A DNA stretch of 64,000 nt from Tenacibaculum agarivorans (lineage in GTDB: Bacteria; Bacteroidota; Bacteroidia; Flavobacteriales; Flavobacteriaceae): NCBI RefSeq assembly GCF_001936575.1, contig NZ_MSMP01000026.1, positions 1 through 64,000 of the forward strand, given 5' to 3'. The number at the start of each line of letters is the position of its first letter. Positions within the stretch are counted from its first letter, which is position 1. The notes under the pieces were generated by a model. The model had not been told where the DNA came from. It made no database searches and worked only from the letters and a program-made list of their open reading frames with translations. This document shows, piece by piece, positions 1 to 64,000 of this stretch. The translations under genes and the position numbers were made by a program.

Positions 1-84
1 AGGACTGACAATCAGTATTTTAAACATTTGTTGTTAATTGTCAATAATAACCGAACTCATGTTAAAACACATGTTTATAGAGTC
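1..84. other. window edge, no gene seen
   Basis: The first 84 bases lie downstream of the minus-strand DUF255 gene. A short inverted repeat (CATGT/ACATG near 59-74) is visible, but there is no T-tract or open frame that supports a feature. Confidence 0.3.
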
Positions 85-2205
85 TTATGGTTGCTGTCTT
101 ATTTGACTAATAGCTTTGTCTATATCCTCAGTTGGAAGTTTACATGTTTTGTTTACACAAACATAAATTAAAGTTCTACTATCATTAAATCTGTTTTTCA
201 ATAGTGGCAAATCACTTTTTTTTGTGCTACCACATAATAAATAATTTGGAATATAATTTTGTTGTAATTGCTTGGTTTTTGTTAGAGCATTTTCACCACA
301 AATGACAACTTCAAAATAAGGGAACGCATAGTTTGAGTAAGCATCTAACCAGTTAGAATAAATGTGAGGATACTCTTTGATTCTTGGGATCATATTTTTT
401 AACATAGACTTACTAAGTTTTAAGTATTCTTGATTGTCAAAATAATGTCCTAAATAAAAAAGATTTTTACAAAGTACAGAGTTAGAGGAAGGAATAACAA
501 TATCTTCGATTTCAAAATTATTCGTTATAAGTTGCGCATTTCCTTTTGAAGAATAGTTAAAGTATTGCTGCTTTTCATCTAAAAAATTAGTCAAAGTATA
601 TTTAGTAAGTTCATTGGCGTTATGTAACCAATAGTCATCTAATGTAATTTGATATAAAGAAATAAAACTATGAATTACCCAAGCATAATCTTCGGCATAA
701 CCTTTTATTTTTTTACTATCAGAATTTAAACTCCTTAGTAGTTCACCGTTTTTATCAATAGCTTTGTTTTTTAAGTTTTTACCAATTTCAATAGCCTTAT
801 CTTTAAAATCTTTATGATTAAAAACTTTATAAGCATCTGTGTAAGCTTGTAAGAGTAAGGCATTCCATGAAGTTAAAATTTTATAATCTGTTGTAGGTTT
901 TTCCCTTTTTTTACGTGCTTTTAACAAAACAGATTGCCATGAGGAATATTTCTGTTCAAACTCGTTGGAAGATAATTTATGTTTCTTTAAGAATACACTA
1001 TCATTATACACTTTAACTAAAGCGTGTTTGTTCTCTACTGTAGTTATACTATCAATGCCAAAATAATCTTTGAAAAGATCAAAATCGTTAGTAATTAGTT
1101 GTGCAAGATCTTCTCTTCTCCAAGTATAATAAGCACCTTCTTCTAGTTCACCATGTTCATTAACGCTATCAGCATTTAAAGAAGAAAAGTATAACCCTTC
1201 CTTATAAAATTCATGATTTAAAAAGGTTAATGTGTTAAAAACAACATCTTTATAACTTTTATCTTGAGTAATTTGATAAGCATAAGAAAATAGCGAAACT
1301 AATTGTGCATTATCATACAGCATTTTTTCAAAATGAGGAATATGCCATTTGTTATCTACTGTATATCTAGCAAATCCACCTTCTAAATGATCCTGTAAAC
1401 CACCATTAGCTATTTTAATAAGTGTTTTATTGACGTATTTTAGTAATTCTTGATTATTGGTTTGATACGCATGTCGAAGTAAAAATTGAAAGTTACTAGC
1501 TCTTGGAAATTGATTAGTGCCTATAAAACCACCATTTATGGTGTCAAATTTCTGCTGCCAATCATTAATGAAAGTAGTTAGTTTCTTAGAGGAAAAACTG
1601 GTTCCAGAATTGTTTTCAAACTGTTGAAGAGATTTTAGATTTTCAGTAAGTTGGTTGGCAAAACTCTCTGTGTCGTCAGGATTATCAATGTAAAATTGAT
1701 GAATTTTTTCTAAAGCATTTAGCCAATCATGTTTACGGAAATAAGTACCTCCCCATACAGGTTTTCCATTAGGAAGAATCACGCAATTTAAAGGCCATCC
1801 TGCATTTCCTGTCATTACTTGTACAGCAGTGATATAAGTTTTGTCGACATTAGGATATTCTTCCCTATCAATCTTTATGTTGATGAAATGAGTATTCATG
1901 AACTTAGCTACTTCCTCATCTTCAAAAGTTTCCTTTTCCATCACATGACACCAATGACATGAAGAGTAACCGATAGATAATAATACTAACTTACCTTCTT
2001 GTTTTGCTTTGTCAAGATATTGTTGATCCCATGGATACCAGTTCACAGGATTGTGAGCATGTTGTAATAAATACGGGCTAGATTCGTTAATTAATGTGTT
2101 AGTGTACTTATAATCTTTTTCTAACTTTTGTTTGTTACTTTTTAGTTGACATGAGTTAAAAAAAATAATAAAAACTAAAAAACTAAAATATTTGTTTGGA
2201 TCCAT
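85..2205 (-). CDS. DUF255 thioredoxin-fold lipoprotein (YyaL/SPATA20 family)
   Basis: The 706-residue protein matches the DUF255/YyaL (spermatogenesis-associated protein 20-like) family: an N-terminal thioredoxin-like domain followed by an alpha/alpha-toroid resembling N-acylglucosamine epimerases. A hydrophobic start ending in FFNSC gives a lipobox with Cys19, so the mature protein is probably an envelope lipoprotein. The family hallmark [18 protein letters not shown] is at about residues 42-59, and the CHWC redox-like motif is at 83-86. The length is typical of the family. The enzymatic role of DUF255 proteins is poorly established, and a disulfide or redox function is only inferred. It is transcribed away from the phosphorelay genes and appears monocistronic. 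The start is the ATG that gives the signal peptide. Confidence 0.9.
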
Positions 2206-2339
2206 ACTAAATAATAAAAAGCAATTCGTCTATACTTTTCTACTTTTTATCGAGAAAAAAGATAGTTTAAACTAAAGTAAGTTAAAGAACACTTATTTTT
2301 AAAATAAATTGCAAGTTAAAGCTACTAAAAACACTCATA

Positions 2340-2753
2340 ATGCAAAAAAAATTAACAATATTGTTAATTGAAGATGACCAAATTGAAGTAATGAAATTCA
2401 ATAGGATTTTATCTAAAATAAATTCTCAGCACAAAATTATTGAGGCAAATAATGGAGAAGAAGCTTTAAAAATACTATCTGACAAAGATAACCTCCCCAA
2501 CCTTATTCTTCTCGATTTAAATATGCCTAAAATAAACGGTATTGAGTTCCTTAAAATTTTAAAAAACGATAGCGTATTAAAATATTTACCAACAGTAATT
2601 CTAACCACTTCCACAAATCAAAAAGATATGTTGGAGTGTTACAAGATTGGAATTGCGGGGTATATGGTAAAACCATTAAAGTACGAAGACTATCAAAATA
2701 AACTAATTAAGGTGTTATCATACTGGAGTGCGAATGAATTAATTACGGTTTAA
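2340..2753 (+). CDS. single-domain response regulator (Rcp1/CheY-like)
   Basis: A stand-alone receiver domain of 137 residues with no output domain. The acidic pair is in LLIEDDQ (residues 8-14), the phospho-accepting Asp is D59 in LILLDLNMP, the switch Thr lies in ILTTS and the conserved Lys is K111 in VKPL. The sequence style resembles the Rcp1 family that partners phytochrome-like or multi-PAS kinases. It lies 117 nt before a PAS histidine kinase on the same strand. With a separate Hpt protein and a LytTR regulator downstream, it could be the intermediate receiver of a phosphorelay. That order is inference. The minus-strand frame overlapping it is a shadow. Confidence 0.92.
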   Translation: MQKKLTILLIEDDQIEVMKFNRILSKINSQHKIIEANNGEEALKILSDKDNLPNLILLDLNMPKINGIEFLKILKNDSVLKYLPTVILTTSTNQKDMLECYKIGIAGYMVKPLKYEDYQNKLIKVLSYWSANELITV

Positions 2754-2870
2754 ATCTCTGTCTTATTTCTTTAATTAAGAAGATTATCATCTAATTTTCA
2801 ATTTAAACTCGTAAATTGTAGTTGCCTAATACTAAAAACATAGTATTTAAATAATATCAAACTTATATTT

Positions 2871-5234
2871 ATGAGTGATATTCTTATTGAAGACTTAAAA
2901 AAAGCTTTAGAACAAGAGCGAGCAGCTCGAATAGCAGCAGAGGAAAAACTAAATAAGTATATAGAAAACTCTGAGGGTAGGGTTAATGATTTAACAGAAC
3001 TGAATAAAAGTCTTCAAGAAGATTTAACTCAAAAAGAATCTGAATTTCGAGGAATATTTGAAAATTTAAATGATGCTTATGTACTCATAGATTTAAAAGG
3101 GAATGTGTTAAAAATGAACGACGTGGCTACGGTTATGTTTGAGCATGATTACACAAAATCACCTTTGAATTTAATGAAGTTAGTCCATCCAAATGACCAT
3201 AAATATACCATAGAGGCATTTAAAAATTTACTTAAAGAAGGTTTTTACACAAAATATCGATCTAGAATAATTACTAAAAATAATAATGCAAAATTATTAG
3301 AAGTAAATTGTAGCCTAATTAAAGATAAAGATGGGCAAATAATCGGAGCACAAGGAATAGCTAGAGATGTTACTGAGGAAGTTTCCTTACAAAGATTATT
3401 GAAAGAGCAAAAACATCAATTAGATATTATTTTAGATAACTCACCTATAGGTATTGTATTATCTGAAGGAGCTGATGATAATTTTATATTTGCGAACAAG
3501 TCACTTACTAATATGCTGGGATATACTTTTGAAGAAATGAAAACTTTAAAAGTTAGTCAATTAACCCATCCTGATGATAGACTCCGATCAAAAACTTTAA
3601 GAGACAAACTTGAAAAAGGAGAAATTAAACGTTTTAGCATAGAAAAAAGGTATATTAAAAAAAATGGTGATATTCTTTGGGCTAAAACAATTGTTAATTC
3701 AGTCGATAATTCTGATAAAAAAGTAAAATTCAGAGTAGCAACGGTTGAGGATATAACAGAGAATAAATTAGCTCAACAACGATTGTTAGAAATTGAAAAT
3801 AGATTAACTTCTTTAATTGCGAACTTAGATAGTGCGGTAATCTTAGAAGATGAAAGTAGAGAAGTAGTAATTTCTAATAAAAAATTCTGTGAGATATTTT
3901 CATTAACCGGATTTCCTGAAGAGTTGAAAGGGAAGTTTTATCCTGAAATAGTAGATAATACAAAAGCAATTTTTGAAAAACCTGAATATTATATTAATAG
4001 AATTAATAAGCTCATTAAAGATAAAAAAATGGTATTGGGAGATGAGCTAAGATTAGTTGATGGAAGAATTTTAGAACGAGATTATATCCCTATTTCTAAA
4101 GATAAAGAATATAAAGGTCATTTGTGGACTTATAGAGATGTAACACTATCAAGAAATTATAGGAAAAGTCTAGAAACACATAAAAAAAGATATAGTAACA
4201 TTATTGCAAATCTTAAGTTAGGTTTAGTAGAGCTCGATAATGAAAATAGAATCCTTTCTGCGAATAAGAGTTTTATGAAAATGACAGGGTTTGAAGAAGA
4301 TGAAATCTTAACACAAGATATAAGAGAGCTCTTTACTAAGGATATGATTAAAAACCTTATTCAGCAACGTAGTGTTAGTCGAAAAGAAGGAAGAACAGGT
4401 TCTTATGAGTTTAAATTTATTAATAAAATTAATCAAGAGAAAGTTTTATTAGTAAGCGCAGCACCAAACTTTAATATTAGTGGAGAAATTATAGGGTCTA
4501 TAGGTATAATACTAGACATTACTCATATTAAAAAATTAGAATCACAAAAAGAAGAATTACTAAAACAATTAGAACAAAGAAATATAGAGCTAGAAGAATA
4601 TGCCCATGTGGTTTCTCATGATTTAAAATCACCTTTACGTAGTATTTCAGCATTAACAAGTTGGTTAAAAGAAGACTATGGAAGATTTCTAGGGAATGGA
4701 GGAATACAAAATGTAGATATGATACAAGAAGTGGTGGAAAAGATGGAGCGACTTATCAATGATATTTTGAATTACTCTAGTATTAATAATGATGAGTCTA
4801 CATATGAAGATGTAAATACGTTTAAAATTGTTAATGATATTAGTAAGTTAATATATGTGCCTAAGCATATAGAAATAAAGATTAGCGAAAAATTACCAAT
4901 AGTAAGAGCCAATAAAGTTAGAATTCAACAGCTTTTTCAAAATTTAATGAGTAATGCTGTAAATTATATTGATAAGGAAAAAGGTTTAATTTCAATAGAT
5001 GTAAAAGAAAAAAAGAAAAGCTATATATTTAGTGTTCAAGATAACGGTATTGGAATAAAAAAAGAATATTATTCAAAAATATTTGAAGTATTTCAATCGT
5101 TAGGAAACCATAAAAAATCTACTGGAATTGGATTATCAATAGTAAAAAAAATAGTAGACGTGTATAACGGTAAAATCTGGTTAGAAAGTCAAGAGGGGGT
5201 AGGAACAACATTTTTTATTCAATTAAACAAATAA
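2871..5234 (+). CDS. multi-PAS sensor histidine kinase
   Basis: The 787-residue protein has an N-terminal coiled coil (about 5-60) and then four PAS-type sensor modules at roughly 55-170, 183-300, 310-425 and 435-550. Two of them end in the PAC-like RDVTE/EDITE motifs. A second coiled coil leads into a HisKA domain with the phospho-acceptor H583 in VSHDLKSPLRS. The HATPase_c domain contains an N-box (NLMSNAVNY), a G1 box (DNGIGI, near 724) and a G2 box (STGIGLSI). There is no transmembrane segment, so this is a cytoplasmic sensor, and the ligand cannot be read from the sequence. There is no fused receiver, which fits phosphotransfer through the separate receiver and Hpt proteins encoded next to it. 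The Hpt gene starts 6 nt after its stop. Confidence 0.95.
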   Translation: MSDILIEDLKKALEQERAARIAAEEKLNKYIENSEGRVNDLTELNKSLQEDLTQKESEFRGIFENLNDAYVLIDLKGNVLKMNDVATVMFEHDYTKSPLNLMKLVHPNDHKYTIEAFKNLLKEGFYTKYRSRIITKNNNAKLLEVNCSLIKDKDGQIIGAQGIARDVTEEVSLQRLLKEQKHQLDIILDNSPIGIVLSEGADDNFIFANKSLTNMLGYTFEEMKTLKVSQLTHPDDRLRSKTLRDKLEKGEIKRFSIEKRYIKKNGDILWAKTIVNSVDNSDKKVKFRVATVEDITENKLAQQRLLEIENRLTSLIANLDSAVILEDESREVVISNKKFCEIFSLTGFPEELKGKFYPEIVDNTKAIFEKPEYYINRINKLIKDKKMVLGDELRLVDGRILERDYIPISKDKEYKGHLWTYRDVTLSRNYRKSLETHKKRYSNIIANLKLGLVELDNENRILSANKSFMKMTGFEEDEILTQDIRELFTKDMIKNLIQQRSVSRKEGRTGSYEFKFINKINQEKVLLVSAAPNFNISGEIIGSIGIILDITHIKKLESQKEELLKQLEQRNIELEEYAHVVSHDLKSPLRSISALTSWLKEDYGRFLGNGGIQNVDMIQEVVEKMERLINDILNYSSINNDESTYEDVNTFKIVNDISKLIYVPKHIEIKISEKLPIVRANKVRIQQLFQNLMSNAVNYIDKEKGLISIDVKEKKKSYIFSVQDNGIGIKKEYYSKIFEVFQSLGNHKKSTGIGLSIVKKIVDVYNGKIWLESQEGVGTTFFIQLNK

Positions 5235-5240
5235 GTACTC

Positions 5241-5564
5241 ATGAACTTAGAACAGCCAAATCTTAATTATATTAAAGAATTATCTGGAGGAGATGTAGAT
5301 TTTGAACAAAAGATGCTCTCTATATTAAAGAATGAATTGCCAACTGAAATAGAAGTCTATGAAAAAAACATTGAAAATCAAGATTTTAAAAAGGTTGCTG
5401 AAATAGTGCATAAAATTAAACATAAAATTAGTATTTTAGGCTTACCAAAATCTCATGAATTTGCGGTGCAATTCGAAAATGAATTACGCAATGAGAATAT
5501 GCAAAAGCATGAAAGTTTTCTAAAATTACTAAAATTAATGTCTAACTTTTTAGACAAGGTATAA
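5241..5564 (+). CDS. histidine phosphotransfer (Hpt) protein
   Basis: A small 107-residue all-helical protein with the Hpt signature around IVHKIKHKISILG; His57 is the likely phosphorylated residue. It starts 6 nt after the kinase stop and ends 11 nt before the LytTR regulator, so the three genes are almost certainly co-transcribed. An independent Hpt gene between a kinase and a response regulator suggests a multistep phosphorelay. The likely route is kinase, then the upstream single-domain receiver, then Hpt, then the LytTR regulator. The direction is inferred from gene content only. Confidence 0.85.
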   Translation: MNLEQPNLNYIKELSGGDVDFEQKMLSILKNELPTEIEVYEKNIENQDFKKVAEIVHKIKHKISILGLPKSHEFAVQFENELRNENMQKHESFLKLLKLMSNFLDKV

Positions 5565-5575
5565 AATTTCAATAT

Positions 5576-6289
5576 ATGAATTGTTTAATAATTGATGATG
5601 AATCTGCTGCAAGAGCAATTGTAGAACAACTTTGTAAAAACGAAGGATCGTTACAGGTAATAGAGCAGTTTTCAAATGCAATACAAGCTATAAAGTATTT
5701 AAATCAAAATGAAATAGATTTAATTTTCTTAGACATTCATATGCCAGATTTTACTGGGTTTGATTTAATTCAAACATTGAAAAATCCTCCAAGGATTATT
5801 TTAACAACTTCTGATGAAAAATTTGCCATAGACGCTTTTGAGTACGATTGTATCGTAGATTATTTAGTAAAGCCAATTACATTACCTAGATTTATAAAAG
5901 CAGTAGAAAAGGCAAAAAAGTTTAAGTTTAATACCGCTCAAAATGCAAGCCCATCCAATGGGGAAGCAAAAGAAGAAGACAAACAACTCTATATAAATAT
6001 AGACCGTAGGTTAATTAAAATAGAAATTCCTAGTATAAATGTGGTTGAAGCAAAAGGAGATTATATTTTAATAAAAACTCAAGATAAAAACTATACAGTA
6101 CATTCTACACTAAAGAAAATAGAAGAGAAATTACCTAACGACTTATTTTTGAAAGTTCATCGTTCTTATATTATCAATCTAAAGAGAATTGTTGATATAG
6201 AAGACAACAGTGTACTCATCGAAAAAGATGTAATACCTGTAAGTAGATCTAATAGATCTGAGTTAATGAAACGATTAAACTTATTATAA
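5576..6289 (+). CDS. LytTR-family response regulator
   Basis: A 237-residue response regulator with a receiver domain (1-120; acidic pair in IIDDES, phospho-acceptor D53 in FLDIHMPDFTGF, conserved Lys in LVKPI) and a C-terminal LytTR DNA-binding domain (about 135-237). The LytTR domain shows the characteristic VVEAKGDYILI and VHRSYIINL motifs. LytTR proteins bind pairs of short direct repeats about 21-22 bp apart. Directly downstream, four sRNA promoters each carry such a pair at the same distance from the -7 box, so this protein is the best candidate activator of those genes. That link is inference from spacing and proximity. No clear intrinsic terminator follows the gene. Confidence 0.95.
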   Translation: MNCLIIDDESAARAIVEQLCKNEGSLQVIEQFSNAIQAIKYLNQNEIDLIFLDIHMPDFTGFDLIQTLKNPPRIILTTSDEKFAIDAFEYDCIVDYLVKPITLPRFIKAVEKAKKFKFNTAQNASPSNGEAKEEDKQLYINIDRRLIKIEIPSINVVEAKGDYILIKTQDKNYTVHSTLKKIEEKLPNDLFLKVHRSYIINLKRIVDIEDNSVLIEKDVIPVSRSNRSELMKRLNLL

Positions 6290-6332
6290 TAATTATTCCT
6301 TTTTATCGGTTACATTTTCAGTTGTTTACCAC
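6290..6332. other. gap after the LytTR gene
   Basis: An AT-rich stretch after the LytTR stop codon. No T-tract hairpin was found. The sRNA control region begins immediately after it. Confidence 0.4.
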
Positions 6333-6420
6333 TCGTCGATTTATATCTTTTAATTATCTATAATTAAATTTATCTCCATCGAAAACTAGACTTTTACTAT
6401 GTAATTGCACTATATATTTG
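6333..6420 (+). promoter_or_regulatory. sRNA copy 1 promoter with 21-nt-spaced paired site
   Basis: TCGA at 6336-6339 and TCTA at 6357-6360 are exactly 21 nt apart. The -7 box TATATTTG (6413-6420) matches the Bacteroidota consensus TAnnTTTG and starts 56 nt after the TCTA start. The -33 TTG element is weak, which is usual for activator-dependent promoters. The same arrangement recurs before the other three copies. Confidence 0.75.
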
Positions 6421-6426
6421 TAGTGT

Positions 6427-6582
6427 AATTAAGTTGGTAATAGTGTAAATAAAAATATAAACACCCTTTTAAAGTTTGTTTTTCATTATTTGAATTTTTA
6501 CGCTTACACTCGTAAGTGTAGTTTTTAGATTTATTTGGTTGATTAATTAAACCCTTCCGCCCGGAAGGGTTTATTCTTTTTT
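6427..6582 (+). ncRNA. tandem small RNA, copy 1
   Basis: A predicted transcript of about 155 nt, starting roughly 7 nt after the TATATTTG box and ending at an intrinsic terminator. No long ORF lies inside. A hairpin TACACT/AGTGTA (6505-6510/6515-6520, loop CGTA) sits directly before the conserved 3' element (6521-6545, core AGATTTATTTGGTTGATT). A terminator stem AAACCCTTCC/GGAAGGGTTT (6549-6558/6563-6572) and a T-rich tail follow. The hairpin and the terminator stem differ in sequence from the other copies while keeping base pairing, which argues for a structured RNA. No known family was recognised. An antisense or protein-titrating role is possible. Confidence 0.75.
6549..6582 (+). terminator. 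intrinsic terminator of sRNA copy 1
   Basis: A 10-bp perfect stem at 6549-6558 and 6563-6572 with loop GCCC, followed by a T-rich tract. Confidence 0.85.
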
Positions 6583-6634
6583 AATGTTCTTATTATTAGG
6601 GTTGTAGGTCGTTTTTGAGTTCGGGTAAAACACT

Positions 6635-6721
6635 TCGTCGACATAATTAAACCACTTATCTACAATAAAATGTTACAAGTCTAATAATTTAATGTAGATA
6701 GCCCTAAACATAATATCTTTG
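6635..6721 (+). promoter_or_regulatory. sRNA copy 2 promoter with 21-nt-spaced paired site
   Basis: TCGA at 6638-6641, TCTA at 6659-6662 (21 nt apart) and the -7 box TATCTTTG at 6714-6721, which starts 55 nt after the TCTA start. The geometry matches the other three copies although the intervening sequence differs. Confidence 0.75.
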
Positions 6722-6727
6722 AAGTGT

Positions 6728-6885
6728 AATTAAGATATAAATTATCTGATATACATAAAAGTTTTGTTTTTTTCATTACATGAAAAAATTTCACACTTCA
6801 TATATAAAATGAAGTTTTTAGATTTATTTGGTTGATTAGAAAACCTTTTGCAACTCTCAACTGCAAAAGGTTTTTCGCTTTTTAT
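6728..6885 (+). ncRNA. tandem small RNA, copy 2
   Basis: A predicted transcript of about 155 nt. Its 5' part resembles copy 3 (shared stretch TAAGATATAAATTAT). The hairpin ACTTCAT/ATGAAGT (6795-6801/6809-6815) abuts the conserved element (6814-6838, core AGATTTATTTGGTTGATT). The terminator stem AAACCTTTTGCA/TGCAAAAGGTTT (6841-6852/6862-6873) is followed by T-rich sequence. No coding frame is evident. Compared with copy 1, both hairpins have different bases but remain fully paired. Confidence 0.75.
6841..6885 (+). terminator. intrinsic terminator of sRNA copy 2
   Basis: A 12-bp perfect stem at 6841-6852/6862-6873, followed by TTTTTCGCTTTTT. Confidence 0.85.
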
Positions 6886-7118
6886 AACTTATTGTTTTTT
6901 TATTTTTTTGCAAATAATATATCTTTAACAATAAGCGATACTATAACTCAAACACAATTTTTAGAATTGGCTTTTTATACCTAAAAGCCATTTTAAAGCT
7001 CTTTATATATGACCATAAAGTACTATTAGATATTTTTCCAAAGAAGGTTTTTCATTAGTAATGATTTTATTGCTTGTAATAAAGTTGATTCTTTTTAAAA
7101 TTTCACATAAAAAAATCG
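6886..7118. other. spacer between sRNA copies 2 and 3
   Basis: AT-rich spacer with no convincing ORF, hairpin or promoter apart from the copy 3 control site that follows. Its length suggests that each sRNA is an independent unit and not part of one transcript. Confidence 0.4.
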
Positions 7119-7206
7119 TTTATCGAAAGTTAATGGTCATTTATCTAAAGTTAGATGTAGTATAGCTAATTAATATATTTTAAGATGGTTAAACCTTGTA
7201 TCTTTG
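7119..7206 (+). promoter_or_regulatory. sRNA copy 3 promoter with clear direct repeat (LytTR-like)
   Basis: Here the paired site is an obvious direct repeat: TTTATCGAAAGTTA (7119-7132) and TTTATCTAAAGTTA (7140-7153), one mismatch apart, period 21 nt. The embedded AAAGTTAAT fits the published LytTR-type half-site pattern with a central GTT, and the second half-site is close to it. The -7 box TATCTTTG is at 7199-7206, again 55 nt after the TCTA start. Confidence 0.8.
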
Positions 7207-7212
7207 AAATGT

Positions 7213-7372
7213 AAATAAGATATAAATTATATCTGATACACATAAAAGTTTTGTTTTTCATTTTATGAATTTTCACTTCACATTTATTCATAAATGAAGG
7301 TTTTTTAGATTTATTTGGTTGATTAAGAGAGCCTTTTGCAAACCCCAATTGCAAAAGGTTTTCGCTTTTTAT
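7213..7372 (+). ncRNA. tandem small RNA, copy 3
   Basis: A predicted transcript of about 160 nt. The 5' half resembles copy 2. A bulged hairpin (CTTC/GAAG plus ATTTA/TAAAT, 7276-7299) precedes the conserved element (7300-7325, core AGATTTATTTGGTTGATT). The terminator stem CCTTTTGCAA/TTGCAAAAGG is at 7332-7341/7349-7358 with a T-rich tail. A 78-codon minus-strand frame overlaps this unit, but it covers the terminator and has no homologue-like features, so it is treated as spurious. Confidence 0.75.
7332..7372 (+). terminator. intrinsic terminator of sRNA copy 3
   Basis: A 10-bp perfect stem with loop ACCCCAA, followed by TTTTCGCTTTTT. Confidence 0.85.
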
Positions 7373-7647
7373 AAAGTTATATTTCGAATGATAGTTTTCC
7401 ATTTATCGGATCATTCTCAATTGTTTCTTTTATTCAATTTGTATACACCTGAAAAATTTAGACCGTATCAATTATATTAAAAGCTAGAGGTTGATGAGAA
7501 AATAATGAGTAAAGCATTTATTTAGCAAGGAAAAACTTCTCAAATTTAATATCGTAAATCTAATATTTTTGATTCAGATTATGGCTATTTTTATAGGATT
7601 AGATGTGATCTTTTTTAATTTATCCACAACTTTTGTGAATGATCCCA
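7373..7647. other. spacer between sRNA copies 3 and 4
   Basis: AT-rich sequence with no supportable gene. A single TTATCCACA at 7620-7628 matches a DnaA box, but it stands alone and is probably chance. Confidence 0.4.
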
Positions 7648-7735
7648 TTTATCGATTGCTTTTGACATTTAATCTATACTAAGTACTTGAGGTATCGATT
7701 TTTAAGTTGAAGAGTGAATAGATGTCTTACCTTTG
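7648..7735 (+). promoter_or_regulatory. sRNA copy 4 promoter with 21-nt-spaced paired site
   Basis: TCGA at 7652-7655 and TCTA at 7673-7676 (21 nt apart) lie upstream of the -7 box TACCTTTG (7728-7735), which starts 55 nt after the TCTA start. This copy also has a TTG at 7707-7709, 18 nt before the -7 box, so it has the best -33 element of the four. Confidence 0.75.
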
Positions 7736-7741
7736 AAGTGT

Positions 7742-7900
7742 AAATGAATTTTAGAGTTTATTAGATAGAAGTACTCTGAAATTGTTTCAACTTCAATAGT
7801 TGAACACCCCGATTAAGACATAGAAGTTTTTTAGATTTATTTGGTTGATTAATATAAATCCTTTCTCGATCCCCAATCAGTGAAAGGATTTTTCTTTTTT
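7742..7900 (+). ncRNA. tandem small RNA, copy 4
   Basis: A predicted transcript of about 159 nt and the most divergent copy. A 7-bp hairpin TTCAACT/AGTTGAA (7786-7792/7798-7804) lies about 20 nt before the conserved element (7826-7851, core AGATTTATTTGGTTGATT). The terminator stem AATCCTTTC/GAAAGGATT (7857-7865/7882-7890) ends in a T-rich tract. Body sequence similarity to the other copies is low outside the promoter, the 3' element and the terminator architecture, so the copies may have different targets. Confidence 0.72.
7857..7900 (+). terminator. intrinsic terminator of sRNA copy 4
   Basis: A 9-bp perfect stem with a 16-nt loop that contains a small GAT/ATC inner stem, then TTTTTCTTTTTT. 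Confidence 0.8.
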
Positions 7901-8064
7901 AAGTGTTTTATTTCAAAATTAATCCTTAATTTATAGGTGTTTATAAATAAAGAATAGAACCCCCAAAAACCGATAAACAAGATTGTTTTTAATTTACTTT
8001 TTGACAGCCTTAAGAGTCATTAGATAGAAAAGTAAATAATGGTTTGTAAAAACATAAAAATCAA

Positions 8065-9312
8065 TTGTCACTACAAAAATTTATTCGACCAGAACAAGTA
8101 TTCATGCTTAGTGCTTTAATTGTTAATGCAGGAAACTACCTATATAATTTAATTGTAGGTAGAATTTTAGGTCCCGAAGCATTTGCTGATGCTGCTATAT
8201 TAATCACATTTTTACTAGTTACTTCTTTCTTGGCCATGACTTTTCAATTGGTAACTGCTAAGTACACTGTTATTTTTGAAGATGAAGTAGAGACAAGTTT
8301 TGTTAATTTTATAACCAAAAAAACAGTCATTCTAGGTTTAGTTTTAGGGGCGTTGATTGTGATATTTCATAAACAACTTCAAGAAGCCTTTAATACCCAA
8401 ACTTCATCAATGTTTTTAATTTTTGGATTTGGGGTACCTATCTATTTTCTAATGAGTGTGAATAGAGGAATTTTTCAAGGCAAAGAAAAATTCATAAAAC
8501 TATCCATAACGTATCAATTGGAAATGATAAGTAGATTGGTGATTACATTGGTATTATTATGGTTTATTAATTTTTTGGAGCCGTCCATTCTAATTTCAAT
8601 AGGAATTCTAGCATCACTTTTTTTTAGTTTATTTCCTTTTCAACTTCAACATGTTTTTAAGAGCACAGTAAAGTTGAATGAAGATCAAATAACTATGGTA
8701 AAAAAGTTTTTTGTGTTGACAGCTTTCTATGAGTGTACACAAATCATCATTAATAATAGTGATATATTACTAGTTAAGCATTATTTTGATAATTATCAAG
8801 CAGGTTTATATGCTTCATTAGCACTGATTGGACGAGTTGTATATTTTGTAGCATGGATGTTTGTGATGCTTTTGTTACCGGCAGTTGTTAATAAACAAAA
8901 AGATGGATTACCACATGGTCCAATACTACTTAAGTATGTAGGATATATCTCATTACTTTCTTGTATTATTGTTATTGTAAGTTTTTTATTTCCTGAATTT
9001 GTTGTAAATATTTTATTCGGAGAAGCTTATATAGAAATTTCACCATTGTTATGGAAGTATGCCTTAGCTACATCAATTTTTGCAGTCTCTAATGTATTTG
9101 CATACTATTTCTTGTCAATAGATCAATATATACCAGTTGTAATCACAGGGCTTTTAGGAGTTACCCAAGTACTTTTAATAACTTACTTTCATAAAGACCT
9201 AGAAGAGGTAGTGGTAATGCAAATAATAGCTATGTCAATTCTACTAGCTGTTCAACTTCTTTTTTTCTTTACTAAAACATCAAAAAGCCAATCCCTTAAA
9301 AAAGAAGATTAA
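8065..9312 (+). CDS. oligosaccharide flippase-like membrane protein (MOP superfamily)
   Basis: A 415-residue polytopic membrane protein with about 12 hydrophobic segments and an opening NAGNYLYNLIVGRILGPEAF typical of Wzx-like polysaccharide exporters. Such proteins flip lipid-linked sugar chains across the inner membrane. The frame opens with TTG at 8065; a stop lies at 8047 and no ATG is available before 8104. Starting at 8104 would still keep most of the first membrane helix, so the start is uncertain. It is followed by a GT4 glycosyltransferase and a receiver-GT2 fusion, which suggests a small surface polysaccharide locus. Substrate is unknown. Confidence 0.85.
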   Translation: MSLQKFIRPEQVFMLSALIVNAGNYLYNLIVGRILGPEAFADAAILITFLLVTSFLAMTFQLVTAKYTVIFEDEVETSFVNFITKKTVILGLVLGALIVIFHKQLQEAFNTQTSSMFLIFGFGVPIYFLMSVNRGIFQGKEKFIKLSITYQLEMISRLVITLVLLWFINFLEPSILISIGILASLFFSLFPFQLQHVFKSTVKLNEDQITMVKKFFVLTAFYECTQIIINNSDILLVKHYFDNYQAGLYASLALIGRVVYFVAWMFVMLLLPAVVNKQKDGLPHGPILLKYVGYISLLSCIIVIVSFLFPEFVVNILFGEAYIEISPLLWKYALATSIFAVSNVFAYYFLSIDQYIPVVITGLLGVTQVLLITYFHKDLEEVVVMQIIAMSILLAVQLLFFFTKTSKSQSLKKED

Positions 9313-9407
9313 TCAATAATCAAAAAGAATAGATACACGCAATAGAAGTAAAATTTTCTAAGCGTTTAAAACGAATATTTAATAAGTATAAAATAAAATT
9401 TGAAGTT

Positions 9408-10580
9408 ATGAAATTAGCAATTGTTACTGCGTTCCCCCCAAGTAAGGTAACATTAAATGAATATGGTTATCATTTAGTAAAACAGTTTAGACTTAATGAC
9501 CAAGTTGACAAATTGATATTATTAACTGACGAAGCTGTTACCCCAGATGATGTGAAATTTGAAGAAGAAGGTAGTGAAATAGCAGTATACAACTGTTGGA
9601 AATTTAATAGTTATAAAAATTTAATCACATTCAATAAGGCATTAAATAAAACAAAACCTGATGCTGTTTTATTTAATTTACAGTTTTTAAAATTTGGTGA
9701 TAAAAAAATTCCAGCAGCATTAGGATTGTTATTACCTTATTTATGTAAAACAAAAAAGATTCCTACTATAGTATTATTACATAATATATTAGAACAAGTA
9801 GATCTTGATAGTGCAGGATTCACAAAAAGTGTAGTATTTCAAAAAATTTATGGTTTCATAGGAACAGTTTTAACACGTTTTTTATTGAAAGCAGATTATG
9901 TAGCCTTAACCATCCAAAAATTTGTAAATACAATTAGAACAAAATATAAAACTGATAAGGCTGTTTTAGTACCTCATGGAACTTTTGAGATGCCACCTGA
10001 GCCAGACTATAATTTACCTGAAGGACCTAAAAAAGTAATGGCGTTTGGAAAATTTGGTACGTATAAAAGGGTAGAGGTAATGATAGAGGCTGTAGAAAGA
10101 GTCAGAGAATTAACAGATGAGAATTTAGAAATTGTTGTTGCAGGTACAGATAGTCCAAACACGCCAGGGTATATTGAAGAGATGAAACAAAAATATAAAC
10201 ATGTACCAGGTTTACATTTTACAGGTTATGTAGTGGAAGAAGACGTACCGATTATATTTCAAGAAAGTACAGTTGTGGTTTTTCCCTATACATCAACTAC
10301 AGGTAGTTCAGGAGTTTTACATCAAGCAGGGAGTTACGGAAAAGCTGTGATTATGCCCAATTTAGGTGATTTAACAGATTTGATTCAAGATGAAGGATAC
10401 AGAGGTGAGTTTTTTGAGGCTGATAATGTAGAATCTTTAGCGGTAGCTATAAAGAATGTAGTAACTAATGATAATTATAGATTAGAGCTAGCAAAAGCGA
10501 ATTACAAAGCAGCTGCATCATTACCAATGTCTGAAATAGCAGCAATGTACTTGGATTATTTTAATAAAATAATAAATTAA
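9408..10580 (+). CDS. family 4 glycosyltransferase
   Basis: A 390-residue GT-B fold glycosyltransferase. The C-terminal half carries the typical donor-binding elements: VMAFGKFGTYKRVEVMIEA (start of the nucleotide-sugar domain, near residue 207), a VVAGT strand, HFTGYVVEEDVPIIF, and a serine/glycine segment STTGSSGVLHQAGSYGKAVI where the EX7E-like region is expected. The first Glu of that motif is not obvious, so donor preference cannot be stated. The enzyme is cytoplasmic or membrane-associated. It lies 95 nt after the flippase and probably builds the glycan that the flippase moves. Confidence 0.88.
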   Translation: MKLAIVTAFPPSKVTLNEYGYHLVKQFRLNDQVDKLILLTDEAVTPDDVKFEEEGSEIAVYNCWKFNSYKNLITFNKALNKTKPDAVLFNLQFLKFGDKKIPAALGLLLPYLCKTKKIPTIVLLHNILEQVDLDSAGFTKSVVFQKIYGFIGTVLTRFLLKADYVALTIQKFVNTIRTKYKTDKAVLVPHGTFEMPPEPDYNLPEGPKKVMAFGKFGTYKRVEVMIEAVERVRELTDENLEIVVAGTDSPNTPGYIEEMKQKYKHVPGLHFTGYVVEEDVPIIFQESTVVVFPYTSTTGSSGVLHQAGSYGKAVIMPNLGDLTDLIQDEGYRGEFFEADNVESLAVAIKNVVTNDNYRLELAKANYKAAASLPMSEIAAMYLDYFNKIIN

Positions 10581-10634
10581 ATAGGGGTTTATTCAATTAA
10601 TTGTAAATCAGTGTTTTTCTCTGTGTAAATGCTT

Positions 10635-10663
10635 TTGTTTATACATTTTTAATTGTATATTTC
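10635..10663 (+). promoter_or_regulatory. probable promoter of the receiver-GT2 gene
   Basis: TTG at 10635-10637, an 18-nt spacer and TATATTTC at 10656-10663, seven of eight positions of TAnnTTTG. It suggests that the receiver-GT2 gene has its own transcript. Confidence 0.45.
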
Positions 10664-10732
10664 GCAAAGAAAGATGTTCATACACCTACTTGGGGAAAGA
10701 GGGAATTATTTATTAACCTCTAAAGTTAAAGT

Positions 10733-11872
10733 ATGAAAATAGTTGTTTTTGATCAAAATAAATTGATCTTATTATCACTTAAAAAAAAGCTAATTGAAAT
10801 AGGATATGATGTTCAAATTGCTAGAACAAGTAACCAAGCAATCAAATTAATCGAAGAAAATGAACCAGACCTTGTAAGCATAGATGTGAATGCAAGTGAT
10901 TATACAGGTGTGGATGTTTTGAAATATATTAAAGAATCTTCTTATAAAACAAAAGTTATTGTGATATCTGAAGATACTGAAGACACAGACATAGCAGATT
11001 TATTTGCTTATGGGGTAGATGATTTTATTAAAAAGCCAGTAACACTGAGTGAAATAGTACTGCGAATTAATAAAATTGTCGGTATGTGTCCTGTTCCAGA
11101 AAAGTCAATTGTAGATGATACAGTTAGCTTAGTAAGAGAAAAGTGTGTTGGAGTCGTTATACCTTGTTATAATGAAGAAAATAGACTTTTAGAAGCGGAA
11201 TTTAAGAGCTTTGTGAAAACTAATATAGGATATCACTTATGCTTTGTAAACGACGGTAGCTCTGATAATACACTCAAAGAATTAGAAGAAATTAGAAGAG
11301 GTAAAGAAGACTACATTAGCATTCTCAATTGTAAAGAGAATGGAGGAAAAGCTGAAGCTGTTAGATTAGGAATGCTTCATTTAGCCAAAAAAACAGATCT
11401 AAATTTTGATTACATTGGTTTTTTAGATGCTGATTTATCCACAGATTTTGATGATTTCGATGATCTATTAAGAACTATAAGTGCATCTGATTATAAGGTG
11501 GTCAGTGGTTCTAGAATTGAAAGGATGGGAGCTAATATTACTAAACAATCTACAAGGAAAATTATTAGTTCTGTAATTAATTTTGCGATTCAAAAAATCC
11601 TAGGAATGAAGTTTAGAGACACTCAATGTGGAGCAAAAATTTTGGATAGAGAACTGGTACCTTTCTTATTTGAAAAGAAATTTATTACAAGATGGCTTTT
11701 TGATGTCGAAATGTTTTTAAGGTTGAAAAAGAAGTATGGAGATACAACGAAAAGTATAATTTACGAACAACCCTTAAAAAGGTGGATTCATATGGATGGC
11801 TCAAGTTTATCCATGAAAGACTCTCTAGATATTGTATTTCAATTAACAAGAATAGCTAGTCATTACAAATAA
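10733..11872 (+). CDS. response-regulator receiver fused to a GT2 glycosyltransferase
   Basis: A 379-residue fusion. Residues 1-118 form a receiver domain: phospho-acceptor D51 in LVSIDVNASDYTGV, Ser in VIVISED, Lys in IKKPV. Only one of the usual two N-terminal acidic residues is kept (VVFDQN). Residues 135-379 are a GT-A fold family 2 glycosyltransferase of the dolichyl-phosphate mannosyltransferase type, with VVIPCYNEENR, VNDGSSDNT, the GFLDADLSTD metal-binding segment and SGSRI. No transmembrane segment follows, so it probably acts at the inner membrane face, transferring a sugar to a polyprenyl phosphate. A receiver attached directly to a glycosyltransferase suggests phosphorylation-controlled glycan synthesis. 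That is inference. Confidence 0.9.
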   Translation: MKIVVFDQNKLILLSLKKKLIEIGYDVQIARTSNQAIKLIEENEPDLVSIDVNASDYTGVDVLKYIKESSYKTKVIVISEDTEDTDIADLFAYGVDDFIKKPVTLSEIVLRINKIVGMCPVPEKSIVDDTVSLVREKCVGVVIPCYNEENRLLEAEFKSFVKTNIGYHLCFVNDGSSDNTLKELEEIRRGKEDYISILNCKENGGKAEAVRLGMLHLAKKTDLNFDYIGFLDADLSTDFDDFDDLLRTISASDYKVVSGSRIERMGANITKQSTRKIISSVINFAIQKILGMKFRDTQCGAKILDRELVPFLFEKKFITRWLFDVEMFLRLKKKYGDTTKSIIYEQPLKRWIHMDGSSLSMKDSLDIVFQLTRIASHYK

Positions 11873-11874
11873 AA

Positions 11875-11902
11875 AAAGCTCCTTTTTAGGAGCTTTTTTT
11901 AT
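11875..11902. terminator. bidirectional terminator
   Basis: The stem AAAGCTCCT/AGGAGCTTT with loop TTTT is flanked by A and T tracts. It can end both the receiver-GT2 gene and the convergent DUF2147 gene. Confidence 0.9.
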
Positions 11903-11908
11903 TTGTTT

Positions 11909-12334
11909 TTATTTTTTTCTAAACCAATAGGCAGTTCTACCTATTAGAGAAAAACCGATATAACCTCTAATTTTTAATTTATCAGCTTCAACGAGTTTTA
12001 TAAAACACTTGTATTTTTTTCCATTTTTAGGATCTAAAATTTTACCACCAGACCACTCATCACCATCTTTTTTCAATCCTGTTAAAATGTTCATACCAAG
12101 AATAGGCTTATCTTTATTTTTGCCACTACATTGGTCACAAACTGCATCTTGTCTATCTTTATCAGTAATTTCTACAATTTTAGCATAAGCTTTTCCTTCC
12201 TTTTCGTAAACCTCAATAATACTGTCTACTTCGCCTGTATCTTCATCTCTATTTTCCCATTTTCCAAAAATACTTTGTGCGCTGATAGAAGTAGATATTG
12301 CTACTAATAAAAAGGTGAATATTAATTTCCTCAT
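11909..12334 (-). CDS. DUF2147 secreted protein
   Basis: With the ATG at 12334 the product is 141 residues and begins with a clean signal peptide (MRKLIFTFLLVAISTSISAQ); a longer frame upstream adds 17 residues without a signal and is unlikely. The mature part has the DUF2147 pattern: a GKWENRDEDTGEVDSIIEVY start, a two-cysteine segment CDQC, and a GMNILTGLKKDGDEWSGGKILDP core. DUF2147 proteins are periplasmic or outer-envelope proteins of unknown biochemical function. It is convergent with the receiver-GT2 gene and separated from the KdsC-like gene by about 70 nt. Confidence 0.88.
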   Translation of the reverse strand: MRKLIFTFLLVAISTSISAQSIFGKWENRDEDTGEVDSIIEVYEKEGKAYAKIVEITDKDRQDAVCDQCSGKNKDKPILGMNILTGLKKDGDEWSGGKILDPKNGKKYKCFIKLVEADKLKIRGYIGFSLIGRTAYWFRKK

Positions 12335-12405
12335 ATGTATTTGTTTAATTTGTTTCTCGGCTAAAAATATCATTTTTGTGAACAATAAAAAATCACAAAT
12401 GTTAT

Positions 12406-12933
12406 TTAATCATATGTAGCATCGAAATAATCGTGCCATTTTTCTTGAACACGCATAACTTGTTCTATTACATCCCTTGCACAACCTTCTCCACCTTTTT
12501 TATCTGATATGTAAACAGACATTTCTTGTAATTCTCTAACAGCGTCAGATGGACAGCAAGGTAGGCCAACCTTATGCATTACAGGTAAATCAGGAATGTC
12601 GTCTCCCATATATAAAACGTTTTCTGGTTTTAAATTATATTTTTCAACCAATTCATTATACTGATCAATTTTTGTATGTGCTCCTAGATAAATATCAGTA
12701 ATTCCTAATCCTTGTAAACGGTCACGTACCCCTTCATTTTTACCACCAGATATAATGCAAACCTTAAATCCTGACTGAACAGCAGCTTTAAGTGCATATC
12801 CATCTTTTACATTCATTTGTCGCACTAATTCACCATTAGGAAAAACAGTCACAATTCCATTGGTTAATACTCCATCAACGTCAAAAATAAAAGTAGTAAC
12901 GTCGTTAAATAATTCTTTATAGCTTTTATCCAT
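12406..12933 (-). CDS. kdsC: KdsC-like HAD phosphatase (KDO-8-phosphate phosphatase)
   Basis: A 175-residue HAD-superfamily C0 phosphatase. Motif I is IFDVDGVLT (nucleophile D18, acid/base D20), motif II is IISGG, motif III has a conserved lysine region (GAHTKIDQY), and motif IV is YMGDDIPDLPVM. The length and absence of a cap domain match KdsC, which hydrolyses 3-deoxy-D-manno-octulosonate 8-phosphate for lipopolysaccharide core synthesis in the cytoplasm. A related YrbI-type sugar phosphatase role cannot be excluded. Its start overlaps the end of the DUF2520 gene by 8 nt, so the two are translationally coupled. Confidence 0.88.
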   Translation of the reverse strand: MDKSYKELFNDVTTFIFDVDGVLTNGIVTVFPNGELVRQMNVKDGYALKAAVQSGFKVCIISGGKNEGVRDRLQGLGITDIYLGAHTKIDQYNELVEKYNLKPENVLYMGDDIPDLPVMHKVGLPCCPSDAVRELQEMSVYISDKKGGEGCARDVIEQVMRVQEKWHDYFDATYD

Positions 12934-13669
12934 TTTGGATCGATTTTGTTATAAGTTTATAAATATCTTTTTGATTCGAGTTTAATAAGCTTAAATGCCT
13001 CTCTATTGTTTCTTGATCATTACGTTTTGCAGGACCTGTTTGTGCTAAACTAGGATCTAAAGATTCAATTTTAGCTGCAGTTTCTTTTATTAATGGAAAT
13101 AATACATCAAAAGGCACATCATAATTCTTACATATATCATTTCCAATTTTATACATGTGATTCGTGAAATTATTAACAAAAACTGCAGCCACATGTAGTT
13201 TGCTTCTTTGATCAGACGTAATATGATATACTTTTTCAGAAATTTCTGAGGCTAATCTTTCTAATACATGTAAATCTGTGTCATTTTCAGCTTCTATGCA
13301 CAAAGGGATTTCTTTAAAATCGACATCTTTAGTTTTAGAAAAACTTTGTAACGGATAAAAAATTCCTTTCCTTCCAGTATTTTCTAAAGCATTCATAGCT
13401 ACACTACCAGAAGTATGAACAACAAGTTTTTCTTTAGGAAGTAATTGAGAAACGTCAGGAATAGCATCATCAGAAATAGCCAAAATATAAACATCTGCAT
13501 CATCTAACATGTGTATATTATCAGTTAAAGATGTTTGATGTTGAAATTCTGAAATAGAAGAGATATTTCTAGCATATAATTGGCAAACAACAACATTTTT
13601 TGAAGACAAAAAAGCTTTTGTCAAATGAAATGCAACATTACCTCCTCCAATTATTACGACTGAAATCAT
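12926..13669 (-). CDS. DUF2520 Rossmann-fold protein
   Basis: With the start at 13669 the protein is 247 residues and opens directly with a nucleotide-binding strand-loop (VVIIGGGNVAFHL); the longer frame adds 14 residues of unlikely sequence. The N-terminal NAD(P)-binding domain is followed by the F420 oxidoreductase-like region and a C-terminal DUF2520 helical domain (HVAAVFVNNFTNHMY, TGPAKRND). The family resembles short 6-phosphogluconate dehydrogenase-type reductases, but the substrate is unknown. It is divergent from the trans-sulfuration gene, with about 70 nt between the two chosen starts. Confidence 0.85.
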   Translation of the reverse strand: MISVVIIGGGNVAFHLTKAFLSSKNVVVCQLYARNISSISEFQHQTSLTDNIHMLDDADVYILAISDDAIPDVSQLLPKEKLVVHTSGSVAMNALENTGRKGIFYPLQSFSKTKDVDFKEIPLCIEAENDTDLHVLERLASEISEKVYHITSDQRSKLHVAAVFVNNFTNHMYKIGNDICKNYDVPFDVLFPLIKETAAKIESLDPSLAQTGPAKRNDQETIERHLSLLNSNQKDIYKLITKSIQNG

Positions 13670-13740
13670 ATAGACGAAGATATTGAAATTATTTGAAGCA
13701 ATGGAAAGCATTTAGTAATTTAGGAGCTAAATTTTTCAAC

Positions 13741-14892
13741 ATGAGCAACCACAATAAATTAGGAATAAATTCAATTTGTACACACGTAGGAGAAGTAAAA
13801 GACGAACAGTTTAAAGGAGCAATATCTCCTATATATTTATCATCGTCATATCAGTTTTATGATGTGGATATTAAAAGATATCCAAGGTATTTTAATACAC
13901 CAAATCAGGAGGCTTTATGTAGAAAGATTGCGGCTTTGGAGAAAACTGAAGATGCGCTGATTTTTGGTTCAGGTATGGCCGCTATAAGTTCTGCAATGCT
14001 AACCTTTTTGCAAAAAGGCGATCATATAGTACTACAACAAACGTTATACGGAGGAACTTATAATTTTGTAGTTGAGGAATTTGATAAATTTGGTATTGAA
14101 TATTCATTTACTGATACTTTACATATAGAAGATTTTGAAAAAGAGATTCGTTCGAATACTAAGGTAATCTTTATTGAAACACCATCAAACCCATTATTAA
14201 AAGTTGTAGACCTTAAAGCAGTAGCTTCGTTAGCTAAAAAACATGATATTATCACTATGATTGATAATACATTTGCATCACCAATTAATCAAACTCCTGT
14301 AGATTTTGGTATTGATATCATGATCCATTCGGCTACAAAATATATGGGAGGACATTCAGATATTTTAGCGGGAGCGGTGGCAGCTTCAAAAGAGCATATT
14401 GAAAAATTATGGAGTTTAGCTAAGAATTTTGGAGGTAGTTTAAGTGATTTTACGGTATGGATGTTAGAGAGAAGTATGAAAACTATGAATTTACGTGTCA
14501 AATGTCAGAATGAAAATGCATTAAAAATGGCAAAGTATTTAGAAGGAAATCCTAACGTAGAAAGAGTGTATTATCCTGGTTTACTTTCTCATGAAGATCA
14601 CGAATTAGCAAAGTCTCAAATGAAAGGTTTTGGAGGAATGTTGTCTTTCGAATTAAAAGAAAATTTAGATGCAATGGAGTTTCAACGTAATTTACAATTG
14701 ATAAAACCGTCTATGAGTTTAGCAGGTGTGGAAAGTACGTTGTTAAGTCCTTCACAAACTTCTCATGCATTATTATCAGCTGAAGAAAGGGAAAAACAAG
14801 GAATTAAGGATGGTTTAATTCGTTTTTCAGTTGGTATAGAAGAAACAGAAGATTTAATTACAGATATTGAGCAGGCGATTGATAAACTATAA
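13741..14892 (+). CDS. PLP-dependent trans-sulfuration enzyme (cystathionine synthase/lyase family)
   Basis: A 383-residue Cys/Met metabolism PLP enzyme. Evidence includes FGSGMAAISSAMLTFLQKGDHIV, the ETPSNPLLKVVDL segment, the DNTFASP cofactor-binding Asp and the Schiff-base lysine K200 in HSATKYMGGHSD. The C-terminus has the SLAGVESTLLSPSQTSH pattern. Members include cystathionine gamma-synthase, cystathionine lyases and methionine gamma-lyase, and sequence alone does not separate them here. The start is the ATG at 13741, which yields the standard N-terminus; the upstream in-frame ATG at 13693 is judged too early. An OmpA-like gene follows after 12 nt and bshB1 after that, a possible thiol-related operon. 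Confidence 0.9.
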   Translation: MSNHNKLGINSICTHVGEVKDEQFKGAISPIYLSSSYQFYDVDIKRYPRYFNTPNQEALCRKIAALEKTEDALIFGSGMAAISSAMLTFLQKGDHIVLQQTLYGGTYNFVVEEFDKFGIEYSFTDTLHIEDFEKEIRSNTKVIFIETPSNPLLKVVDLKAVASLAKKHDIITMIDNTFASPINQTPVDFGIDIMIHSATKYMGGHSDILAGAVAASKEHIEKLWSLAKNFGGSLSDFTVWMLERSMKTMNLRVKCQNENALKMAKYLEGNPNVERVYYPGLLSHEDHELAKSQMKGFGGMLSFELKENLDAMEFQRNLQLIKPSMSLAGVESTLLSPSQTSHALLSAEEREKQGIKDGLIRFSVGIEETEDLITDIEQAIDKL

Positions 14893-14904
14893 TATGTTTT
14901 AATA

Positions 14905-15357
14905 ATGTGGAAAAGAAAAATAGTAATTGGATTGAGTTTTTTGTTGAGTATAAATCTTGTAGCTCAAAAGAAAAAAAGAGATAAATATTTAGATAGTCTA
15001 GCAAGAAAGATACAATTTCAATACAAAGAATTGATTTTTAGAAATGAATCTTTAGATGCTATGAAAGAAATTGTGAGTTATATTAATAAAAATCATAATC
15101 ATTACCTGATAACTAGCCATACTTCTTCCGAAGGAGAACATGAAAAAAATAAAAAGTTGACAGATAAAAGAGCGGTAATGATAAAAAAGTTACTTTTTAG
15201 ACTAAACATTGATTCTACTAGAATTTCAGTAATAGGATTTGGAGAAAATTATCCTTGTTGTTTGACTCCAACAAGAGCTGGTAGATATCTCAACAGAAGA
15301 GTAGATATAGATGTAGTTAGTAAAGAACAATTTGAAAAAACAAAGACAAAGCAGTAA
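14905..15357 (+). CDS. small OmpA-like secreted protein
   Basis: A 150-residue protein with a signal peptide (about 1-20, ending NLVAQ) and an OmpA C-terminal peptidoglycan-binding-like domain. Visible OmpA features are the KLTDKRAVMIKKLL helix, ISVIGFGENYP and the terminal GRYLNRRVDIDV. The domain is a minimal version and there is no N-terminal beta-barrel. It would sit in the periplasm and may bind the cell wall. It starts 12 nt after the PLP enzyme and its stop directly touches the bshB1 start, so the three are likely co-transcribed. Confidence 0.8.
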   Translation: MWKRKIVIGLSFLLSINLVAQKKKRDKYLDSLARKIQFQYKELIFRNESLDAMKEIVSYINKNHNHYLITSHTSSEGEHEKNKKLTDKRAVMIKKLLFRLNIDSTRISVIGFGENYPCCLTPTRAGRYLNRRVDIDVVSKEQFEKTKTKQ

Positions 15358-16074
15358 ATGAAATTAGATATATTAGCCTTCGGAGCACATCCAGATGATG
15401 TAGAATTAGGTTGTTCAGCAACCATTGCAAAAGAAATTTCTTTAGGTAAAAAAGTGGGAATTGTTGATTTGACTAGGGGGGAATTAGGTACTCGAGGTTC
15501 AGCAGAATTAAGAGATGAAGAAGCTGCTAAAGCAGCTGAAATTTTAGGTGTTTCTGTACGAGAAAATCTAGGTTTTGCTGATGGTTTCTTTAAAAATGAT
15601 ACTGTACATCAAATAGAGATCATTAAAATGATTCGAAAATATCAGCCAGAAATCGTATTGTGCAATGCTATAGATGATCGCCATATAGATCACCCAAAAG
15701 GAAGCCAATTAGTATCTGATGCTTGTTTTTTAAGCGGATTGTTAAAGATAGAAACTAATTTAGATGGAGAGAAACAAGAAAAATGGCGTCCTAAACTAGT
15801 GTACCACTATATTCAGTGGAAAAATATTGAACCTGATTTTGTAGTAGATGTAAGTGGGTTTATGGATAAAAAAATTGATTCGGTAATGGCATATAGTTCT
15901 CAATTCTTTGATCCTAAGAGTGATGAGCCTGAAACACCGATTACAAGTAAGAATTTTACGGAGAGTGTAGAATACAGAGCTAAAGATTTAGGAAGGCTTA
16001 TTGGAGTGGATTATGCAGAAGGTTTCACTGTTGAACGTTTTGTAGCGGTAGAAAGTTTAAGTAAATTAAAGTAA
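15358..16074 (+). CDS. bshB1: bacillithiol biosynthesis deacetylase BshB1
   Basis: A 238-residue LmbE/PIG-L family zinc deacetylase. The metal-binding motif AHPDDVE is at residues 10-16 and the second site DRHIDH at 107-112. The long GIVDLTRGELGTRGS segment is typical of BshB1, which removes the acetyl group from GlcNAc-malate in bacillithiol synthesis. Bacillithiol is the usual low-molecular-weight thiol in many Flavobacteriaceae. There is no intergenic gap after the OmpA-like gene. BshA and BshC are not in the window. Confidence 0.92.
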   Translation: MKLDILAFGAHPDDVELGCSATIAKEISLGKKVGIVDLTRGELGTRGSAELRDEEAAKAAEILGVSVRENLGFADGFFKNDTVHQIEIIKMIRKYQPEIVLCNAIDDRHIDHPKGSQLVSDACFLSGLLKIETNLDGEKQEKWRPKLVYHYIQWKNIEPDFVVDVSGFMDKKIDSVMAYSSQFFDPKSDEPETPITSKNFTESVEYRAKDLGRLIGVDYAEGFTVERFVAVESLSKLK

Positions 16075-16082
16075 AAAATATT

Positions 16083-16112
16083 TTGTCATACTTTAAAAAT
16101 GGCTTATATTTG
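16083..16112 (+). promoter_or_regulatory. promoter of tRNA-His
   Basis: TTG at 16083-16085, a 19-nt spacer and TATATTTG at 16105-16112: an ideal Bacteroidota housekeeping promoter. The core and start region (TTATATTTGCACCCGCAA) is identical to that of the tRNA-Gly promoter at 19.4 kb. Confidence 0.9.
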
Positions 16113-16128
16113 CACCCGCAACTGAAAT

Positions 16129-16204
16129 GGTGATTGTAGCTCAGTTGGTTAGAGCGCCGGATTGTGGTTCCGGAGGTCGCCGGTTCGAACCCGGTCTTTC
16201 ACCC
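16129..16204 (+). tRNA. tRNA-His (GTG)
   Basis: A complete cloverleaf is visible: D-arm GCTC/GAGC, anticodon stem CCGGA/TCCGG with loop TTGTGGT (anticodon GTG), and T-arm GCCGG TTCGAAC CCGGT. The extra 5' G (G-1) opposite C73 is diagnostic of tRNA-His. No CCA end is encoded. In this fold the acceptor stem (GTGATTG with CTTTCAC) has two adjacent T-T mismatches at pairs 5-68 and 6-67, which is unusual. Confidence 0.93.
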
Positions 16205-16212
16205 TAAAAATT

Positions 16213-16250
16213 AAAGCTCCTTACTTAGTGTAAAGAGCTTTTTTATTTTT
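16213..16250 (+). terminator. terminator of tRNA-His
   Basis: The stem AAAGCTC/GAGCTTT (16213-16219/16235-16241) is followed by TTTTATTTTT. Confidence 0.85.
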
Positions 16251-16297
16251 TACTTCCTACTATAGATTTTATTTTTTTATAGATGATATCTATAAAA

Positions 16298-16402
16298 TTA
16301 AAATATTTTAATCTTATTGGGTTGTGTTCTATCAATATCACCAACTTCTTGAGCACCACCATAAAGAGTAATCATTTCTTCTTTTGTTAATTCTTCAAAC
16401 AT
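16298..16402 (-). CDS. short double-glycine leader peptide (34 aa)
   Basis: A longer frame exists, but its first 63 residues run through a terminator and another peptide gene, so the likely start is the ATG at 16402. The product begins MFEELTKEEMITLYGG, which resembles the acidic/amphipathic double-glycine leader of secreted peptides, followed by an 18-residue core with no cysteine (AQEVGDIDRTQPNKIKIF). It is one of three such genes in 0.8 kb. C39-peptidase ABC transporters usually cleave after GG, but none is encoded in the window. The short core makes this the least certain member. Confidence 0.5.
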   Translation of the reverse strand: MFEELTKEEMITLYGGAQEVGDIDRTQPNKIKIF

Positions 16403-16446
16403 AAAATTAGAATTTAAAGTTATTAGTATTGAAATATAACAAAAAC

Positions 16447-16480
16447 AATTTAAAAAAATAAAAGCGAACCGAAGCTCGCT
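16447..16480 (-). terminator. terminator of the cysteine-rich GG peptide gene
   Basis: On the minus strand, AGCGAGC and GTTCGCT close on a TTCG tetraloop (16463-16480), followed by a T-rich stretch. Confidence 0.8.
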
Positions 16481-16490
16481 TATTAACAAT

Positions 16491-16652
16491 TTAAAAACCA
16501 AATGGTATGCAAGCACAAGTTTCTGTATTAAAAGTAAGTCCGGTTGGGCACATTCCTCTTGGATTATTAGAACAACCAGTATTTCCGCCATTAATGGTCT
16601 TTTGCTCTACTTTGTTCAGCGTTTTACCTAAGGTTACAACATTTTTTAACAT
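16491..16652 (-). CDS. double-glycine leader peptide, cysteine-rich core (53 aa)
   Basis: A 53-residue ORF too short for routine calling. The leader (residues 1-23) reads MLKNVVTLGKTLNKVEQKTI then NGG, the pattern of bacteriocin-like or natural-product precursor peptides common in Bacteroidota. The 30-residue core has four cysteines (positions 27, 35, 46 and 48) plus many Gly, Asn, Pro and Thr. Cleavage after GG and disulfide formation or further modification are plausible but inferred. It has its own terminator (TTCG tetraloop) downstream. No modification enzyme or transporter is adjacent. Confidence 0.75.
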   Translation of the reverse strand: MLKNVVTLGKTLNKVEQKTINGGNTGCSNNPRGMCPTGLTFNTETCACIPFGF

Positions 16653-16819
16653 AATAAAAGTTTTTAAGATTATCAGATGAAACTAAAAAATAAACAAAGA
16701 GTATTTTAATGCAATGCATAAATGACAGCAATCATTAATGATTTGTGATGTTTTAGTGTAAATATGATTGTTACTTTTATACTCTTCTACTCAGTCTCTC
16801 ATGCAGAATAAAAAAAGAA

Positions 16820-16841
16820 AAACTCCTCATTAGAGGAGTTT
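16820..16841. terminator. bidirectional terminator-like hairpin
   Basis: The stem AAACTCCTC/GAGGAGTTT with loop ATTA has T-rich sequence on both strands. It ends the 69-aa GG peptide gene on the minus strand. Confidence 0.85.
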
Positions 16842-16877
16842 TTTTATTAAGAATAATAAGGAGGTTAATTAATCTTT

Positions 16878-17087
16878 TTATTGCATAGCACCATCATAGA
16901 ACTCAACTTTCCCACCAGTTTTAACACAGTGATCACCTGCGAGAAATTCTGCTTGAGAAGTCTTGTAACTTAAATCCCAACCTAAACCGTCAGAATAAGT
17001 ACATTTAACACGCCCTCCGCTAATTGTTTTTAATTCGGAGTTGTCAAGTTTTTTTACCCCGTTTAAGTTTAAAAAAGAGTTTTTCAT
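16878..17087 (-). CDS. double-glycine leader peptide (69 aa)
   Basis: The 69-residue product has a leader whose end reads VKKLDNSELKTISGG (cleavage expected after residue 25). This closely resembles the GG-type natural-product precursor leaders of Bacteroidota, which have a Leu-x-x-x-Glu-Leu-Lys-x-Ile-x-Gly-Gly pattern. The core of about 44 residues contains two cysteines and aromatic residues. Its function (bacteriocin, signal or other secreted peptide) is unknown. It lies between the other two peptides and the LpxL-like gene, in the same direction, and is followed by a strong hairpin terminator. Confidence 0.75.
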   Translation of the reverse strand: MKNSFLNLNGVKKLDNSELKTISGGRVKCTYSDGLGWDLSYKTSQAEFLAGDHCVKTGGKVEFYDGAMQ

Positions 17088-17160
17088 GATAAATTATCTT
17101 TTAGTTTACGTTAACACGTTCTGTAAAAAGATAATTTGTTACTATAAAAAATGAAGAAAT

Positions 17161-18063
17161 TTATTTTTTATATTTTTCTAGCCATTCATTGTATCTATGC
17201 TTGTGCTTAAAACGTTTATGAGTCCACAAATAATTTTCAGGTTGTTCTTTTACTTTTTCTTCTATAAGCTGTAAGTATTTATCTGTGATCTGGTAATTTT
17301 CAAATTCTTTTGGAGTTTCAGTAATTACTTCAAAAGTAGTTTCATAATACCCACGTTTTATTTTTTTAGTGGTGTAATTAATTACAGCCATATCAAACTT
17401 TTTAGCAAGTATTTCAGCACCAGTATGTACAGGTACTTTAACGCCAAAAAATTCTTGCCAGTGATAAGCTTTGTGTACTACAGGAGATTGATCGCTCAAT
17501 AATATATAGGCGCCCTTGATGCCTTTTTTCATGTTTCTAAACATTTCAGGAACCATTTCAGAAGTCTTATATGCAATTAAATCAAATTTAGTTCTAGACT
17601 TTTTCATAAAGCTATTAAAGTATTTGTTCTTAATAGCAGTGTAAGCTCCGAATATATTTGTTTCAGAGACCAGAGGCATAGAAACAGACCATTCCCAATT
17701 ATTTAAATGTGCACCTGTTAAAATTATATTTTTATTATGACTAGCAACGGTATTTAAAACTTCTGGGTTTGTGAACTTGTATCTCTTTGATACTTCTTTT
17801 TCTGAGATTGAAAAAGCTTTGATACTTTCTACGATAAAATCACCAAAATGGCGTAAACTTTTCTTACGAATAATTTTGAGTTCAGTATCCGTTTTTTCAG
17901 GGAAAGCTAATTTTAAATTATCATACACAACATCTTTTCGGTATTTAACTACATAAAATACAATGATAAAAATAAAATCAGATATGAGATATAATACTCG
18001 CATAGGTAGTCTTGATATAACCCACAAAATAGGGTAAACTATGATAAATGCTAATAGTTGCAT
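17161..18063 (-). CDS. lipid A late acyltransferase (LpxL/HtrB family)
   Basis: A 300-residue inner-membrane acyltransferase with an N-terminal hydrophobic segment (4-38) and the catalytic HX4E motif at H119-E124 in GAHLNNWEW. Further conserved blocks are ILLSDQSP and the C-terminal YLWTHKRFKHKHR. The family transfers acyl chains from acyl-ACP to lipid A. Which chain this member adds cannot be read from the sequence. It is divergent from the rhomboid gene and transcribed toward the GG peptide genes. Confidence 0.9.
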   Translation of the reverse strand: MQLLAFIIVYPILWVISRLPMRVLYLISDFIFIIVFYVVKYRKDVVYDNLKLAFPEKTDTELKIIRKKSLRHFGDFIVESIKAFSISEKEVSKRYKFTNPEVLNTVASHNKNIILTGAHLNNWEWSVSMPLVSETNIFGAYTAIKNKYFNSFMKKSRTKFDLIAYKTSEMVPEMFRNMKKGIKGAYILLSDQSPVVHKAYHWQEFFGVKVPVHTGAEILAKKFDMAVINYTTKKIKRGYYETTFEVITETPKEFENYQITDKYLQLIEEKVKEQPENYLWTHKRFKHKHRYNEWLEKYKK

Positions 18064-18172
18064 GCTAAATATAAAGTTTAGGCAAATATCGCATTTAATT
18101 CTTAAAAAGATAAGGTCAAAAAGTTTTGCTTATTTTTGTAGTCTACAAAATTAAATACAACTTTTATTGTCT

Positions 18173-18814
18173 ATGAATAAAATTATATTAGGTATTATTA
18201 TAGCTAATGTTTTGGCTTCTTTTAAGGGATTTGAAGATGTTAATTTTTTCAATAAATTCAAATTTCAAGTAGGGAAAATTCTTTCAGGAGAGAAAATAAG
18301 AATGCTTACTTCAGGATTTTTACATGCAGACTGGATTCATTTAGGGTTTAATATGTATGCGTTATATATTTTCGGAAGATCAGTAGCTGGAAGTTTTGGA
18401 AATAGTAGTTTCTTAATCATATATTTTGCTAGTTTATTAGCAGGGAGTATGTATTCTTTAAGCCAGCATAAAAATGATTATTACTATTCAGCAGTTGGAG
18501 CGTCGGGAGCTGTTTCAGGAATTGTATTTTCAGCAATAATGTTGTATCCAGAAATGGAATTAATGATGTTGCCAATTCCAATACCAATTCCAGGTTATAT
18601 TTTCGGAATGGGGTATTTGCTATATTCTATTTATGGAATGAAAAAACAACTAGGTAATATTGGACATTCAGCACACTTAGGAGGAGCAATTGGAGGATAC
18701 GTAGTCACATTATTATTAAAACCAGAAGTAATAAGTAATAATCCAACAATGATAATTGTAATGGGCGCAATTGTTGGTGGATTATTGTTTTTTGGAGATA
18801 AATTAGAAAAATAA
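18173..18814 (+). CDS. rhomboid-family intramembrane serine protease
   Basis: The ATG at 18173 gives 213 residues (a TTG two codons upstream is possible). Six transmembrane helices are apparent. The rhomboid signature is complete: FLHADWIHLGFNM (H51, H56, N60) in the oxyanion region, nucleophile S111 in GASGAVSG and catalytic H168 in GHSAHLGG. Rhomboids cleave membrane-protein helices in the inner membrane. The substrate is unknown. The gene ends 1 nt before the convergent hypothetical gene, so their transcripts probably overlap. Confidence 0.93.
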   Translation: MNKIILGIIIANVLASFKGFEDVNFFNKFKFQVGKILSGEKIRMLTSGFLHADWIHLGFNMYALYIFGRSVAGSFGNSSFLIIYFASLLAGSMYSLSQHKNDYYYSAVGASGAVSGIVFSAIMLYPEMELMMLPIPIPIPGYIFGMGYLLYSIYGMKKQLGNIGHSAHLGGAIGGYVVTLLLKPEVISNNPTMIIVMGAIVGGLLFFGDKLEK

Positions 18815-18815
18815 T

Positions 18816-19283
18816 CTAGAGATTAAATTTAGCATTTTTCTCTTTTATGATTTTATCAAATGAGCTTTTAGAAATACCTAAACGCTCATGAGGTTTAATT
18901 GTTGGATCAATTTTGCTTTCAGATATAGCGTTTTCTACGAGCTTATTGCAATCTTTAGGATGTTTTTCTTTGTAAGTAAAGAAAGAGCGTTCTAGAGCTT
19001 CGTCTTCAAGTTTTTGAAGTAAATGAATAGGTTTACTTTTAATATTCCACCAATAGGGTGCATTTCCATGTGGTTTGTGGTGCTCGTCAATTGCCGCTAG
19101 TCCTAGTAATCGTAAAGGATCTTCAGCTTTAATAATAGTTTCATCTCTAGTTGCTGTGTAAATAATTGGTTCATTATCGTCTTTTTCATAAGCTCCAAAA
19201 TCAACTTTAATTTTCCACCCTTGTAAATCAAGAAGGGCAATACAGGAACTATATACATTTACATGATCTGATAATAAAGGCAT
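18816..19283 (-). CDS. conserved hypothetical protein (155 aa)
   Basis: A 155-residue soluble protein without signal peptide or membrane segment. I recognise no family. The N-terminal part resembles a small alpha/beta domain (IALLDLQGWKIKVDFGAYEKDDNEPIIYTATRDETI), the middle has a conserved-looking WWNIK motif, and the C-terminus is basic and helical. It is convergent with the rhomboid gene and lies just downstream of tRNA-Gly on the same strand, separated from it by the tRNA terminator. Confidence 0.7.
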   Translation of the reverse strand: MPLLSDHVNVYSSCIALLDLQGWKIKVDFGAYEKDDNEPIIYTATRDETIIKAEDPLRLLGLAAIDEHHKPHGNAPYWWNIKSKPIHLLQKLEDEALERSFFTYKEKHPKDCNKLVENAISESKIDPTIKPHERLGISKSSFDKIIKEKNAKFNL

Positions 19284-19312
19284 ATTGATAAAAAATTAAG
19301 TGTAGGGTAAAA

Positions 19313-19343
19313 ATAAAAAAAACCGAAACAAAATGTTTCGGTT
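19313..19343 (-). terminator. terminator of tRNA-Gly
   Basis: On the minus strand the stem AACCGAAAC/GTTTCGGTT is followed by a T-rich tract. Confidence 0.9.
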
Positions 19344-19348
19344 TTTTG

Positions 19349-19421
19349 AGCGGGAGACCGGGTTCGAACCGGCGACATTCAGCTTGGAAGGCTGACGCTC
19401 TACCAACTGAGCTACTCCCGC
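19349..19421 (-). tRNA. tRNA-Gly (TCC)
   Basis: A 73-nt cloverleaf on the minus strand: acceptor GCGGGAG pairs perfectly with CTCCCGC, the D-arm is GCTC/GAGC, the anticodon loop CTTCCAA gives TCC, and the T-arm is GCCGG TTCGAAC CCGGT. No CCA is encoded. Confidence 0.96.
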
Positions 19422-19437
19422 GTCGGTATTGCGGGTG

Positions 19438-19467
19438 CAAATATAAGACCTTTTTTTAATTCCACAA
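19438..19467 (-). promoter_or_regulatory. promoter of tRNA-Gly
   Basis: On the minus strand TTG (19465-19467), a 19-nt spacer and TATATTTG (19438-19445). It has the same core and start-region sequence as the tRNA-His promoter. Confidence 0.9.
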
Positions 19468-19485
19468 CTTTTTTAAAGAAAAAAT

Positions 19486-19932
19486 CTAATAAAATTTTCC
19501 GTCTTCTCTCAAAACTTTCAAAAAATGAAAAGCATAAATATTAAAACCTTCATTGTAGTAAAACTTATGTGATTTAGTATTAGAGGTATAGGTGTTTAGT
19601 TCCATAGATTCACATCCTTTTGCCTTGGTGTGTTTGTAAATCCATTCAAAAAATAATTTTCCCAATCCTTTTCCTCTATATTCTTCTGAAATAATAACAT
19701 GATCAGGTTCTACACTCTTACCAATGTAATGTCTCGTGGAATACCATAAACCACAGATACCAATCATTTTGGTATCTTCAAAAACAGCAACGCATTCATA
19801 GTTCGGGGATTTTCCCATTTCAATAACTCTTTTTTCTAAAATATCAGGAGGAGTTTTTGTATTGATTTTGGATAATAATGGTAAAATACTAAGTATCTTG
19901 TCCGGTGGAATTGTTTTATATGATAAATTCAT
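19486..19932 (-). CDS. GNAT-family N-acetyltransferase
   Basis: A 148-residue single-domain GNAT fold. Motif A, which binds acetyl-CoA, is EEYRGKGLGKLFF (about 83-95), preceded by the DHVIISEE strand. The C-terminal ELNTYTSNTKSHKFYYNEGF matches motif B. The acceptor substrate is unknown. Its start codon faces the start of another GNAT gene only 3 nt away (if that gene starts at 19936), so the two divergent genes have no free intergenic promoter space. Confidence 0.9.
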   Translation of the reverse strand: MNLSYKTIPPDKILSILPLLSKINTKTPPDILEKRVIEMGKSPNYECVAVFEDTKMIGICGLWYSTRHYIGKSVEPDHVIISEEYRGKGLGKLFFEWIYKHTKAKGCESMELNTYTSNTKSHKFYYNEGFNIYAFHFLKVLREDGKFY

Positions 19933-19935
19933 TTG

Positions 19936-20370
19936 ATGATTATGGTTTTAGTAAAAAAAATAACTGCTGAAGAAACCTACTTTCTAAGACAGGAAATACT
20001 ACGTAAAAATATTGATTTACCTCATACTTTTGATGGAGATTTAGATGAAACTACTATTCATTTAGGAGTTTTTGATGATGAAACTTTAGTTTGTATAGGA
20101 AGTTTTATGAAAAATGATATTGAAGAATTAAAAGGAAAACAATATCAGTTAAGAGGTATGGCTACATCATCAGAAGCTAGAGGTAAAGGGTATGGAAAGG
20201 AATTACTAAACTTTGCGACCAATGAATTGCGTAATTTAGGGATAAACTTTTTATGGTGTAATGCTAGAGAAGTTGCAATTAAATTTTACGAGAAAAATCA
20301 ATTCAAAATTATGGGGGATAAGTTTGTAAATAAAGTTGGACCTCATTACAAAATGTATAAATCATTATGA
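19936..20370 (+). CDS. GNAT-family N-acetyltransferase
   Basis: A GNAT protein of about 144 residues, with the acetyl-CoA-binding motif SSEARGKGYGKELLNF and the terminal WCNAREVAIKFYEKNQF. Start candidates are ATG 19936 and ATG 19942; the second gives the more typical start MVLVKKITAEETY. It is only distantly similar to the divergent neighbour. Its stop overlaps the start of the metallo-beta-lactamase-fold gene by 4 nt, indicating co-transcription and translational coupling. The substrate is unknown. Confidence 0.88.
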   Translation: MIMVLVKKITAEETYFLRQEILRKNIDLPHTFDGDLDETTIHLGVFDDETLVCIGSFMKNDIEELKGKQYQLRGMATSSEARGKGYGKELLNFATNELRNLGINFLWCNAREVAIKFYEKNQFKIMGDKFVNKVGPHYKMYKSL

Positions 20371-21266
20371 AGATAGTAGTAAGCTTTTTGTTTTTTTTAT
20401 TTCTGTTAGGATCAGTTATGAGTCATGCTCAGAAGAAAGAAGTAAAAATAGAACCTATAAAAATTACAGAAAGTATTTACATGTTAAAAGGTCAAGGAGG
20501 TAATATAGGTCTTTTTGTAGGTGAAGATGGAGCTTTTATGATAGATGATCAGTTTGCACATCTGACTCCGAAAATTTTGAAGGCAATAAAAAATATTACA
20601 GATCAACCAGTAAAATATTTGATCAATACACATTGGCATGGAGACCATACTGGAGGAAATGAAAATATGAGTAAAGAAGGAGCGGTCATTATTTCACATA
20701 AAAATGTAAGAAAAAGAATGAGTGTGGAGAATGTAGTTAGAGGAAAGAAGCGACCAGCTTCTCCTAAAGAAGCTTTACCAATTATTACATTTACTGAAGA
20801 TATGATGGTTCACTTTAATGGGGAAGATGTTTTAGTTTCACATGTGCATAATGCACATACAGATGGAGATGCTCATGTGTATTTTACCAAAAGTAATGTA
20901 TTGCATATGGGAGATACTTATTTTCAAGGAAAATATCCATTTATTGATCTAGCTAGTGGAGGAAGTATTGACGGGTATATTGCTTCTGCAGAGAAAGGAT
21001 TACTTATGATAGATGAAACTACTGTAATTATACCAGGACATAGAAACATATCTAATAAAAAAGAGTTAATTGCGTACAAAGAAATGTTGGTTGTATTGAG
21101 GGATAGAGTGAAAAGCAAAATAGAAGAAGGTAAAACCCTTGAAGAAATAAAAGAAGACACGTCAATAACCAAAGAATATGACGATAAAAAGTATGGAGAT
21201 TGGTTTATAACTTCTGAAGGAATCAGAGAAACCATTTATAGAAGTTTAACTCAAAAAGAGAAATAA
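20367..21266 (+). CDS. secreted MBL-fold metallo-hydrolase
   Basis: A 299-residue protein with a signal peptide (1-22) and a metallo-beta-lactamase fold. The zinc motif HWHGDH is at residues 89-94 with further ligand candidates in HVHNAHTDGDAHV, HMGDTYF and IPGHRN. The overall pattern is that of the general MBL-fold hydrolase group found in many Bacteroidota, so beta-lactamase activity should not be assumed. It is probably periplasmic. It overlaps the GNAT gene by 4 nt and is convergent with the glycosyltransferase operon. Confidence 0.9.
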   Translation: MKIVVSFLFFLFLLGSVMSHAQKKEVKIEPIKITESIYMLKGQGGNIGLFVGEDGAFMIDDQFAHLTPKILKAIKNITDQPVKYLINTHWHGDHTGGNENMSKEGAVIISHKNVRKRMSVENVVRGKKRPASPKEALPIITFTEDMMVHFNGEDVLVSHVHNAHTDGDAHVYFTKSNVLHMGDTYFQGKYPFIDLASGGSIDGYIASAEKGLLMIDETTVIIPGHRNISNKKELIAYKEMLVVLRDRVKSKIEEGKTLEEIKEDTSITKEYDDKKYGDWFITSEGIRETIYRSLTQKEK

Positions 21267-21284
21267 TTCTTTTATCATTAAAAA

Positions 21285-22097
21285 TTATAGAGATAATATG
21301 TTTTTCCTTTTAAACTGATCATCAAATCTTCTTTTAAAAGGAATTACATGTTGTTTTTGTCTAAAATTAATGGTCTCCATACAGCTGTTAAACCCACAAC
21401 CAGAAAATATTTTCTCTGCTTCTGCTAACAATTCATTCTTAGTCTCTTCCCTATAAATTAATGTAGTATACTCTTTTAAGTATTGTACAGGGAAATCTAC
21501 ATATGTTTGAATATATATATGTTGGTTTTTTCGATATAATAAAGCTTGTTTGTAAAGTAGCATAACTTCTTTTAAAGGAGCAGAGTGTAAAACTAAAAAG
21601 TACGGTTTTTTAGGTTTGATACTAAATATGTTATTTTTTCTTTTTGGTTTTAATCTTAAATCTTCTTTGTGTGTGTATGCATAATTTTCTATAGAAATTC
21701 CTTGTTCAAGAGTATAGATAATATCATAGGTAATGCAGTTGTATTTTAATGTATAGTTATTGTTTAAAATTCTTGCCAATAAAACAAATTGTAAGCCTTT
21801 GGTTTTTTTGAGGAAATCATTTAATTCACCGTAAAACCCCGCGTAAAAAACATCTATAACAAAAGTAGAGATTGTATATTTTTTAACACATATATTTAAA
21901 AATGTATGTATTTCATGTTTATTTTTAAAAAAATCATCTTCCTTTTGTATTATGATAGCTGTATTTGGAAAATAATTTTTATAACTAGAGTTAGTAATAA
22001 TTACACACTTTTCTAAAGGAATATTTTTTGTGTGAATAAAATCCCTAACTCTAGTTAAATGTCCTAATCCAGAACCATAAACATAAAATAGATACAT
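21285..22097 (-). CDS. GT28/MurG-like glycosyltransferase-related protein
   Basis: The 270-residue product opens with MYLFYVYGSGLGHLTRV, like the glycine-rich GHxxR start of MurG-type GT-B enzymes. Near the C-terminus IFSGCGFNSCMETINF resembles the nucleotide-sugar-binding loop of that group (GGxNSxxE). At 270 residues it is shorter than MurG (about 360), and the C-terminus stops soon after the loop, so it may be a compact or reduced member. It is the last gene of a seven-gene minus-strand operon and overlaps the previous gene by 1 nt. Substrate is unknown. Confidence 0.65.
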   Translation of the reverse strand: MYLFYVYGSGLGHLTRVRDFIHTKNIPLEKCVIITNSSYKNYFPNTAIIIQKEDDFFKNKHEIHTFLNICVKKYTISTFVIDVFYAGFYGELNDFLKKTKGLQFVLLARILNNNYTLKYNCITYDIIYTLEQGISIENYAYTHKEDLRLKPKRKNNIFSIKPKKPYFLVLHSAPLKEVMLLYKQALLYRKNQHIYIQTYVDFPVQYLKEYTTLIYREETKNELLAEAEKIFSGCGFNSCMETINFRQKQHVIPFKRRFDDQFKRKNILSL

Positions 22098-22711
22098 TAT
22101 AGCTTATTTAATAATTCAGCTAATAAGAATAATTTATGTTCGTCAGGAATTTCATTTATAGCCAATAAAGCAACTGCATAATTTTCTTGAGAAGAGGAAA
22201 GTGTAAATGCTTCTTTGTCGTTAACTAAAACAGAAGTCCCATCAATTTTTACGATATATAATTCTTCCTCGTTTCTTTTTACTTTAATCTTGTTTTCATA
22301 TGAACGAATAACAAAAGCATTTGTATTTTCTTCATTATCTGAAATCTTAATTTTATCAGGGTAAATTTTTACTTTCCATAATAAATTAGAGTTTTTATCA
22401 CGAAGTTTTAGTCCTTCTTCTTTAAACTTTACTTCGTATTTCATCTGTCCATTCGTATAAAACTTATGTTTATCTGGCTTAGCTTTATGCGTATAGCTTT
22501 TCCCTTTAGAAATAATTTTTATCGGTTGTAGGTTAAAACCACCTAATATGTTACCATCTGCTTTTTTTATTTCTAAATCTAAACTTTGTGAATTAGTAAT
22601 AGAGGTAGAGGTAGTTTCTATGTTTGTGCTTGAAGTACTCGATTTTGTTGATGTTTTACAGCTTAAAAATAAAAAGGAGAAAACGAGCAAGGTTGTTAAA
22701 GTTTTTTTCAT
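22097..22711 (-). CDS. putative lipoprotein of unknown function
   Basis: A 204-residue protein with a lipoprotein signal (lipobox FLFLSC, Cys18), then a Ser/Thr-rich linker (about 20-45), as in many outer-membrane lipoproteins. The rest is a beta-rich domain with repeated strands (YEVKFKEEGLKLRDKNSNLLWKVK), a pattern reminiscent of toast-rack or MORN-like sheets. I recognise no family. It overlaps the upstream glycosyltransferase gene by 4 nt and the downstream gene by 1 nt, so it belongs to the same transcript. Confidence 0.75.
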   Translation of the reverse strand: MKKTLTTLLVFSFLFLSCKTSTKSSTSSTNIETTSTSITNSQSLDLEIKKADGNILGGFNLQPIKIISKGKSYTHKAKPDKHKFYTNGQMKYEVKFKEEGLKLRDKNSNLLWKVKIYPDKIKISDNEENTNAFVIRSYENKIKVKRNEEELYIVKIDGTSVLVNDKEAFTLSSSQENYAVALLAINEIPDEHKLFLLAELLNKL

Positions 22712-23811
22712 GATTGTAGTATGTTTAAATAGTTTAAAATTTCTTTCTCTTCAGTATAAACTGTTTGGATTTTCTCATATAAAGAATTGCTAACCTTGTT
22801 TTTTTCATCTTCAGACATACGATGCATTTTAAGGAGTACATCTAATAAAGTTAAAGGTTGTAAAGGATTATATAAAAAACCATCTAAATTATCAGTTATA
22901 ACGTCTTTTATACCTCCAATATTTGAACCTAAAACTAAATTTTTTGTAGCACCAGCCTCTAATAAAACATTAGGCATTCCATCATAAAAAGAAGGAATAG
23001 CTACAATATTTACGGCATGATAAAAAACTAACAGTTCATTTTGATTAGCAAAAGGGTAAAAGGCAATATTTACATCTAAATCTGTTAAGAGTTGTTGAGT
23101 TTCACTGCTTACATCACCAATCATACAGATTATATAATCATCTTTATATGGGAATTTAGAAAAGGTTTCTGTGAAATTTAAAATTCCCTTTTTTTCTTTC
23201 AGTTGTCCAATAATAGCTATTGGTATTTTTTTTTGAAAAGAATTTTGTAGTTCTTGAATTTTATTGAAATGACTGGAAGAAGCTTTCCATAAAGATGTAT
23301 TAATTCCGTTTGGAGTAAAATAAGAATTATTATGCGTAACTAAACGATCAATTTTAGCTGCTTTTTCACCAGTTACGGAAAAAACATAATCGGAATTTTC
23401 TAAAGCGTACAATAAATGATCTCTTCGTTTGGAAAAAATTCCCTCATCAAAATCATTTCCTCTAATAAAAGTGATTAGCTTTTTTGAGGTCCATTTCGCT
23501 AAAATTGGCCCCAAATTAATAGGTAAAGTTCCACCGAAAGCACCGATATGAGTAATTTTAGATAAAAATGGAAGTTGCATAATAAATTCTGAAGCTAACG
23601 AAAGTGTGAATTCTTCTGAGTTTTGAATAGGTATGGCTGTGTATGTTCCATTAACCATACTTATAGTGTCAAACTTTTTTCTTCTATTGGTAAAATGAAT
23701 AACATGTACCTCTATAGCATTATTTCTTAAATTACGAACTAATCGATCGCATGAAACAGACATTCCACCTTTACTAGGCGGGTAATTTTTAGTAATAAGT
23801 AATATGGTCAT
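22708..23811 (-). CDS. family 4 glycosyltransferase
   Basis: A 367-residue GT-B glycosyltransferase. The N-terminal domain begins with ITKNYPPSKGGMSVSCDRL, a classic GT4 acceptor-side start. The C-terminal domain includes IAIIGQLKEKKGILNF, then IPSFYDGMPNVLLEAGATK, where the EX7E-type donor site lies (the position of the first Glu is taken by Asp or Gly, so it deviates), and GSNIGGIKDVI. It is cytoplasmic and probably elongates a surface glycan with the two other glycosyltransferases of this operon. It overlaps its neighbours on both sides. Confidence 0.9.
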   Translation of the reverse strand: MTILLITKNYPPSKGGMSVSCDRLVRNLRNNAIEVHVIHFTNRRKKFDTISMVNGTYTAIPIQNSEEFTLSLASEFIMQLPFLSKITHIGAFGGTLPINLGPILAKWTSKKLITFIRGNDFDEGIFSKRRDHLLYALENSDYVFSVTGEKAAKIDRLVTHNNSYFTPNGINTSLWKASSSHFNKIQELQNSFQKKIPIAIIGQLKEKKGILNFTETFSKFPYKDDYIICMIGDVSSETQQLLTDLDVNIAFYPFANQNELLVFYHAVNIVAIPSFYDGMPNVLLEAGATKNLVLGSNIGGIKDVITDNLDGFLYNPLQPLTLLDVLLKMHRMSEDEKNKVSNSLYEKIQTVYTEEKEILNYLNILQS

Positions 23812-24224
23812 TAGCTATCAAAATAAGCATCATCGTCATCATAATCGTGAAAGTAGGTGCTATGTGTAGTGTCAAATAAGCTTCCATAATCTTCAGCCAT
23901 AAATACCATGTAAGGATATTCTTTATGGAAACGTTCAATCATTTTTCTTCTCCAAACAGCTCTATCTTTAGAATACAATTCAATATCATTAGTGAGTCTG
24001 GCATCTAGCTCAGTAAAACAACTAAGACATAAAATTCCCTTACTATCTCTAATGACATTAGTAGCAATGTTAGTATTAGTATATGTGAAAATTTGATCAG
24101 CCTTAAATGAATGTACACTACATATTTTTTTCGAACATTTACTACATTCAGTAGTAGCTTCATTTTCACATTGTCGGACGACAAATAATCCTGTATATTC
24201 TTCGCAATATTGTATTGTTTTCAT
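23811..24224 (-). CDS. small zinc-ribbon/B-box-like protein
   Basis: The ATG at 24224 gives 137 residues; the upstream in-frame start overlaps the preceding gene. The N-terminal half carries a regular Cys/His array (CENEATTECSKCSKKICSVH, then LCLSC further on) that looks like a B-box or treble-clef zinc-binding module. The C-terminus is very acidic and aromatic (YFHDYDDDDAYFDS). There is no signal peptide or membrane helix. Function is unknown; it may be a protein-binding adaptor for the membrane protein encoded just upstream. That is a guess from position only. Confidence 0.7.
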   Translation of the reverse strand: MKTIQYCEEYTGLFVVRQCENEATTECSKCSKKICSVHSFKADQIFTYTNTNIATNVIRDSKGILCLSCFTELDARLTNDIELYSKDRAVWRRKMIERFHKEYPYMVFMAEDYGSLFDTTHSTYFHDYDDDDAYFDS

Positions 24225-24229
24225 AGTAA

Positions 24230-25165
24230 TTATGCTCTTGGAGTTACGCAACTGTAACAGGTATTGATTAAATTAATAACTTCTAGAGAAAAATAATCTA
24301 CAGCAAATGCTGTAATACTACTTTCATTATATGGATTGTATTGATCTGGTCTTTCTTTTTTAGTATCGAACTTTCGAATAGTTTTAAATACATAAAAATC
24401 ATTTTCTTCCACCATTTGAGTTAATTCCGAAGAAATATTAGGTTTTAAACTATATTTCGCTTTTGGGATTTTCATTTTTAAGGTGAATGGATACACTGAT
24501 TTAAATTTGTATTTTGTTTTTCTTTTTCCGCTAACACGACCACGTTTTTTAACAATTCGTTCTCTTACTTTTTCTGTAAATTGAAATGAAATCAAAGATC
24601 CGTCATTAAAAAAGCAAGATCCTTTACTAATCTCACGTTGATAATAATTCTGTTTTCCAGAAATAAAACCACGAGTATTACTTGCATAAGGTTCTTCATT
24701 AATAAAACTTTCCTTAGATCGAGTGTTTTTTAAGTTAGCCTGAAGTGAAATTTTTGATTGTGGTTGTAAATCTTCTTCAATTAAAGTAAAAAAAGCAGAA
24801 AAATAATCTGCAAAAAAGTCAAAACCATCAGCAAATTTATTTTTAAAACTTCTATTTGTGAAGTAATTAATAAGAGCGGCTACAATTAAAAAAACAAAAA
24901 TAAAAGGAAATAAAATTCCTAGAGGAAGAAAAATAAAAGGAGCTACAAAAGCTATTCCTGAAAAAATAAAAAAAGCAGTCCACATTTTCTTCAATTTTTT
25001 CTTTTTTTGAGTTTCTGCTACTTGACGTTGTAGTACACAAGCTCTAAAAAAACGAATCCATTTTACGGGTGTTTTTTTAGAATTAAAACCTCTTAATAAA
25101 TGCGCTCTTTCTATAGGAGCACCAGTATATTGTTCTACGTCTAAAACATTACCTTGCCTATTCAT
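24230..25165 (-). CDS. membrane protein of unknown function (311 aa)
   Basis: A 311-residue protein with two adjacent transmembrane segments at about 62-100, a basic N-terminal cytoplasmic part and a large C-terminal soluble domain rich in beta strands and basic residues (GRVSGKRKTKYKFKSVYPFT). The layout resembles DUF3137-like proteins that often accompany LemA, but I cannot assign it firmly. It begins 1 nt after the GT4 gene upstream and ends 5 nt before the zinc-ribbon gene. Confidence 0.7.
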   Translation of the reverse strand: MNRQGNVLDVEQYTGAPIERAHLLRGFNSKKTPVKWIRFFRACVLQRQVAETQKKKKLKKMWTAFFIFSGIAFVAPFIFLPLGILFPFIFVFLIVAALINYFTNRSFKNKFADGFDFFADYFSAFFTLIEEDLQPQSKISLQANLKNTRSKESFINEEPYASNTRGFISGKQNYYQREISKGSCFFNDGSLISFQFTEKVRERIVKKRGRVSGKRKTKYKFKSVYPFTLKMKIPKAKYSLKPNISSELTQMVEENDFYVFKTIRKFDTKKERPDQYNPYNESSITAFAVDYFSLEVINLINTCYSCVTPRA

Positions 25166-25166
25166 T

Positions 25167-26318
25167 TTAATTGATTAAGTCTTTATATATTTTTTCTAAT
25201 TTTTCAGTTTGTATACTCCAAAGAAAATCACGTTTTACTTTTGCAAATGCATTGCTAGCATATTCTTTGCTTTTTTCAGGATTATCTAATGTAAAACGTA
25301 TACATCTTGCTAAATCTTGTTCTCTATCTGGTTCAAATAATAAAGTTTCTTGGTCAGAAACTAAATCTGTAACTACAGGAAGTTTAGAAGCAATGACTGT
25401 AGTTTTACATGCCATAGTTTCTATGATTTTTAACGGACAACAACCTTGCACTATGTTTCGATCGCATGCTTTTAATGGCGCAATTGAAGCTTTTGCATAA
25501 TGCACATAATTGTAAAGTTCTTGTTTTTTTAATTTAGATTTCAGTACAATTTTATCTTCAATTCCTAGTTTTTCAACTAGTTTTTTGAAAGGTTTAAATG
25601 CCTTTTCTTTAACAGATAAACAAATAACAAGTTTTAAGTTTTTAAAATCTTCTAAGTAGGTTATAGATTTTAATAAGGTGTCAATTCCTTGCCAATTCTG
25701 AATAGCTCCAAAGTAAATAATGTATTCGTCAGGAGCATCTTCAGGTTTTTGAAAGTTATTAGGAATATGAGTTCCGTTAGGAATTATTTTTATTTTTTGA
25801 GTTTCAATATCAAAATTATCTTCAAGATATGTTTTGGTAACCCCTGAAGGTGTAATAATAACATCTGATTTTTGTAAGCATTTCGCTTCTAGATTCTTCA
25901 ATTTTTCTAAAAAAGAAGGTGTTAAATTTGGATAGCGATATGGTAGTTCAATAGAAGTCAGTGCATTTACTTCAAAAATAGTTTTAATTGAAGGTTCGGC
26001 TATCAACCCCATGCCACTCCAAATATCTCTAAAATGACCAATTTGAATAGTTTCTTTATGCTTTTGGATATCTATAAAAAGTTGTTTTGAAAAAAGAGAA
26101 GCTTTTTGTAGATAATTTAGCTTTTCTTCATTAAAATAACGTTTTGTATATATGTTACCTTCCACTTGAACAGGAGGAAGTTCGTTACTACCACGTAAAC
26201 AAAATAGTTGTAATTCATCGCAATGTTTTGATGATTCTAAAACCATTTCCTTGATGTGTGTAGCTGCTCCTTTATAACTTGGAAATACGTCGTAAGTTGC
26301 GTATACATTCCTTTTCAT
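25167..26318 (-). CDS. family 4 glycosyltransferase
   Basis: A 383-residue GT-B glycosyltransferase. The N-terminus shows the acceptor-domain pattern YDVFPSYKGAATHIKEM, and the C-terminal domain has IIYFGAIQNWQGIDTLLKSI and the donor-site region KASIAPLKACDRNIVQGCCPLKIIETMACKTTVIAS. The segment SGVTKTYLEDNF with IPNGTHIP is a common GT4 hinge. It follows LemA by 12 nt and lies 1 nt from the membrane-protein gene, in the same operon. Donor and acceptor sugars are unknown. Confidence 0.92.
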   Translation of the reverse strand: MKRNVYATYDVFPSYKGAATHIKEMVLESSKHCDELQLFCLRGSNELPPVQVEGNIYTKRYFNEEKLNYLQKASLFSKQLFIDIQKHKETIQIGHFRDIWSGMGLIAEPSIKTIFEVNALTSIELPYRYPNLTPSFLEKLKNLEAKCLQKSDVIITPSGVTKTYLEDNFDIETQKIKIIPNGTHIPNNFQKPEDAPDEYIIYFGAIQNWQGIDTLLKSITYLEDFKNLKLVICLSVKEKAFKPFKKLVEKLGIEDKIVLKSKLKKQELYNYVHYAKASIAPLKACDRNIVQGCCPLKIIETMACKTTVIASKLPVVTDLVSDQETLLFEPDREQDLARCIRFTLDNPEKSKEYASNAFAKVKRDFLWSIQTEKLEKIYKDLIN

Positions 26319-26330
26319 AGCTGATATAAA

Positions 26331-26885
26331 TTAAAATGTAATTTTCACAGCTTTTCGCTCAGTACTATCAGTAATTTCAAAGAATTCTCCTTTTTTGAAA
26401 GTAAACATATTTGCAATTACATTAGAAGGAAAGCTTTCAATAGCAATATTGTTATCTTTTACAGTACCATTGTAATATCTTCTAGCCATTTCAATATCTT
26501 CTTCCAGTGAAGTTAATTCATTCTGTAGTTCACTAAAATTTTGATTTGCTTTTAATTCAGGATAATTTTCAGCGATTGCAAAAAGATTCATCATTGAGTT
26601 TTTTAAACCACTTTCAGCTTTTCCTTGCTCAGAAACAGTTGTTGCATTTTGAGCTAAATTTCTAGCTTTAGTAATGTTTTCAAATAATTCTTTTTCATGT
26701 TTTGCATACCCCTTTACGGTTTCCATTAAATTAGGAATTAAGTCGTAACGCTTTTTTAGGAAAACGTCAATGCTACTCCAACCTTCTTGCATTTCATTTT
26801 TCTTTCTTACTAGACCATTGTATACTGAAATACCATAAAATAAAATTAAAATAAATATAGCTATAGTAGCCCCGAAGAATATCAT
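26331..26885 (-). CDS. lemA: LemA family protein
   Basis: A 184-residue protein with a single N-terminal transmembrane helix (about 3-23) and a long helical domain. The LemA signature is clear: YNGLVRKKNEMQEGWSSIDVFLKKRYDLIPNL, ITKARNLA, AIAENYPELKANQNF and ARRYYNGTVKDNN. The function of the family is not settled. In many genomes LemA sits with TPM-domain or DUF3137-type membrane proteins; here it leads a seven-gene operon with three glycosyltransferases, which is unusual and suggests an envelope-glycan context. Confidence 0.94.
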   Translation of the reverse strand: MIFFGATIAIFILILFYGISVYNGLVRKKNEMQEGWSSIDVFLKKRYDLIPNLMETVKGYAKHEKELFENITKARNLAQNATTVSEQGKAESGLKNSMMNLFAIAENYPELKANQNFSELQNELTSLEEDIEMARRYYNGTVKDNNIAIESFPSNVIANMFTFKKGEFFEITDSTERKAVKITF

Positions 26886-26999
26886 AAGTATTGTTTTTCA
26901 GCTAAAATAAAAGAAAATATTAATACTGTACTAGAGCGAAACTATAATTGCTGTGTTATACCGTATTTTCGTTTAAAATTCAGAAGTAAATAAAACAAG

Positions 27000-28544
27000 T
27001 TAAGTCTTTTCACGTATTATTTCAGCTATAGTTTTATTCTGAACTTTACTTTCAAGCCAAGATAAAATGTCTAAATACAGAAAGGCTCTTTTTTCGTATG
27101 GATGATTTTCAAATACTCTTAATCTGTTGTGTATTTTTTGGAATTCCTTTTTAAATTCATGTGGATATAAATCGCCAAGAGATCGAATAGACTCGATAAA
27201 TACTTTCTGGACCTCTTGTAAATTTTCCATTTTTAATAGAAATTTATAAGTCTCTTTAAATTGCTTTTCCAAGTGATAATCCAAACCACATTCATAGTGG
27301 GCGATAAGGTTTAAAACACGAGCAAAACATTGAAGATCTTCACCAACATATAATTTCTTAGCGCTAATGATTTTGGATAGGTATTCGATACATTTTTTAT
27401 TTTTCCCCATACCAAAATATAAACAAGCTATTTTATAATAAAATTGAATAATATGGTGTTTGTCCAATCGATTACTATAACTTTTTATTTTGTTGTTGAT
27501 ATGATCCACCAAATATTCACCATCTTCAAAAGTGCCTTCCAAAAAATGTAAATGAAGTTTGTTGGTATACAGGTATTGAAACATCAAAAGCTCCGTATTA
27601 CTATTGATTGGGATTTCTTGGTTTTCAATTTGTTTTTCAAAAGTGTTTAATCCTTTTTTAAACTCATTTTTATGTCGAATAAAGAATAAAGACTCTAGTA
27701 GATAATTTTTTCCTTTTAAATAGAAAACAGGGTTAATTGAAATCATTTTTGGATATTCTCTGAATAAAGAAATCCATTTGCATGCATATTTGTAACCGTT
27801 TAAAAAATCTTGTGTTAGAAAGCATCTCCATAAATGTGCTTTGTATAACCAAAGTCGTTCTCTAAAGCCTAGTTTGTCATAGTCGTAGCTAGGCAGTCTG
27901 TCATAAAAATATGTGTTTACTTTTTGTAATTCAGCATCATTTCTAGCATATCCAGTTTTCAATAAAATACCGTAAAGTTGAAGCGATAAATTAGAAAGTT
28001 TACTTGTTATTACATTATGCTGACTTAGTTCTTTTGCTTGAATTGTTAATTCGTCGGCTCTAGTACTAATACTTCTAGTAATGTATTGACTTTCGATTAT
28101 TTTTTCTAATTCTACAATTTCATAAGCTATATTTTTTTCTTCATTTTCTATAGCCATAGTTTTGGCTTTGTCAAGTAGTTTTAAGCTTTGTTTGTATAAG
28201 CCTTTTTGATACAAAACTGTAGCAAAATCTAATTGTTCTCTAATTTGTACCCTTATATTTTTATGAGCGGGGTTTAAACGTAAACTTGTCAAAATTTGTT
28301 TATACAAATGAGCTTTAAGGTTAGATAGTTGTTGCTTACTAACTATACCACTTTCAATAATAGATTTTTCATCATATTTTTTTTGTTTCTCTAAAAATTT
28401 AAAAAGAGCAAAAAATTTAGCTTCATTGTTCCCAACTAATCTACCTACATATAAATTGAATTGTCTTTTTTCAGACTTGGTTAAAGACTGAATAAGTACG
28501 AATAATGCATCTTGATATTGATTAGCTTTTGTAAAATTATTCAT
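27000..28544 (-). CDS. large helical-repeat (TPR-like) protein
   Basis: A 514-residue soluble protein predicted to be almost entirely alpha-helical, with irregular TPR-like units such as AILYQKGLYKQSLKLLDKAK and CLYFGMGKNKKCIEYLSKI. No signal peptide, membrane helix or catalytic motif is evident. The N-terminal segment FVLIQSLTKSEKRQFNLYV is distinctive and may mark a flavobacterial family, which I cannot name. It is divergent from leuA, with about 130 nt between their starts. Protein-protein interaction is the likely role. Confidence 0.75.
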   Translation of the reverse strand: MNNFTKANQYQDALFVLIQSLTKSEKRQFNLYVGRLVGNNEAKFFALFKFLEKQKKYDEKSIIESGIVSKQQLSNLKAHLYKQILTSLRLNPAHKNIRVQIREQLDFATVLYQKGLYKQSLKLLDKAKTMAIENEEKNIAYEIVELEKIIESQYITRSISTRADELTIQAKELSQHNVITSKLSNLSLQLYGILLKTGYARNDAELQKVNTYFYDRLPSYDYDKLGFRERLWLYKAHLWRCFLTQDFLNGYKYACKWISLFREYPKMISINPVFYLKGKNYLLESLFFIRHKNEFKKGLNTFEKQIENQEIPINSNTELLMFQYLYTNKLHLHFLEGTFEDGEYLVDHINNKIKSYSNRLDKHHIIQFYYKIACLYFGMGKNKKCIEYLSKIISAKKLYVGEDLQCFARVLNLIAHYECGLDYHLEKQFKETYKFLLKMENLQEVQKVFIESIRSLGDLYPHEFKKEFQKIHNRLRVFENHPYEKRAFLYLDILSWLESKVQNKTIAEIIREKT

Positions 28545-28642
28545 TATAAATAATTGTAAATCAGTTTTTTAAAAAAGTTTAATATCGATTTTGATATCGT
28601 AAGAATCACTTTTGAATTCACGAGTTCTATAATACCAATATA

Positions 28643-28650
28643 TACATTTG
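28643..28650 (+). promoter_or_regulatory. leuA: probable -7 box of the leu operon
   Basis: TACATTTG fits TAnnTTTG. The predicted start, about 7 nt downstream, leaves a leader of only about 20 nt before the leuA ATG at 28677, so there is no room for a leader-peptide attenuator. A TTG at the ideal spacing is missing. Confidence 0.55.
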
Positions 28651-28676
28651 AGATATAATGACAATTATTAAGAGCA

Positions 28677-29852
28677 ATGAATGATAACAAAGTCCAAATT
28701 TTCGATACGACATTAAGAGACGGAGAACAGGTTCCAGGTTGTAAGTTAGACACAAATCAAAAATTAGTAATAGCTGAACGATTGGATAACCTTGGTGTTG
28801 ATATTATCGAAGCAGGATTTCCAGTTTCTAGTCCAGGCGATTTTACTTCAGTAAGTGAAATTGCTAAGTTGGTTAAAAATGCTACTGTTTGTGGATTAAC
28901 AAGAGCAGTTAAGAAAGACATTGAAGTGGCGGCAGAAGCTCTAAAATATGCAGTAAAACCCAGAATACATACTGGAATCGGGACTAGCGATTCTCATATA
29001 AAATATAAATTCAATACAACAAGAGAAAAAGTTATCGAAAGAGCAAAAGAAGCAGTAGCCTATGCTAAGAATTTCGTAGATGATATTGAGTTTTATGCAG
29101 AAGATGCTGGTAGAACAGATAATGCTTTTTTAGCTAAAGTATGTGAAGAAGTAATTAAATCAGGAGCAACAGTTTTAAACATTCCTGATACTACCGGGTA
29201 TTGTTTACCAGAAGAATATGGGAACAAAATTAAGTACTTAAAAGAACATGTAAAAGGTATTGAAAATGTAGTAATTTCTTGTCATTGTCATAATGATTTA
29301 GGCTTAGCTACAGCAAATTCGATAGCAGGTGTAGTGAATGGAGCTCGACAAGTTGAATGTACAATTAACGGGATTGGAGAGCGTGCTGGTAATACAGCTT
29401 TAGAAGAGGTTGTTATGATTTTAAAGCAGCACCCATACTTAAATTTGCATACGGATATTAACACAAAACTTCTGTATGATACTAGTGCCATGGTTAGCGA
29501 AAAAATGGGAATGTTAGTACAACCTAATAAAGCCATCGTTGGAGCTAATGCGTTTGCGCATAGTTCAGGTATCCATCAGGATGGAGTGATTAAGAATAGA
29601 GAAACCTATGAAATTATCAATCCAGAAGAAGTAGGTGTTACCGAAAGTGCAATAGTATTAACGGCAAGAAGTGGAAGAGCAGCTTTAGCTTACAGAGCAA
29701 AAAAAATAGGGTATGAGCTAACAAAAATTCAATTAGATCAAGCATACCAATCGTTCTTGCAATTTGCAGATAGACAAAAAGAAGTTATAGATGAAGATAT
29801 TCATCTAATCATGAAAAAAATTAATAATATTTCTAAAATAGCAATAGCTTAA
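28677..29852 (+). CDS. leuA: 2-isopropylmalate synthase (short form)
   Basis: A 391-residue DRE-TIM metallolyase. The N-terminal [17 protein letters not shown] motif, the [13 protein letters not shown] metal site and the [17 protein letters not shown] signature are present. It condenses acetyl-CoA with 2-oxoisovalerate in leucine synthesis. At 391 residues it lacks the C-terminal allosteric LeuA dimer domain of the roughly 520-residue enzymes, so classical leucine feedback through that domain is not expected. Homocitrate or citramalate synthase activity is possible in this family, but the leuCDB neighbours support leucine synthesis. It overlaps leuC by 1 nt. Confidence 0.92.
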
Positions 29853-31234
29853 TGGGAAAAACATTATTTGATAAAGTTTGGGATAAACATGTAGTAGATA
29901 CTGTTGAGAATGGTCCTCAAATATTATATATTGATAAGCATTTGATTCATGAGGTTACCAGTCCTCAGGCTTTTAATGAGTTGAAGGAAAGAGGAATTCT
30001 TGTTGCTCGTCCTGATAAAATTGTAGCGACTGCAGATCACAATACACCTACGGTTAATCAACATTTGCCTGTAAAAGATGCATTATCAAGAAATCAATTA
30101 GAACAGTTAGAAAAAAACTGTAAAGAGAATAATATTACTCTATATGGTTTAGGGCATAAATACAATGGAATTGTACATGTAATGGCTCCTGAATTAGGAA
30201 TTACCCAACCAGGAATGACTATGGTTTGCGGAGATAGTCATACATCTACACATGGAGCTTTTGGAACAATTGCCTTTGGTATTGGTACAAGTCAAGTAGC
30301 ACAAGTATTTGCAAGTCAATGTTTGCTGCTGCAAAAGCCAAAAAGTTTACGAGTTAATGTAAATGGAAAACTTAAAAAAGGAGTACTGCCTAAGGATGTT
30401 ATTTTATACATAATTTCAAAGTTAGGAACTAACTCTGGTACTGGGTATTTCTGTGAATATGCGGGTAATGTATTTGAAGAAATGTCTATGGAAGGTAGAA
30501 TGACGGTGTGTAATATGAGTATTGAAATGGGAGCACGAGGAGGTATGATTGCTCCTGATCAAACTACTTTTGATTATGTTGAAGGTAGAGAGTTCGCTCC
30601 TAAAGGAAAAGATTTTGAAGCTAAAGTAGCGTATTGGAAGACGTTAAAAAGTGATGAAGACGCTGTTTTTGATCAAGAGTACTCTTTTGATGCTGAAGAT
30701 ATAGAACCAATGGTTACGTATGGAACCAACCCTGGTATGGGGATTAAAGTTACTGAGGCTATTCCAGAAACAGATGATGAATCTTTCGAAAAGTCATTGC
30801 AATATATGAACTTTAAAAAAGGAGAAACTTTAATAGGTAAGCCAATCAACTATGTATTTATAGGTAGTTGTACGAATTCTAGAATAGAAGACTTTAAAGT
30901 AGCAGCTAATTTTATCAAAGGAAAACAAAAGGCGTCTAATGTTAATGCATGGTTAGTTCCTGGATCACAACAAGTAGCAAAGCAAATTAAAGAAGAAGGT
31001 TTGCAAGAAGTCTTTGAAGCTGCTGGATTTGAATTACGTCAACCAGGCTGTTCAGCTTGTTTGGCAATGAATGATGATAAAATTCCAGAAGGAGAATACT
31101 GTGTGTCAACGTCAAATAGAAACTTTGAAGGAAGACAAGGACAAGGGGCTAGAACCATTTTAGCAAGTCCTTTAATGGCTGCGGCAACCGCTGTAGAAGG
31201 AAAAATAATAGACATCACTAAACATTTGAATTAA
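29852..31234 (+). CDS. leuC: 3-isopropylmalate dehydratase large subunit
   Basis: A 460-residue aconitase-superfamily subunit holding the [4Fe-4S] cluster. The cluster cysteines are in [12 protein letters not shown] and [11 protein letters not shown]. Active-site stretches such as [14 protein letters not shown] and [11 protein letters not shown] match LeuC. With LeuD it isomerises 2- to 3-isopropylmalate. The start overlaps the leuA stop (TAATG), and its own stop overlaps the leuD start by 1 nt. Confidence 0.97.
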
Positions 31235-31812
31235 TGGAAAAGTTTGAAAAATTAGTAGATACGGCAATTCCGTTACCAGTTGAAAATATAGATACAGATC
31301 AAATTATTCCAGCTCGTTTCTTAAAAGCAACGGATAAAAAAGGTTTTGGTGATAATGTATTTAGAGATTGGCGTTTTCATAAAGATGGTACAGCAGATAG
31401 TGATTTCGTTTTAAATAATCCAAAATATAAAGGTAGTGTACTAATTGCTGGAGATAATTTTGGATGCGGTTCTAGTAGAGAACATGCAGCATGGGCATTA
31501 GCAGGATATGGATTTAAAGTAGTTGTTAGCAGTTTTTTTGCTGATATTTTTAAAGGGAATGCATTAAATAATGGAATTTTACCTATACAGGTAAGTCCAG
31601 AATATTTGAAACAATTATTAGAAGAAGTAAAACAAAATCCTTCTTCTGAATTAACAATAGATCTAGAAAATCAAACAGTAACATCGACTGTAGGTGAAGT
31701 TGAGTTTGAAATTAATCCGTATAAGAAACTTTGTTTGTTGAACGGATATGATGATATAGATTTTTTAATTAGCAAAAAAGATAAAATAGAAGCTTACGAA
31801 GCATTAGTATAA
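31234..31812 (+). CDS. leuD: 3-isopropylmalate dehydratase small subunit
   Basis: A 192-residue swivelling domain partner of LeuC. The diagnostic motif [17 protein letters not shown] is near residues 70-86, with [13 protein letters not shown] at the N-terminus. It completes the isopropylmalate isomerase. It is translationally coupled to leuC and 5 nt before leuB. Confidence 0.97.
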
Positions 31813-31817
31813 AGAAA

Positions 31818-32933
31818 ATGAAATTTAATATAACAGTTATCCCTGGAGATGGAATTGGTCCAGAAGTTATAGACCAAGCCAAAAAGGTATTAGAAGCAAT
31901 TTCTGAGGAATATGATCATACCTTTGTTTATGATGAAGTATTAATGGGAGCATGTGCTATAGATAAAACAGGAAATCCTTTACCTGATAAAACAATAACT
32001 TCATGTAAAAAAAGCGATGCTATCTTATTTGGAGCTATTGGAGACCCTAAATATGATAATGATCCTTCTGCTAAAGTCAGACCAGAGCAAGGTTTACTTA
32101 AATTACGTAAAGAATTAGGGTTGTTTTGTAATGTACGACCAGTTAGTGCTTATGATGCATTATTGAAAAACTCACCTTTGAAGGAAGAGATAATCAAAGG
32201 AACAGATATAACTATATATCGTGAGTTAACAGGTGGAATCTATTTTGGAATTAAAGAGTTAAGTGATGATGGTAAGATTGCTTTTGACGGGTGTTCATAT
32301 TCTGTAGAAGAAATAGAAAGAATGGGACATTTAGCTTTCAAAGCGGCACAAAATAGAAGAAAAAAATTAACATTAGTAGATAAAGCTAATGTGCTTGAAA
32401 CTTCAAGGTTGTGGCGTAAAACAATTACCAATTTATCTAAAGAATATCCAGATGTTGAGGTAGATACTATGTTTGTAGATAATGCGGCTATGCAATTGAT
32501 TTTAAACCCAAAACAATTTGATGTTATACTTACAGGAAACTTGTTTGGTGATATTCTTTCAGATGAAGCAAGTGTAATAGGAGGTTCTATTGGATTGTTA
32601 GCTTCAGCTTCTATAGGTGTGGATAATGCTCTATTTGAACCTATCCATGGTTCTTTTCCTCAAGCAAAAGGAAAAGATATAGCAAACCCTTTAGCTTCAA
32701 TACTTTCAGCAGCAATGCTGTTACAGCATTTAGGTTTGCATAAAGAAGCAAAAGTTATAGAAAAAGCAGTACAAAAATCACTAGAGTTAGGTATTTGTAC
32801 ACAAGATATTAATAAAGAAAACAACTTTACTACTTCGAAAGTTGGAGACTTCATTGTAGATTATATTCATAATCAAGAGGACAGTAATGTCAACTTTAAG
32901 AATATCTTCATGGGTCAAAGCACGATAATTTAG
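31818..32933 (+). CDS. leuB: 3-isopropylmalate dehydrogenase
   Basis: A 371-residue beta-decarboxylating dehydrogenase that oxidises 3-isopropylmalate with NAD. Evidence includes GDGIGPEVIDQA, the substrate loop YRELTGGIYFG, the metal and lysine region DKANVLETSRLW, and GNLFGDILSDEASVIGGSIGLLASAS. It ends the leuACDB operon, and a 10-bp hairpin terminator follows after about 30 nt. Confidence 0.97.
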   Translation: MKFNITVIPGDGIGPEVIDQAKKVLEAISEEYDHTFVYDEVLMGACAIDKTGNPLPDKTITSCKKSDAILFGAIGDPKYDNDPSAKVRPEQGLLKLRKELGLFCNVRPVSAYDALLKNSPLKEEIIKGTDITIYRELTGGIYFGIKELSDDGKIAFDGCSYSVEEIERMGHLAFKAAQNRRKKLTLVDKANVLETSRLWRKTITNLSKEYPDVEVDTMFVDNAAMQLILNPKQFDVILTGNLFGDILSDEASVIGGSIGLLASASIGVDNALFEPIHGSFPQAKGKDIANPLASILSAAMLLQHLGLHKEAKVIEKAVQKSLELGICTQDINKENNFTTSKVGDFIVDYIHNQEDSNVNFKNIFMGQSTII

Positions 32934-32965
32934 TTGAAATTTAGTTGAACTTTGTTTTGAGTTTA

Positions 32966-32999
32966 AGGCGTCTCAGTTTTGGGGCGTCTTTTCGTTTTT
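32966..32999 (+). terminator. terminator of the leu operon
   Basis: The stem AGGCGTCTCA/TGGGGCGTCT (three G-U pairs) with loop GTTT is followed by a T-rich tract. Confidence 0.8.
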
Positions 33000-33569
33000 A
33001 ATTACAGCATTATTAAGTCATTATTGTTCAATAAAAAGAACACTATTTAGTCATATTCTTTTATTATTTGTGGTGAAAATATAAGGCGGATATCCATAAA
33101 TTTTAACTTGATTGGAATATGTTTTTATGTCCTATTCATCTATAGAAACTCATAATTATAAAAGAGAAAACAGTCAATTTCAGAAGTGCTTTTACATACC
33201 AAAACACCTTAATTTTATTAAGGTTTATTTCAGTTGTCCGAAATCGCAATTTTAAGATGATTTTTAGTTTGAATTATATGTATTATTTCGGTTGAAAAAA
33301 TACGAATAATGTAATATTTTTATACGTATAAGTACGTAATTTTTGTTAAAAAACATAAAAAAATGATTTTTTTTTATGAAACATGATTTTTGTGTGATTC
33401 TCAATTTTGAGTGCTCAATTTGGGTATTCCATAAATGCAATACTTTTTTTTAATGTGAAATTATTAGATCATTATTTTTTGAGCTGTTTTTTTGAGAGCT
33501 TGGTTTTTAAAAACACTGTTGTTTGCTGGTTAACAAAGGGTTAGGTTTTGTTTTTTGCTTTCTACACAA
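33000..33569. other. AT-rich intergenic region before the porin-amt genes
   Basis: About 570 nt between the leu terminator and the porin promoter without a supportable gene or RNA. It holds several homopolymer T and A runs. It may contain nitrogen-control sites, but no sigma-54 type -24/-12 motif was found. Confidence 0.4.
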
Positions 33570-33577
33570 TAGATTTG
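33548..33577 (+). promoter_or_regulatory. promoter of the porin gene
   Basis: TTTTG (TTG at 33548-33550), a 19-nt spacer and TAGATTTG (33570-33577), an ideal Bacteroidota promoter. Confidence 0.85.
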
Positions 33578-33605
33578 AATCCCAACAAACTAATAAATTT
33601 TAATT

Positions 33606-34622
33606 ATGTCAAACATCAACAAACTAAAACTATTACTGTTTACATGCCTATTGAGTACAGTTGCTTTTGCTCAGGAAGAAGAAAAAGAAAAGAAAGGAAA
33701 ATTATCATTCGGGGGTAGCGTAGATGCTTATTACCAATCGTATTTTACAGCATCAGATAATGCTAATCCTACATTCGGAACCTCTTTCGCAAATCAAGCA
33801 GGATTTGGTTTAGGGATGATCAATTTAATAGGAAGCTATGAAATGGGAAAAACAGGAGCAGTTGCAGATATCGCATTTGGTTCTAGAGGTGTAGATGCTG
33901 TTGGTGGTGGAAAAGATGTATTTGTAAATCAATTATATGTATATTGGAATGTATCAGAAAAGACAACGTTAACTTTTGGACGTTTCAATACATATTTAGG
34001 ATACGAAGTTATTTCTCCAACAGGAAACTTTAATTATAGCACTTCGCATTTATTCTCTAACGGACCATTTTCACATGTAGGTTTAAAAGCTGATTTTACA
34101 TTATCAGATGATTTTAGCTTAATGTTAGCGGTAATGAATGTAACTGATGTCAATACTAACTTAACTGGAGTATATTCAGTTGGAGCTCAATTAGGTTTCA
34201 AAGATCAATATTTAAACTTCTATTATGATGGAGGAGAAAAATTAGGTTTTGAAATTGATTATACAGGAGGTTTTGATGTTACTGATGAATTTTTCTTAGG
34301 AATTAATGCAGCTTATGCTGATAATGATGGGGCAGGATTTTACGGAGCAGCATTATACCCACAAGTTGCATTGTCAGATGATTTTAAATTAGGACTAAGA
34401 GGAGAGTTTTTCTCTGAGTTAGGTGATAATAATTTTTTCGCTGCAAGTGAAGACGATAGTGTTTTAGGTTTAACATTAACTGGAAGTTATTCAGTAGAAA
34501 ACTTAACAATTAAACCTGAAATCCGATTAGATAGTAATTCAGAAGAGGTTTTTCCAGATAATGACGGATTACCTACTAGTACTTTGGCAGCATTCACTTT
34601 AGGAGCTATCTATAGCTTTTAA
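33606..34622 (+). CDS. outer-membrane beta-barrel porin (BBP2/OmpL-like)
   Basis: A 338-residue outer-membrane protein with a signal peptide (1-22, cut near AFAQ) followed by an acidic/basic linker and alternating beta-strands to the C-terminal aromatic residue (TLGAIYSF). The central GRFNTYLGYEVISPTGNFNYS segment is characteristic of the BBP2 porin-like family. Its location directly before amt and the gltBD genes suggests a channel for ammonium or small nitrogen compounds. That is inferred from context. It lies 35 nt before amt. Confidence 0.85.
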   Translation: MSNINKLKLLLFTCLLSTVAFAQEEEKEKKGKLSFGGSVDAYYQSYFTASDNANPTFGTSFANQAGFGLGMINLIGSYEMGKTGAVADIAFGSRGVDAVGGGKDVFVNQLYVYWNVSEKTTLTFGRFNTYLGYEVISPTGNFNYSTSHLFSNGPFSHVGLKADFTLSDDFSLMLAVMNVTDVNTNLTGVYSVGAQLGFKDQYLNFYYDGGEKLGFEIDYTGGFDVTDEFFLGINAAYADNDGAGFYGAALYPQVALSDDFKLGLRGEFFSELGDNNFFAASEDDSVLGLTLTGSYSVENLTIKPEIRLDSNSEEVFPDNDGLPTSTLAAFTLGAIYSF

Positions 34623-34657
34623 TCCATTTTATTAAACCATTTTATTTTAAAAAAGAT

Positions 34658-35998
34658 ATGACTAATTTATTATTAACATTAATAGAGCAAGAAGTAGCTC
34701 AAGATGTAGTAAAACAAGTAGAAGCGATAAAAGTAGATTTATCAATGCTTTGGATATTGTTATCAGGTATTTTGGTATTTTTAATGCAGGCAGGATTTAC
34801 ACTGGTAGAATCTGGTATGACAAGATCTAAAAACGTGGTAAATATTGCAATGAAAAATGCATTAGATATTGCAGTAGGTTCTTTAGTATTCTGGTTTGTA
34901 GGATACTCTTTAATGTATGGAGATACAAATGGATGGATTGGCTGGAGCGGATTTGGTTTTTACAATGAGTCAGATCCTTCAGATTTATTTTTTCAAACTG
35001 TATTCTGTGCTACAGCAGCAACTATAGTATCAGGTGCTATAGCAGGTAGAACTAAATATACAACGTATATTATTTTCTCTGTAGTTATGACTGCGTTTAT
35101 CTATCCAGTAGCTGGTGGATGGCAATGGAAAGGAGAAGATGTTGTAGAGGCTGGTAAGCTAATTTCCAAAGGCGGATGGTTAGCTAATAAAGGGTTTATT
35201 GATTTTGCTGGTTCTTCAATTGTGCACTCTGTTGGTGGATGGGCTGCATTAATTGCTGCAATTTTAGTAGGTCCAAGATTAGGAAAATATACTGAAGATG
35301 GAAAAGCAGTTTCTATACCAGGTCACAACAAGTTATTAGCAACATTAGGTGTGTTCATCTTATGGTTTGGATGGTTTGGATTTAATGGAGGTTCTCAATT
35401 AGCTTGGGGTGGAGATGATTCTGTTGGAGCAGCAAAAGTAGTATTAATTACAAATTTAGCTGCTGCAGCTGGTACCTTAGGAGCATTATTCATTTCTTGG
35501 ATTAAGTTTAAAAAACCTAATTTAGATATGACGTTAAACGGTGCATTAGCTGGTTTAGTAAGTATTACAGCAGGTTGTGGAAACATGACTGAAGGTGGTG
35601 CAGTACTAGCAGGTTTAATAGGAGGTATTATTGTAGTTTTCTCTATGCAGTTAATTGAACAAAAATTAAAAATTGATGATGCTGTAGGTGCAGTTTCTGT
35701 ACATGGTATTGTAGGTGCTTGGGGTACTTTAGTGATTGGTTTATGGGGAGTTAAGTTTGAAGCAGGAAAAACTATAGGTATTGGACTGTTAAATGGAGGT
35801 GGAGCTTCTCAATTTGGAGTTCAAGCATTAGGTACGTTAGCATATGCAGTATGGGCGTTATTAATGTCATTCATTTTCTTATTTGCATTAAAAAAAGCAA
35901 TTGGATTACGTGTAACTGAGAAGGAAGAGATAGAAGGTCTTGATTTATCTGAGCACGGAGCATTAGCATATCCAGGTAAGAGAAATAGAGGAGAATAA
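34658..35998 (+). CDS. amt: ammonium transporter
   Basis: A 446-residue Amt/MEP/Rh protein with about 11 transmembrane helices. Key features are FLMQAGFTLVESGMTRSKN in the first helix region, GRTKYTTYIIFSVVMTAFIYP, the GFIDFAGSSIVHSVGG segment with the conserved Asp and first pore His, and the second pore His in VHGIVGAWGTL. It conducts ammonium into the cytoplasm. No glnK/PII gene follows, unlike many amt loci. It sits between a porin and glutamate synthase. Confidence 0.96.
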   Translation: MTNLLLTLIEQEVAQDVVKQVEAIKVDLSMLWILLSGILVFLMQAGFTLVESGMTRSKNVVNIAMKNALDIAVGSLVFWFVGYSLMYGDTNGWIGWSGFGFYNESDPSDLFFQTVFCATAATIVSGAIAGRTKYTTYIIFSVVMTAFIYPVAGGWQWKGEDVVEAGKLISKGGWLANKGFIDFAGSSIVHSVGGWAALIAAILVGPRLGKYTEDGKAVSIPGHNKLLATLGVFILWFGWFGFNGGSQLAWGGDDSVGAAKVVLITNLAAAAGTLGALFISWIKFKKPNLDMTLNGALAGLVSITAGCGNMTEGGAVLAGLIGGIIVVFSMQLIEQKLKIDDAVGAVSVHGIVGAWGTLVIGLWGVKFEAGKTIGIGLLNGGGASQFGVQALGTLAYAVWALLMSFIFLFALKKAIGLRVTEKEEIEGLDLSEHGALAYPGKRNRGE

Positions 35999-36120
35999 TA
36001 AACTTCTAGAATAAGAAATTTATGAACAGGTACAAAATAAACATAATTAGAAAAAATTTAATTAGGTCTATTTTGAAAGAATAAGCTAGGATAAGACACT
36101 TTATCAGAATAGCTTTAACT

Positions 36121-36155
36121 AGATGAGAAATGTACTTCAAGTACATTTCTCATCT
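36121..36155 (+). terminator. 16-bp perfect hairpin between amt and gltB
   Basis: AGATGAGAAATGTACT and its exact reverse complement are separated by TCA. There is no strong T-tract after it, so it may be a weak terminator or a regulatory hairpin in the gltB leader. Confidence 0.6.
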
Positions 36156-36190
36156 TCATCTTAAATAAACAAACTAACAAATAATTTTTT

Positions 36191-39100
36191 ATGAAAGATC
36201 AGGGCTTATATTTAAATGAGTTTGAAAGAGATAACTGTGGCGCTGGTTTTATTTGTAATTTAAAAGGTCAAAAGTCGAATCAAATTATTCACGATGCCTT
36301 AGAAATATTAATAAAATTAGAACACAGAGGAGCAGTAAGTTCAGATGGAAGAACTGGAGATGGAGCAGGAATTTTAATAGATATACCACACGATTTTTTT
36401 ACTAGAGTATGTGATTTTGAACTACCCGAAGTTAAAGAATATGCAGTGGGTCAGGTGTTTTTACCAAAAAAATTCAATCAAAGTAGCTATTGCGAATCTG
36501 TTTTAGAAAATGAATTAAAAAGACAAGGATTACAAGTTTTAGGTTGGAGAGAAGTACCTGTAGATACTTCAAACCTAGGAGCTATAGCGGCAAAAACACA
36601 ACCTAAAATTAAACAAGTATTTGTAGGAAAAGGAAAAGAAGTATTAACAGAATTACAATTTAACGCAAAACTTTTTGCAGCAAGAAAAATAAGTGAACAC
36701 AAAATTGCGGCATCAAAAATATCAGAAAGTAATTACTTCTATTTGTCAAGCCTTTCAACAACTACTATAATTTACAAAGGCTTGTTAATGCCAGAAGATA
36801 TTGGGCGTTTTTATGTTGATTTAAAACAACCAGATTTAGTAACTCGCTTAGCTTTAGTACATCAACGATTTTCAACAAATACTTTTCCATCATGGGATTT
36901 GGCGCAACCATTTAGATTCATGTGCCATAATGGAGAAATAAATACATTGAAAGGAAATGTAAAACGTATGCTAGCTAGACAAGAATTAATGAAGTCTGAT
37001 TTGTTTGGCGATTTTATTGAGGAATTATTCCCGATAATTACAAAAGGAAAATCAGATTCTGCCTCAATGGATATGGCTGTAGAACTATTACTTATGACGG
37101 GTAGATCACTGCCTGAAGTAATGATGATGCTAGTTCCTGAAGCTTGGGAGAAAGATAAAACGATGAGCGAAGAGAAAAGGGCATTTTATGAGTATAATTC
37201 TTGTATTATGGAACCATGGGATGGTCCAGCTTCAGTTCCTTTTACAGATGGTAATTTTATCGGAGCTTTATTAGATAGAAATGGATTAAGACCATCACGA
37301 TACACCGTAACTAAGAGAGGAAATGTGGTAATGTCCTCAGAAATTGGAGTGTTAAATATAAAACCAGATAATGTAGTTAAGCATGGGCGATTAGAGCCAG
37401 GTAAAATGTTTTTGGTAGATATGAATGCAGGGAGAATTATTGAAGACGAAGAAATTAAGTCTGAAATTATTTCTAAACATCCATATAAAAAATGGGTAAA
37501 AGAGCAGGCGTTACCACTATCAAAAATACCGTACACCAATAACACGATACCTAAAGAGAAAACAGATTATAAAACACGTTTACGTTTATTTGGGTATACT
37601 ACAGAAGAAATAGATCATATCATAGCGCCAATGGCTAAAAATGCTAAAGAAGGAATTGGTTCAATGGGAACAGACACGCCTTTAGCAGTATTGTCAGATA
37701 AGCCACAATTGTTATATAATTATTTCAAACAGTTATTTGCTCAGGTGACTAATCCACCTTTAGATGGAATACGAGAAGAAATCATCACAGATATCAGTTT
37801 AGCAATTGGTTCTGATAGAAATATTTTTGATATCATTCCAGAACAAGCAAATAAACTACGAATCAAAAATCCAGTAATTTCTAATGAAGATTTAGATAAA
37901 ATCAAAAACTTAGAGCACGACGATTTCAAAGCAGCAACTATTCCTATGCTTTTCCAGTTAGAAAAAGGAGTAAATGGAATAGAGAATGCTTTAGAAGGAA
38001 TTTTGTATAAAGCTACTGTTGCTGTAGAAGATGAAGGCGCAAATATTATTATTCTATCCGATAGAGGAGTGAATAAAGAATGGGCTCCAATTCCGGCATT
38101 ATTAGCATGTTCGTACTTACATAATTCAATGTATAGAAAGAAAACACGATCTAAAATTGGAATTATAATTGAGAGTGCAGAACCAAGAGAACCACACCAT
38201 TTTGCTACTTTATTCGGTTATGGAGCAAGTGCAATCAATCCATATATGGTGAATGAAATTATTGCCACTCAAGTTGAAAAAGGTCAAATTGAAGGTGTAG
38301 AAGTAGGGAAGGCAATTAAAAACTTCAATAAAGCTATTGGTAAAGGTTTATTGAAAATAATGAATAAGATAGGAATCTCTACATTACACTCGTACAGAGC
38401 TTCTCAGATTTTCGAGATTTTAGGATTGAAAAAAACATTTACAGACAAATATTTTCCAGATACTCCATCAAGAATTGGAGGTATTGGTCTGTATGTATTA
38501 CAAAAAGAAATCTATAAACAATGTACAGAAGCATTTAGAGATAAAAATGTAGACTCTGTTTTAGATTTAAATATAGGAGGCGATTATCGTTGGCGAAGAA
38601 ATGGAGAACGTCATATGTTTAATCCAACTACAGTATCTAAATTACAACAAGCAGTACGCTCTAAGAGTAAAGAAAGTTATAGAGTTTATGCGGATAAGAT
38701 CAATAAACAAGCAAAAGAGTTGATGACACTTAGAGGTTTATTTGATTTTGTAAACTTAGATCCTATTCCAATTGAAGAAGTAGAACCTTGGACAGAAATC
38801 GTAAAACGTTTTAAAACAGGTGCCATGTCTTATGGGTCTATAAGTCAAGAAGCACATGAGAATCTAGCAGTAGCCATGAATAGAATTGGAGGGAAATCCA
38901 ACTCTGGAGAAGGTGGTGAAAACAAAGAGCGCTTTAAAAAATTATCTAATGGTGATTCAAAAAATAGTGCAATTAAGCAAGTAGCTTCTGGACGATTTGG
39001 GGTAACAAGTAATTACCTAACAAATGCCAAAGAAATTCAAATAAAAATGGCACAAGGCGCTAAGCCAGGAGAAGGAGGACAATTACCAGGTAAGAAGGTA

Positions 39101-40699
39101 TTACCTTGGATAGCGGATGTGAGAAATTCTACGCCTTATGTAGGTCTAATTTCGCCACCACCACATCACGATATTTATTCCATAGAAGATTTGGCTCAAC
39201 TTATTTTCGATTTAAAAAATGCGAATAGAGAAGCTAGAATTAATGTGAAATTAGTTTCTAAAGTTGGAGTAGGTACTATTGCAGCAGGTGTAGCTAAAGC
39301 GAAAGCAGATGTAATCTTAATTTCTGGTTTCGATGGAGGAACAGGTGCTTCTCCATTAACATCATTGAGACATGCAGGATTACCTTGGGAGTTAGGTATT
39401 GCTGAAGCTCAACAAACTTTAGTAATGAATAATTTAAGAGGTAGAGTGGTTCTTGAATGTGATGGTCAATTGAAAACAGGTAGAGATGTAGCTATTGCTT
39501 GTTTGTTAGGGGCAGAAGAATTTGGTTTTGCCACAGCTCCATTAGTAGCTTCAGGATGTATCATGATGCGTCAATGTCATTTAAATACTTGTCCTGTAGG
39601 TATTGCTACTCAAGATCCTGAACTACGTAAAAACTTTAAAGGAACACCAGAGCATGTAATTAACTTTATGTATTTCGTAGCTGAAGAAGTACGTCAAATT
39701 ATGGCATCTTTAGGATTTAGATCAATAAAAGAAATGGTTGGTCAAGTAGAAAAGTTAAATGTTAATGAAGCTGTAGATCACTACAAAGCTAAAGGAGTAG
39801 ATGTTTCAGCTATTTTACATAAGCCCGAAATTGAAGGAGAAATGGTTTTATATAACACAGATAAGCAAGACCATAATCTTGAAAAAATATTAGATTTTAA
39901 GATTGTAGACGATGCTAAAGGAGCGATAAAAAATAAAATCAAATCTGAGTTCAATTATGAAATCCAGAACACGAATCGTTCAGTAGGAGCTTTAACTAGT
40001 AATGAAATCTCTAAGCTTCATGGAGAGGAAGGATTGCCAGAAGATACCTTAACGCTTAATTTTAAAGGATCAGCAGGACAAAGTTTTGGTGCTTTTGCAA
40101 CAAAAGGTTTGAAAATGATCGTAGATGGTGAAACTAACGATTACTTAGGTAAAGGTTTATCTGGAGGAAAAATCATCGTAAAAAAACCTGAAGAAGCTGA
40201 TTTTGTAGCGGAAAATAATATCATTGTGGGTAATGTTTGTTTTTACGGAGCGGTGAAAGGTGAAGCTTACATTAATGGTGTAGCAGGAGAGCGTTTTTGT
40301 GTTAGAAACTCTGGAATTACAGCTGTTGTAGAAGGAATCGGAGATCACGGTTGTGAATATATGACTGGAGGAAAAGTAGTGGTATTAGGTAAAACAGGTC
40401 GAAATTTTGCTGCAGGTATGAGTGGAGGAATAGCGTATGTATATGATCCATCTCATCAATTTAGAAATGAATTATGTAACTTAGAAATGGTTGAATTAGT
40501 ACATCTAGAAACTGAAGACCAACATGAGTTAAAAGAAATAATTCAAAAACATGTGCAATACACTACAAGTGATTTAGGAGCAACTATATTAAAAGATTGG
40601 GAAGTAAATAAAATGGATTTTATTAAAGTATTCCCAACAGATTATAGACTAGCATTAGAGCGATTAGCACAAGAAAAAACAAACAAAATAACAGCATAA
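36191..40699 (+). CDS. gltB: glutamate synthase large subunit
   Basis: A 1502-residue GOGAT large chain. After a 15-residue propeptide the class II glutaminase nucleophile C16 stands in NCGAGF. The central and FMN-binding synthase domains include [21 protein letters not shown], the [14 protein letters not shown] stretch and the Fe-S cysteines in [18 protein letters not shown]-terminal GXGXG beta-helix ([23 protein letters not shown]) completes it. It makes glutamate from glutamine and 2-oxoglutarate in the cytoplasm. gltD follows 2 nt later. Full length and intact. Confidence 0.97.
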
Positions 40700-40701
40700 T
40701 C

Positions 40702-42165
40702 ATGGGAGAATTAGGCGGATTTAAAAAATACCAAAGAAAACAAGAAATTAATACAGCTGTTAAGGATAGAATTCAAAACTTTAAAGAGTTTACTTCTCCA
40801 TTACCAACAGAAGAGCAACAAAAACAAGGTTCTCGTTGTATGGATTGCGGTATTCCATTTTGTCATAGTGGCTGTCCTTTAGGAAACTTAATTCCTGATT
40901 TTAATGATAGAGTACATAGAGGAGAATGGAAAAAAGCATTAGAAATATTGCATTCAACAAATAATTTCCCTGAATTCACAGGAAGGTTATGTCCAGCACC
41001 TTGTGAAAAAGCTTGTGTCTTAGGAATTATAGACGAACCAGTTTCAATTGAGAATATAGAAAAGTATATAGTTGAAAAAGGTTTTGAAAAAGGTTGGATA
41101 AAACCGAAACTTCCAAGTTATAGATCTGGAAAAACGGTAGCAGTAGTAGGATCTGGTCCTGCAGGATTGGCGGCAGCTCAACAATTAAATAGAGCAGGAC
41201 ATATAGTTACCGTTTTTGAAAGAGAAGATAAAATAGGCGGTTTATTACGTTACGGAATTCCTAATTTTAAATTAGAAAAGGAAATCATAGATAGACGCAT
41301 CGCTATTTTGGAAGCAGAAGGGATTGTTTTTAAAACCAATGCAAATATTGGAGTAAATGTTTCTGTAGATAAGTTAAAAGAGTTTGATGCAGTTGTATTA
41401 TGTGGTGGTGCTACTCAGGCTAGAAGTCTACCAATTCCTGGAATTGATGCTAAAGGGGTACACCAAGCAATGGATTTTTTAACCAAACAAACAAAAGCAT
41501 TATTCGATACTAGTTTAGAGAAAGAGATTATAAATGCAAAAGGTAAAAATGTTATTGTAATTGGAGGAGGAGATACAGGTTCAGATTGTATCGGAACTTC
41601 AAATCGTCATGGTGCAAAATCGGTTACAAATTTTGAAATCATGCCGAAACCACCAAAAGTACGAAGCGAGAAAACACCTTGGCCATTCTGGCCTTTACAA
41701 TTAAAAACAAGTTCTTCTCATGAAGAAGGTTGTGATAGAAATTGGTTAATAAATACGAAAGAATTCATTAAAAATGAAAAAGGTAAACTAACCGGTTTAA
41801 AAACTGTGGAGGTAGAGTGGAAAATTATCCCAGGGCAACGTCCACAATTAATAGAAAAAGAAGGTAGTGAAAAAACTTGGCCTTGTGATTTAGTATTTTT
41901 AGCGCTTGGATTTACAGGACCTGAAAAAACATTACCAGAGCAGTTAGGGTTAAAATTAGACAGAAGAACAAATATCCAAGCAGATACATTTACTTATGAA
42001 ACTAATGTGCCAGGTATTTTTACCGCTGGAGATATGAGAAGAGGGCAATCGTTAATTGTATGGGCAATTTCTGAAGGAAGACAAGCTGCTCATCATGTTG
42101 ATGCATATTTAATGGGAAGCTCTAGTTTACCATTAAAAGACACTAATGATTTATTGAGTGCTTAA
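40702..42165 (+). CDS. gltD: glutamate synthase small subunit
   Basis: A 487-residue NADPH-dependent flavoprotein partner of GltB. The N-terminus has two cysteine clusters for [4Fe-4S] centres (CMDCGIPFCHSGCP and CPAPCEKAC). FAD-binding GSGPAGLAAAQQL and NADPH-binding GGGDTGSDC motifs follow, and the C-terminal FTAGDMRRGQSLIVWAI closes the FAD site. It is coupled to gltB by a 2-nt gap and followed by a clear terminator. Confidence 0.97.
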   Translation: MGELGGFKKYQRKQEINTAVKDRIQNFKEFTSPLPTEEQQKQGSRCMDCGIPFCHSGCPLGNLIPDFNDRVHRGEWKKALEILHSTNNFPEFTGRLCPAPCEKACVLGIIDEPVSIENIEKYIVEKGFEKGWIKPKLPSYRSGKTVAVVGSGPAGLAAAQQLNRAGHIVTVFEREDKIGGLLRYGIPNFKLEKEIIDRRIAILEAEGIVFKTNANIGVNVSVDKLKEFDAVVLCGGATQARSLPIPGIDAKGVHQAMDFLTKQTKALFDTSLEKEIINAKGKNVIVIGGGDTGSDCIGTSNRHGAKSVTNFEIMPKPPKVRSEKTPWPFWPLQLKTSSSHEEGCDRNWLINTKEFIKNEKGKLTGLKTVEVEWKIIPGQRPQLIEKEGSEKTWPCDLVFLALGFTGPEKTLPEQLGLKLDRRTNIQADTFTYETNVPGIFTAGDMRRGQSLIVWAISEGRQAAHHVDAYLMGSSSLPLKDTNDLLSA

Positions 42166-42197
42166 TATCCAGATAAAAATTTAAGTAGTTATAGAAA

Positions 42198-42234
42198 AGC
42201 AATTTGTTAGTCAGCAAATTGCTTTTTCATTTTT
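42198..42234 (+). terminator. terminator of gltBD
   Basis: The stem AGCAATTTG/CAAATTGCT (42198-42206/42215-42223) is followed by a T-rich tract. Confidence 0.88.
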
Positions 42235-42345
42235 AAAAGATCTTAAAGTACTATTCTTATAAAGGAATATTTTCACTGAAAACAGGTATTTCTAAATAGT
42301 GTATTAACTATTACATTTGACATCACTTAAGCATATTTATAAATC

Positions 42346-43191
42346 ATGAAAATATCAAAAATAGGACTATTGCTACTATTTATGTTCCTTTGGAATTTAA
42401 CAATATTGGAGGCTTCTAATGATGTTTTCAATCCAGCAATTATAATGAATCAAGAAACAGAGGAGCAATATCTATATATTGAAATATCAGGAGAAAAAGG
42501 AGCAAAAGTAGAGGTTCGATTAAATGATATTCCAGCTAGTGAGTTAATAACAGAAGGAGAAAATGGATCAGGAAATTCATTTACAAATGTTAAATACTAC
42601 ACAAAACCTGGAATAAATACATTATCTGTGTATTCTTTATCAGAAAAAGGAAAAGCAACAGTTCGTTTAGTCAGGTATTTAAAAGGACAAACTACAGGGA
42701 GAGGAGAAGGTGAAACATTTGCTGAAATCATAGTTGAAAACACGAAATCTCCTATTCATAAAGAAATAAAATTACCATCGAAGAGTGAAAGATGGTCTTG
42801 GATAGATGCAGATGTAGTTACAGATGAAAAGAGTGAAGTAGAAGCTATGGGATTTGTAAAAAGATTTTATAAAATCATGGAAAAAAGTAATGTCGATAAA
42901 ATGATTGAAGCTTTAGATCCTATCATTAATGATGAATTAGGCTCTAAACCTAACATGACAAAAGAAAAATTAGTTCAAGATTGGACAAAGTTTATGAAAA
43001 TGGCTTTCAATAGCGAGAATACATATGACGATATTAATAAAATTTCAATAGAATTAACTCCAGTAGCAAATGGAAAACTATTTGAAGTAAAACGAAAAGA
43101 TGGAAGTCTTGTATTTAGAACTTCTGATAATAGTGTTGGATTTAAAAATATTATTGGCCGTAAAGACGGTGTTTGGAAATTTTATTTTTGA
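42346..43191 (+). CDS. secreted protein of unknown function
   Basis: A 281-residue protein with a signal peptide (about 1-24). The middle contains a beta-rich region (YLYIEISGEKGAKVEVRLNDIPASELI) and the C-terminal half resembles an NTF2-like or DUF4440-type alpha+beta module (MGFVKRFYKIMEKSNVDKMIEAL ... GRKDGVWKFYF). I cannot name a family. It is probably periplasmic. Its 3' end overlaps the convergent hydrolase gene by 10 nt. Confidence 0.7.
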   Translation: MKISKIGLLLLFMFLWNLTILEASNDVFNPAIIMNQETEEQYLYIEISGEKGAKVEVRLNDIPASELITEGENGSGNSFTNVKYYTKPGINTLSVYSLSEKGKATVRLVRYLKGQTTGRGEGETFAEIIVENTKSPIHKEIKLPSKSERWSWIDADVVTDEKSEVEAMGFVKRFYKIMEKSNVDKMIEALDPIINDELGSKPNMTKEKLVQDWTKFMKMAFNSENTYDDINKISIELTPVANGKLFEVKRKDGSLVFRTSDNSVGFKNIIGRKDGVWKFYF

Positions 43192-44249
43192 TGTTTAAGG
43201 TGTTTGTCAAAAAAGTCTATTGCCATTTCTGCAACTTTATCATGTATTTTTTTTCTATCGATCTTTTCATGATCAATCGTGATTTTAGGAGCTACTTTTT
43301 TCCCAAATTCAGTAGATTCATTTAGAAAAACATAATGATTAACATGTTCGTTAAATAAGTGTAATTCAGAAGAAATTATAAGTTCATGGTAATTAAGAGC
43401 ATTATGCTGTATGGGAGTATTAGTATCTCCTTTTCCAGCCACAATAAAAATAGGTTTATCAATAGCTCTCATTTGTTCTTTTGAATGAAAACCAAACCCA
43501 ATAGCTGGTGCCATAACAAAAAAAGCTTTCATTCTGTCATCTTTTACTTTGTTTTTATAAGTTTCATAAGAGTGTACAATTAAACTATCATTATCAAAAT
43601 CGATAATCTCATCAGTTTTTGGAAACTCAGGTGGTAACTCTCTTTTTTTATTGATATCATCTCCAGGATGATAAGTTCTGTCAACTAATCCACCTGCTAA
43701 AGCGATATTTGTATAGCCGCCTAATGAAAATCCTGCTCCTCCAATTTTTTCATGATCAATATGATTTTTAAATTTAGGGTTTTCCAAAATACGATCAAGC
43801 ACAAATTGCACATCAATAGCTCGTTCCCACCATTTTACAAATTCTCTAGGTAATTTATTGAATGTAGTATTGCCATAATGTCCCAAAGAAACAACAATGT
43901 AGCCTTTGTGTACCATTTTTTCAATGAACCAAGTAAGAGAAAATCGATTACCTCCAGTTCCATGAGAAACTATTAGTAAAGGTAGTTTATCATCAATAAT
44001 TTTTGCGTTAGGAATTGTTGGTAAAATTTTAAACAGAGATTTTTCTTCTCTTACTTTTAATTTTTCTATTCTTTTTGCAGATATACTATCATGAGTTGGA
44101 AACCAAATTTCAACATCTAAAGGTCTACTTCTTTTGGAGTCGTTATATTTTAGAGATACTTGTCCAATATTTGATGTTTTATGATTCTTTTCATTACAAG
44201 AAAAATAAAATAGACAAATTAAAACGAGAAATATATAGTTAACTTGCAT
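43182..44249 (-). CDS. alpha/beta hydrolase lipoprotein (PAF acetylhydrolase/dienelactone hydrolase-like)
   Basis: The ATG at 44249 gives 355 residues with a lipoprotein signal (MQVNYIFLVLICLFYFSC); the in-frame ATG further upstream adds 26 residues before the signal and is unlikely. The oxyanion-type motif LIVSHGTGGNR and the nucleophile elbow GAGFSLGGYTN are present. The catalytic His is probably in the C-terminal NEHVNHYVFL segment and the Asp in the GKGDTNTP region. The fold resembles platelet-activating-factor acetylhydrolase and dienelactone hydrolase enzymes, so esterase activity at the envelope is inferred. It is convergent with the upstream secreted gene and divergent from the ilv leader. 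Confidence 0.8.
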   Translation of the reverse strand: MQVNYIFLVLICLFYFSCNEKNHKTSNIGQVSLKYNDSKRSRPLDVEIWFPTHDSISAKRIEKLKVREEKSLFKILPTIPNAKIIDDKLPLLIVSHGTGGNRFSLTWFIEKMVHKGYIVVSLGHYGNTTFNKLPREFVKWWERAIDVQFVLDRILENPKFKNHIDHEKIGGAGFSLGGYTNIALAGGLVDRTYHPGDDINKKRELPPEFPKTDEIIDFDNDSLIVHSYETYKNKVKDDRMKAFFVMAPAIGFGFHSKEQMRAIDKPIFIVAGKGDTNTPIQHNALNYHELIISSELHLFNEHVNHYVFLNESTEFGKKVAPKITIDHEKIDRKKIHDKVAEMAIDFFDKHLKHQK

Positions 44250-44399
44250 TGCTTTGATTAGTATAGTTGTAAAAATTTTATGATTTATTGTTTTTTGAAA
44301 GACATTAGGAAATGAAATTTGTGACACTTATAAAAAAATAACTTTTTTATTGAAATGTTAGGATATATTAAAAATAAATCACAATATTTGTAATAATCA

Positions 44400-44462
44400 A
44401 TGAGAAAACAAATTTTAAATATCATTTCTATTATTATCGTCGTAATTATTACGAACGTTTAA
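44400..44462 (+). CDS. ilv leader peptide 1 (20 aa)
   Basis: A 20-codon ORF, MRKQILNIISIIIVVIITNV, with 8 Ile, 3 Val and 1 Leu, a typical attenuation sensor for branched-chain amino acids. The stop codon overlaps AGGAAG (44462-44467), which can pair with CTTCCT (44499-44504) inside the 5' arm of the following terminator. A ribosome stalled on Ile/Val codons leaves this pairing free and so prevents termination; a ribosome that reaches the stop covers it and lets the terminator form. This geometry is seen in the sequence, and the mechanism follows known ribosome-mediated attenuation. Confidence 0.85.
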   Translation: MRKQILNIISIIIVVIITNV

Positions 44463-44496
44463 GGAAGTGTATTTAAAATGTAAAAAATAAGTTAAG

Positions 44497-44527
44497 AGCT
44501 TCCTAAGAAATTAGGAAGCTTTTTTTA
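44497..44527 (+). terminator. ilv attenuator terminator 1
   Basis: A perfect 10-bp stem AGCTTCCTAA/TTAGGAAGCT with GAAA tetraloop, followed by seven T. Its 5' arm can pair instead with the leader-stop region. Confidence 0.9.
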
Positions 44528-44536
44528 TTATAGAAT

Positions 44537-44599
44537 ATGATAAAAATTCAAAACATAATTAGCATTAAAATCGTCATTATTAACTCGTTAATAAGTTGA
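44537..44599 (+). CDS. ilv leader peptide 2 (20 aa)
   Basis: A second 20-codon ORF, MIKIQNIISIKIVIINSLIS, with 9 Ile, 1 Val and 1 Leu. It begins 10 nt after the first terminator T-tract. Bases 44598-44607 (GATGCGGTCT), overlapping its stop codon, can pair with AGCCTGTATC (44623-44632), the 5' arm of terminator 2, with nine of ten positions paired including two G-U pairs. So the same attenuation logic is repeated in series. The two leaders share the order of residues Q-x-x-N-I-I-S-I only loosely, so this is probably an ancient duplication or convergent. Confidence 0.82.
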   Translation: MIKIQNIISIKIVIINSLIS

Positions 44600-44622
44600 T
44601 GCGGTCTAATTGTAGTTTAAAA

Positions 44623-44656
44623 AGCCTGTATCAATACCAGATACAGGCTTTTTTTT
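44623..44656 (+). terminator. ilv attenuator terminator 2
   Basis: A perfect 10-bp stem AGCCTGTATC/GATACAGGCT with a 7-nt loop, followed by a run of T. Confidence 0.9.
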
Positions 44657-44803
44657 ATGATATGAATATCATGTTAATTTAATATTAAGTGTTTGTTTTT
44701 TAGGTTTTTAAGTTGTTTTTTTAAGTGTTAAAAATCATAGGTTTTTTAAAAAAGATAAGGCATAAAAAAAAGTATAAAATAAATTCGGATAACAAATTAG
44801 AAA

Positions 44804-44956
44804 ATGATGTATTTCAACAAATTAAGAGAATTTTTTAACCAAAATAGTTTTTTGAGAATAGAAGATTATTTGGTTAGTATATATAGTCAAATATTTATGG
44901 CTAAAAATTTTAAAACTAAACTATTAACTCAGTTTGTAACTGTAGATAAAAAATAG
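44804..44956 (+). CDS. small ORF (50 aa) between the attenuators and ilvD
   Basis: A 50-codon ORF starting [13 protein letters not shown] and ending VTVDKK. Its stop lies 4 nt before the ilvD start codon, so translation may be coupled. It is basic, rich in Phe, Lys, Leu and Ile, and has no signal peptide. I recognise no family. It may be a genuine small protein, a third regulatory leader or a chance frame. The position behind two terminators means it would be expressed only when attenuation is relieved. Confidence 0.45.
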
Positions 44957-44960
44957 AGAA

Positions 44961-46637
44961 ATGGAGTTAAATAAGTTTAGTAAAAGAGTCACTCAAGATG
45001 ATACTCAGCCAGCCGCTCAAGCAATGTTACATGCTATAGGTTTAACCAGAGAAGATTTACAAAAACCTTTAGTTGGAATTGCTAGTACAGGTTATGAAGG
45101 TAACCCTTGTAACATGCATTTGAATGATTTGGCAAAATTGGTGAAAAAAGGAACTGAAAATGTTGATTTAGTAGGCTTAATATTCAATACTATAGGTGTT
45201 TCTGATGGTATTTCTATGGGAACACCAGGAATGCGTTATTCATTGCCGTCTCGTGATGTAATTGCAGATTCTATGGAAACTGTAGTGCAGGCTATGTCTT
45301 ACGATGGATTAGTAACGGTAGTTGGGTGTGATAAAAACATGCCAGGAGCTTTAATGGCAATGTTGCGATTAGACAGACCTTCGGTTTTAGTATATGGGGG
45401 AACAATAGCCTCAGGTTGTCACGAAGGGAAAAAATTAGATATCGTTTCTGCATTTGAAGCCTGGGGTAGTAAAGTAGCAGGAACAATAACACAAGACGAA
45501 TACCAAAACGTAATAGAAAAAGCAATCCCAGGTGCTGGTGCTTGTGGAGGAATGTATACGGCAAATACTATGGCTTCAGCAATTGAAGCTTTAGGTATGA
45601 GTTTACCGTATAATTCATCTAATCCAGCAATTAGTAATAACAAAGAGGAAGAATCAATTCAAGCAGGAGAAGCTTTACGTGTATTATTAGAAAAGGATAT
45701 AAAACCATCTGATATAGTAACTAAAAAGTCGTTAGAAAATGCGATTAGATTGGTTACAGTAATGGGAGGTTCTACTAATGCGGTATTACACTTTTTAGCG
45801 ATAGCTAAAGCAGCAGATGTTGAATTTACATTAAAGGATTTCCAAAGAATTTCTGATGAAACTCCATTTTTAGCAGATTTAAAACCAAGTGGAAAATACT
45901 TAATGGAAGATGTACACAAAGTTGGAGGAACGCCTGCAGTTTTAAAATACTTATTAGAAAAAGGATTAATCCATGGTGATTGTTTGACCGTAACAGGAAA
46001 AACAATTGCAGAAAATTTAATAGATGTACCAAGTTTATTACAAGGACAAGATGTGGTTAAGCCGATTGACGATCCAATTAAAGAAACTGGACATTTAAGA
46101 ATGTTATATGGAAACCTTGCAAAAGATGGTTCTGTAGCAAAAATTACAGGAAAAGAAGGATTGTTTTTTTCTGGTAAAGCAAAAGTGTTTGAAGGTGAAT
46201 ATGCAGCTAATGATGGGATAAAGAATGGAGAAGTAGAAAATGGAGATGTAGTTGTTATTCGTTATGAAGGACCAAAAGGAGGACCAGGAATGCCAGAAAT
46301 GCTTAAACCAACAGCAGCTATAATGGGAGCAGGTTTAGGAAAAGATGTAGCCTTAATCACTGATGGAAGATTTTCAGGGGGTACACATGGGTTTGTAGTT
46401 GGTCATATTACTCCAGAAGCTCAAGAAGGAGGGGTAATAGCCTTGGTAAAAGATGGAGATACAATCTCAATTAATGCAGAAACTAATACAATCAACTTGG
46501 AAGTTTCTGATGAAGAACTAGAACAAAGAAGAAAAGAGTGGAAAGCACCTCCGTTAAAAGTATCAAGAGGTGTATTATATAAATATGCAAAAACAGTAGC
46601 GTCGGCATCTAATGGATGTGTAACAGACGAATTTTAA
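44961..46637 (+). CDS. ilvD: dihydroxy-acid dehydratase
   Basis: A 558-residue Fe-S dehydratase of the IlvD/Edd family. The cluster and metal-binding motifs [22 protein letters not shown] and [14 protein letters not shown] are intact, as is the C-terminal [19 protein letters not shown]. It converts dihydroxy acids to 2-oxoisovalerate and 2-oxo-3-methylvalerate. It is the first enzyme gene of ilvDBNCA, downstream of the tandem attenuators. The overlapping minus-strand frames are shadows. Confidence 0.97.
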
Positions 46638-46648
46638 ATCACAGCAAC

Positions 46649-48382
46649 ATGGAAACTAGAGCGAAAAAAGTTAAAGAACAGAGTGTAAAAACTAGTGTGA
46701 CTATTTCTGGTGCAGAAGCAGTCATAAAATGTTTGTTGGCAGAAGGGGTCGACCTTTTATATGGATATCCTGGTGGAGCAATTATGCCGGTGTATGATGA
46801 ATTATTTAAATATCAAGATAAATTACATCACGTATTAACACGTCATGAACAAGGAGCTACACATTCAGCCCAAGGATATGCTAGAGCTACAGGTAAGGTA
46901 GGTGTAGCTATGGCTACCTCAGGACCTGGAGCAACAAATTTAATTACAGGTATTGCTGATGCTCAAATAGATTCTACACCAATGGTTTGTATAACAGGTC
47001 AGGTAGCAGAACACTTATTAGGGACAGATGCATTTCAAGAAACAGATATCATTGGTATATCAACACCAGTAACTAAATGGAATTATCAAATTACCAAAGC
47101 TTCAGAAATTCCAGAAGTATTTGCTAAAGCGTTTTACATAGCACGTTCAGGAAGACCAGGACCAGTGTTAATTGATATCACTAAAAATGCACAGTTCGAA
47201 CAATTCGAGTTTTCATATGAACCTTGCACTTCAGTAAGGAGTTATAAACCTGTTCCAACTATGGATATTGAAGCTGTTAAAAGTGCAGCAGCATTAATTA
47301 ATAGTGCTAAAAAACCATTAGTTGTATGGGGGCAAGGAGTAATTCTTGGTGAAGCTGAAGAAGAGTTTAAAGCGGTTGTAGAAAAAGCAGGCTTACCATC
47401 AGCGTGGACTATCCTTGGCGCATCTGCACTACCCACTTCGCATACTTTAAATGTAGGAATGGTAGGTATGCATGGAAACTATGGTCCGAACAGATTAACA
47501 AATGAATGCGATTTGTTGATCGCTATAGGTATGCGTTTTGATGATCGTGTAACTGGTGATTTAAATAGATATGCAAAACAAGCGAAAGTAATTCACTTTG
47601 AAATTGATCCAGCAGAAGTAGATAAAAATGTAAAAACAGATGTTGCAGTCTTAGGAAATGCTAAAGAAACTTTAGCAGCATTGTTGCCTTTTATTGAAGA
47701 AAAAGAGCATTCAGCATGGTTACAAGAATTTAGAGACCATGATGCTATAGAATTTGATAAAGTGATCAAAAACGATTTATATCCAACTAAAGAAGGATTA
47801 ACCATGGGAGAAGTGATGCGAGAAATCAATGCAGCTTCAGAAGGAAATGCAATTATAGTATCAGATGTAGGTCAACATCAAATGATAGCTTGTCGTTATG
47901 CAGATTTTAAACAAACCAAAAGTAATATTACTTCTGGAGGTTTAGGTACTATGGGATTTGCTTTACCAGCAGCTATTGGTGCTAAAATGGGAATGCCAGA
48001 GCGAGAAGTTGTGGCGGTTATAGGAGATGGAGGATATCAAATGACTATCCAAGAATTAGGAACTATTCTACAAACTAAAACAGCAGTTAAAATAGTCGTA
48101 TTAAATAATGATTATTTAGGAATGGTACGTCAATGGCAACAGTTATTTTTTGATAAGCGTTATGCTTCTACTACAATGGTAAATCCAGATTTTGTAACTA
48201 TTGCTAAAGGATATAGTGTTGAAGCTAAAAGAGTAACAAAACGAGAGGATTTAGCTGACGCAGTTAAAGAAATGATGGAATCTAAAGATGCTTACTTCTT
48301 AGAAGTGTGTGTTGAAAAAGAAGACAATGTATTTCCAATGATACCAACAGGATCATCAGTTTCAGATATCAGACTAAGTTAA
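46649..48382 (+). CDS. ilvB: acetolactate synthase large (catalytic) subunit
   Basis: The ATG at 46649 gives 577 residues; the ORF opens earlier, at 46616, but that start overlaps ilvD and does not resemble family members. The ThDP catalytic Glu lies in LTRHEQGATHSAQGYARATGK. FAD- and pyruvate-binding blocks ATSGPGATNLITGIADAQ and TDAFQETDI follow, and the ThDP motif GDGGYQMTIQELGTI with LNND is in the C-terminal domain. It makes acetolactate and acetohydroxybutyrate. The spacing to ilvD is 11 nt and to ilvN 5 nt. Confidence 0.96.
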   Translation: METRAKKVKEQSVKTSVTISGAEAVIKCLLAEGVDLLYGYPGGAIMPVYDELFKYQDKLHHVLTRHEQGATHSAQGYARATGKVGVAMATSGPGATNLITGIADAQIDSTPMVCITGQVAEHLLGTDAFQETDIIGISTPVTKWNYQITKASEIPEVFAKAFYIARSGRPGPVLIDITKNAQFEQFEFSYEPCTSVRSYKPVPTMDIEAVKSAAALINSAKKPLVVWGQGVILGEAEEEFKAVVEKAGLPSAWTILGASALPTSHTLNVGMVGMHGNYGPNRLTNECDLLIAIGMRFDDRVTGDLNRYAKQAKVIHFEIDPAEVDKNVKTDVAVLGNAKETLAALLPFIEEKEHSAWLQEFRDHDAIEFDKVIKNDLYPTKEGLTMGEVMREINAASEGNAIIVSDVGQHQMIACRYADFKQTKSNITSGGLGTMGFALPAAIGAKMGMPEREVVAVIGDGGYQMTIQELGTILQTKTAVKIVVLNNDYLGMVRQWQQLFFDKRYASTTMVNPDFVTIAKGYSVEAKRVTKREDLADAVKEMMESKDAYFLEVCVEKEDNVFPMIPTGSSVSDIRLS

Positions 48383-48387
48383 GAATT

Positions 48388-48915
48388 ATGAGCAAAAAAC
48401 AAACATATACAATATCTATATATACAGAAAATAATATTGGAGTATTAAACAGAATATCTGCAATATTTCAAAGAAGACATATTAACATAGAAAGTGTGAA
48501 TGTCTCTAAATCTGAGATAAAAAGTGTATCAAGAATTACGTTATTAGTAAGAATCACTGAAGATCAAATGAAGAAGATTTTAGGGCAATTAGAAAAACAG
48601 ATAGAAGTAATCAAAGCTTTTTATCATGTTGATGAGGATACGATCTATCAAGAGTCGTGTCTATTTAAATTGAGTTCCGATTTACTAACGGAAAATGATG
48701 AAATTCAAAGAATCATTAACAGTAGTAAATCAAGAGTAATTAATATTAACAAAGACTTTTTCGTACTCGAAAAGTCAGGTACAAAAGAAGAGGTAGAAGA
48801 GTTGTATCATTTGTTAGATAAACATGGAATTATGCAGTTTGTCAGATCAGGCCGAATTGCAGTAACCAAAGAAGAAATGCCTGTATCAGAATTATTAGAA
48901 TCAATTAAAGAATAA
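48388..48915 (+). CDS. ilvN: acetolactate synthase small (regulatory) subunit
   Basis: A 175-residue ACT-domain protein: the N-terminal ACT fold starts [34 protein letters not shown] and binds the feedback inhibitor (usually valine). A C-terminal ALS-type domain ends in the typical [12 protein letters not shown]. It activates and regulates IlvB. It is packed 5 nt after ilvB and 13 nt before ilvC. Confidence 0.96.
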
Positions 48916-48928
48916 AAACATACAAATC

Positions 48929-50431
48929 ATGAAAAATTATTTTAATCAATTATCTCTTAGAGAACAATTAGAGCAGTTAGGAAAATGTAGATTTATGGAA
49001 TCTAATGAGTTTACTGACGGAATTAAAGCTTTAGAAGGTAAAAAAGTAGTGATTGTAGGTTGTGGTGCCCAAGGGTTAAATCAAGGGTTAAATATGAGAG
49101 ATTCAGGTTTGGATGTTTCCTATGCGCTAAGAGAAAATTCTATAAAAGAACAACGTCAGTCATATAAAAATGCAACTGAAAATAACTTTGTAGTAGGAAC
49201 TTATGAAGAGTTAATTCCTACTGCAGATTTAGTATGTAATTTAACTCCAGATAAGCAACATAGTAATGTAGTTCAAGCTGTTATGCCTTTAATGAAGCAA
49301 GGAGCTACTTTATCATATTCTCATGGATTCAATATCGTAGAAGAAGGAACTCAAGTTAGAGAAGATTTAACTGTGATTATGGTTGCGCCTAAGTGCCCAG
49401 GAAGTGAAGTTAGAGAAGAATACAAAAGAGGGTTTGGAGTACCTACATTAATAGCGGTACATCCAGCTAATGATCCAGAAAGTAAAGGTTTAGCACAAGC
49501 AAAGGCCTATGCATTTGCAACAGGAGGACATAAAGCAGGAGTGCTAGAATCATCTTTTGTAGCAGAAGTGAAGTCTGATTTAATGGGTGAGCAAACTATT
49601 TTATGTGGAGTATTACAAACCGCTTCAATTTTATGTTTTGATAAAATGATCGAAGAAGGTGTGAATCCAGAATATGCTAGTAAACTAATTCAATATGGAT
49701 GGGAAACAATTACAGAAGCATTAAAACATGGAGGTATTACCAATATGATGGATCGCTTGTCAAATCCAGCCAAAATTAAAGCATATCAATTGTCAGAAGA
49801 ATTAAAGGAAATCTTAAGACCTTTATTTGATAAGCATATGGATGATATTATGTCGGGTCATTTTTCTTCTACAATGATGGCAGATTGGGCAAAAGACGAT
49901 GTGAACTTATTAACTTGGAGAGGAGCTACTGCAGAAACTGGTTTTGAAAAAACAAGTCCTACATCTCAAGAAATCACTGAACAAGAATATTTTGACAAAG
50001 GAACTTTACTAGTAGCTTTTGTAAAATCAGGAGTAGAATTAGCGTTTGAAACAATGGTGTCTTCTGGAATTATTGAAGAATCAGCGTATTATGAATCATT
50101 ACATGAGCTTCCATTAATAGCAAATACTGTTGCTCGTAAGAAATTATACGAAATGAATAGAGTAATCTCTGATACAGCAGAGTATGGATGTTACTTATTT
50201 GATCATGCAGCAAAGCCTTTATTACAAGACTTTATGAAAACAGTAACTACAGATTTAGTGGGAGAATTCTACACCAATTCAAATGCAGTAGATAATGCAG
50301 CTTTAATTAAAGTGAATAAAGCAATACGAAATCACCCTATAGAAGAAGTAGGAGAGAAGTTAAGAGAAGCAATGACAGCAATGAAATCAATAAAAGAGGA
50401 AAGCGTTGTTGAAGAACTAGTGATGTCATAA
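48929..50431 (+). CDS. ilvC: ketol-acid reductoisomerase, class II (long form)
   Basis: A 500-residue reductoisomerase. The NADPH-binding loop is [29 protein letters not shown]. The long C-terminus with duplicated knotted domains ([27 protein letters not shown], then [29 protein letters not shown]) marks the class II (about 490-residue) form, like the E. coli enzyme and unlike the short class I of many bacteria. It catalyses the Mg- and NADPH-dependent isomerisation and reduction in Val, Ile and Leu synthesis. The next gene follows after 2 nt. Confidence 0.96.
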
Positions 50432-50433
50432 TA

Positions 50434-51702
50434 ATGGAATCTACAATAAAAAAAATATATATACCCGAACTATCAGCAATTAGAGAAGCTGCCACTACAC
50501 TTAAAGGTGTAGCGGCAGTTACTCCTTTACAAGAAAATTTTAATCTTTCTGAAAAATTTCAGGCAAATATTTTATTTAAAAGAGAAGATTTACAACAAGT
50601 ACGTTCCTATAAGATTAGAGGAGCATACAATAAGATTAATTCTTTAACGAAAGAACAAATAGCTAGAGGAATTGTTTGTGCCAGTGCAGGAAACCATGCC
50701 CAAGGAGTAGCTTTAGCATGCCAAAAAAAGAAAATTCACGGTACAATTTTTATGCCTGCTCCTACACCAAAACAAAAAGTAGAGCAAGTCAGAATGTTTG
50801 GTAAAGAATTCATCGATATAGAATTGATTGGAGACACTTTTGATGACTCTTATAGTGCTGCTAAAAAAATTGCAAACGAAAAAGAAAAAACATTTGTACA
50901 TCCTTTTGACGATGAAAAAGTAATTGAAGGACAAGGTACTGTAGGCTTAGAAATAATAGAACAATTTGACTCGCAACTCGATTACGTTTTTGTCCCCGTA
51001 GGTGGTGGAGGATTGGCATCTGGTCTATCTTCTGTATTTAAATATCTTTCTCCAAATACTAAAATAATTGGAGTAGAACCAGAAGGAGCACCTTCTATGA
51101 AATCTGCAATAGAAAACAATAAAGTAGTTAAATTACATTCAATAGATAAGTTTGTAGATGGCGCTGCTGTACAAAAAGTAGGAGATATAACTCATAAAAT
51201 TTGTATAGAAAACTTGGATGCTATGATTACTGTACCTGAAGGTAAAGTATGTCAAACTATTCTAGAAATGTACAATAAAGAAGCAATAGTAGTTGAACCT
51301 GCAGGTGCTTTAACAGTTAGTGCTTTAGATTTTTATGAAGAAGAAATCAAAGGTAAAAATGTAGCTTGTGTAATTAGTGGAAGTAATAATGATATTACTC
51401 GTACTGCTGAAATAAAAGAAAGAGCACTTTTATATAATGGACTTAAACATTATTTTATCATTCGTTTTCCTCAAAGGGCAGGAGCTTTAAAAGAATTTGT
51501 AATGCATGTTTTAGGAGAACATGACGATATTACCTTTTTTGAGTATTCTAAAAAAACAACTAGAGAAAATGGACCTGCAGTAGTAGGAATAGAATTAGTT
51601 AAGAGTGAAGATTTAGAACCTCTCATCGAGCGTATGAAAACGTTAAACTTCTATGGAGAATACTTAAATAATAAACCTAACTTATTTGAATTTTTGGTAT
51701 AG
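50434..51702 (+). CDS. ilvA: threonine dehydratase (threonine ammonia-lyase)
   Basis: A 422-residue PLP enzyme. The Schiff-base lysine is in VRSYKIRGAYNK, the glycine-rich PLP phosphate loop is VGGGGLASGLSS, and SGSNND is near the end of the catalytic domain. The C-terminal region (about 330-422, FIIRFPQRAGALKEFVMHVLG) is a single ACT-like regulatory domain, fewer than the two of E. coli IlvA. It forms 2-oxobutyrate for isoleucine. It closes the operon, which then has all enzymes for the common Ile/Val steps except a transaminase. Confidence 0.94.
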   Translation: MESTIKKIYIPELSAIREAATTLKGVAAVTPLQENFNLSEKFQANILFKREDLQQVRSYKIRGAYNKINSLTKEQIARGIVCASAGNHAQGVALACQKKKIHGTIFMPAPTPKQKVEQVRMFGKEFIDIELIGDTFDDSYSAAKKIANEKEKTFVHPFDDEKVIEGQGTVGLEIIEQFDSQLDYVFVPVGGGGLASGLSSVFKYLSPNTKIIGVEPEGAPSMKSAIENNKVVKLHSIDKFVDGAAVQKVGDITHKICIENLDAMITVPEGKVCQTILEMYNKEAIVVEPAGALTVSALDFYEEEIKGKNVACVISGSNNDITRTAEIKERALLYNGLKHYFIIRFPQRAGALKEFVMHVLGEHDDITFFEYSKKTTRENGPAVVGIELVKSEDLEPLIERMKTLNFYGEYLNNKPNLFEFLV

Positions 51703-51708
51703 TTAATT

Positions 51709-51798
51709 AACAGGTGTAAACTTCTTATCCGCACTATTTTCTTCTATCTCTAATTTCCCTTGGAAACTAAAGGGAAACACCTGTTTTTTTAATTTTTT
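51709..51798 (+). terminator. nested hairpin terminator of the ilv operon
   Basis: The outer stem AACAGGTGT/ACACCTGTT encloses an inner stem TTTCCCTT/AAGGGAAA, and a T-rich tract follows. The 76-nt span is longer than a simple terminator. Confidence 0.75.
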
Positions 51799-51951
51799 TT
51801 CAATTTTTATTTTTACAATACATTGTTTTTTAGTATATTGGTAAAGTTTGTTGCTTATTTTTAGAGTAATAATAAAAAATTAACGTTCTTAACATTTATC
51901 ACAAATAGTAAAGAAAAATTAGTTTCATTTAAACATTAACCCCCCGTAATT

Positions 51952-53043
51952 ATGAATAAAAAGCTAAGGTTTTCGACACTTCTGTTGCTATTCTATATAG
52001 CCAATGTCATTCCCCAGTCTTCAAAGACATGTTCAAACTCTGTAGACGATCCAGTTTTAGATCTAAACAGTATAACAAAGTGTTCTATCGATAGAAAATC
52101 AAACGATAGTAAAGCACAAAAAATTACCGTTCAAGTTACTTCAAGAAGAAGAGTAATTAGAAAAAGAGATAAAGCCACAGGTATATCATCTAGCGGTTAT
52201 TCTCATAAACTAGCATCTATCAAAAAAAAGGTAGATATTGTAAACTCAATAGTAGATGTTAAAAAAGAAGAAACACCAGATATTTTACCTTTTGATTATG
52301 TAGATCAAATTCCTCTCTTTAAGAGTTGCGAGTCGGTTCCTGTATATGAACAAGATCGTTGTTTTAAAGTTAAATTACGAAATCATATTAGACAAAATTT
52401 AAAATACCCTGCTAGTGCTTATGATAGAGGTATTCAAGGTAGAGTTTATGCTCATTTTTCTATAGCCAAAGATGGAGAAATAAAAGATTTAAAAATTGTA
52501 TCGCCCTACAAAGGAGATTTATTAGGTAAAGAAGCCAAAAGAATTATTAATAAGCTTCCAAAGTTTAAACCAGGCGAGCATAACGGTAGTGCTGTTACTG
52601 TAAAATATGGTTTACCAATTACATTTAAAATACCAGGTAAAAAACCCACTAACGTTAGAAAATCTAACAAACTAACAGTTAAAGAATCAATTCATAGCTT
52701 TTCTTCTTTAGATGAAATACCTCAATTTGATTCATGCAAAAAATCTAATGATAATTCACTTACCTGTTTTAATAATAGTTTAATACAGCATATACAAAAT
52801 TATTTTGCCTATCCTGAAGAAGCAAAAATGAAAAATATTCAAGGGAATGTTGTTGTAAACTTCGTAATTAATAAAAAAGGAGAAGTAGTAGATATTACGG
52901 CTAAAGGACCTAGCAACACTACAATTCTTGAAACTGCAGCAATAAGATTTATAGAAAAGTTACCCAAACTTAGAGCAGGGAAAATAGAAGGTAAAAGTGT
53001 AAATACTTCATACTCTTTTCCTATCAATTTTACACTAAATTAA
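51952..53043 (+). CDS. secreted protein with two TonB C-terminal domains
   Basis: A 363-residue protein with a signal-like N-terminus (1-22) and a basic linker (about 55-100). Two tandem TonB_C-type domains follow, at about 130-230 and 255-363. Each has the pattern KYPASAYDRGIQGRVYAHFSIAKDG or AYPEEAKMKNIQGNVVVNFVINKKG, ending in conserved PITF/PINF strands. No proline-rich periplasm-spanning region is visible. Whether it energises a TonB receptor or is another envelope protein is uncertain. It precedes the SusC gene by 118 nt and may serve the polysaccharide locus. Confidence 0.8.
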   Translation: MNKKLRFSTLLLLFYIANVIPQSSKTCSNSVDDPVLDLNSITKCSIDRKSNDSKAQKITVQVTSRRRVIRKRDKATGISSSGYSHKLASIKKKVDIVNSIVDVKKEETPDILPFDYVDQIPLFKSCESVPVYEQDRCFKVKLRNHIRQNLKYPASAYDRGIQGRVYAHFSIAKDGEIKDLKIVSPYKGDLLGKEAKRIINKLPKFKPGEHNGSAVTVKYGLPITFKIPGKKPTNVRKSNKLTVKESIHSFSSLDEIPQFDSCKKSNDNSLTCFNNSLIQHIQNYFAYPEEAKMKNIQGNVVVNFVINKKGEVVDITAKGPSNTTILETAAIRFIEKLPKLRAGKIEGKSVNTSYSFPINFTLN

Positions 53044-53072
53044 AAATTAAACATAACACATTCTATTCTTAG

Positions 53073-53139
53073 GTGGCATCTAAATTAAGATGTCACTTAG
53101 GAGAATGCATCCTTCCCCTAAAATTTGAGGTCAAATTTT
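53073..53139 (+). terminator. two hairpins before susC
   Basis: TGGCATCT/AGATGTCA, and then AAATTTGA/TCAAATTT (53121-53138) followed by T. The second is AT-rich; together they could terminate the TonB-like gene. Confidence 0.5.
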
Positions 53140-53161
53140 TAAATCAATTATACCGTCCTAT

Positions 53162-56100
53162 ATGAAAAAACTATTTACATTATTTAATTTGTTATGTCTT
53201 TCATTTATCTCACTTTCCCAAGAAATAGAAGTCAAAGGTAAGGTGTTAGATGGAGTGACAAGGGAGCCAATTCCTGGTACATTCATATTATTAAGAGAAT
53301 CTTCAGTAATTGCTGAAACTGAATTTGATGGAAGTTACACCATTCAAGCAGCAATCGGTAAAGTCTTGGAATTTAGTTATCCAGGATATACCAAAAAAAC
53401 AGTTGTAGTCACAAGTTCGATAATTGATATTGAGCTAGAATTAGATACAGAAGAAAGTTTTTTAAATGAAGTTATTATTATTGGTTATGGGGCCAAACGA
53501 AAAGAGTTAGTTTCTGGAGCTTACAGTACCATAAAACCAGAAGAAATTGAACGGAATAATCCCCAGCGTATAGAACAAGCGCTACAAGGAAGGACAGCAG
53601 GAGTCCAGATTACTTCAAACTCAGGATCTCCAGGTTCAGAATATAATATTAGAATTAGGGGAATTACTACAAATGAAGATAACTCACCTTTGGTACTTGT
53701 AGATGGAGTACAGATAGGACCAGATTTAAGTATTATTGATCCTAATGATATAGAAAAAATAGATGTAATTAAAGATGCAAGTACAGCTATTTATGGGGTG
53801 CGAGGAGCAAATGGAGTAATTTTAATTACTACTAAATCAGGACAAAGTAATACAGAAACAAAGTTTACATATAACACATCTGTATCACTTCAAGAAACGA
53901 CAAAAAAACTCGACTTATTAAAAGGAGTTGAATATGCAGCTTTGGTTAATGAAACGGTAGCTGCAGATGGTGGAGTTGCACCATTTCAGTTACAAAATAT
54001 TACTACAGAAACTGATTGGCAAGATGCACTGTTTGAAATTGCTCCCATGATAACACATCATATCGGAGCTACTGGAGGAGGAGAAACGTATAATTTCAAT
54101 GTAAGTGGAAGTTTACTAGATCAAAAAGGAATTATTGCACCAGGAAGATCAAACTATGCAAGATGGACACTAAGAAGTAATTTAGGTTTAAACCTTACTG
54201 AAAAATTAAAGCTAAACACACTTGTTTTATATACCAATAATGTGAGAAGAACAATTCCAGAAGGAAGCAGAGGTTCTGTATTGTATTACGCAAACAATGC
54301 TTCACCTTTAACTCCAATTTTTGATGGAACGGATGGTAGTGGACCCTCAAGAGGTTTTTCATATATAGGAATAGAGCAAGGAAATGAAATTGTTAACCCT
54401 TTTGCGGTTATAGATAATACTTTTAACGAAACAAGAGTAAATCGATTTACAGGAAAAATTGAGTTAGTTTATGATTTTTTGAAAAATTTTGAATTCACTA
54501 CTAGAAATAGTTTCAATTATTCAAACGTATATTCTAGGGCATACTTCCCTTTACAATATTATGGAGAAAATAAAGTAGTAAATACAGTTCGGTTAGATCA
54601 AATTACGGGTCAATTTGATTTGGACAGGAATAACGATGGTGATCGAGATGTATTTAGCCGAGTTAATGAAAATACTCAAACCTTCGGTTCCTTTATTTCA
54701 GAGAATTTTATTAACTACAACTTTACTTTAGGAGAGGCTCATAATTTTCAAACTACATTAGGTCTCTCTGTTACAACAGAACAGAGTAACGGAATATTTG
54801 GAGGAGGTTTTTTAACAGCAAATGATACGTGGAAAAATGCGTACTTGTTCAATACACAATCATTTATTATAGATGATGATGATATAGGAACAAATGATAT
54901 TCAAGAAACAATAAATACCAATTCTTTCTCTATTGAAGATCGTTACTTTTCTATTTTTGGAAGGCTACAGTATGATTTTAATGAAAAGTACTTATTCTCG
55001 GCTATTTTACGTCGAGATGCTTCAACACGTTTTGGTCCCAATAATAGAGTAGCATATTTCCCTTCTTTTTCTGCAGGTTGGGTAGTACATAATGAAGATT
55101 TTATGGGAGAAATAGGTGTAACTAATCTTAAACTTCGTGGTAGCTGGGGAGTAGTAGGAAATGATAAAATAGGATCATATAGATGGCTTGGATTTTTACA
55201 AGGATTGAATGGAGACGCAACGTATCCTTTCAATGATATTTTGTCTTTTGGAAATGCTGTAGGAATACTTTCTAACCCAGATTTACAGTGGGAAACTACA
55301 ATTCAAACTAATATAGGTTTCGATTTAGGTTTTTATGATAACAATTTAAATATAAGCTTTGATTATTATAAAAAGCGTACAGAAGATTTATTGGTAGTTC
55401 CTGAAATTTCAGCACTTTTAGGAGGTTCAGCACCAGGTAGTGGAGCACCATTTGTAAATGCTGGAATTGTAGAGAATCAAGGTATAGAAGTTGGTATAAA
55501 TTATACTCATTACTTTTCAGATGATGTTTCTCTAGCGTTAAACTATAACCTAACTACAATAAATAATGAGGTGATCGATGTAAATAATGCTGCAGGTTTT
55601 ATTCCTGGAGGTCTATTTGGATTGAATCAACAACCTTCAAGAATGCAAAACGGATTACCAATAGGAGTTTTTTATGGATTACAAACAGATGGCGTTTTTC
55701 AAACACAAGCTGAAATAGATGCCTTAGCAGTGGATAGAGATGGAGATGGAGTTTTGGATGAATATCAACCTGGAGCAGCACCTGGAGATTTAAAATATGT
55801 AGATGTTGATGGTAATGGGTACATAGAGTTCGGTAGTGAAAATGATTTAACCGTGCTTGGAAATCCCATTCCAGATTTTACAATGGGTGGAGGTTTTGAC
55901 TTCAAATTTCATAAGTTCGATTTTGGTGCTTCTTTTTATGCTTCTTTAGGAAACGAAATTGTTCGAAGTTATGAGCGTTTCTTAACCTACAGTAATAAAC
56001 TTTCATTGTATAATGGGAGGTGGACAGGACCAGGAACTTCTAATGAAGTACCAAGAGCTTCAACTAATGCAGCAAATAACCAGTTGTTTTCTTCTTTTTA

Positions 56101-56344
56101 TGTTGAAGATGGTTCGTTTTTAAGAATTCAAAATGTACAATTAGGATACACATTAAATTCAGAGCAAGTTAAAGGAATTGACTTTTTACGATTTTACTTA
56201 TCAGTCAATAACCTTTACACTTTTACAAAATACAGAGGATACGATCCAGATATCTCCAATGCTAGTGCTATTGGAGCTGGGGTGGATTTAGGTCAATATC
56301 CACAGCCTAGAATGTTTATTACAGGAATTAAAGTATCATTTTAA
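53162..56344 (+). CDS. susC-like: SusC-like TonB-dependent outer-membrane receptor
   Basis: The 1060-residue receptor has a signal peptide (1-20), a carboxypeptidase-regulatory-like beta-sandwich (about 22-90, VKGKVLDGVTREPIPGTFILL), and the plug domain from about 110 (IERNNPQRIEQALQGRTAGVQ, VLVDGVQI, VIKDASTAIYGVRGANGVILITTK). A beta-barrel to the C-terminal IKVSF completes it. It imports large oligosaccharides together with the SusD protein encoded next to it. The neighbouring GH16 suggests a beta-1,3-glucan (laminarin-like) or mixed-linkage glucan. Confidence 0.97.
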   Translation: MKKLFTLFNLLCLSFISLSQEIEVKGKVLDGVTREPIPGTFILLRESSVIAETEFDGSYTIQAAIGKVLEFSYPGYTKKTVVVTSSIIDIELELDTEESFLNEVIIIGYGAKRKELVSGAYSTIKPEEIERNNPQRIEQALQGRTAGVQITSNSGSPGSEYNIRIRGITTNEDNSPLVLVDGVQIGPDLSIIDPNDIEKIDVIKDASTAIYGVRGANGVILITTKSGQSNTETKFTYNTSVSLQETTKKLDLLKGVEYAALVNETVAADGGVAPFQLQNITTETDWQDALFEIAPMITHHIGATGGGETYNFNVSGSLLDQKGIIAPGRSNYARWTLRSNLGLNLTEKLKLNTLVLYTNNVRRTIPEGSRGSVLYYANNASPLTPIFDGTDGSGPSRGFSYIGIEQGNEIVNPFAVIDNTFNETRVNRFTGKIELVYDFLKNFEFTTRNSFNYSNVYSRAYFPLQYYGENKVVNTVRLDQITGQFDLDRNNDGDRDVFSRVNENTQTFGSFISENFINYNFTLGEAHNFQTTLGLSVTTEQSNGIFGGGFLTANDTWKNAYLFNTQSFIIDDDDIGTNDIQETINTNSFSIEDRYFSIFGRLQYDFNEKYLFSAILRRDASTRFGPNNRVAYFPSFSAGWVVHNEDFMGEIGVTNLKLRGSWGVVGNDKIGSYRWLGFLQGLNGDATYPFNDILSFGNAVGILSNPDLQWETTIQTNIGFDLGFYDNNLNISFDYYKKRTEDLLVVPEISALLGGSAPGSGAPFVNAGIVENQGIEVGINYTHYFSDDVSLALNYNLTTINNEVIDVNNAAGFIPGGLFGLNQQPSRMQNGLPIGVFYGLQTDGVFQTQAEIDALAVDRDGDGVLDEYQPGAAPGDLKYVDVDGNGYIEFGSENDLTVLGNPIPDFTMGGGFDFKFHKFDFGASFYASLGNEIVRSYERFLTYSNKLSLYNGRWTGPGTSNEVPRASTNAANNQLFSSFYVEDGSFLRIQNVQLGYTLNSEQVKGIDFLRFYLSVNNLYTFTKYRGYDPDISNASAIGAGVDLGQYPQPRMFITGIKVSF

Positions 56345-56356
56345 ATCAGTTGGAAA

Positions 56357-57832
56357 ATGAAAAATAGTATAAAAATAATAGCAATAATAGTCGCTCTTGT
56401 AATAGTTGGTTGTGATGATTATTTAGAAACATTACCAGCAGGTCAGGAAAATTCAGAAAACTTTTTTAACTCAGCTGAGGATTATGAAAATGCATTAATA
56501 GGAGTATATGATTTATTATCTACCACCTATTTAAATCAAATTTTAGGAGAAATAGCTTCAGATAATAGTTTGTGTGGAGGTGAAAACCCTACTGATGTGT
56601 TGGATTGGCAACAGATTGATGATATGACACATAACCCAGATAATGGAGCGTTAAGAAATATATTTCAATGGATGTATGCAGGAATTAGTAGAGCAAATTA
56701 CATCATCGAATTTAAAGACAAAACACCTTTTAATAGAAAAGAGCAAGTATTAGCAGAAACAAAGTTTTTAAGAGCTTATTATTATTTCGAATTGGTGAAG
56801 TTTTTTGGAAGTGTTCCTATGTATTTAGATAAAAGAATAAGTTTAGAAGAAGCACAAACTATAGATAAATCACCAACAGCAACAATATATACGCAGTTAG
56901 AAAATGACTTGCAAAGTGCTGCTAGTATTTTACCATGGCAACAAACACAATCAGGAAGAGCTACAAGAGGAGCAGCTTTAGCATTACTTGGTAAAATATA
57001 TCTATACCAACAAAAATTTGATTTAGCAGCACAAACCTTAGATCAAGTAATAAGTGCTGGTCAATATAGTCTAATCTCAGATTTTTCGACAATTTTCTCA
57101 AATCAGAATGAGAACAATTCAGAATCTGTTTTTGAAGTACAGTATTTTGGACAAGAAGGTGCAAGCTTTAATTGTTTTCAATGTGTAGAAGGAAATATAG
57201 CTGTAGGTTTTATGGGACCTAGATTTAGAACAGGAAATTATGCTCCATATGCAGATGGTTTTAGTTTTAATATTCCCACACTAGATATTATTAATGCATA
57301 CCAAACAGGAGATACTAGAAAGGATGCAACCTATTTTAATATAGATGATTTTGTAGCAACTAGACCAGATGTAACCTTCACAGAAGGTAATGATCATAAT
57401 GGTTACTTCAATTTTAAATACATTCCTTTTGCTGAAGGAAATGCTTTGGATGCCCGCCTAACACATAGTAATAATTATAGAGCTATTCGTTACGCAGATG
57501 TACTGCTAATGGCAGCTGAGGCTCATGTTCAATCAGGAAATACAGGAGTAGCCCAAGGATATTTAGATCAGATAAGAGATAGGGCTTTTGGTAATACAAC
57601 CAATAGAATAACAGTAACTTTAGATAATATACTACAAGAAAGAAGACTAGAATTGGCAGGAGAAGGGCATCGATTTTTCGATCAAGTACGAACAGGACAA
57701 ACTTCGTCAATACCTGGATTTACAGCAAATAAAAATGAATTGTTTCCTATCCCTAGAATAGAAATAGAGTTAGCAGGAAATAATTGGTGTCAGAATAAAG
57801 GATATGCAACTTCTACATGTTCAGAACAATAA
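56357..57832 (+). CDS. susD-like: SusD/RagB-family glycan-binding lipoprotein
   Basis: A 491-residue lipoprotein, lipobox VIVGC with Cys19. The SusD N-terminal domain (DYLETLPAGQENSENFFNSAEDYENALIGVYDLL), the TPR-like helices (FLRAYYYFELVKFFGSVPMY) and the RagB C-terminal block (RYADVLLMAAEAHVQSGN ... RRLELAGEGHRFFDQVR) are all present. It caps the SusC receptor at the cell surface. It follows susC after 12 nt. Confidence 0.97.
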   Translation: MKNSIKIIAIIVALVIVGCDDYLETLPAGQENSENFFNSAEDYENALIGVYDLLSTTYLNQILGEIASDNSLCGGENPTDVLDWQQIDDMTHNPDNGALRNIFQWMYAGISRANYIIEFKDKTPFNRKEQVLAETKFLRAYYYFELVKFFGSVPMYLDKRISLEEAQTIDKSPTATIYTQLENDLQSAASILPWQQTQSGRATRGAALALLGKIYLYQQKFDLAAQTLDQVISAGQYSLISDFSTIFSNQNENNSESVFEVQYFGQEGASFNCFQCVEGNIAVGFMGPRFRTGNYAPYADGFSFNIPTLDIINAYQTGDTRKDATYFNIDDFVATRPDVTFTEGNDHNGYFNFKYIPFAEGNALDARLTHSNNYRAIRYADVLLMAAEAHVQSGNTGVAQGYLDQIRDRAFGNTTNRITVTLDNILQERRLELAGEGHRFFDQVRTGQTSSIPGFTANKNELFPIPRIEIELAGNNWCQNKGYATSTCSEQ

Positions 57833-57842
57833 AATAAAGATT

Positions 57843-59897
57843 ATGAGAAAATTATATTATATCATATTAGGAGTATTCGTTTTAGTAGGATGTTTAGATG
57901 AAGAACGAGATTTATCTTTTGTAGATAGTTTAGTGGCGCCAAGTAATGTTGCAGCAACATATTCAGTTACGCAAGATAATACAGGTTTAGTAACTATAAC
58001 TCCAACAGCTGATGGAGCAAATGGCTTTAAAGTATATTTTGGAGATGGTACTACTGATTTTGCAGATGTAGAAATTGGTCAGAGTGTAGATCATATATAT
58101 GCTGAAGGGAATTATATGGTAAAAATAGAAGCATTTAATATTAGTGGTAAAAAAACAGAAGCAACTCAAGAATTGGTAGTTTCGTTTAAAGCTCCTGAAA
58201 ATTTAATGGTTACCGTAGAGAATAACGCAAGTATATCGAAACAGGTAGATATTACCGCAGCAGCTGATTATGCAACTATGTATGAATTTTATTCGGGAGA
58301 ATCGGGAGTAACTCAACCAGTTGCAACAGCAAATATAGGAGAGTCTTTAAGTTATGCGTATCAAACTCCAGGAGACTATGATATTAGAGTGGTTGCAAAA
58401 GGAGCAGCTATAGCTACTACTGAATACACAGCAACTTTCACAGTTACAGAAATTTTAGCACCAACTGCAGCTGCTGCAACACCAATAAATAGAGAAGCTG
58501 TAGATGTAATTTCTTTATTTAGTGATGCGTATACAGATGTTAGTGTAGATACTTGGAATACAGTGTGGAGTGCGGCAAATTTTGAAGATGTAATGGTAGC
58601 GGGTAACGCTACTAAGAAATATACCGCTTTAAATTTTAATGGAATAGAAACTGTGGGAGCACCAGTAAATGCTTCCAATATGGAATTCATTCATTTAGAT
58701 ATATGGACACCAAATATTACTGCGTTTAGAGTAAAGTTAGTAGATTTTAAAGAAGATGGATTTGGTGGAGCTAATGGTGATACAGAAGCAGAGTTATCAT
58801 TTACACCTACGCAAGGCGAATGGGTTTCTTTAGATATTCCTTTGGCTGATTTTGCTGCTGCAGGAATGAATTCATTTTCAGATATTAATCAATATATCAT
58901 TTCAAGTGATCCAAGTGGAGAAGGAATTGTTTTTATTGATAATGTATATTTCTGGAAAAATCCTACCGATACGAGTAGCCAACTAATAGAAGGCTTTGAA
59001 GGTACAGCTCCCGTTTTTACAAGTTTTGGAGGAGCTAGTGTTGAGGTCGTTACTAACCCAGACATGAGTGGGGTTAATACGAGTTCAAAAGTAGCTAGAT
59101 TAATAAAAGGTAATGGAGCAGAAATTTGGGCAGGAGGCTTTTTTGATGTAAGCTCTCCTTTAGATTTAACTAATTTTTCTAAGATAAGTGTCAAAACGTG
59201 GTCGCCAAAACAAGGAATTACAGTTCGATTAAAATTGGAAACCTCAGATCCAAATTTATTTCACGAGGTAGATTCAACTACAAGTGTTGCTAATGCTTGG
59301 GAAGAATTAGTGTATGATTTTAGTAGTGCGCCAACATTAGATTATATTCGAGTAGTTATCTTCTTTGATTTTGGTACCAATGGAGATGGAAGTGAATATT
59401 ATTACGATGATATTAATTTGATTAATGATTCAGGAGGTATTCCTCCTTTAATATTCCAAGATTTTGAAGCTACAGCCCCAGCTTTTACAAGTTTTGGAGG
59501 AGCTAATGTTGAGGTAATTACCAATCCAGATATGAGTGGAGTTAATATGACTTCAAAAGTAGCTAGACTTATAAAAGGTAATGGAGCAGAAGTTTGGGCA
59601 GGAGGCTTTTTTGATGTACCTACAGCTTTAGATTTGGATACTTATTCAAAAATAAGTGTGAAAACATGGTCACCTAAACAAGGTATAACAGTTCGATTAA
59701 AATTAGAAACTTCAGATCCAAATTTATTTCATGAGCTTGATGCAACTACAAGTGTTGCCAATGCTTGGGAAGAACTGGTCTACGACTTTAGTAGTGCTCC
59801 TAAGCAAGATTATATTCGAGTAGTTATCTTTTTTGATTTTGGAGTTAACGGAGATGGAAGCGAATACTATTATGATGAATTAACATTAACGAATTAA
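57843..59897 (+). CDS. surface glycan-binding lipoprotein with duplicated C-terminal domain
   Basis: The ATG at 57843 gives 684 residues with a lipoprotein signal (lipobox VLVGC, Cys17). The N-terminal half has two PKD-like or Ig-like modules (about 20-115 and 120-210). A CBM-like beta-sandwich spans about 225-375. The C-terminal half holds two nearly identical domains (about 384-529 and 540-684) repeating with a 468-nt period, each with TSFGGAxVEVxTNPDMSGVN and a terminal EYYYDD/E. It is probably a surface glycan-binding protein of the PUL. Specificity is unknown. The start 10 nt after susD shows co-transcription. Confidence 0.85.
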   Translation: MRKLYYIILGVFVLVGCLDEERDLSFVDSLVAPSNVAATYSVTQDNTGLVTITPTADGANGFKVYFGDGTTDFADVEIGQSVDHIYAEGNYMVKIEAFNISGKKTEATQELVVSFKAPENLMVTVENNASISKQVDITAAADYATMYEFYSGESGVTQPVATANIGESLSYAYQTPGDYDIRVVAKGAAIATTEYTATFTVTEILAPTAAAATPINREAVDVISLFSDAYTDVSVDTWNTVWSAANFEDVMVAGNATKKYTALNFNGIETVGAPVNASNMEFIHLDIWTPNITAFRVKLVDFKEDGFGGANGDTEAELSFTPTQGEWVSLDIPLADFAAAGMNSFSDINQYIISSDPSGEGIVFIDNVYFWKNPTDTSSQLIEGFEGTAPVFTSFGGASVEVVTNPDMSGVNTSSKVARLIKGNGAEIWAGGFFDVSSPLDLTNFSKISVKTWSPKQGITVRLKLETSDPNLFHEVDSTTSVANAWEELVYDFSSAPTLDYIRVVIFFDFGTNGDGSEYYYDDINLINDSGGIPPLIFQDFEATAPAFTSFGGANVEVITNPDMSGVNMTSKVARLIKGNGAEVWAGGFFDVPTALDLDTYSKISVKTWSPKQGITVRLKLETSDPNLFHELDATTSVANAWEELVYDFSSAPKQDYIRVVIFFDFGVNGDGSEYYYDELTLTN
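58994..59897 (+). repeat. tandem intragenic duplication, period 468 nt
   Basis: Copies at about 58994-59430 and 59462-59897 share long exact words (for example ACAAGTTTTGGAGGAGCTA and AAAGTAGCTAGA) and encode almost the same domain. The DNA similarity suggests a recent duplication. Confidence 0.9.
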
Positions 59898-59910
59898 ATC
59901 AGGCACAGCA

Positions 59911-61557
59911 ATGAAAATACAGAAATATATAACACAAGTAGTTTTAATAGTCTTCACAATAGGAATACTGAATAGTTGTGAAGAGAATAATTATGATTTT
60001 GGAGATATTGTTACGCCAAGTAATATCAATATAGTAGCAGAGATCATTGGTCAAGATGCTGCAAATCCTAATGGTGATGGTAGTGGAGTAGTGAACTTTA
60101 CTGCAACAGCGGATAATGCATTATCGTATAAGTTTATATATGATGGTACAGAGTCTACAAAACCAAGTGGAAAAATGACGTATAGTTTTAGTAATTTAGG
60201 AGTAAATACCTATACAGTTTCAGTAGTAGCCGTAGGTACTGGAGGTGTATCGTCAACTAAAACTATTCAAGTGGATGTGTTAGCAGTGTATGTTGCACCA
60301 GATGATTTAAAAACAAAGTTGTATGGTTTTGATCCTGCAAATCCAGGAATGGCATCATCAAAATCATGGCGTATCAAATCAGAAGTTGGAGGACACTTTG
60401 GGTTAGGCCCTGTAGGAGGTACTATTTTTGGAGAATGGTATCAAGCTACAGCCAATGAAAAAGATGGTGTAGGAATGTATGATGATCGTTTTATTTTTAA
60501 TTCAGATGGTAGCTTTGAACATCAAACTAACGGAACTGTTTTTGGTAGGAATGGCTTAATAGATGAATTATCAGGTTCTGGTGGATCTGGAGGAACTATA
60601 GATAATGCGGATGTACTAAATTATACCTTATCAGATTATACCGGTAACTGGGATTTAATAGCACCAGGTGGAGTAGAAACCATTTCTTTATCAGGGATAG
60701 GGTTTATAGGGTATTATATTGGAAATCATAACTATGAAATTTTTGATCGTAAAACTCCAAATGAATTAGTACTTAGAATTACAGATGCCAATAATGAATT
60801 CGATTGGTGGTTTTTAATCACTTCAGAAGCCCCAGGAACATCTTCTCCTTATGTATTTAATACATTACTATGGGAAGATGATTTTACAACCAATGGAACA
60901 CCAGATCCTACCAAATGGACATATGATATTGGTACAGGAGTAAATGGATGGGGAAATAATGAAGTTCAATATTATACAGATAGAGCAGACAATGTAGTAG
61001 TAGATAATGGAAATTTAGTAATTACAGCAAAACGAGAAAACTTGTCAGGTAGTAATTTTACATCTGCTCGTTTAAAAACAGAAGGATTATTTGATTTCAA
61101 ATATGGTAGAGTAGAAGTTAGAGCTAAATTACCAGCTGGGGCAGGTACATGGCCAGCAATATGGATGTTAGGATCTAATTTCTCTACAGTTGGTTGGCCT
61201 TTTTCAGGAGAGATTGATATTATGGAACAAACAGGAACAGATAAAAATACTGTTTTAGCCACTTGTCATTGGCAAGATACAGCAAGTAACACAAAGGCAG
61301 ATTTTAGTCAAAATACTTCAATAACGAATGCAACATCAGAATTTCACTTATATACTTTAGAATGGACTGAAACTAGTATTAGTATGTATTTAGACAATGT
61401 GAAATACTATGAGTTGACGAATGCGTCAGTGTTGCCATTTAATGAAAATTTCTTTTTGATTTTAAATGTAGCTATGGGAGGAACTTTAGGAGGAGCAATA
61501 GATGCTAGTTTTTCTGAAGCAACTATGGAAATAGATTATGTAAGAGTATATCAATAA
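59911..61557 (+). CDS. GH16 endo-beta-glucanase (laminarinase-like) lipoprotein
   Basis: A 548-residue lipoprotein (lipobox ILNSC, Cys23). A PKD-like module lies at about 30-125 and a second beta-rich region at 130-300. The GH16 catalytic domain starts near 317 (LLWEDDFTTNGTPDPTKWTYD). Its active site GEIDIME holds nucleophile E434, D436 and acid/base E439, and TWPAIWMLG is the conserved GH16 segment before it. The pattern fits the laminarinase branch of GH16, acting on beta-1,3- or beta-1,3/1,4-glucans. It is the last gene of the PUL and is followed by a strong terminator. Confidence 0.94.
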   Translation: MKIQKYITQVVLIVFTIGILNSCEENNYDFGDIVTPSNINIVAEIIGQDAANPNGDGSGVVNFTATADNALSYKFIYDGTESTKPSGKMTYSFSNLGVNTYTVSVVAVGTGGVSSTKTIQVDVLAVYVAPDDLKTKLYGFDPANPGMASSKSWRIKSEVGGHFGLGPVGGTIFGEWYQATANEKDGVGMYDDRFIFNSDGSFEHQTNGTVFGRNGLIDELSGSGGSGGTIDNADVLNYTLSDYTGNWDLIAPGGVETISLSGIGFIGYYIGNHNYEIFDRKTPNELVLRITDANNEFDWWFLITSEAPGTSSPYVFNTLLWEDDFTTNGTPDPTKWTYDIGTGVNGWGNNEVQYYTDRADNVVVDNGNLVITAKRENLSGSNFTSARLKTEGLFDFKYGRVEVRAKLPAGAGTWPAIWMLGSNFSTVGWPFSGEIDIMEQTGTDKNTVLATCHWQDTASNTKADFSQNTSITNATSEFHLYTLEWTETSISMYLDNVKYYELTNASVLPFNENFFLILNVAMGGTLGGAIDASFSEATMEIDYVRVYQ

Positions 61558-61581
61558 TTTGAGTTATATATATACGTAGGG

Positions 61582-61622
61582 AAAGTCTTTCTTATTTTTT
61601 AACAAGAAAGACTTTATTCTCT
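61582..61622 (+). terminator. terminator of the polysaccharide utilisation operon
   Basis: A perfect 12-bp stem AAAGTCTTTCTT/AAGAAAGACTTT with a 10-nt loop, followed by T-rich sequence. Confidence 0.88.
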
Positions 61623-61758
61623 ACACATAAATTTACTTCAATTTGATATAAAGTTCTGGTCAAATTTTTTTGAAATTAATTTTTTTTCTGATTAAAACTT
61701 ATAAATTAGTAGTTAACATCTCTTTATAAATTGTAACTAAAGAGAAAGGGAACATATA

Positions 61759-62886
61759 TTGCAAACTATTAATTTTAATTTTTTTCAACTGTTAATACTA
61801 TTTGGATCCATCCAGGGTATTATATTTAGTCTAATTGTGTTTTTTGTGAAAAAACACAGATCTAAAAGTAGTATACATCTAGGATTGACTATTTTTTTTC
61901 TTTCTATAAGTAATATTCAACATATGTTAATTGATGTTGGTTATCTGGGTGAAGACTCCACAATCAGAAAATTATATATTCCATGGCAATGGTTAGTGGC
62001 TCCTTTTTTCTTTTTATTTGCTTATTATTTTCTACATACAAAACCTGTAAAGAAAAAGAGCATTTGTTTTTTATTTTGCCCTTGTCTTATAGTTGCTTTA
62101 GTTCATATCTCGCAATGGATATATCAAGTAAATATAAATCCCAATTTTATAATTACTAAATATTTTCAACCAGGCCTTTTCTTATATACTAATTTTCTTT
62201 CTTTTGTATATATACCTGCTGTAATCTTTGCCATGTATAAAATGGTTATGGAGTATGAAGGTCAACATGAAAACGAGAATACTTTAGAAAAAGTCAAAAA
62301 TGAAACTAATTGGTTGAAAAACTTAATACATATTGGGATTGGTATTGTAACTCTAGGAAAGATTTCTGTAATCATTTTTATGTTTTGTAATATGGAAAAA
62401 TCTTATCTTAGTTATCCTTTTTTCATTTCTTTGTCGTTGTGGATTTATTGGGTCGGATATGTAGGAATCAATAGGTCATCTTCCCATAAAAAGTTATTAA
62501 AAATAAATGCACTAGAAGTCTCAGAGAAAAAGGGAGGACAAACATTTGAGAGAATACATATGCTAATCTTAGAAAAAGAAATGTATTTAAACCCTGATAT
62601 TAATTTACAGAGTATTGCTGAACAATTTGGAATTAGTAAAGGGTATCTTTCACAACTAATTAATTCCCATACAGATAAAAACTTCAACGATTATATAAAC
62701 GAATTACGAGTAAATACGGCAAAAGAAAAGTTAATCGATTCGTTGTATCAAAACTACACTGTTGAAGCAATAGGTTTGGAATGTGGTTTTAAATCAAAAT
62801 CCAATTTTTACGGTGCATTTAAAAAATTTACAGCACTGACACCAAATCAATTTAAGAAGAAAAATTCTCAGCTTTCAATTTCTTAA
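61759..62886 (+). CDS. membrane-bound AraC-family regulator (7TM-AraC)
   Basis: A 375-residue protein with seven predicted transmembrane helices in residues 1-230 and an AraC/XylS DNA-binding domain at about 275-375. In the latter the first HTH is LQSIAEQFGISKGYLSQLINSH and the second is VEAIGLECGFKSKSNFYGAFKK with FTALTPNQFKKK. The 7TM module presumably senses a signal in or near the inner membrane. The start is TTG at 61759; no ATG exists near the first helix. It lies after the PUL terminator and may control those genes, which is inference. Confidence 0.85.
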   Translation: MQTINFNFFQLLILFGSIQGIIFSLIVFFVKKHRSKSSIHLGLTIFFLSISNIQHMLIDVGYLGEDSTIRKLYIPWQWLVAPFFFLFAYYFLHTKPVKKKSICFLFCPCLIVALVHISQWIYQVNINPNFIITKYFQPGLFLYTNFLSFVYIPAVIFAMYKMVMEYEGQHENENTLEKVKNETNWLKNLIHIGIGIVTLGKISVIIFMFCNMEKSYLSYPFFISLSLWIYWVGYVGINRSSSHKKLLKINALEVSEKKGGQTFERIHMLILEKEMYLNPDINLQSIAEQFGISKGYLSQLINSHTDKNFNDYINELRVNTAKEKLIDSLYQNYTVEAIGLECGFKSKSNFYGAFKKFTALTPNQFKKKNSQLSIS

Positions 62887-63165
62887 AAAAACACTTCTTC
62901 TTTCCCTAATCTTTTATGAAATGAAAAATTACTCACTATAGTAACAATTTCTAAAGTATAGGAACGCCTATATAAATACATACTGTGTATATCACCAATG
63001 TTAGGGTGCCAAAAAAGAAGTTCTGGATCTTCAACTATTTGAAAATACAGAACTGCTGCGGTAAAAAATAGCTTTAAGATTGCAGAGTATATCTATTGAT
63101 AACGCTTTACTCATGTGCGGGGCATGGTAAAGAAAAACAATCATTTAATTAAATAAAACATCATT
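62887..63165. other. intergenic region, nothing firm seen
   Basis: About 280 nt between the AraC regulator and the next gene. No clear terminator, tRNA or ORF. It is less AT-biased than most gaps in the window and has stops in every frame. Confidence 0.35.
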
Positions 63166-64000
63166 ATGAAGAACAAGTTTTTTTTCTCAATAATTGCTAT
63201 GCTATTAACGCAGTTACTTTTTTCACAGCAAGACTATTACAATGTAAATTCAGGGAATGGAAAAGGGTTACGTTTTTGGAATAGTAATACGTATAAGATT
63301 CATATGGGGAATGCATCAGAATACAAATTTGGACCAGTAACTGATTATAGTATTAAAATGAATATGAGCAATACTCCAGGTAGAGGTTGGACGTGGGGAG
63401 TAGCAGGACAAACACCTATTGCAGGATTAAATACTTTAGGAGATTTTCAAATAGCGAAAAATTTCACTGCGGAATCTATTACAATAGACAATACCAAATC
63501 AGATAAATGGATACCCTTAGCATTTGGTAGAGAATATAAACCAGGTAGAAAGACTTTTGAGTTTGTAGTTTCACCAGATTCAAATAGATCTAGAGAATAT
63601 TTAGCTATGGGAATCAACGATAAAAATCAAAAATTAAGATACGATTTCACTGCTAATGATAAGAATACTTGGATAGACATGGATGATCATAAAGGTACAC
63701 ATTTCTTTAAGGTATCACGTGATGAGTATGAGCCTGGAAAGTTTGCTACCTATATTCATATGCCAAGATCAGATTCTAGAATTGTAATTGGTGAATATGG
63801 AGGGTATTTGATGGATAAGGGACATAAATTAGTAGTTAATAATGGTGGTGCTTTTATAAATGGTAATGTAGGTATAGGTACCCAAAATCCAGATGCTAAA
63901 CTAGCTGTAAATGGAAGAATTCATACCAAAGAAGTAAAAGTAGATTTAATTGGATGGGCAGATTATGTATTTAAAGAGGAATATAAATTACCAACCTTAG
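63166..64000 (+). CDS. secreted tail-fibre-like surface protein (partial, runs off window)
   Basis: The frame opens at ATG 63166 and stays open to the window end (278 codons). A signal peptide is present (MKNKFFFSIIAMLLTQLLFS, cut near SQQ). The middle is a beta-rich region of unknown family. At about 235-260 the sequence GNVGIGTQNPDAKLAVNGRI appears, a motif common in Bacteroidota surface proteins just before a tail-fibre or collagen-like C-terminus; the following EVKVDLIGWADYVF agrees with that. The gene is truncated by the window edge, not evidently broken. Function is unknown. Confidence 0.75.
   Translation, partial: MKNKFFFSIIAMLLTQLLFSQQDYYNVNSGNGKGLRFWNSNTYKIHMGNASEYKFGPVTDYSIKMNMSNTPGRGWTWGVAGQTPIAGLNTLGDFQIAKNFTAESITIDNTKSDKWIPLAFGREYKPGRKTFEFVVSPDSNRSREYLAMGINDKNQKLRYDFTANDKNTWIDMDDHKGTHFFKVSRDEYEPGKFATYIHMPRSDSRIVIGEYGGYLMDKGHKLVVNNGGAFINGNVGIGTQNPDAKLAVNGRIHTKEVKVDLIGWADYVFKEEYKLPTL

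Follow-up and report, generated by a model that had tools for sequence, protein, structure and literature searches.

Regulatory circuits that join a phosphorelay to small RNAs (sRNAs) are best known from Vibrio, where the LuxU-LuxO-Qrr pathway links a kinase, an HPt protein and a response regulator to several sibling sRNAs, and where the Qrr promoters are of the sigma-54 type and are activated by LuxO. In the agr system of Firmicutes, a LytTR regulator acts on direct repeats upstream of a single regulatory RNA, RNAIII, and the SilA/BlpR peptide loci encode GG-leader peptides. According to excerpts of PMC2766830, the streptococcal SilA and BlpR are LytTR regulators, and LytTR domains bind 9-bp direct repeats with a 12-bp spacer. 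In Bacteroidota, excerpts of PMC11697453, which also name Qrr as a sibling sRNA family, describe FopS of Bacteroides thetaiotaomicron, in which a single-stranded 5' seed stretch is followed by a terminator and which binds RbpB and represses SusC-like transporters. Among flavobacteria, the available parts of PMC5395568 report candidate F. columnare sRNAs without Rfam matches, and those of PMC9723704 describe the sRNAs Rfp1-89 of Flavobacterium psychrophilum.

Here we analyse a 64,000-nt stretch of the Tenacibaculum agarivorans genome (5.6 Mb), hereafter the window, in which a receiver/PAS-kinase/HPt/LytTR operon (2340-6289) is followed directly by four sRNA units (6336-7900), all on the plus strand. 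Open reading frames and Pfam domains define the four genes of the operon: first a single-domain receiver protein of 137 aa (2340-2753; Response_reg), then a PAS-repeat histidine kinase of 787 aa (2871-5234; PAS, HisKA, HATPase_c), an HPt phosphotransfer protein of 107 aa (5241-5564; Hpt) and a receiver-LytTR response regulator of 237 aa (5576-6289; Response_reg and LytTR). From its domains and its co-occurrence with the sRNAs (see below), this last protein is the presumed activator of the array. Further along the window, a receiver domain is fused to a family-2 glycosyltransferase (10733-11872; Pfam), whose neighbours are a flippase-like gene and a family-1 glycosyltransferase.

The locus resembles LuxU-LuxO-Qrr in its kinase, HPt protein, response regulator and several sibling sRNAs (five copies in this genome), and in the mRNA pairing that we propose, with control by the relay presumed here. 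It differs in its LytTR regulator and TAnnTTTG promoters, in the tandem placement of the sRNAs next to their regulator and in the lack of an Rfam match; because promoter type and regulator differ, the array is not a member of the Qrr family. As in agr, direct repeats for a LytTR regulator (binding here being predicted) lie upstream of a regulatory RNA, but instead of one RNA there are 1-12 copies per genome, together with an HPt relay and three half-sites. The SilA/BlpR systems likewise tie LytTR regulation to small secreted peptides, a link that is proposed here; there the regulator acts directly on peptide promoters, whereas here the route would run via sRNAs. FopS is the nearest Bacteroidota case in the literature found, to judge from excerpts of its description, and shares many sibling sRNAs, sigma-A-type promoters, a conserved seed and a terminator; the same description sets it apart from our array, which carries its core 3', beside the terminator, together with a LytTR site array. 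Rfp1-89 are flavobacterial sRNAs with the same sigma-A -7 box, TAnnTTTG; we compare them by description, and the main text of PMC9723704, as excerpted, is without the words LytTR, paralog and multi-copy. Neither the window nor 11 related loci matched Rfam at gathering score, and a lax search of the array region gave chance-level matches only. Among the matches listed in open-licence PMC text, we found neither an sRNA family with the layout of the array nor a LytTR- or HPt-controlled sRNA in Flavobacteriaceae, in agreement with a preliminary description of this DNA that knew of no such family.

Each unit consists of a promoter array and a short RNA. In copy 1, half-sites start at 6336, 6357 and 6379, a -7 box occupies 6413-6420 (promoter, 6336-6420), and the predicted sRNA (6425-6585) carries its core at 6527-6544 with a terminator after it; its 5' end is placed 12 nt past the box start, a distance taken from excerpts of PMC9723704. 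Copy 2 has half-sites at 6638, 6659 and 6680, a box at 6714-6721 (promoter, 6638-6721) and an sRNA at 6726-6880 (core 6820-6837, then the terminator). In copy 3 the half-sites are at 7123, 7144 and 7165 (GCTA) and the box at 7199-7206 (promoter, 7123-7206), followed by an sRNA at 7211-7368 (core 7307-7324 and terminator), and in copy 4 they are at 7652, 7673 and 7695 with a box at 7728-7735 (promoter, 7652-7735) and an sRNA at 7740-7899 (core 7833-7850 and terminator). A fifth copy, on another contig, has the same layout with ACTA as its middle site.

The preliminary description had placed TCGA and TCTA exactly 21 nt apart in each unit, with the box 55-56 nt past the TCTA start, and all four units bear this out. 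It had recorded two sites per unit; we find three in 4/4 window copies, with starts 21 and 21-22 nt apart, so that TCGA lies 76-77 nt, TCTA 55-56 nt and a third TCGA, TCTA or GCTA 33-34 nt before the box. Three of its other observations also stand: the site of copy 3 is a near-perfect 14-nt direct repeat (13 of 14 positions match), the 18-nt core AGATTTATTTGGTTGATT is identical in all four copies, and the RNAs are free of sizeable reading frames, the longest closed ORF within the four transcripts being 10-23 aa. The pattern of two sites plus box occurs in the window in the four copies only, against an average of 0.01 in 100 Markov-1 shuffles; across the genome it occurs four times forward (the same copies) and once in reverse, and the backwards pattern once forward and twice in reverse.

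In F. psychrophilum, TAnnTTTG is the sigma-A -7 element and spans -12 to -5 (PMC9723704, in excerpt), from which the half-sites here would start near -88, -67 and -46. Their 21-nt period is that reported for LytTR direct repeats in the consulted part of PMC2766830. Three half-sites may accommodate a dimer plus one, or a larger assembly. With its own TAnnTTTG promoter and intrinsic terminator, each window unit is built as trans-acting base-pairing sRNAs are. We conclude that the window units are almost certainly genes of one small-RNA family.

A covariance model built from 16 copies of three genomes (R1) was searched against 166 Tenacibaculum genomes (E<=0.001, strict filters) and found 4-12 copies per genome in 13 of them. 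LytTR proteins at least 78% identical to that of the window occur, among the 166, in exactly these 13 genomes and in one more, G255 (next best, 74%), and in 13/13 the LytTR gene has an sRNA immediately downstream, in the same orientation. G255, by its layout, holds the same locus as T. adriaticum (L151), with three units whose promoter arrays are intact and whose core has diverged. R1 reports neither the three T. adriaticum units nor the lone unit in Tenacibaculum sp. M341 (L137), all of which are visible by eye. The M341 unit (L137 6717-6970) follows LytTR and has the exact core, with no TAnnTTTG box seen. The preliminary description had suggested regulatory RNAs in several copies that share one activator, perhaps a Bacteroidota counterpart of Qrr or RsmY/Z, to be examined by a covariance-model search for homologues and by co-occurrence with the LytTR gene; both results support it, the co-occurrence being exact at the 78% level apart from G255 and its diverged-core units. 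On this sequence evidence, the array is very probably under the control of the window's LytTR protein.

The 98 R1 matches, less one antisense match on L040 and one duplicate body, amount to 96 distinct copies, the 16 training copies included. The exact 12-nt core TTTGGTTGATTA is present in 52 of them, TTTGGTT is kept in 17 more, and 27 have neither. Since these 27 lack the TTTGGTT core, not every copy can act by pairing through it, and these 27 must do something else or nothing. Within 1 nt of the expected spacing, 65 of the 92 copies with enough upstream DNA have three half-sites, 19 have two, six have one and two have none. The last 14 nt of the core are identical in 16/16 of the first copies. 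The exact-core pattern matched four of 199 family genomes, the window's own included; matches on L011 and L014 were considered as further units and set aside, being without promoter or terminator. The core 14-mer matched 29 of 58 genus genomes, and of the plus-strand loci beyond the window, L028 and L040 appeared genuine. More copies occur at a second syntenic site in the four genomes inspected, where they lie between a cupin gene and a 131-aa gene next to pheS. This site is seen on L221, L222, L226 and L005 (5064-5304); some of its copies are without TTTGGTT and retain both the promoter array and a terminator loop of the CCCCAA type.

Candidate targets were sought through the complement of the core, TAATCAACCAAA, which has 51 matches outside sRNAs in 10 genomes, all inspected. 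The complement lies 5-45 nt upstream of a first ATG in 14/51 cases in sense versus 6/51 in antisense (Fisher p=0.08), and the sense count exceeds that of composition-matched 12-mers (221/2344, p=2e-4). A gapped, longer complement pattern gave 14 extra places, one of them before a start codon. In three genomes (G232, G285 and G345), the complement reaches a length of about 20 nt, one A being bulged out, and begins 25 nt before the ATG of a peptide of 61-62 aa that combines a GG-type leader with a cysteine-rich core, a family for which NCBIfam and Pfam gave no name. In G345 the complement also precedes the gene of a C39/VKOR/thioredoxin protein (L372, 3561-10004), whose start is the first in a row that continues with GG-type peptides, a C39 ABC transporter and a HlyD-like protein, the last two identified by eye. 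Four stretches of 14 kb were selected because they contain complement-bearing peptide or C39 genes; within them these genes rank first by duplex energy, with peptide genes at the top in three of the four.

The peptide is found in 28 of the 166 genomes, comprising 13/13 with the sRNA versus 15/153 without (Fisher p=5e-12 if genomes are independent). AATCAACC is present in 8/32 peptide starts of sRNA genomes (six genomes) versus 0/17 elsewhere, and peptide starts in sRNA genomes pair better with the core than the others do, by duplex energy (p=0.004) and by the best z of each genome (p=6e-4), whereas a reversed-core control shows the opposite trend (p=1.0); these target statistics treat related genomes as independent, and the unfiltered comparison of 32 and 17 starts replaces a name-filtered one (25 vs 6 peptide starts, p=0.002). 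In the window's genome, one peptide start pairs well (-19.8) and the other does not (-10.9), and AATCAACC is in neither. In G242, which has no model match, a score of -19.1 is reached by a peptide-like frame that breaks off after 14 aa. From these sequence comparisons, it is slightly better than an even bet that the peptide mRNAs are real targets of the core.

The sRNAs could instead pair under LytTR control with other main targets, the peptide match being incidental. Only three of the 14 complements near a start codon belong to peptide genes, pairing is poor at many peptide starts of sRNA genomes, and two other orthologous gene pairs, in two species each (L288/L306 and L356/L363), have the complement at their starts and could be such targets. 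Yet peptide genes have the longest complement and come first in three of the four chosen stretches, and we consider this reading unlikely.

The predicted structure of the RNA bears on a different role for the core. RNAalifold on 16 copies predicted only the terminator stem, with a compensatory change in 8/12 pairs; the earlier claim that pairing is kept between changing hairpins thus holds for this stem and was overstated elsewhere. Structure is modest in the 41 nt preceding the core (mean z -1.8, 60% below -1.5 in 47 segments), terminator loops are often C-rich (by eye), and the sole invariant element sits 3', just before the terminator. Predicted openness of the core (0.31-0.52, vs 0.38-0.42 for the whole RNA) does not make it especially unpaired, which weighs against a simple open-seed picture. 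The family could be LytTR-controlled with a core that binds an RNA-binding protein, the array being a sponge like RsmY/Z; the identity of the last 14 nt of the core and the many copies per genome, which would raise dosage, are also in keeping with this. A sponge would not be expected to co-occur with the peptide or to find its complement at peptide starts solely in sRNA genomes, however, and we regard this role as doubtful.

Layout, synteny, co-occurrence and complementarity, each read directly from the DNA, lead us to propose, with a probability of roughly 0.6, that a kinase-HPt-LytTR relay drives the sRNA copies, which pair at the starts of peptide mRNAs, a circuit wired like LuxU-LuxO-Qrr from other parts. 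The PAS kinase would raise phospho-LytTR by phosphorelay through HPt, and phospho-LytTR would bind the three half-sites, in phase with the helix, that precede each unit. We infer that bound LytTR activates rather than represses the sigma-A-type promoter; with one LytTR activating the promoter of every unit, transcription of the copies would rise together. The common 3' element would then pair with the ribosome-entry region of the mRNAs for GG-leader, cysteine-rich peptides and of some others. Given pairing, repression is the probable outcome, most likely by a block to peptide translation.

LytTR might instead repress the array, or be titrated by its sites as a decoy, with the RNAs of little weight. 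The third half-site, about 34 nt before the -7 box and near the expected -33 element, would allow a block, and the number of sites is high; a decoy, however, needs neither promoter nor terminator, whereas core, terminator and promoter are kept together where other parts diverge, and we hold this alternative to be quite improbable. That the units are mobile-element repeats without a regulatory role, as high copy number, tandem arrays and several matches at contig ends might suggest, is scarcely credible in view of the two syntenic sites at which they recur (one linked to LytTR, the other from cupin to pheS) and of listed ORFs around the copies that include no transposase recognisable by eye.

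The relay and its adjacent promoter extend beyond the genus. We took the best 80 of 442 named relatives, of which 71 are non-Tenacibaculum (L143-L214 among the loci). An HPt gene directly precedes LytTR in 80/80 of these best loci, and in 33 the kinase gene is a neighbour as well. Of the 71 non-Tenacibaculum loci, 38 have a TAnnTTTG box 70-100 nt past the LytTR stop, against a mean of 1.0 in equal upstream windows, one of which reaches 26 (taken for a conserved coding site). Where the box is present 3' of LytTR, CATTCGTCTACA and ATCGAA stand 21 nt apart (by eye). When the two-site plus box pattern was counted by spacing in relatives' loci, 17 intervening nt gave 12 matches (three from T. adriaticum), 13 nt gave seven, and each of the other 13 spacings gave 0-1.

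The relatives' likely promoter leads either into a gene for a secreted or other protein, or into a shorter unit that is noncoding and has its own terminator. Among seven proteins scanned, three have DUF6923 with Por_Secre_tail; the others are a CAP, a matrixin-like, a glycosyltransferase and an unnamed protein. The short units occur in Winogradskyella, Psychroserpens, Lacinutrix, Bizionia and an unplaced genome. A second model (R2), trained on 24 such units picked by eye, gave 19 matches in 17 of 299 family genomes, with which the training genomes may overlap; 7/19, including all five of at least 52 bits, lie directly 3' of the LytTR orthologue. R2 had no match in the window at E<=1, and R1 had none in 12 short-unit loci. 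A single RNA family across genera was considered and is unsupported; as neither model finds the other's RNAs, we claim a shared cassette and not a shared RNA family. Tenacibaculum and the short units have in common the promoter layout, its position and a loose GATTAAT motif (by eye). In many Flavobacteriaceae, the HPt-LytTR pair likely has a target promoter of its own directly 3', often before a secreted DUF6923 protein.

More tentatively, and at well below even odds, the locus could represent a Bacteroidota cell-to-cell circuit with the wiring of Vibrio quorum sensing and other components: 1 to 12 sibling sRNAs, driven by the kinase-HPt-LytTR relay, would control the production of secreted GG-leader peptides, themselves possibly signals or antagonists. 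The LytTR gene with its own target promoter would then be an ancestral cassette of Flavobacteriaceae, into which sRNAs were recruited before or instead of secreted-protein genes. If our reading is true, flavobacteria would have a Qrr-like post-transcriptional switch, under a LytTR regulator with an unusual three-half-site array and a predicted set of secreted-peptide targets. The HPt-LytTR pair with its own promoter would be a recognisable cassette, from which regulons could be read across the family.
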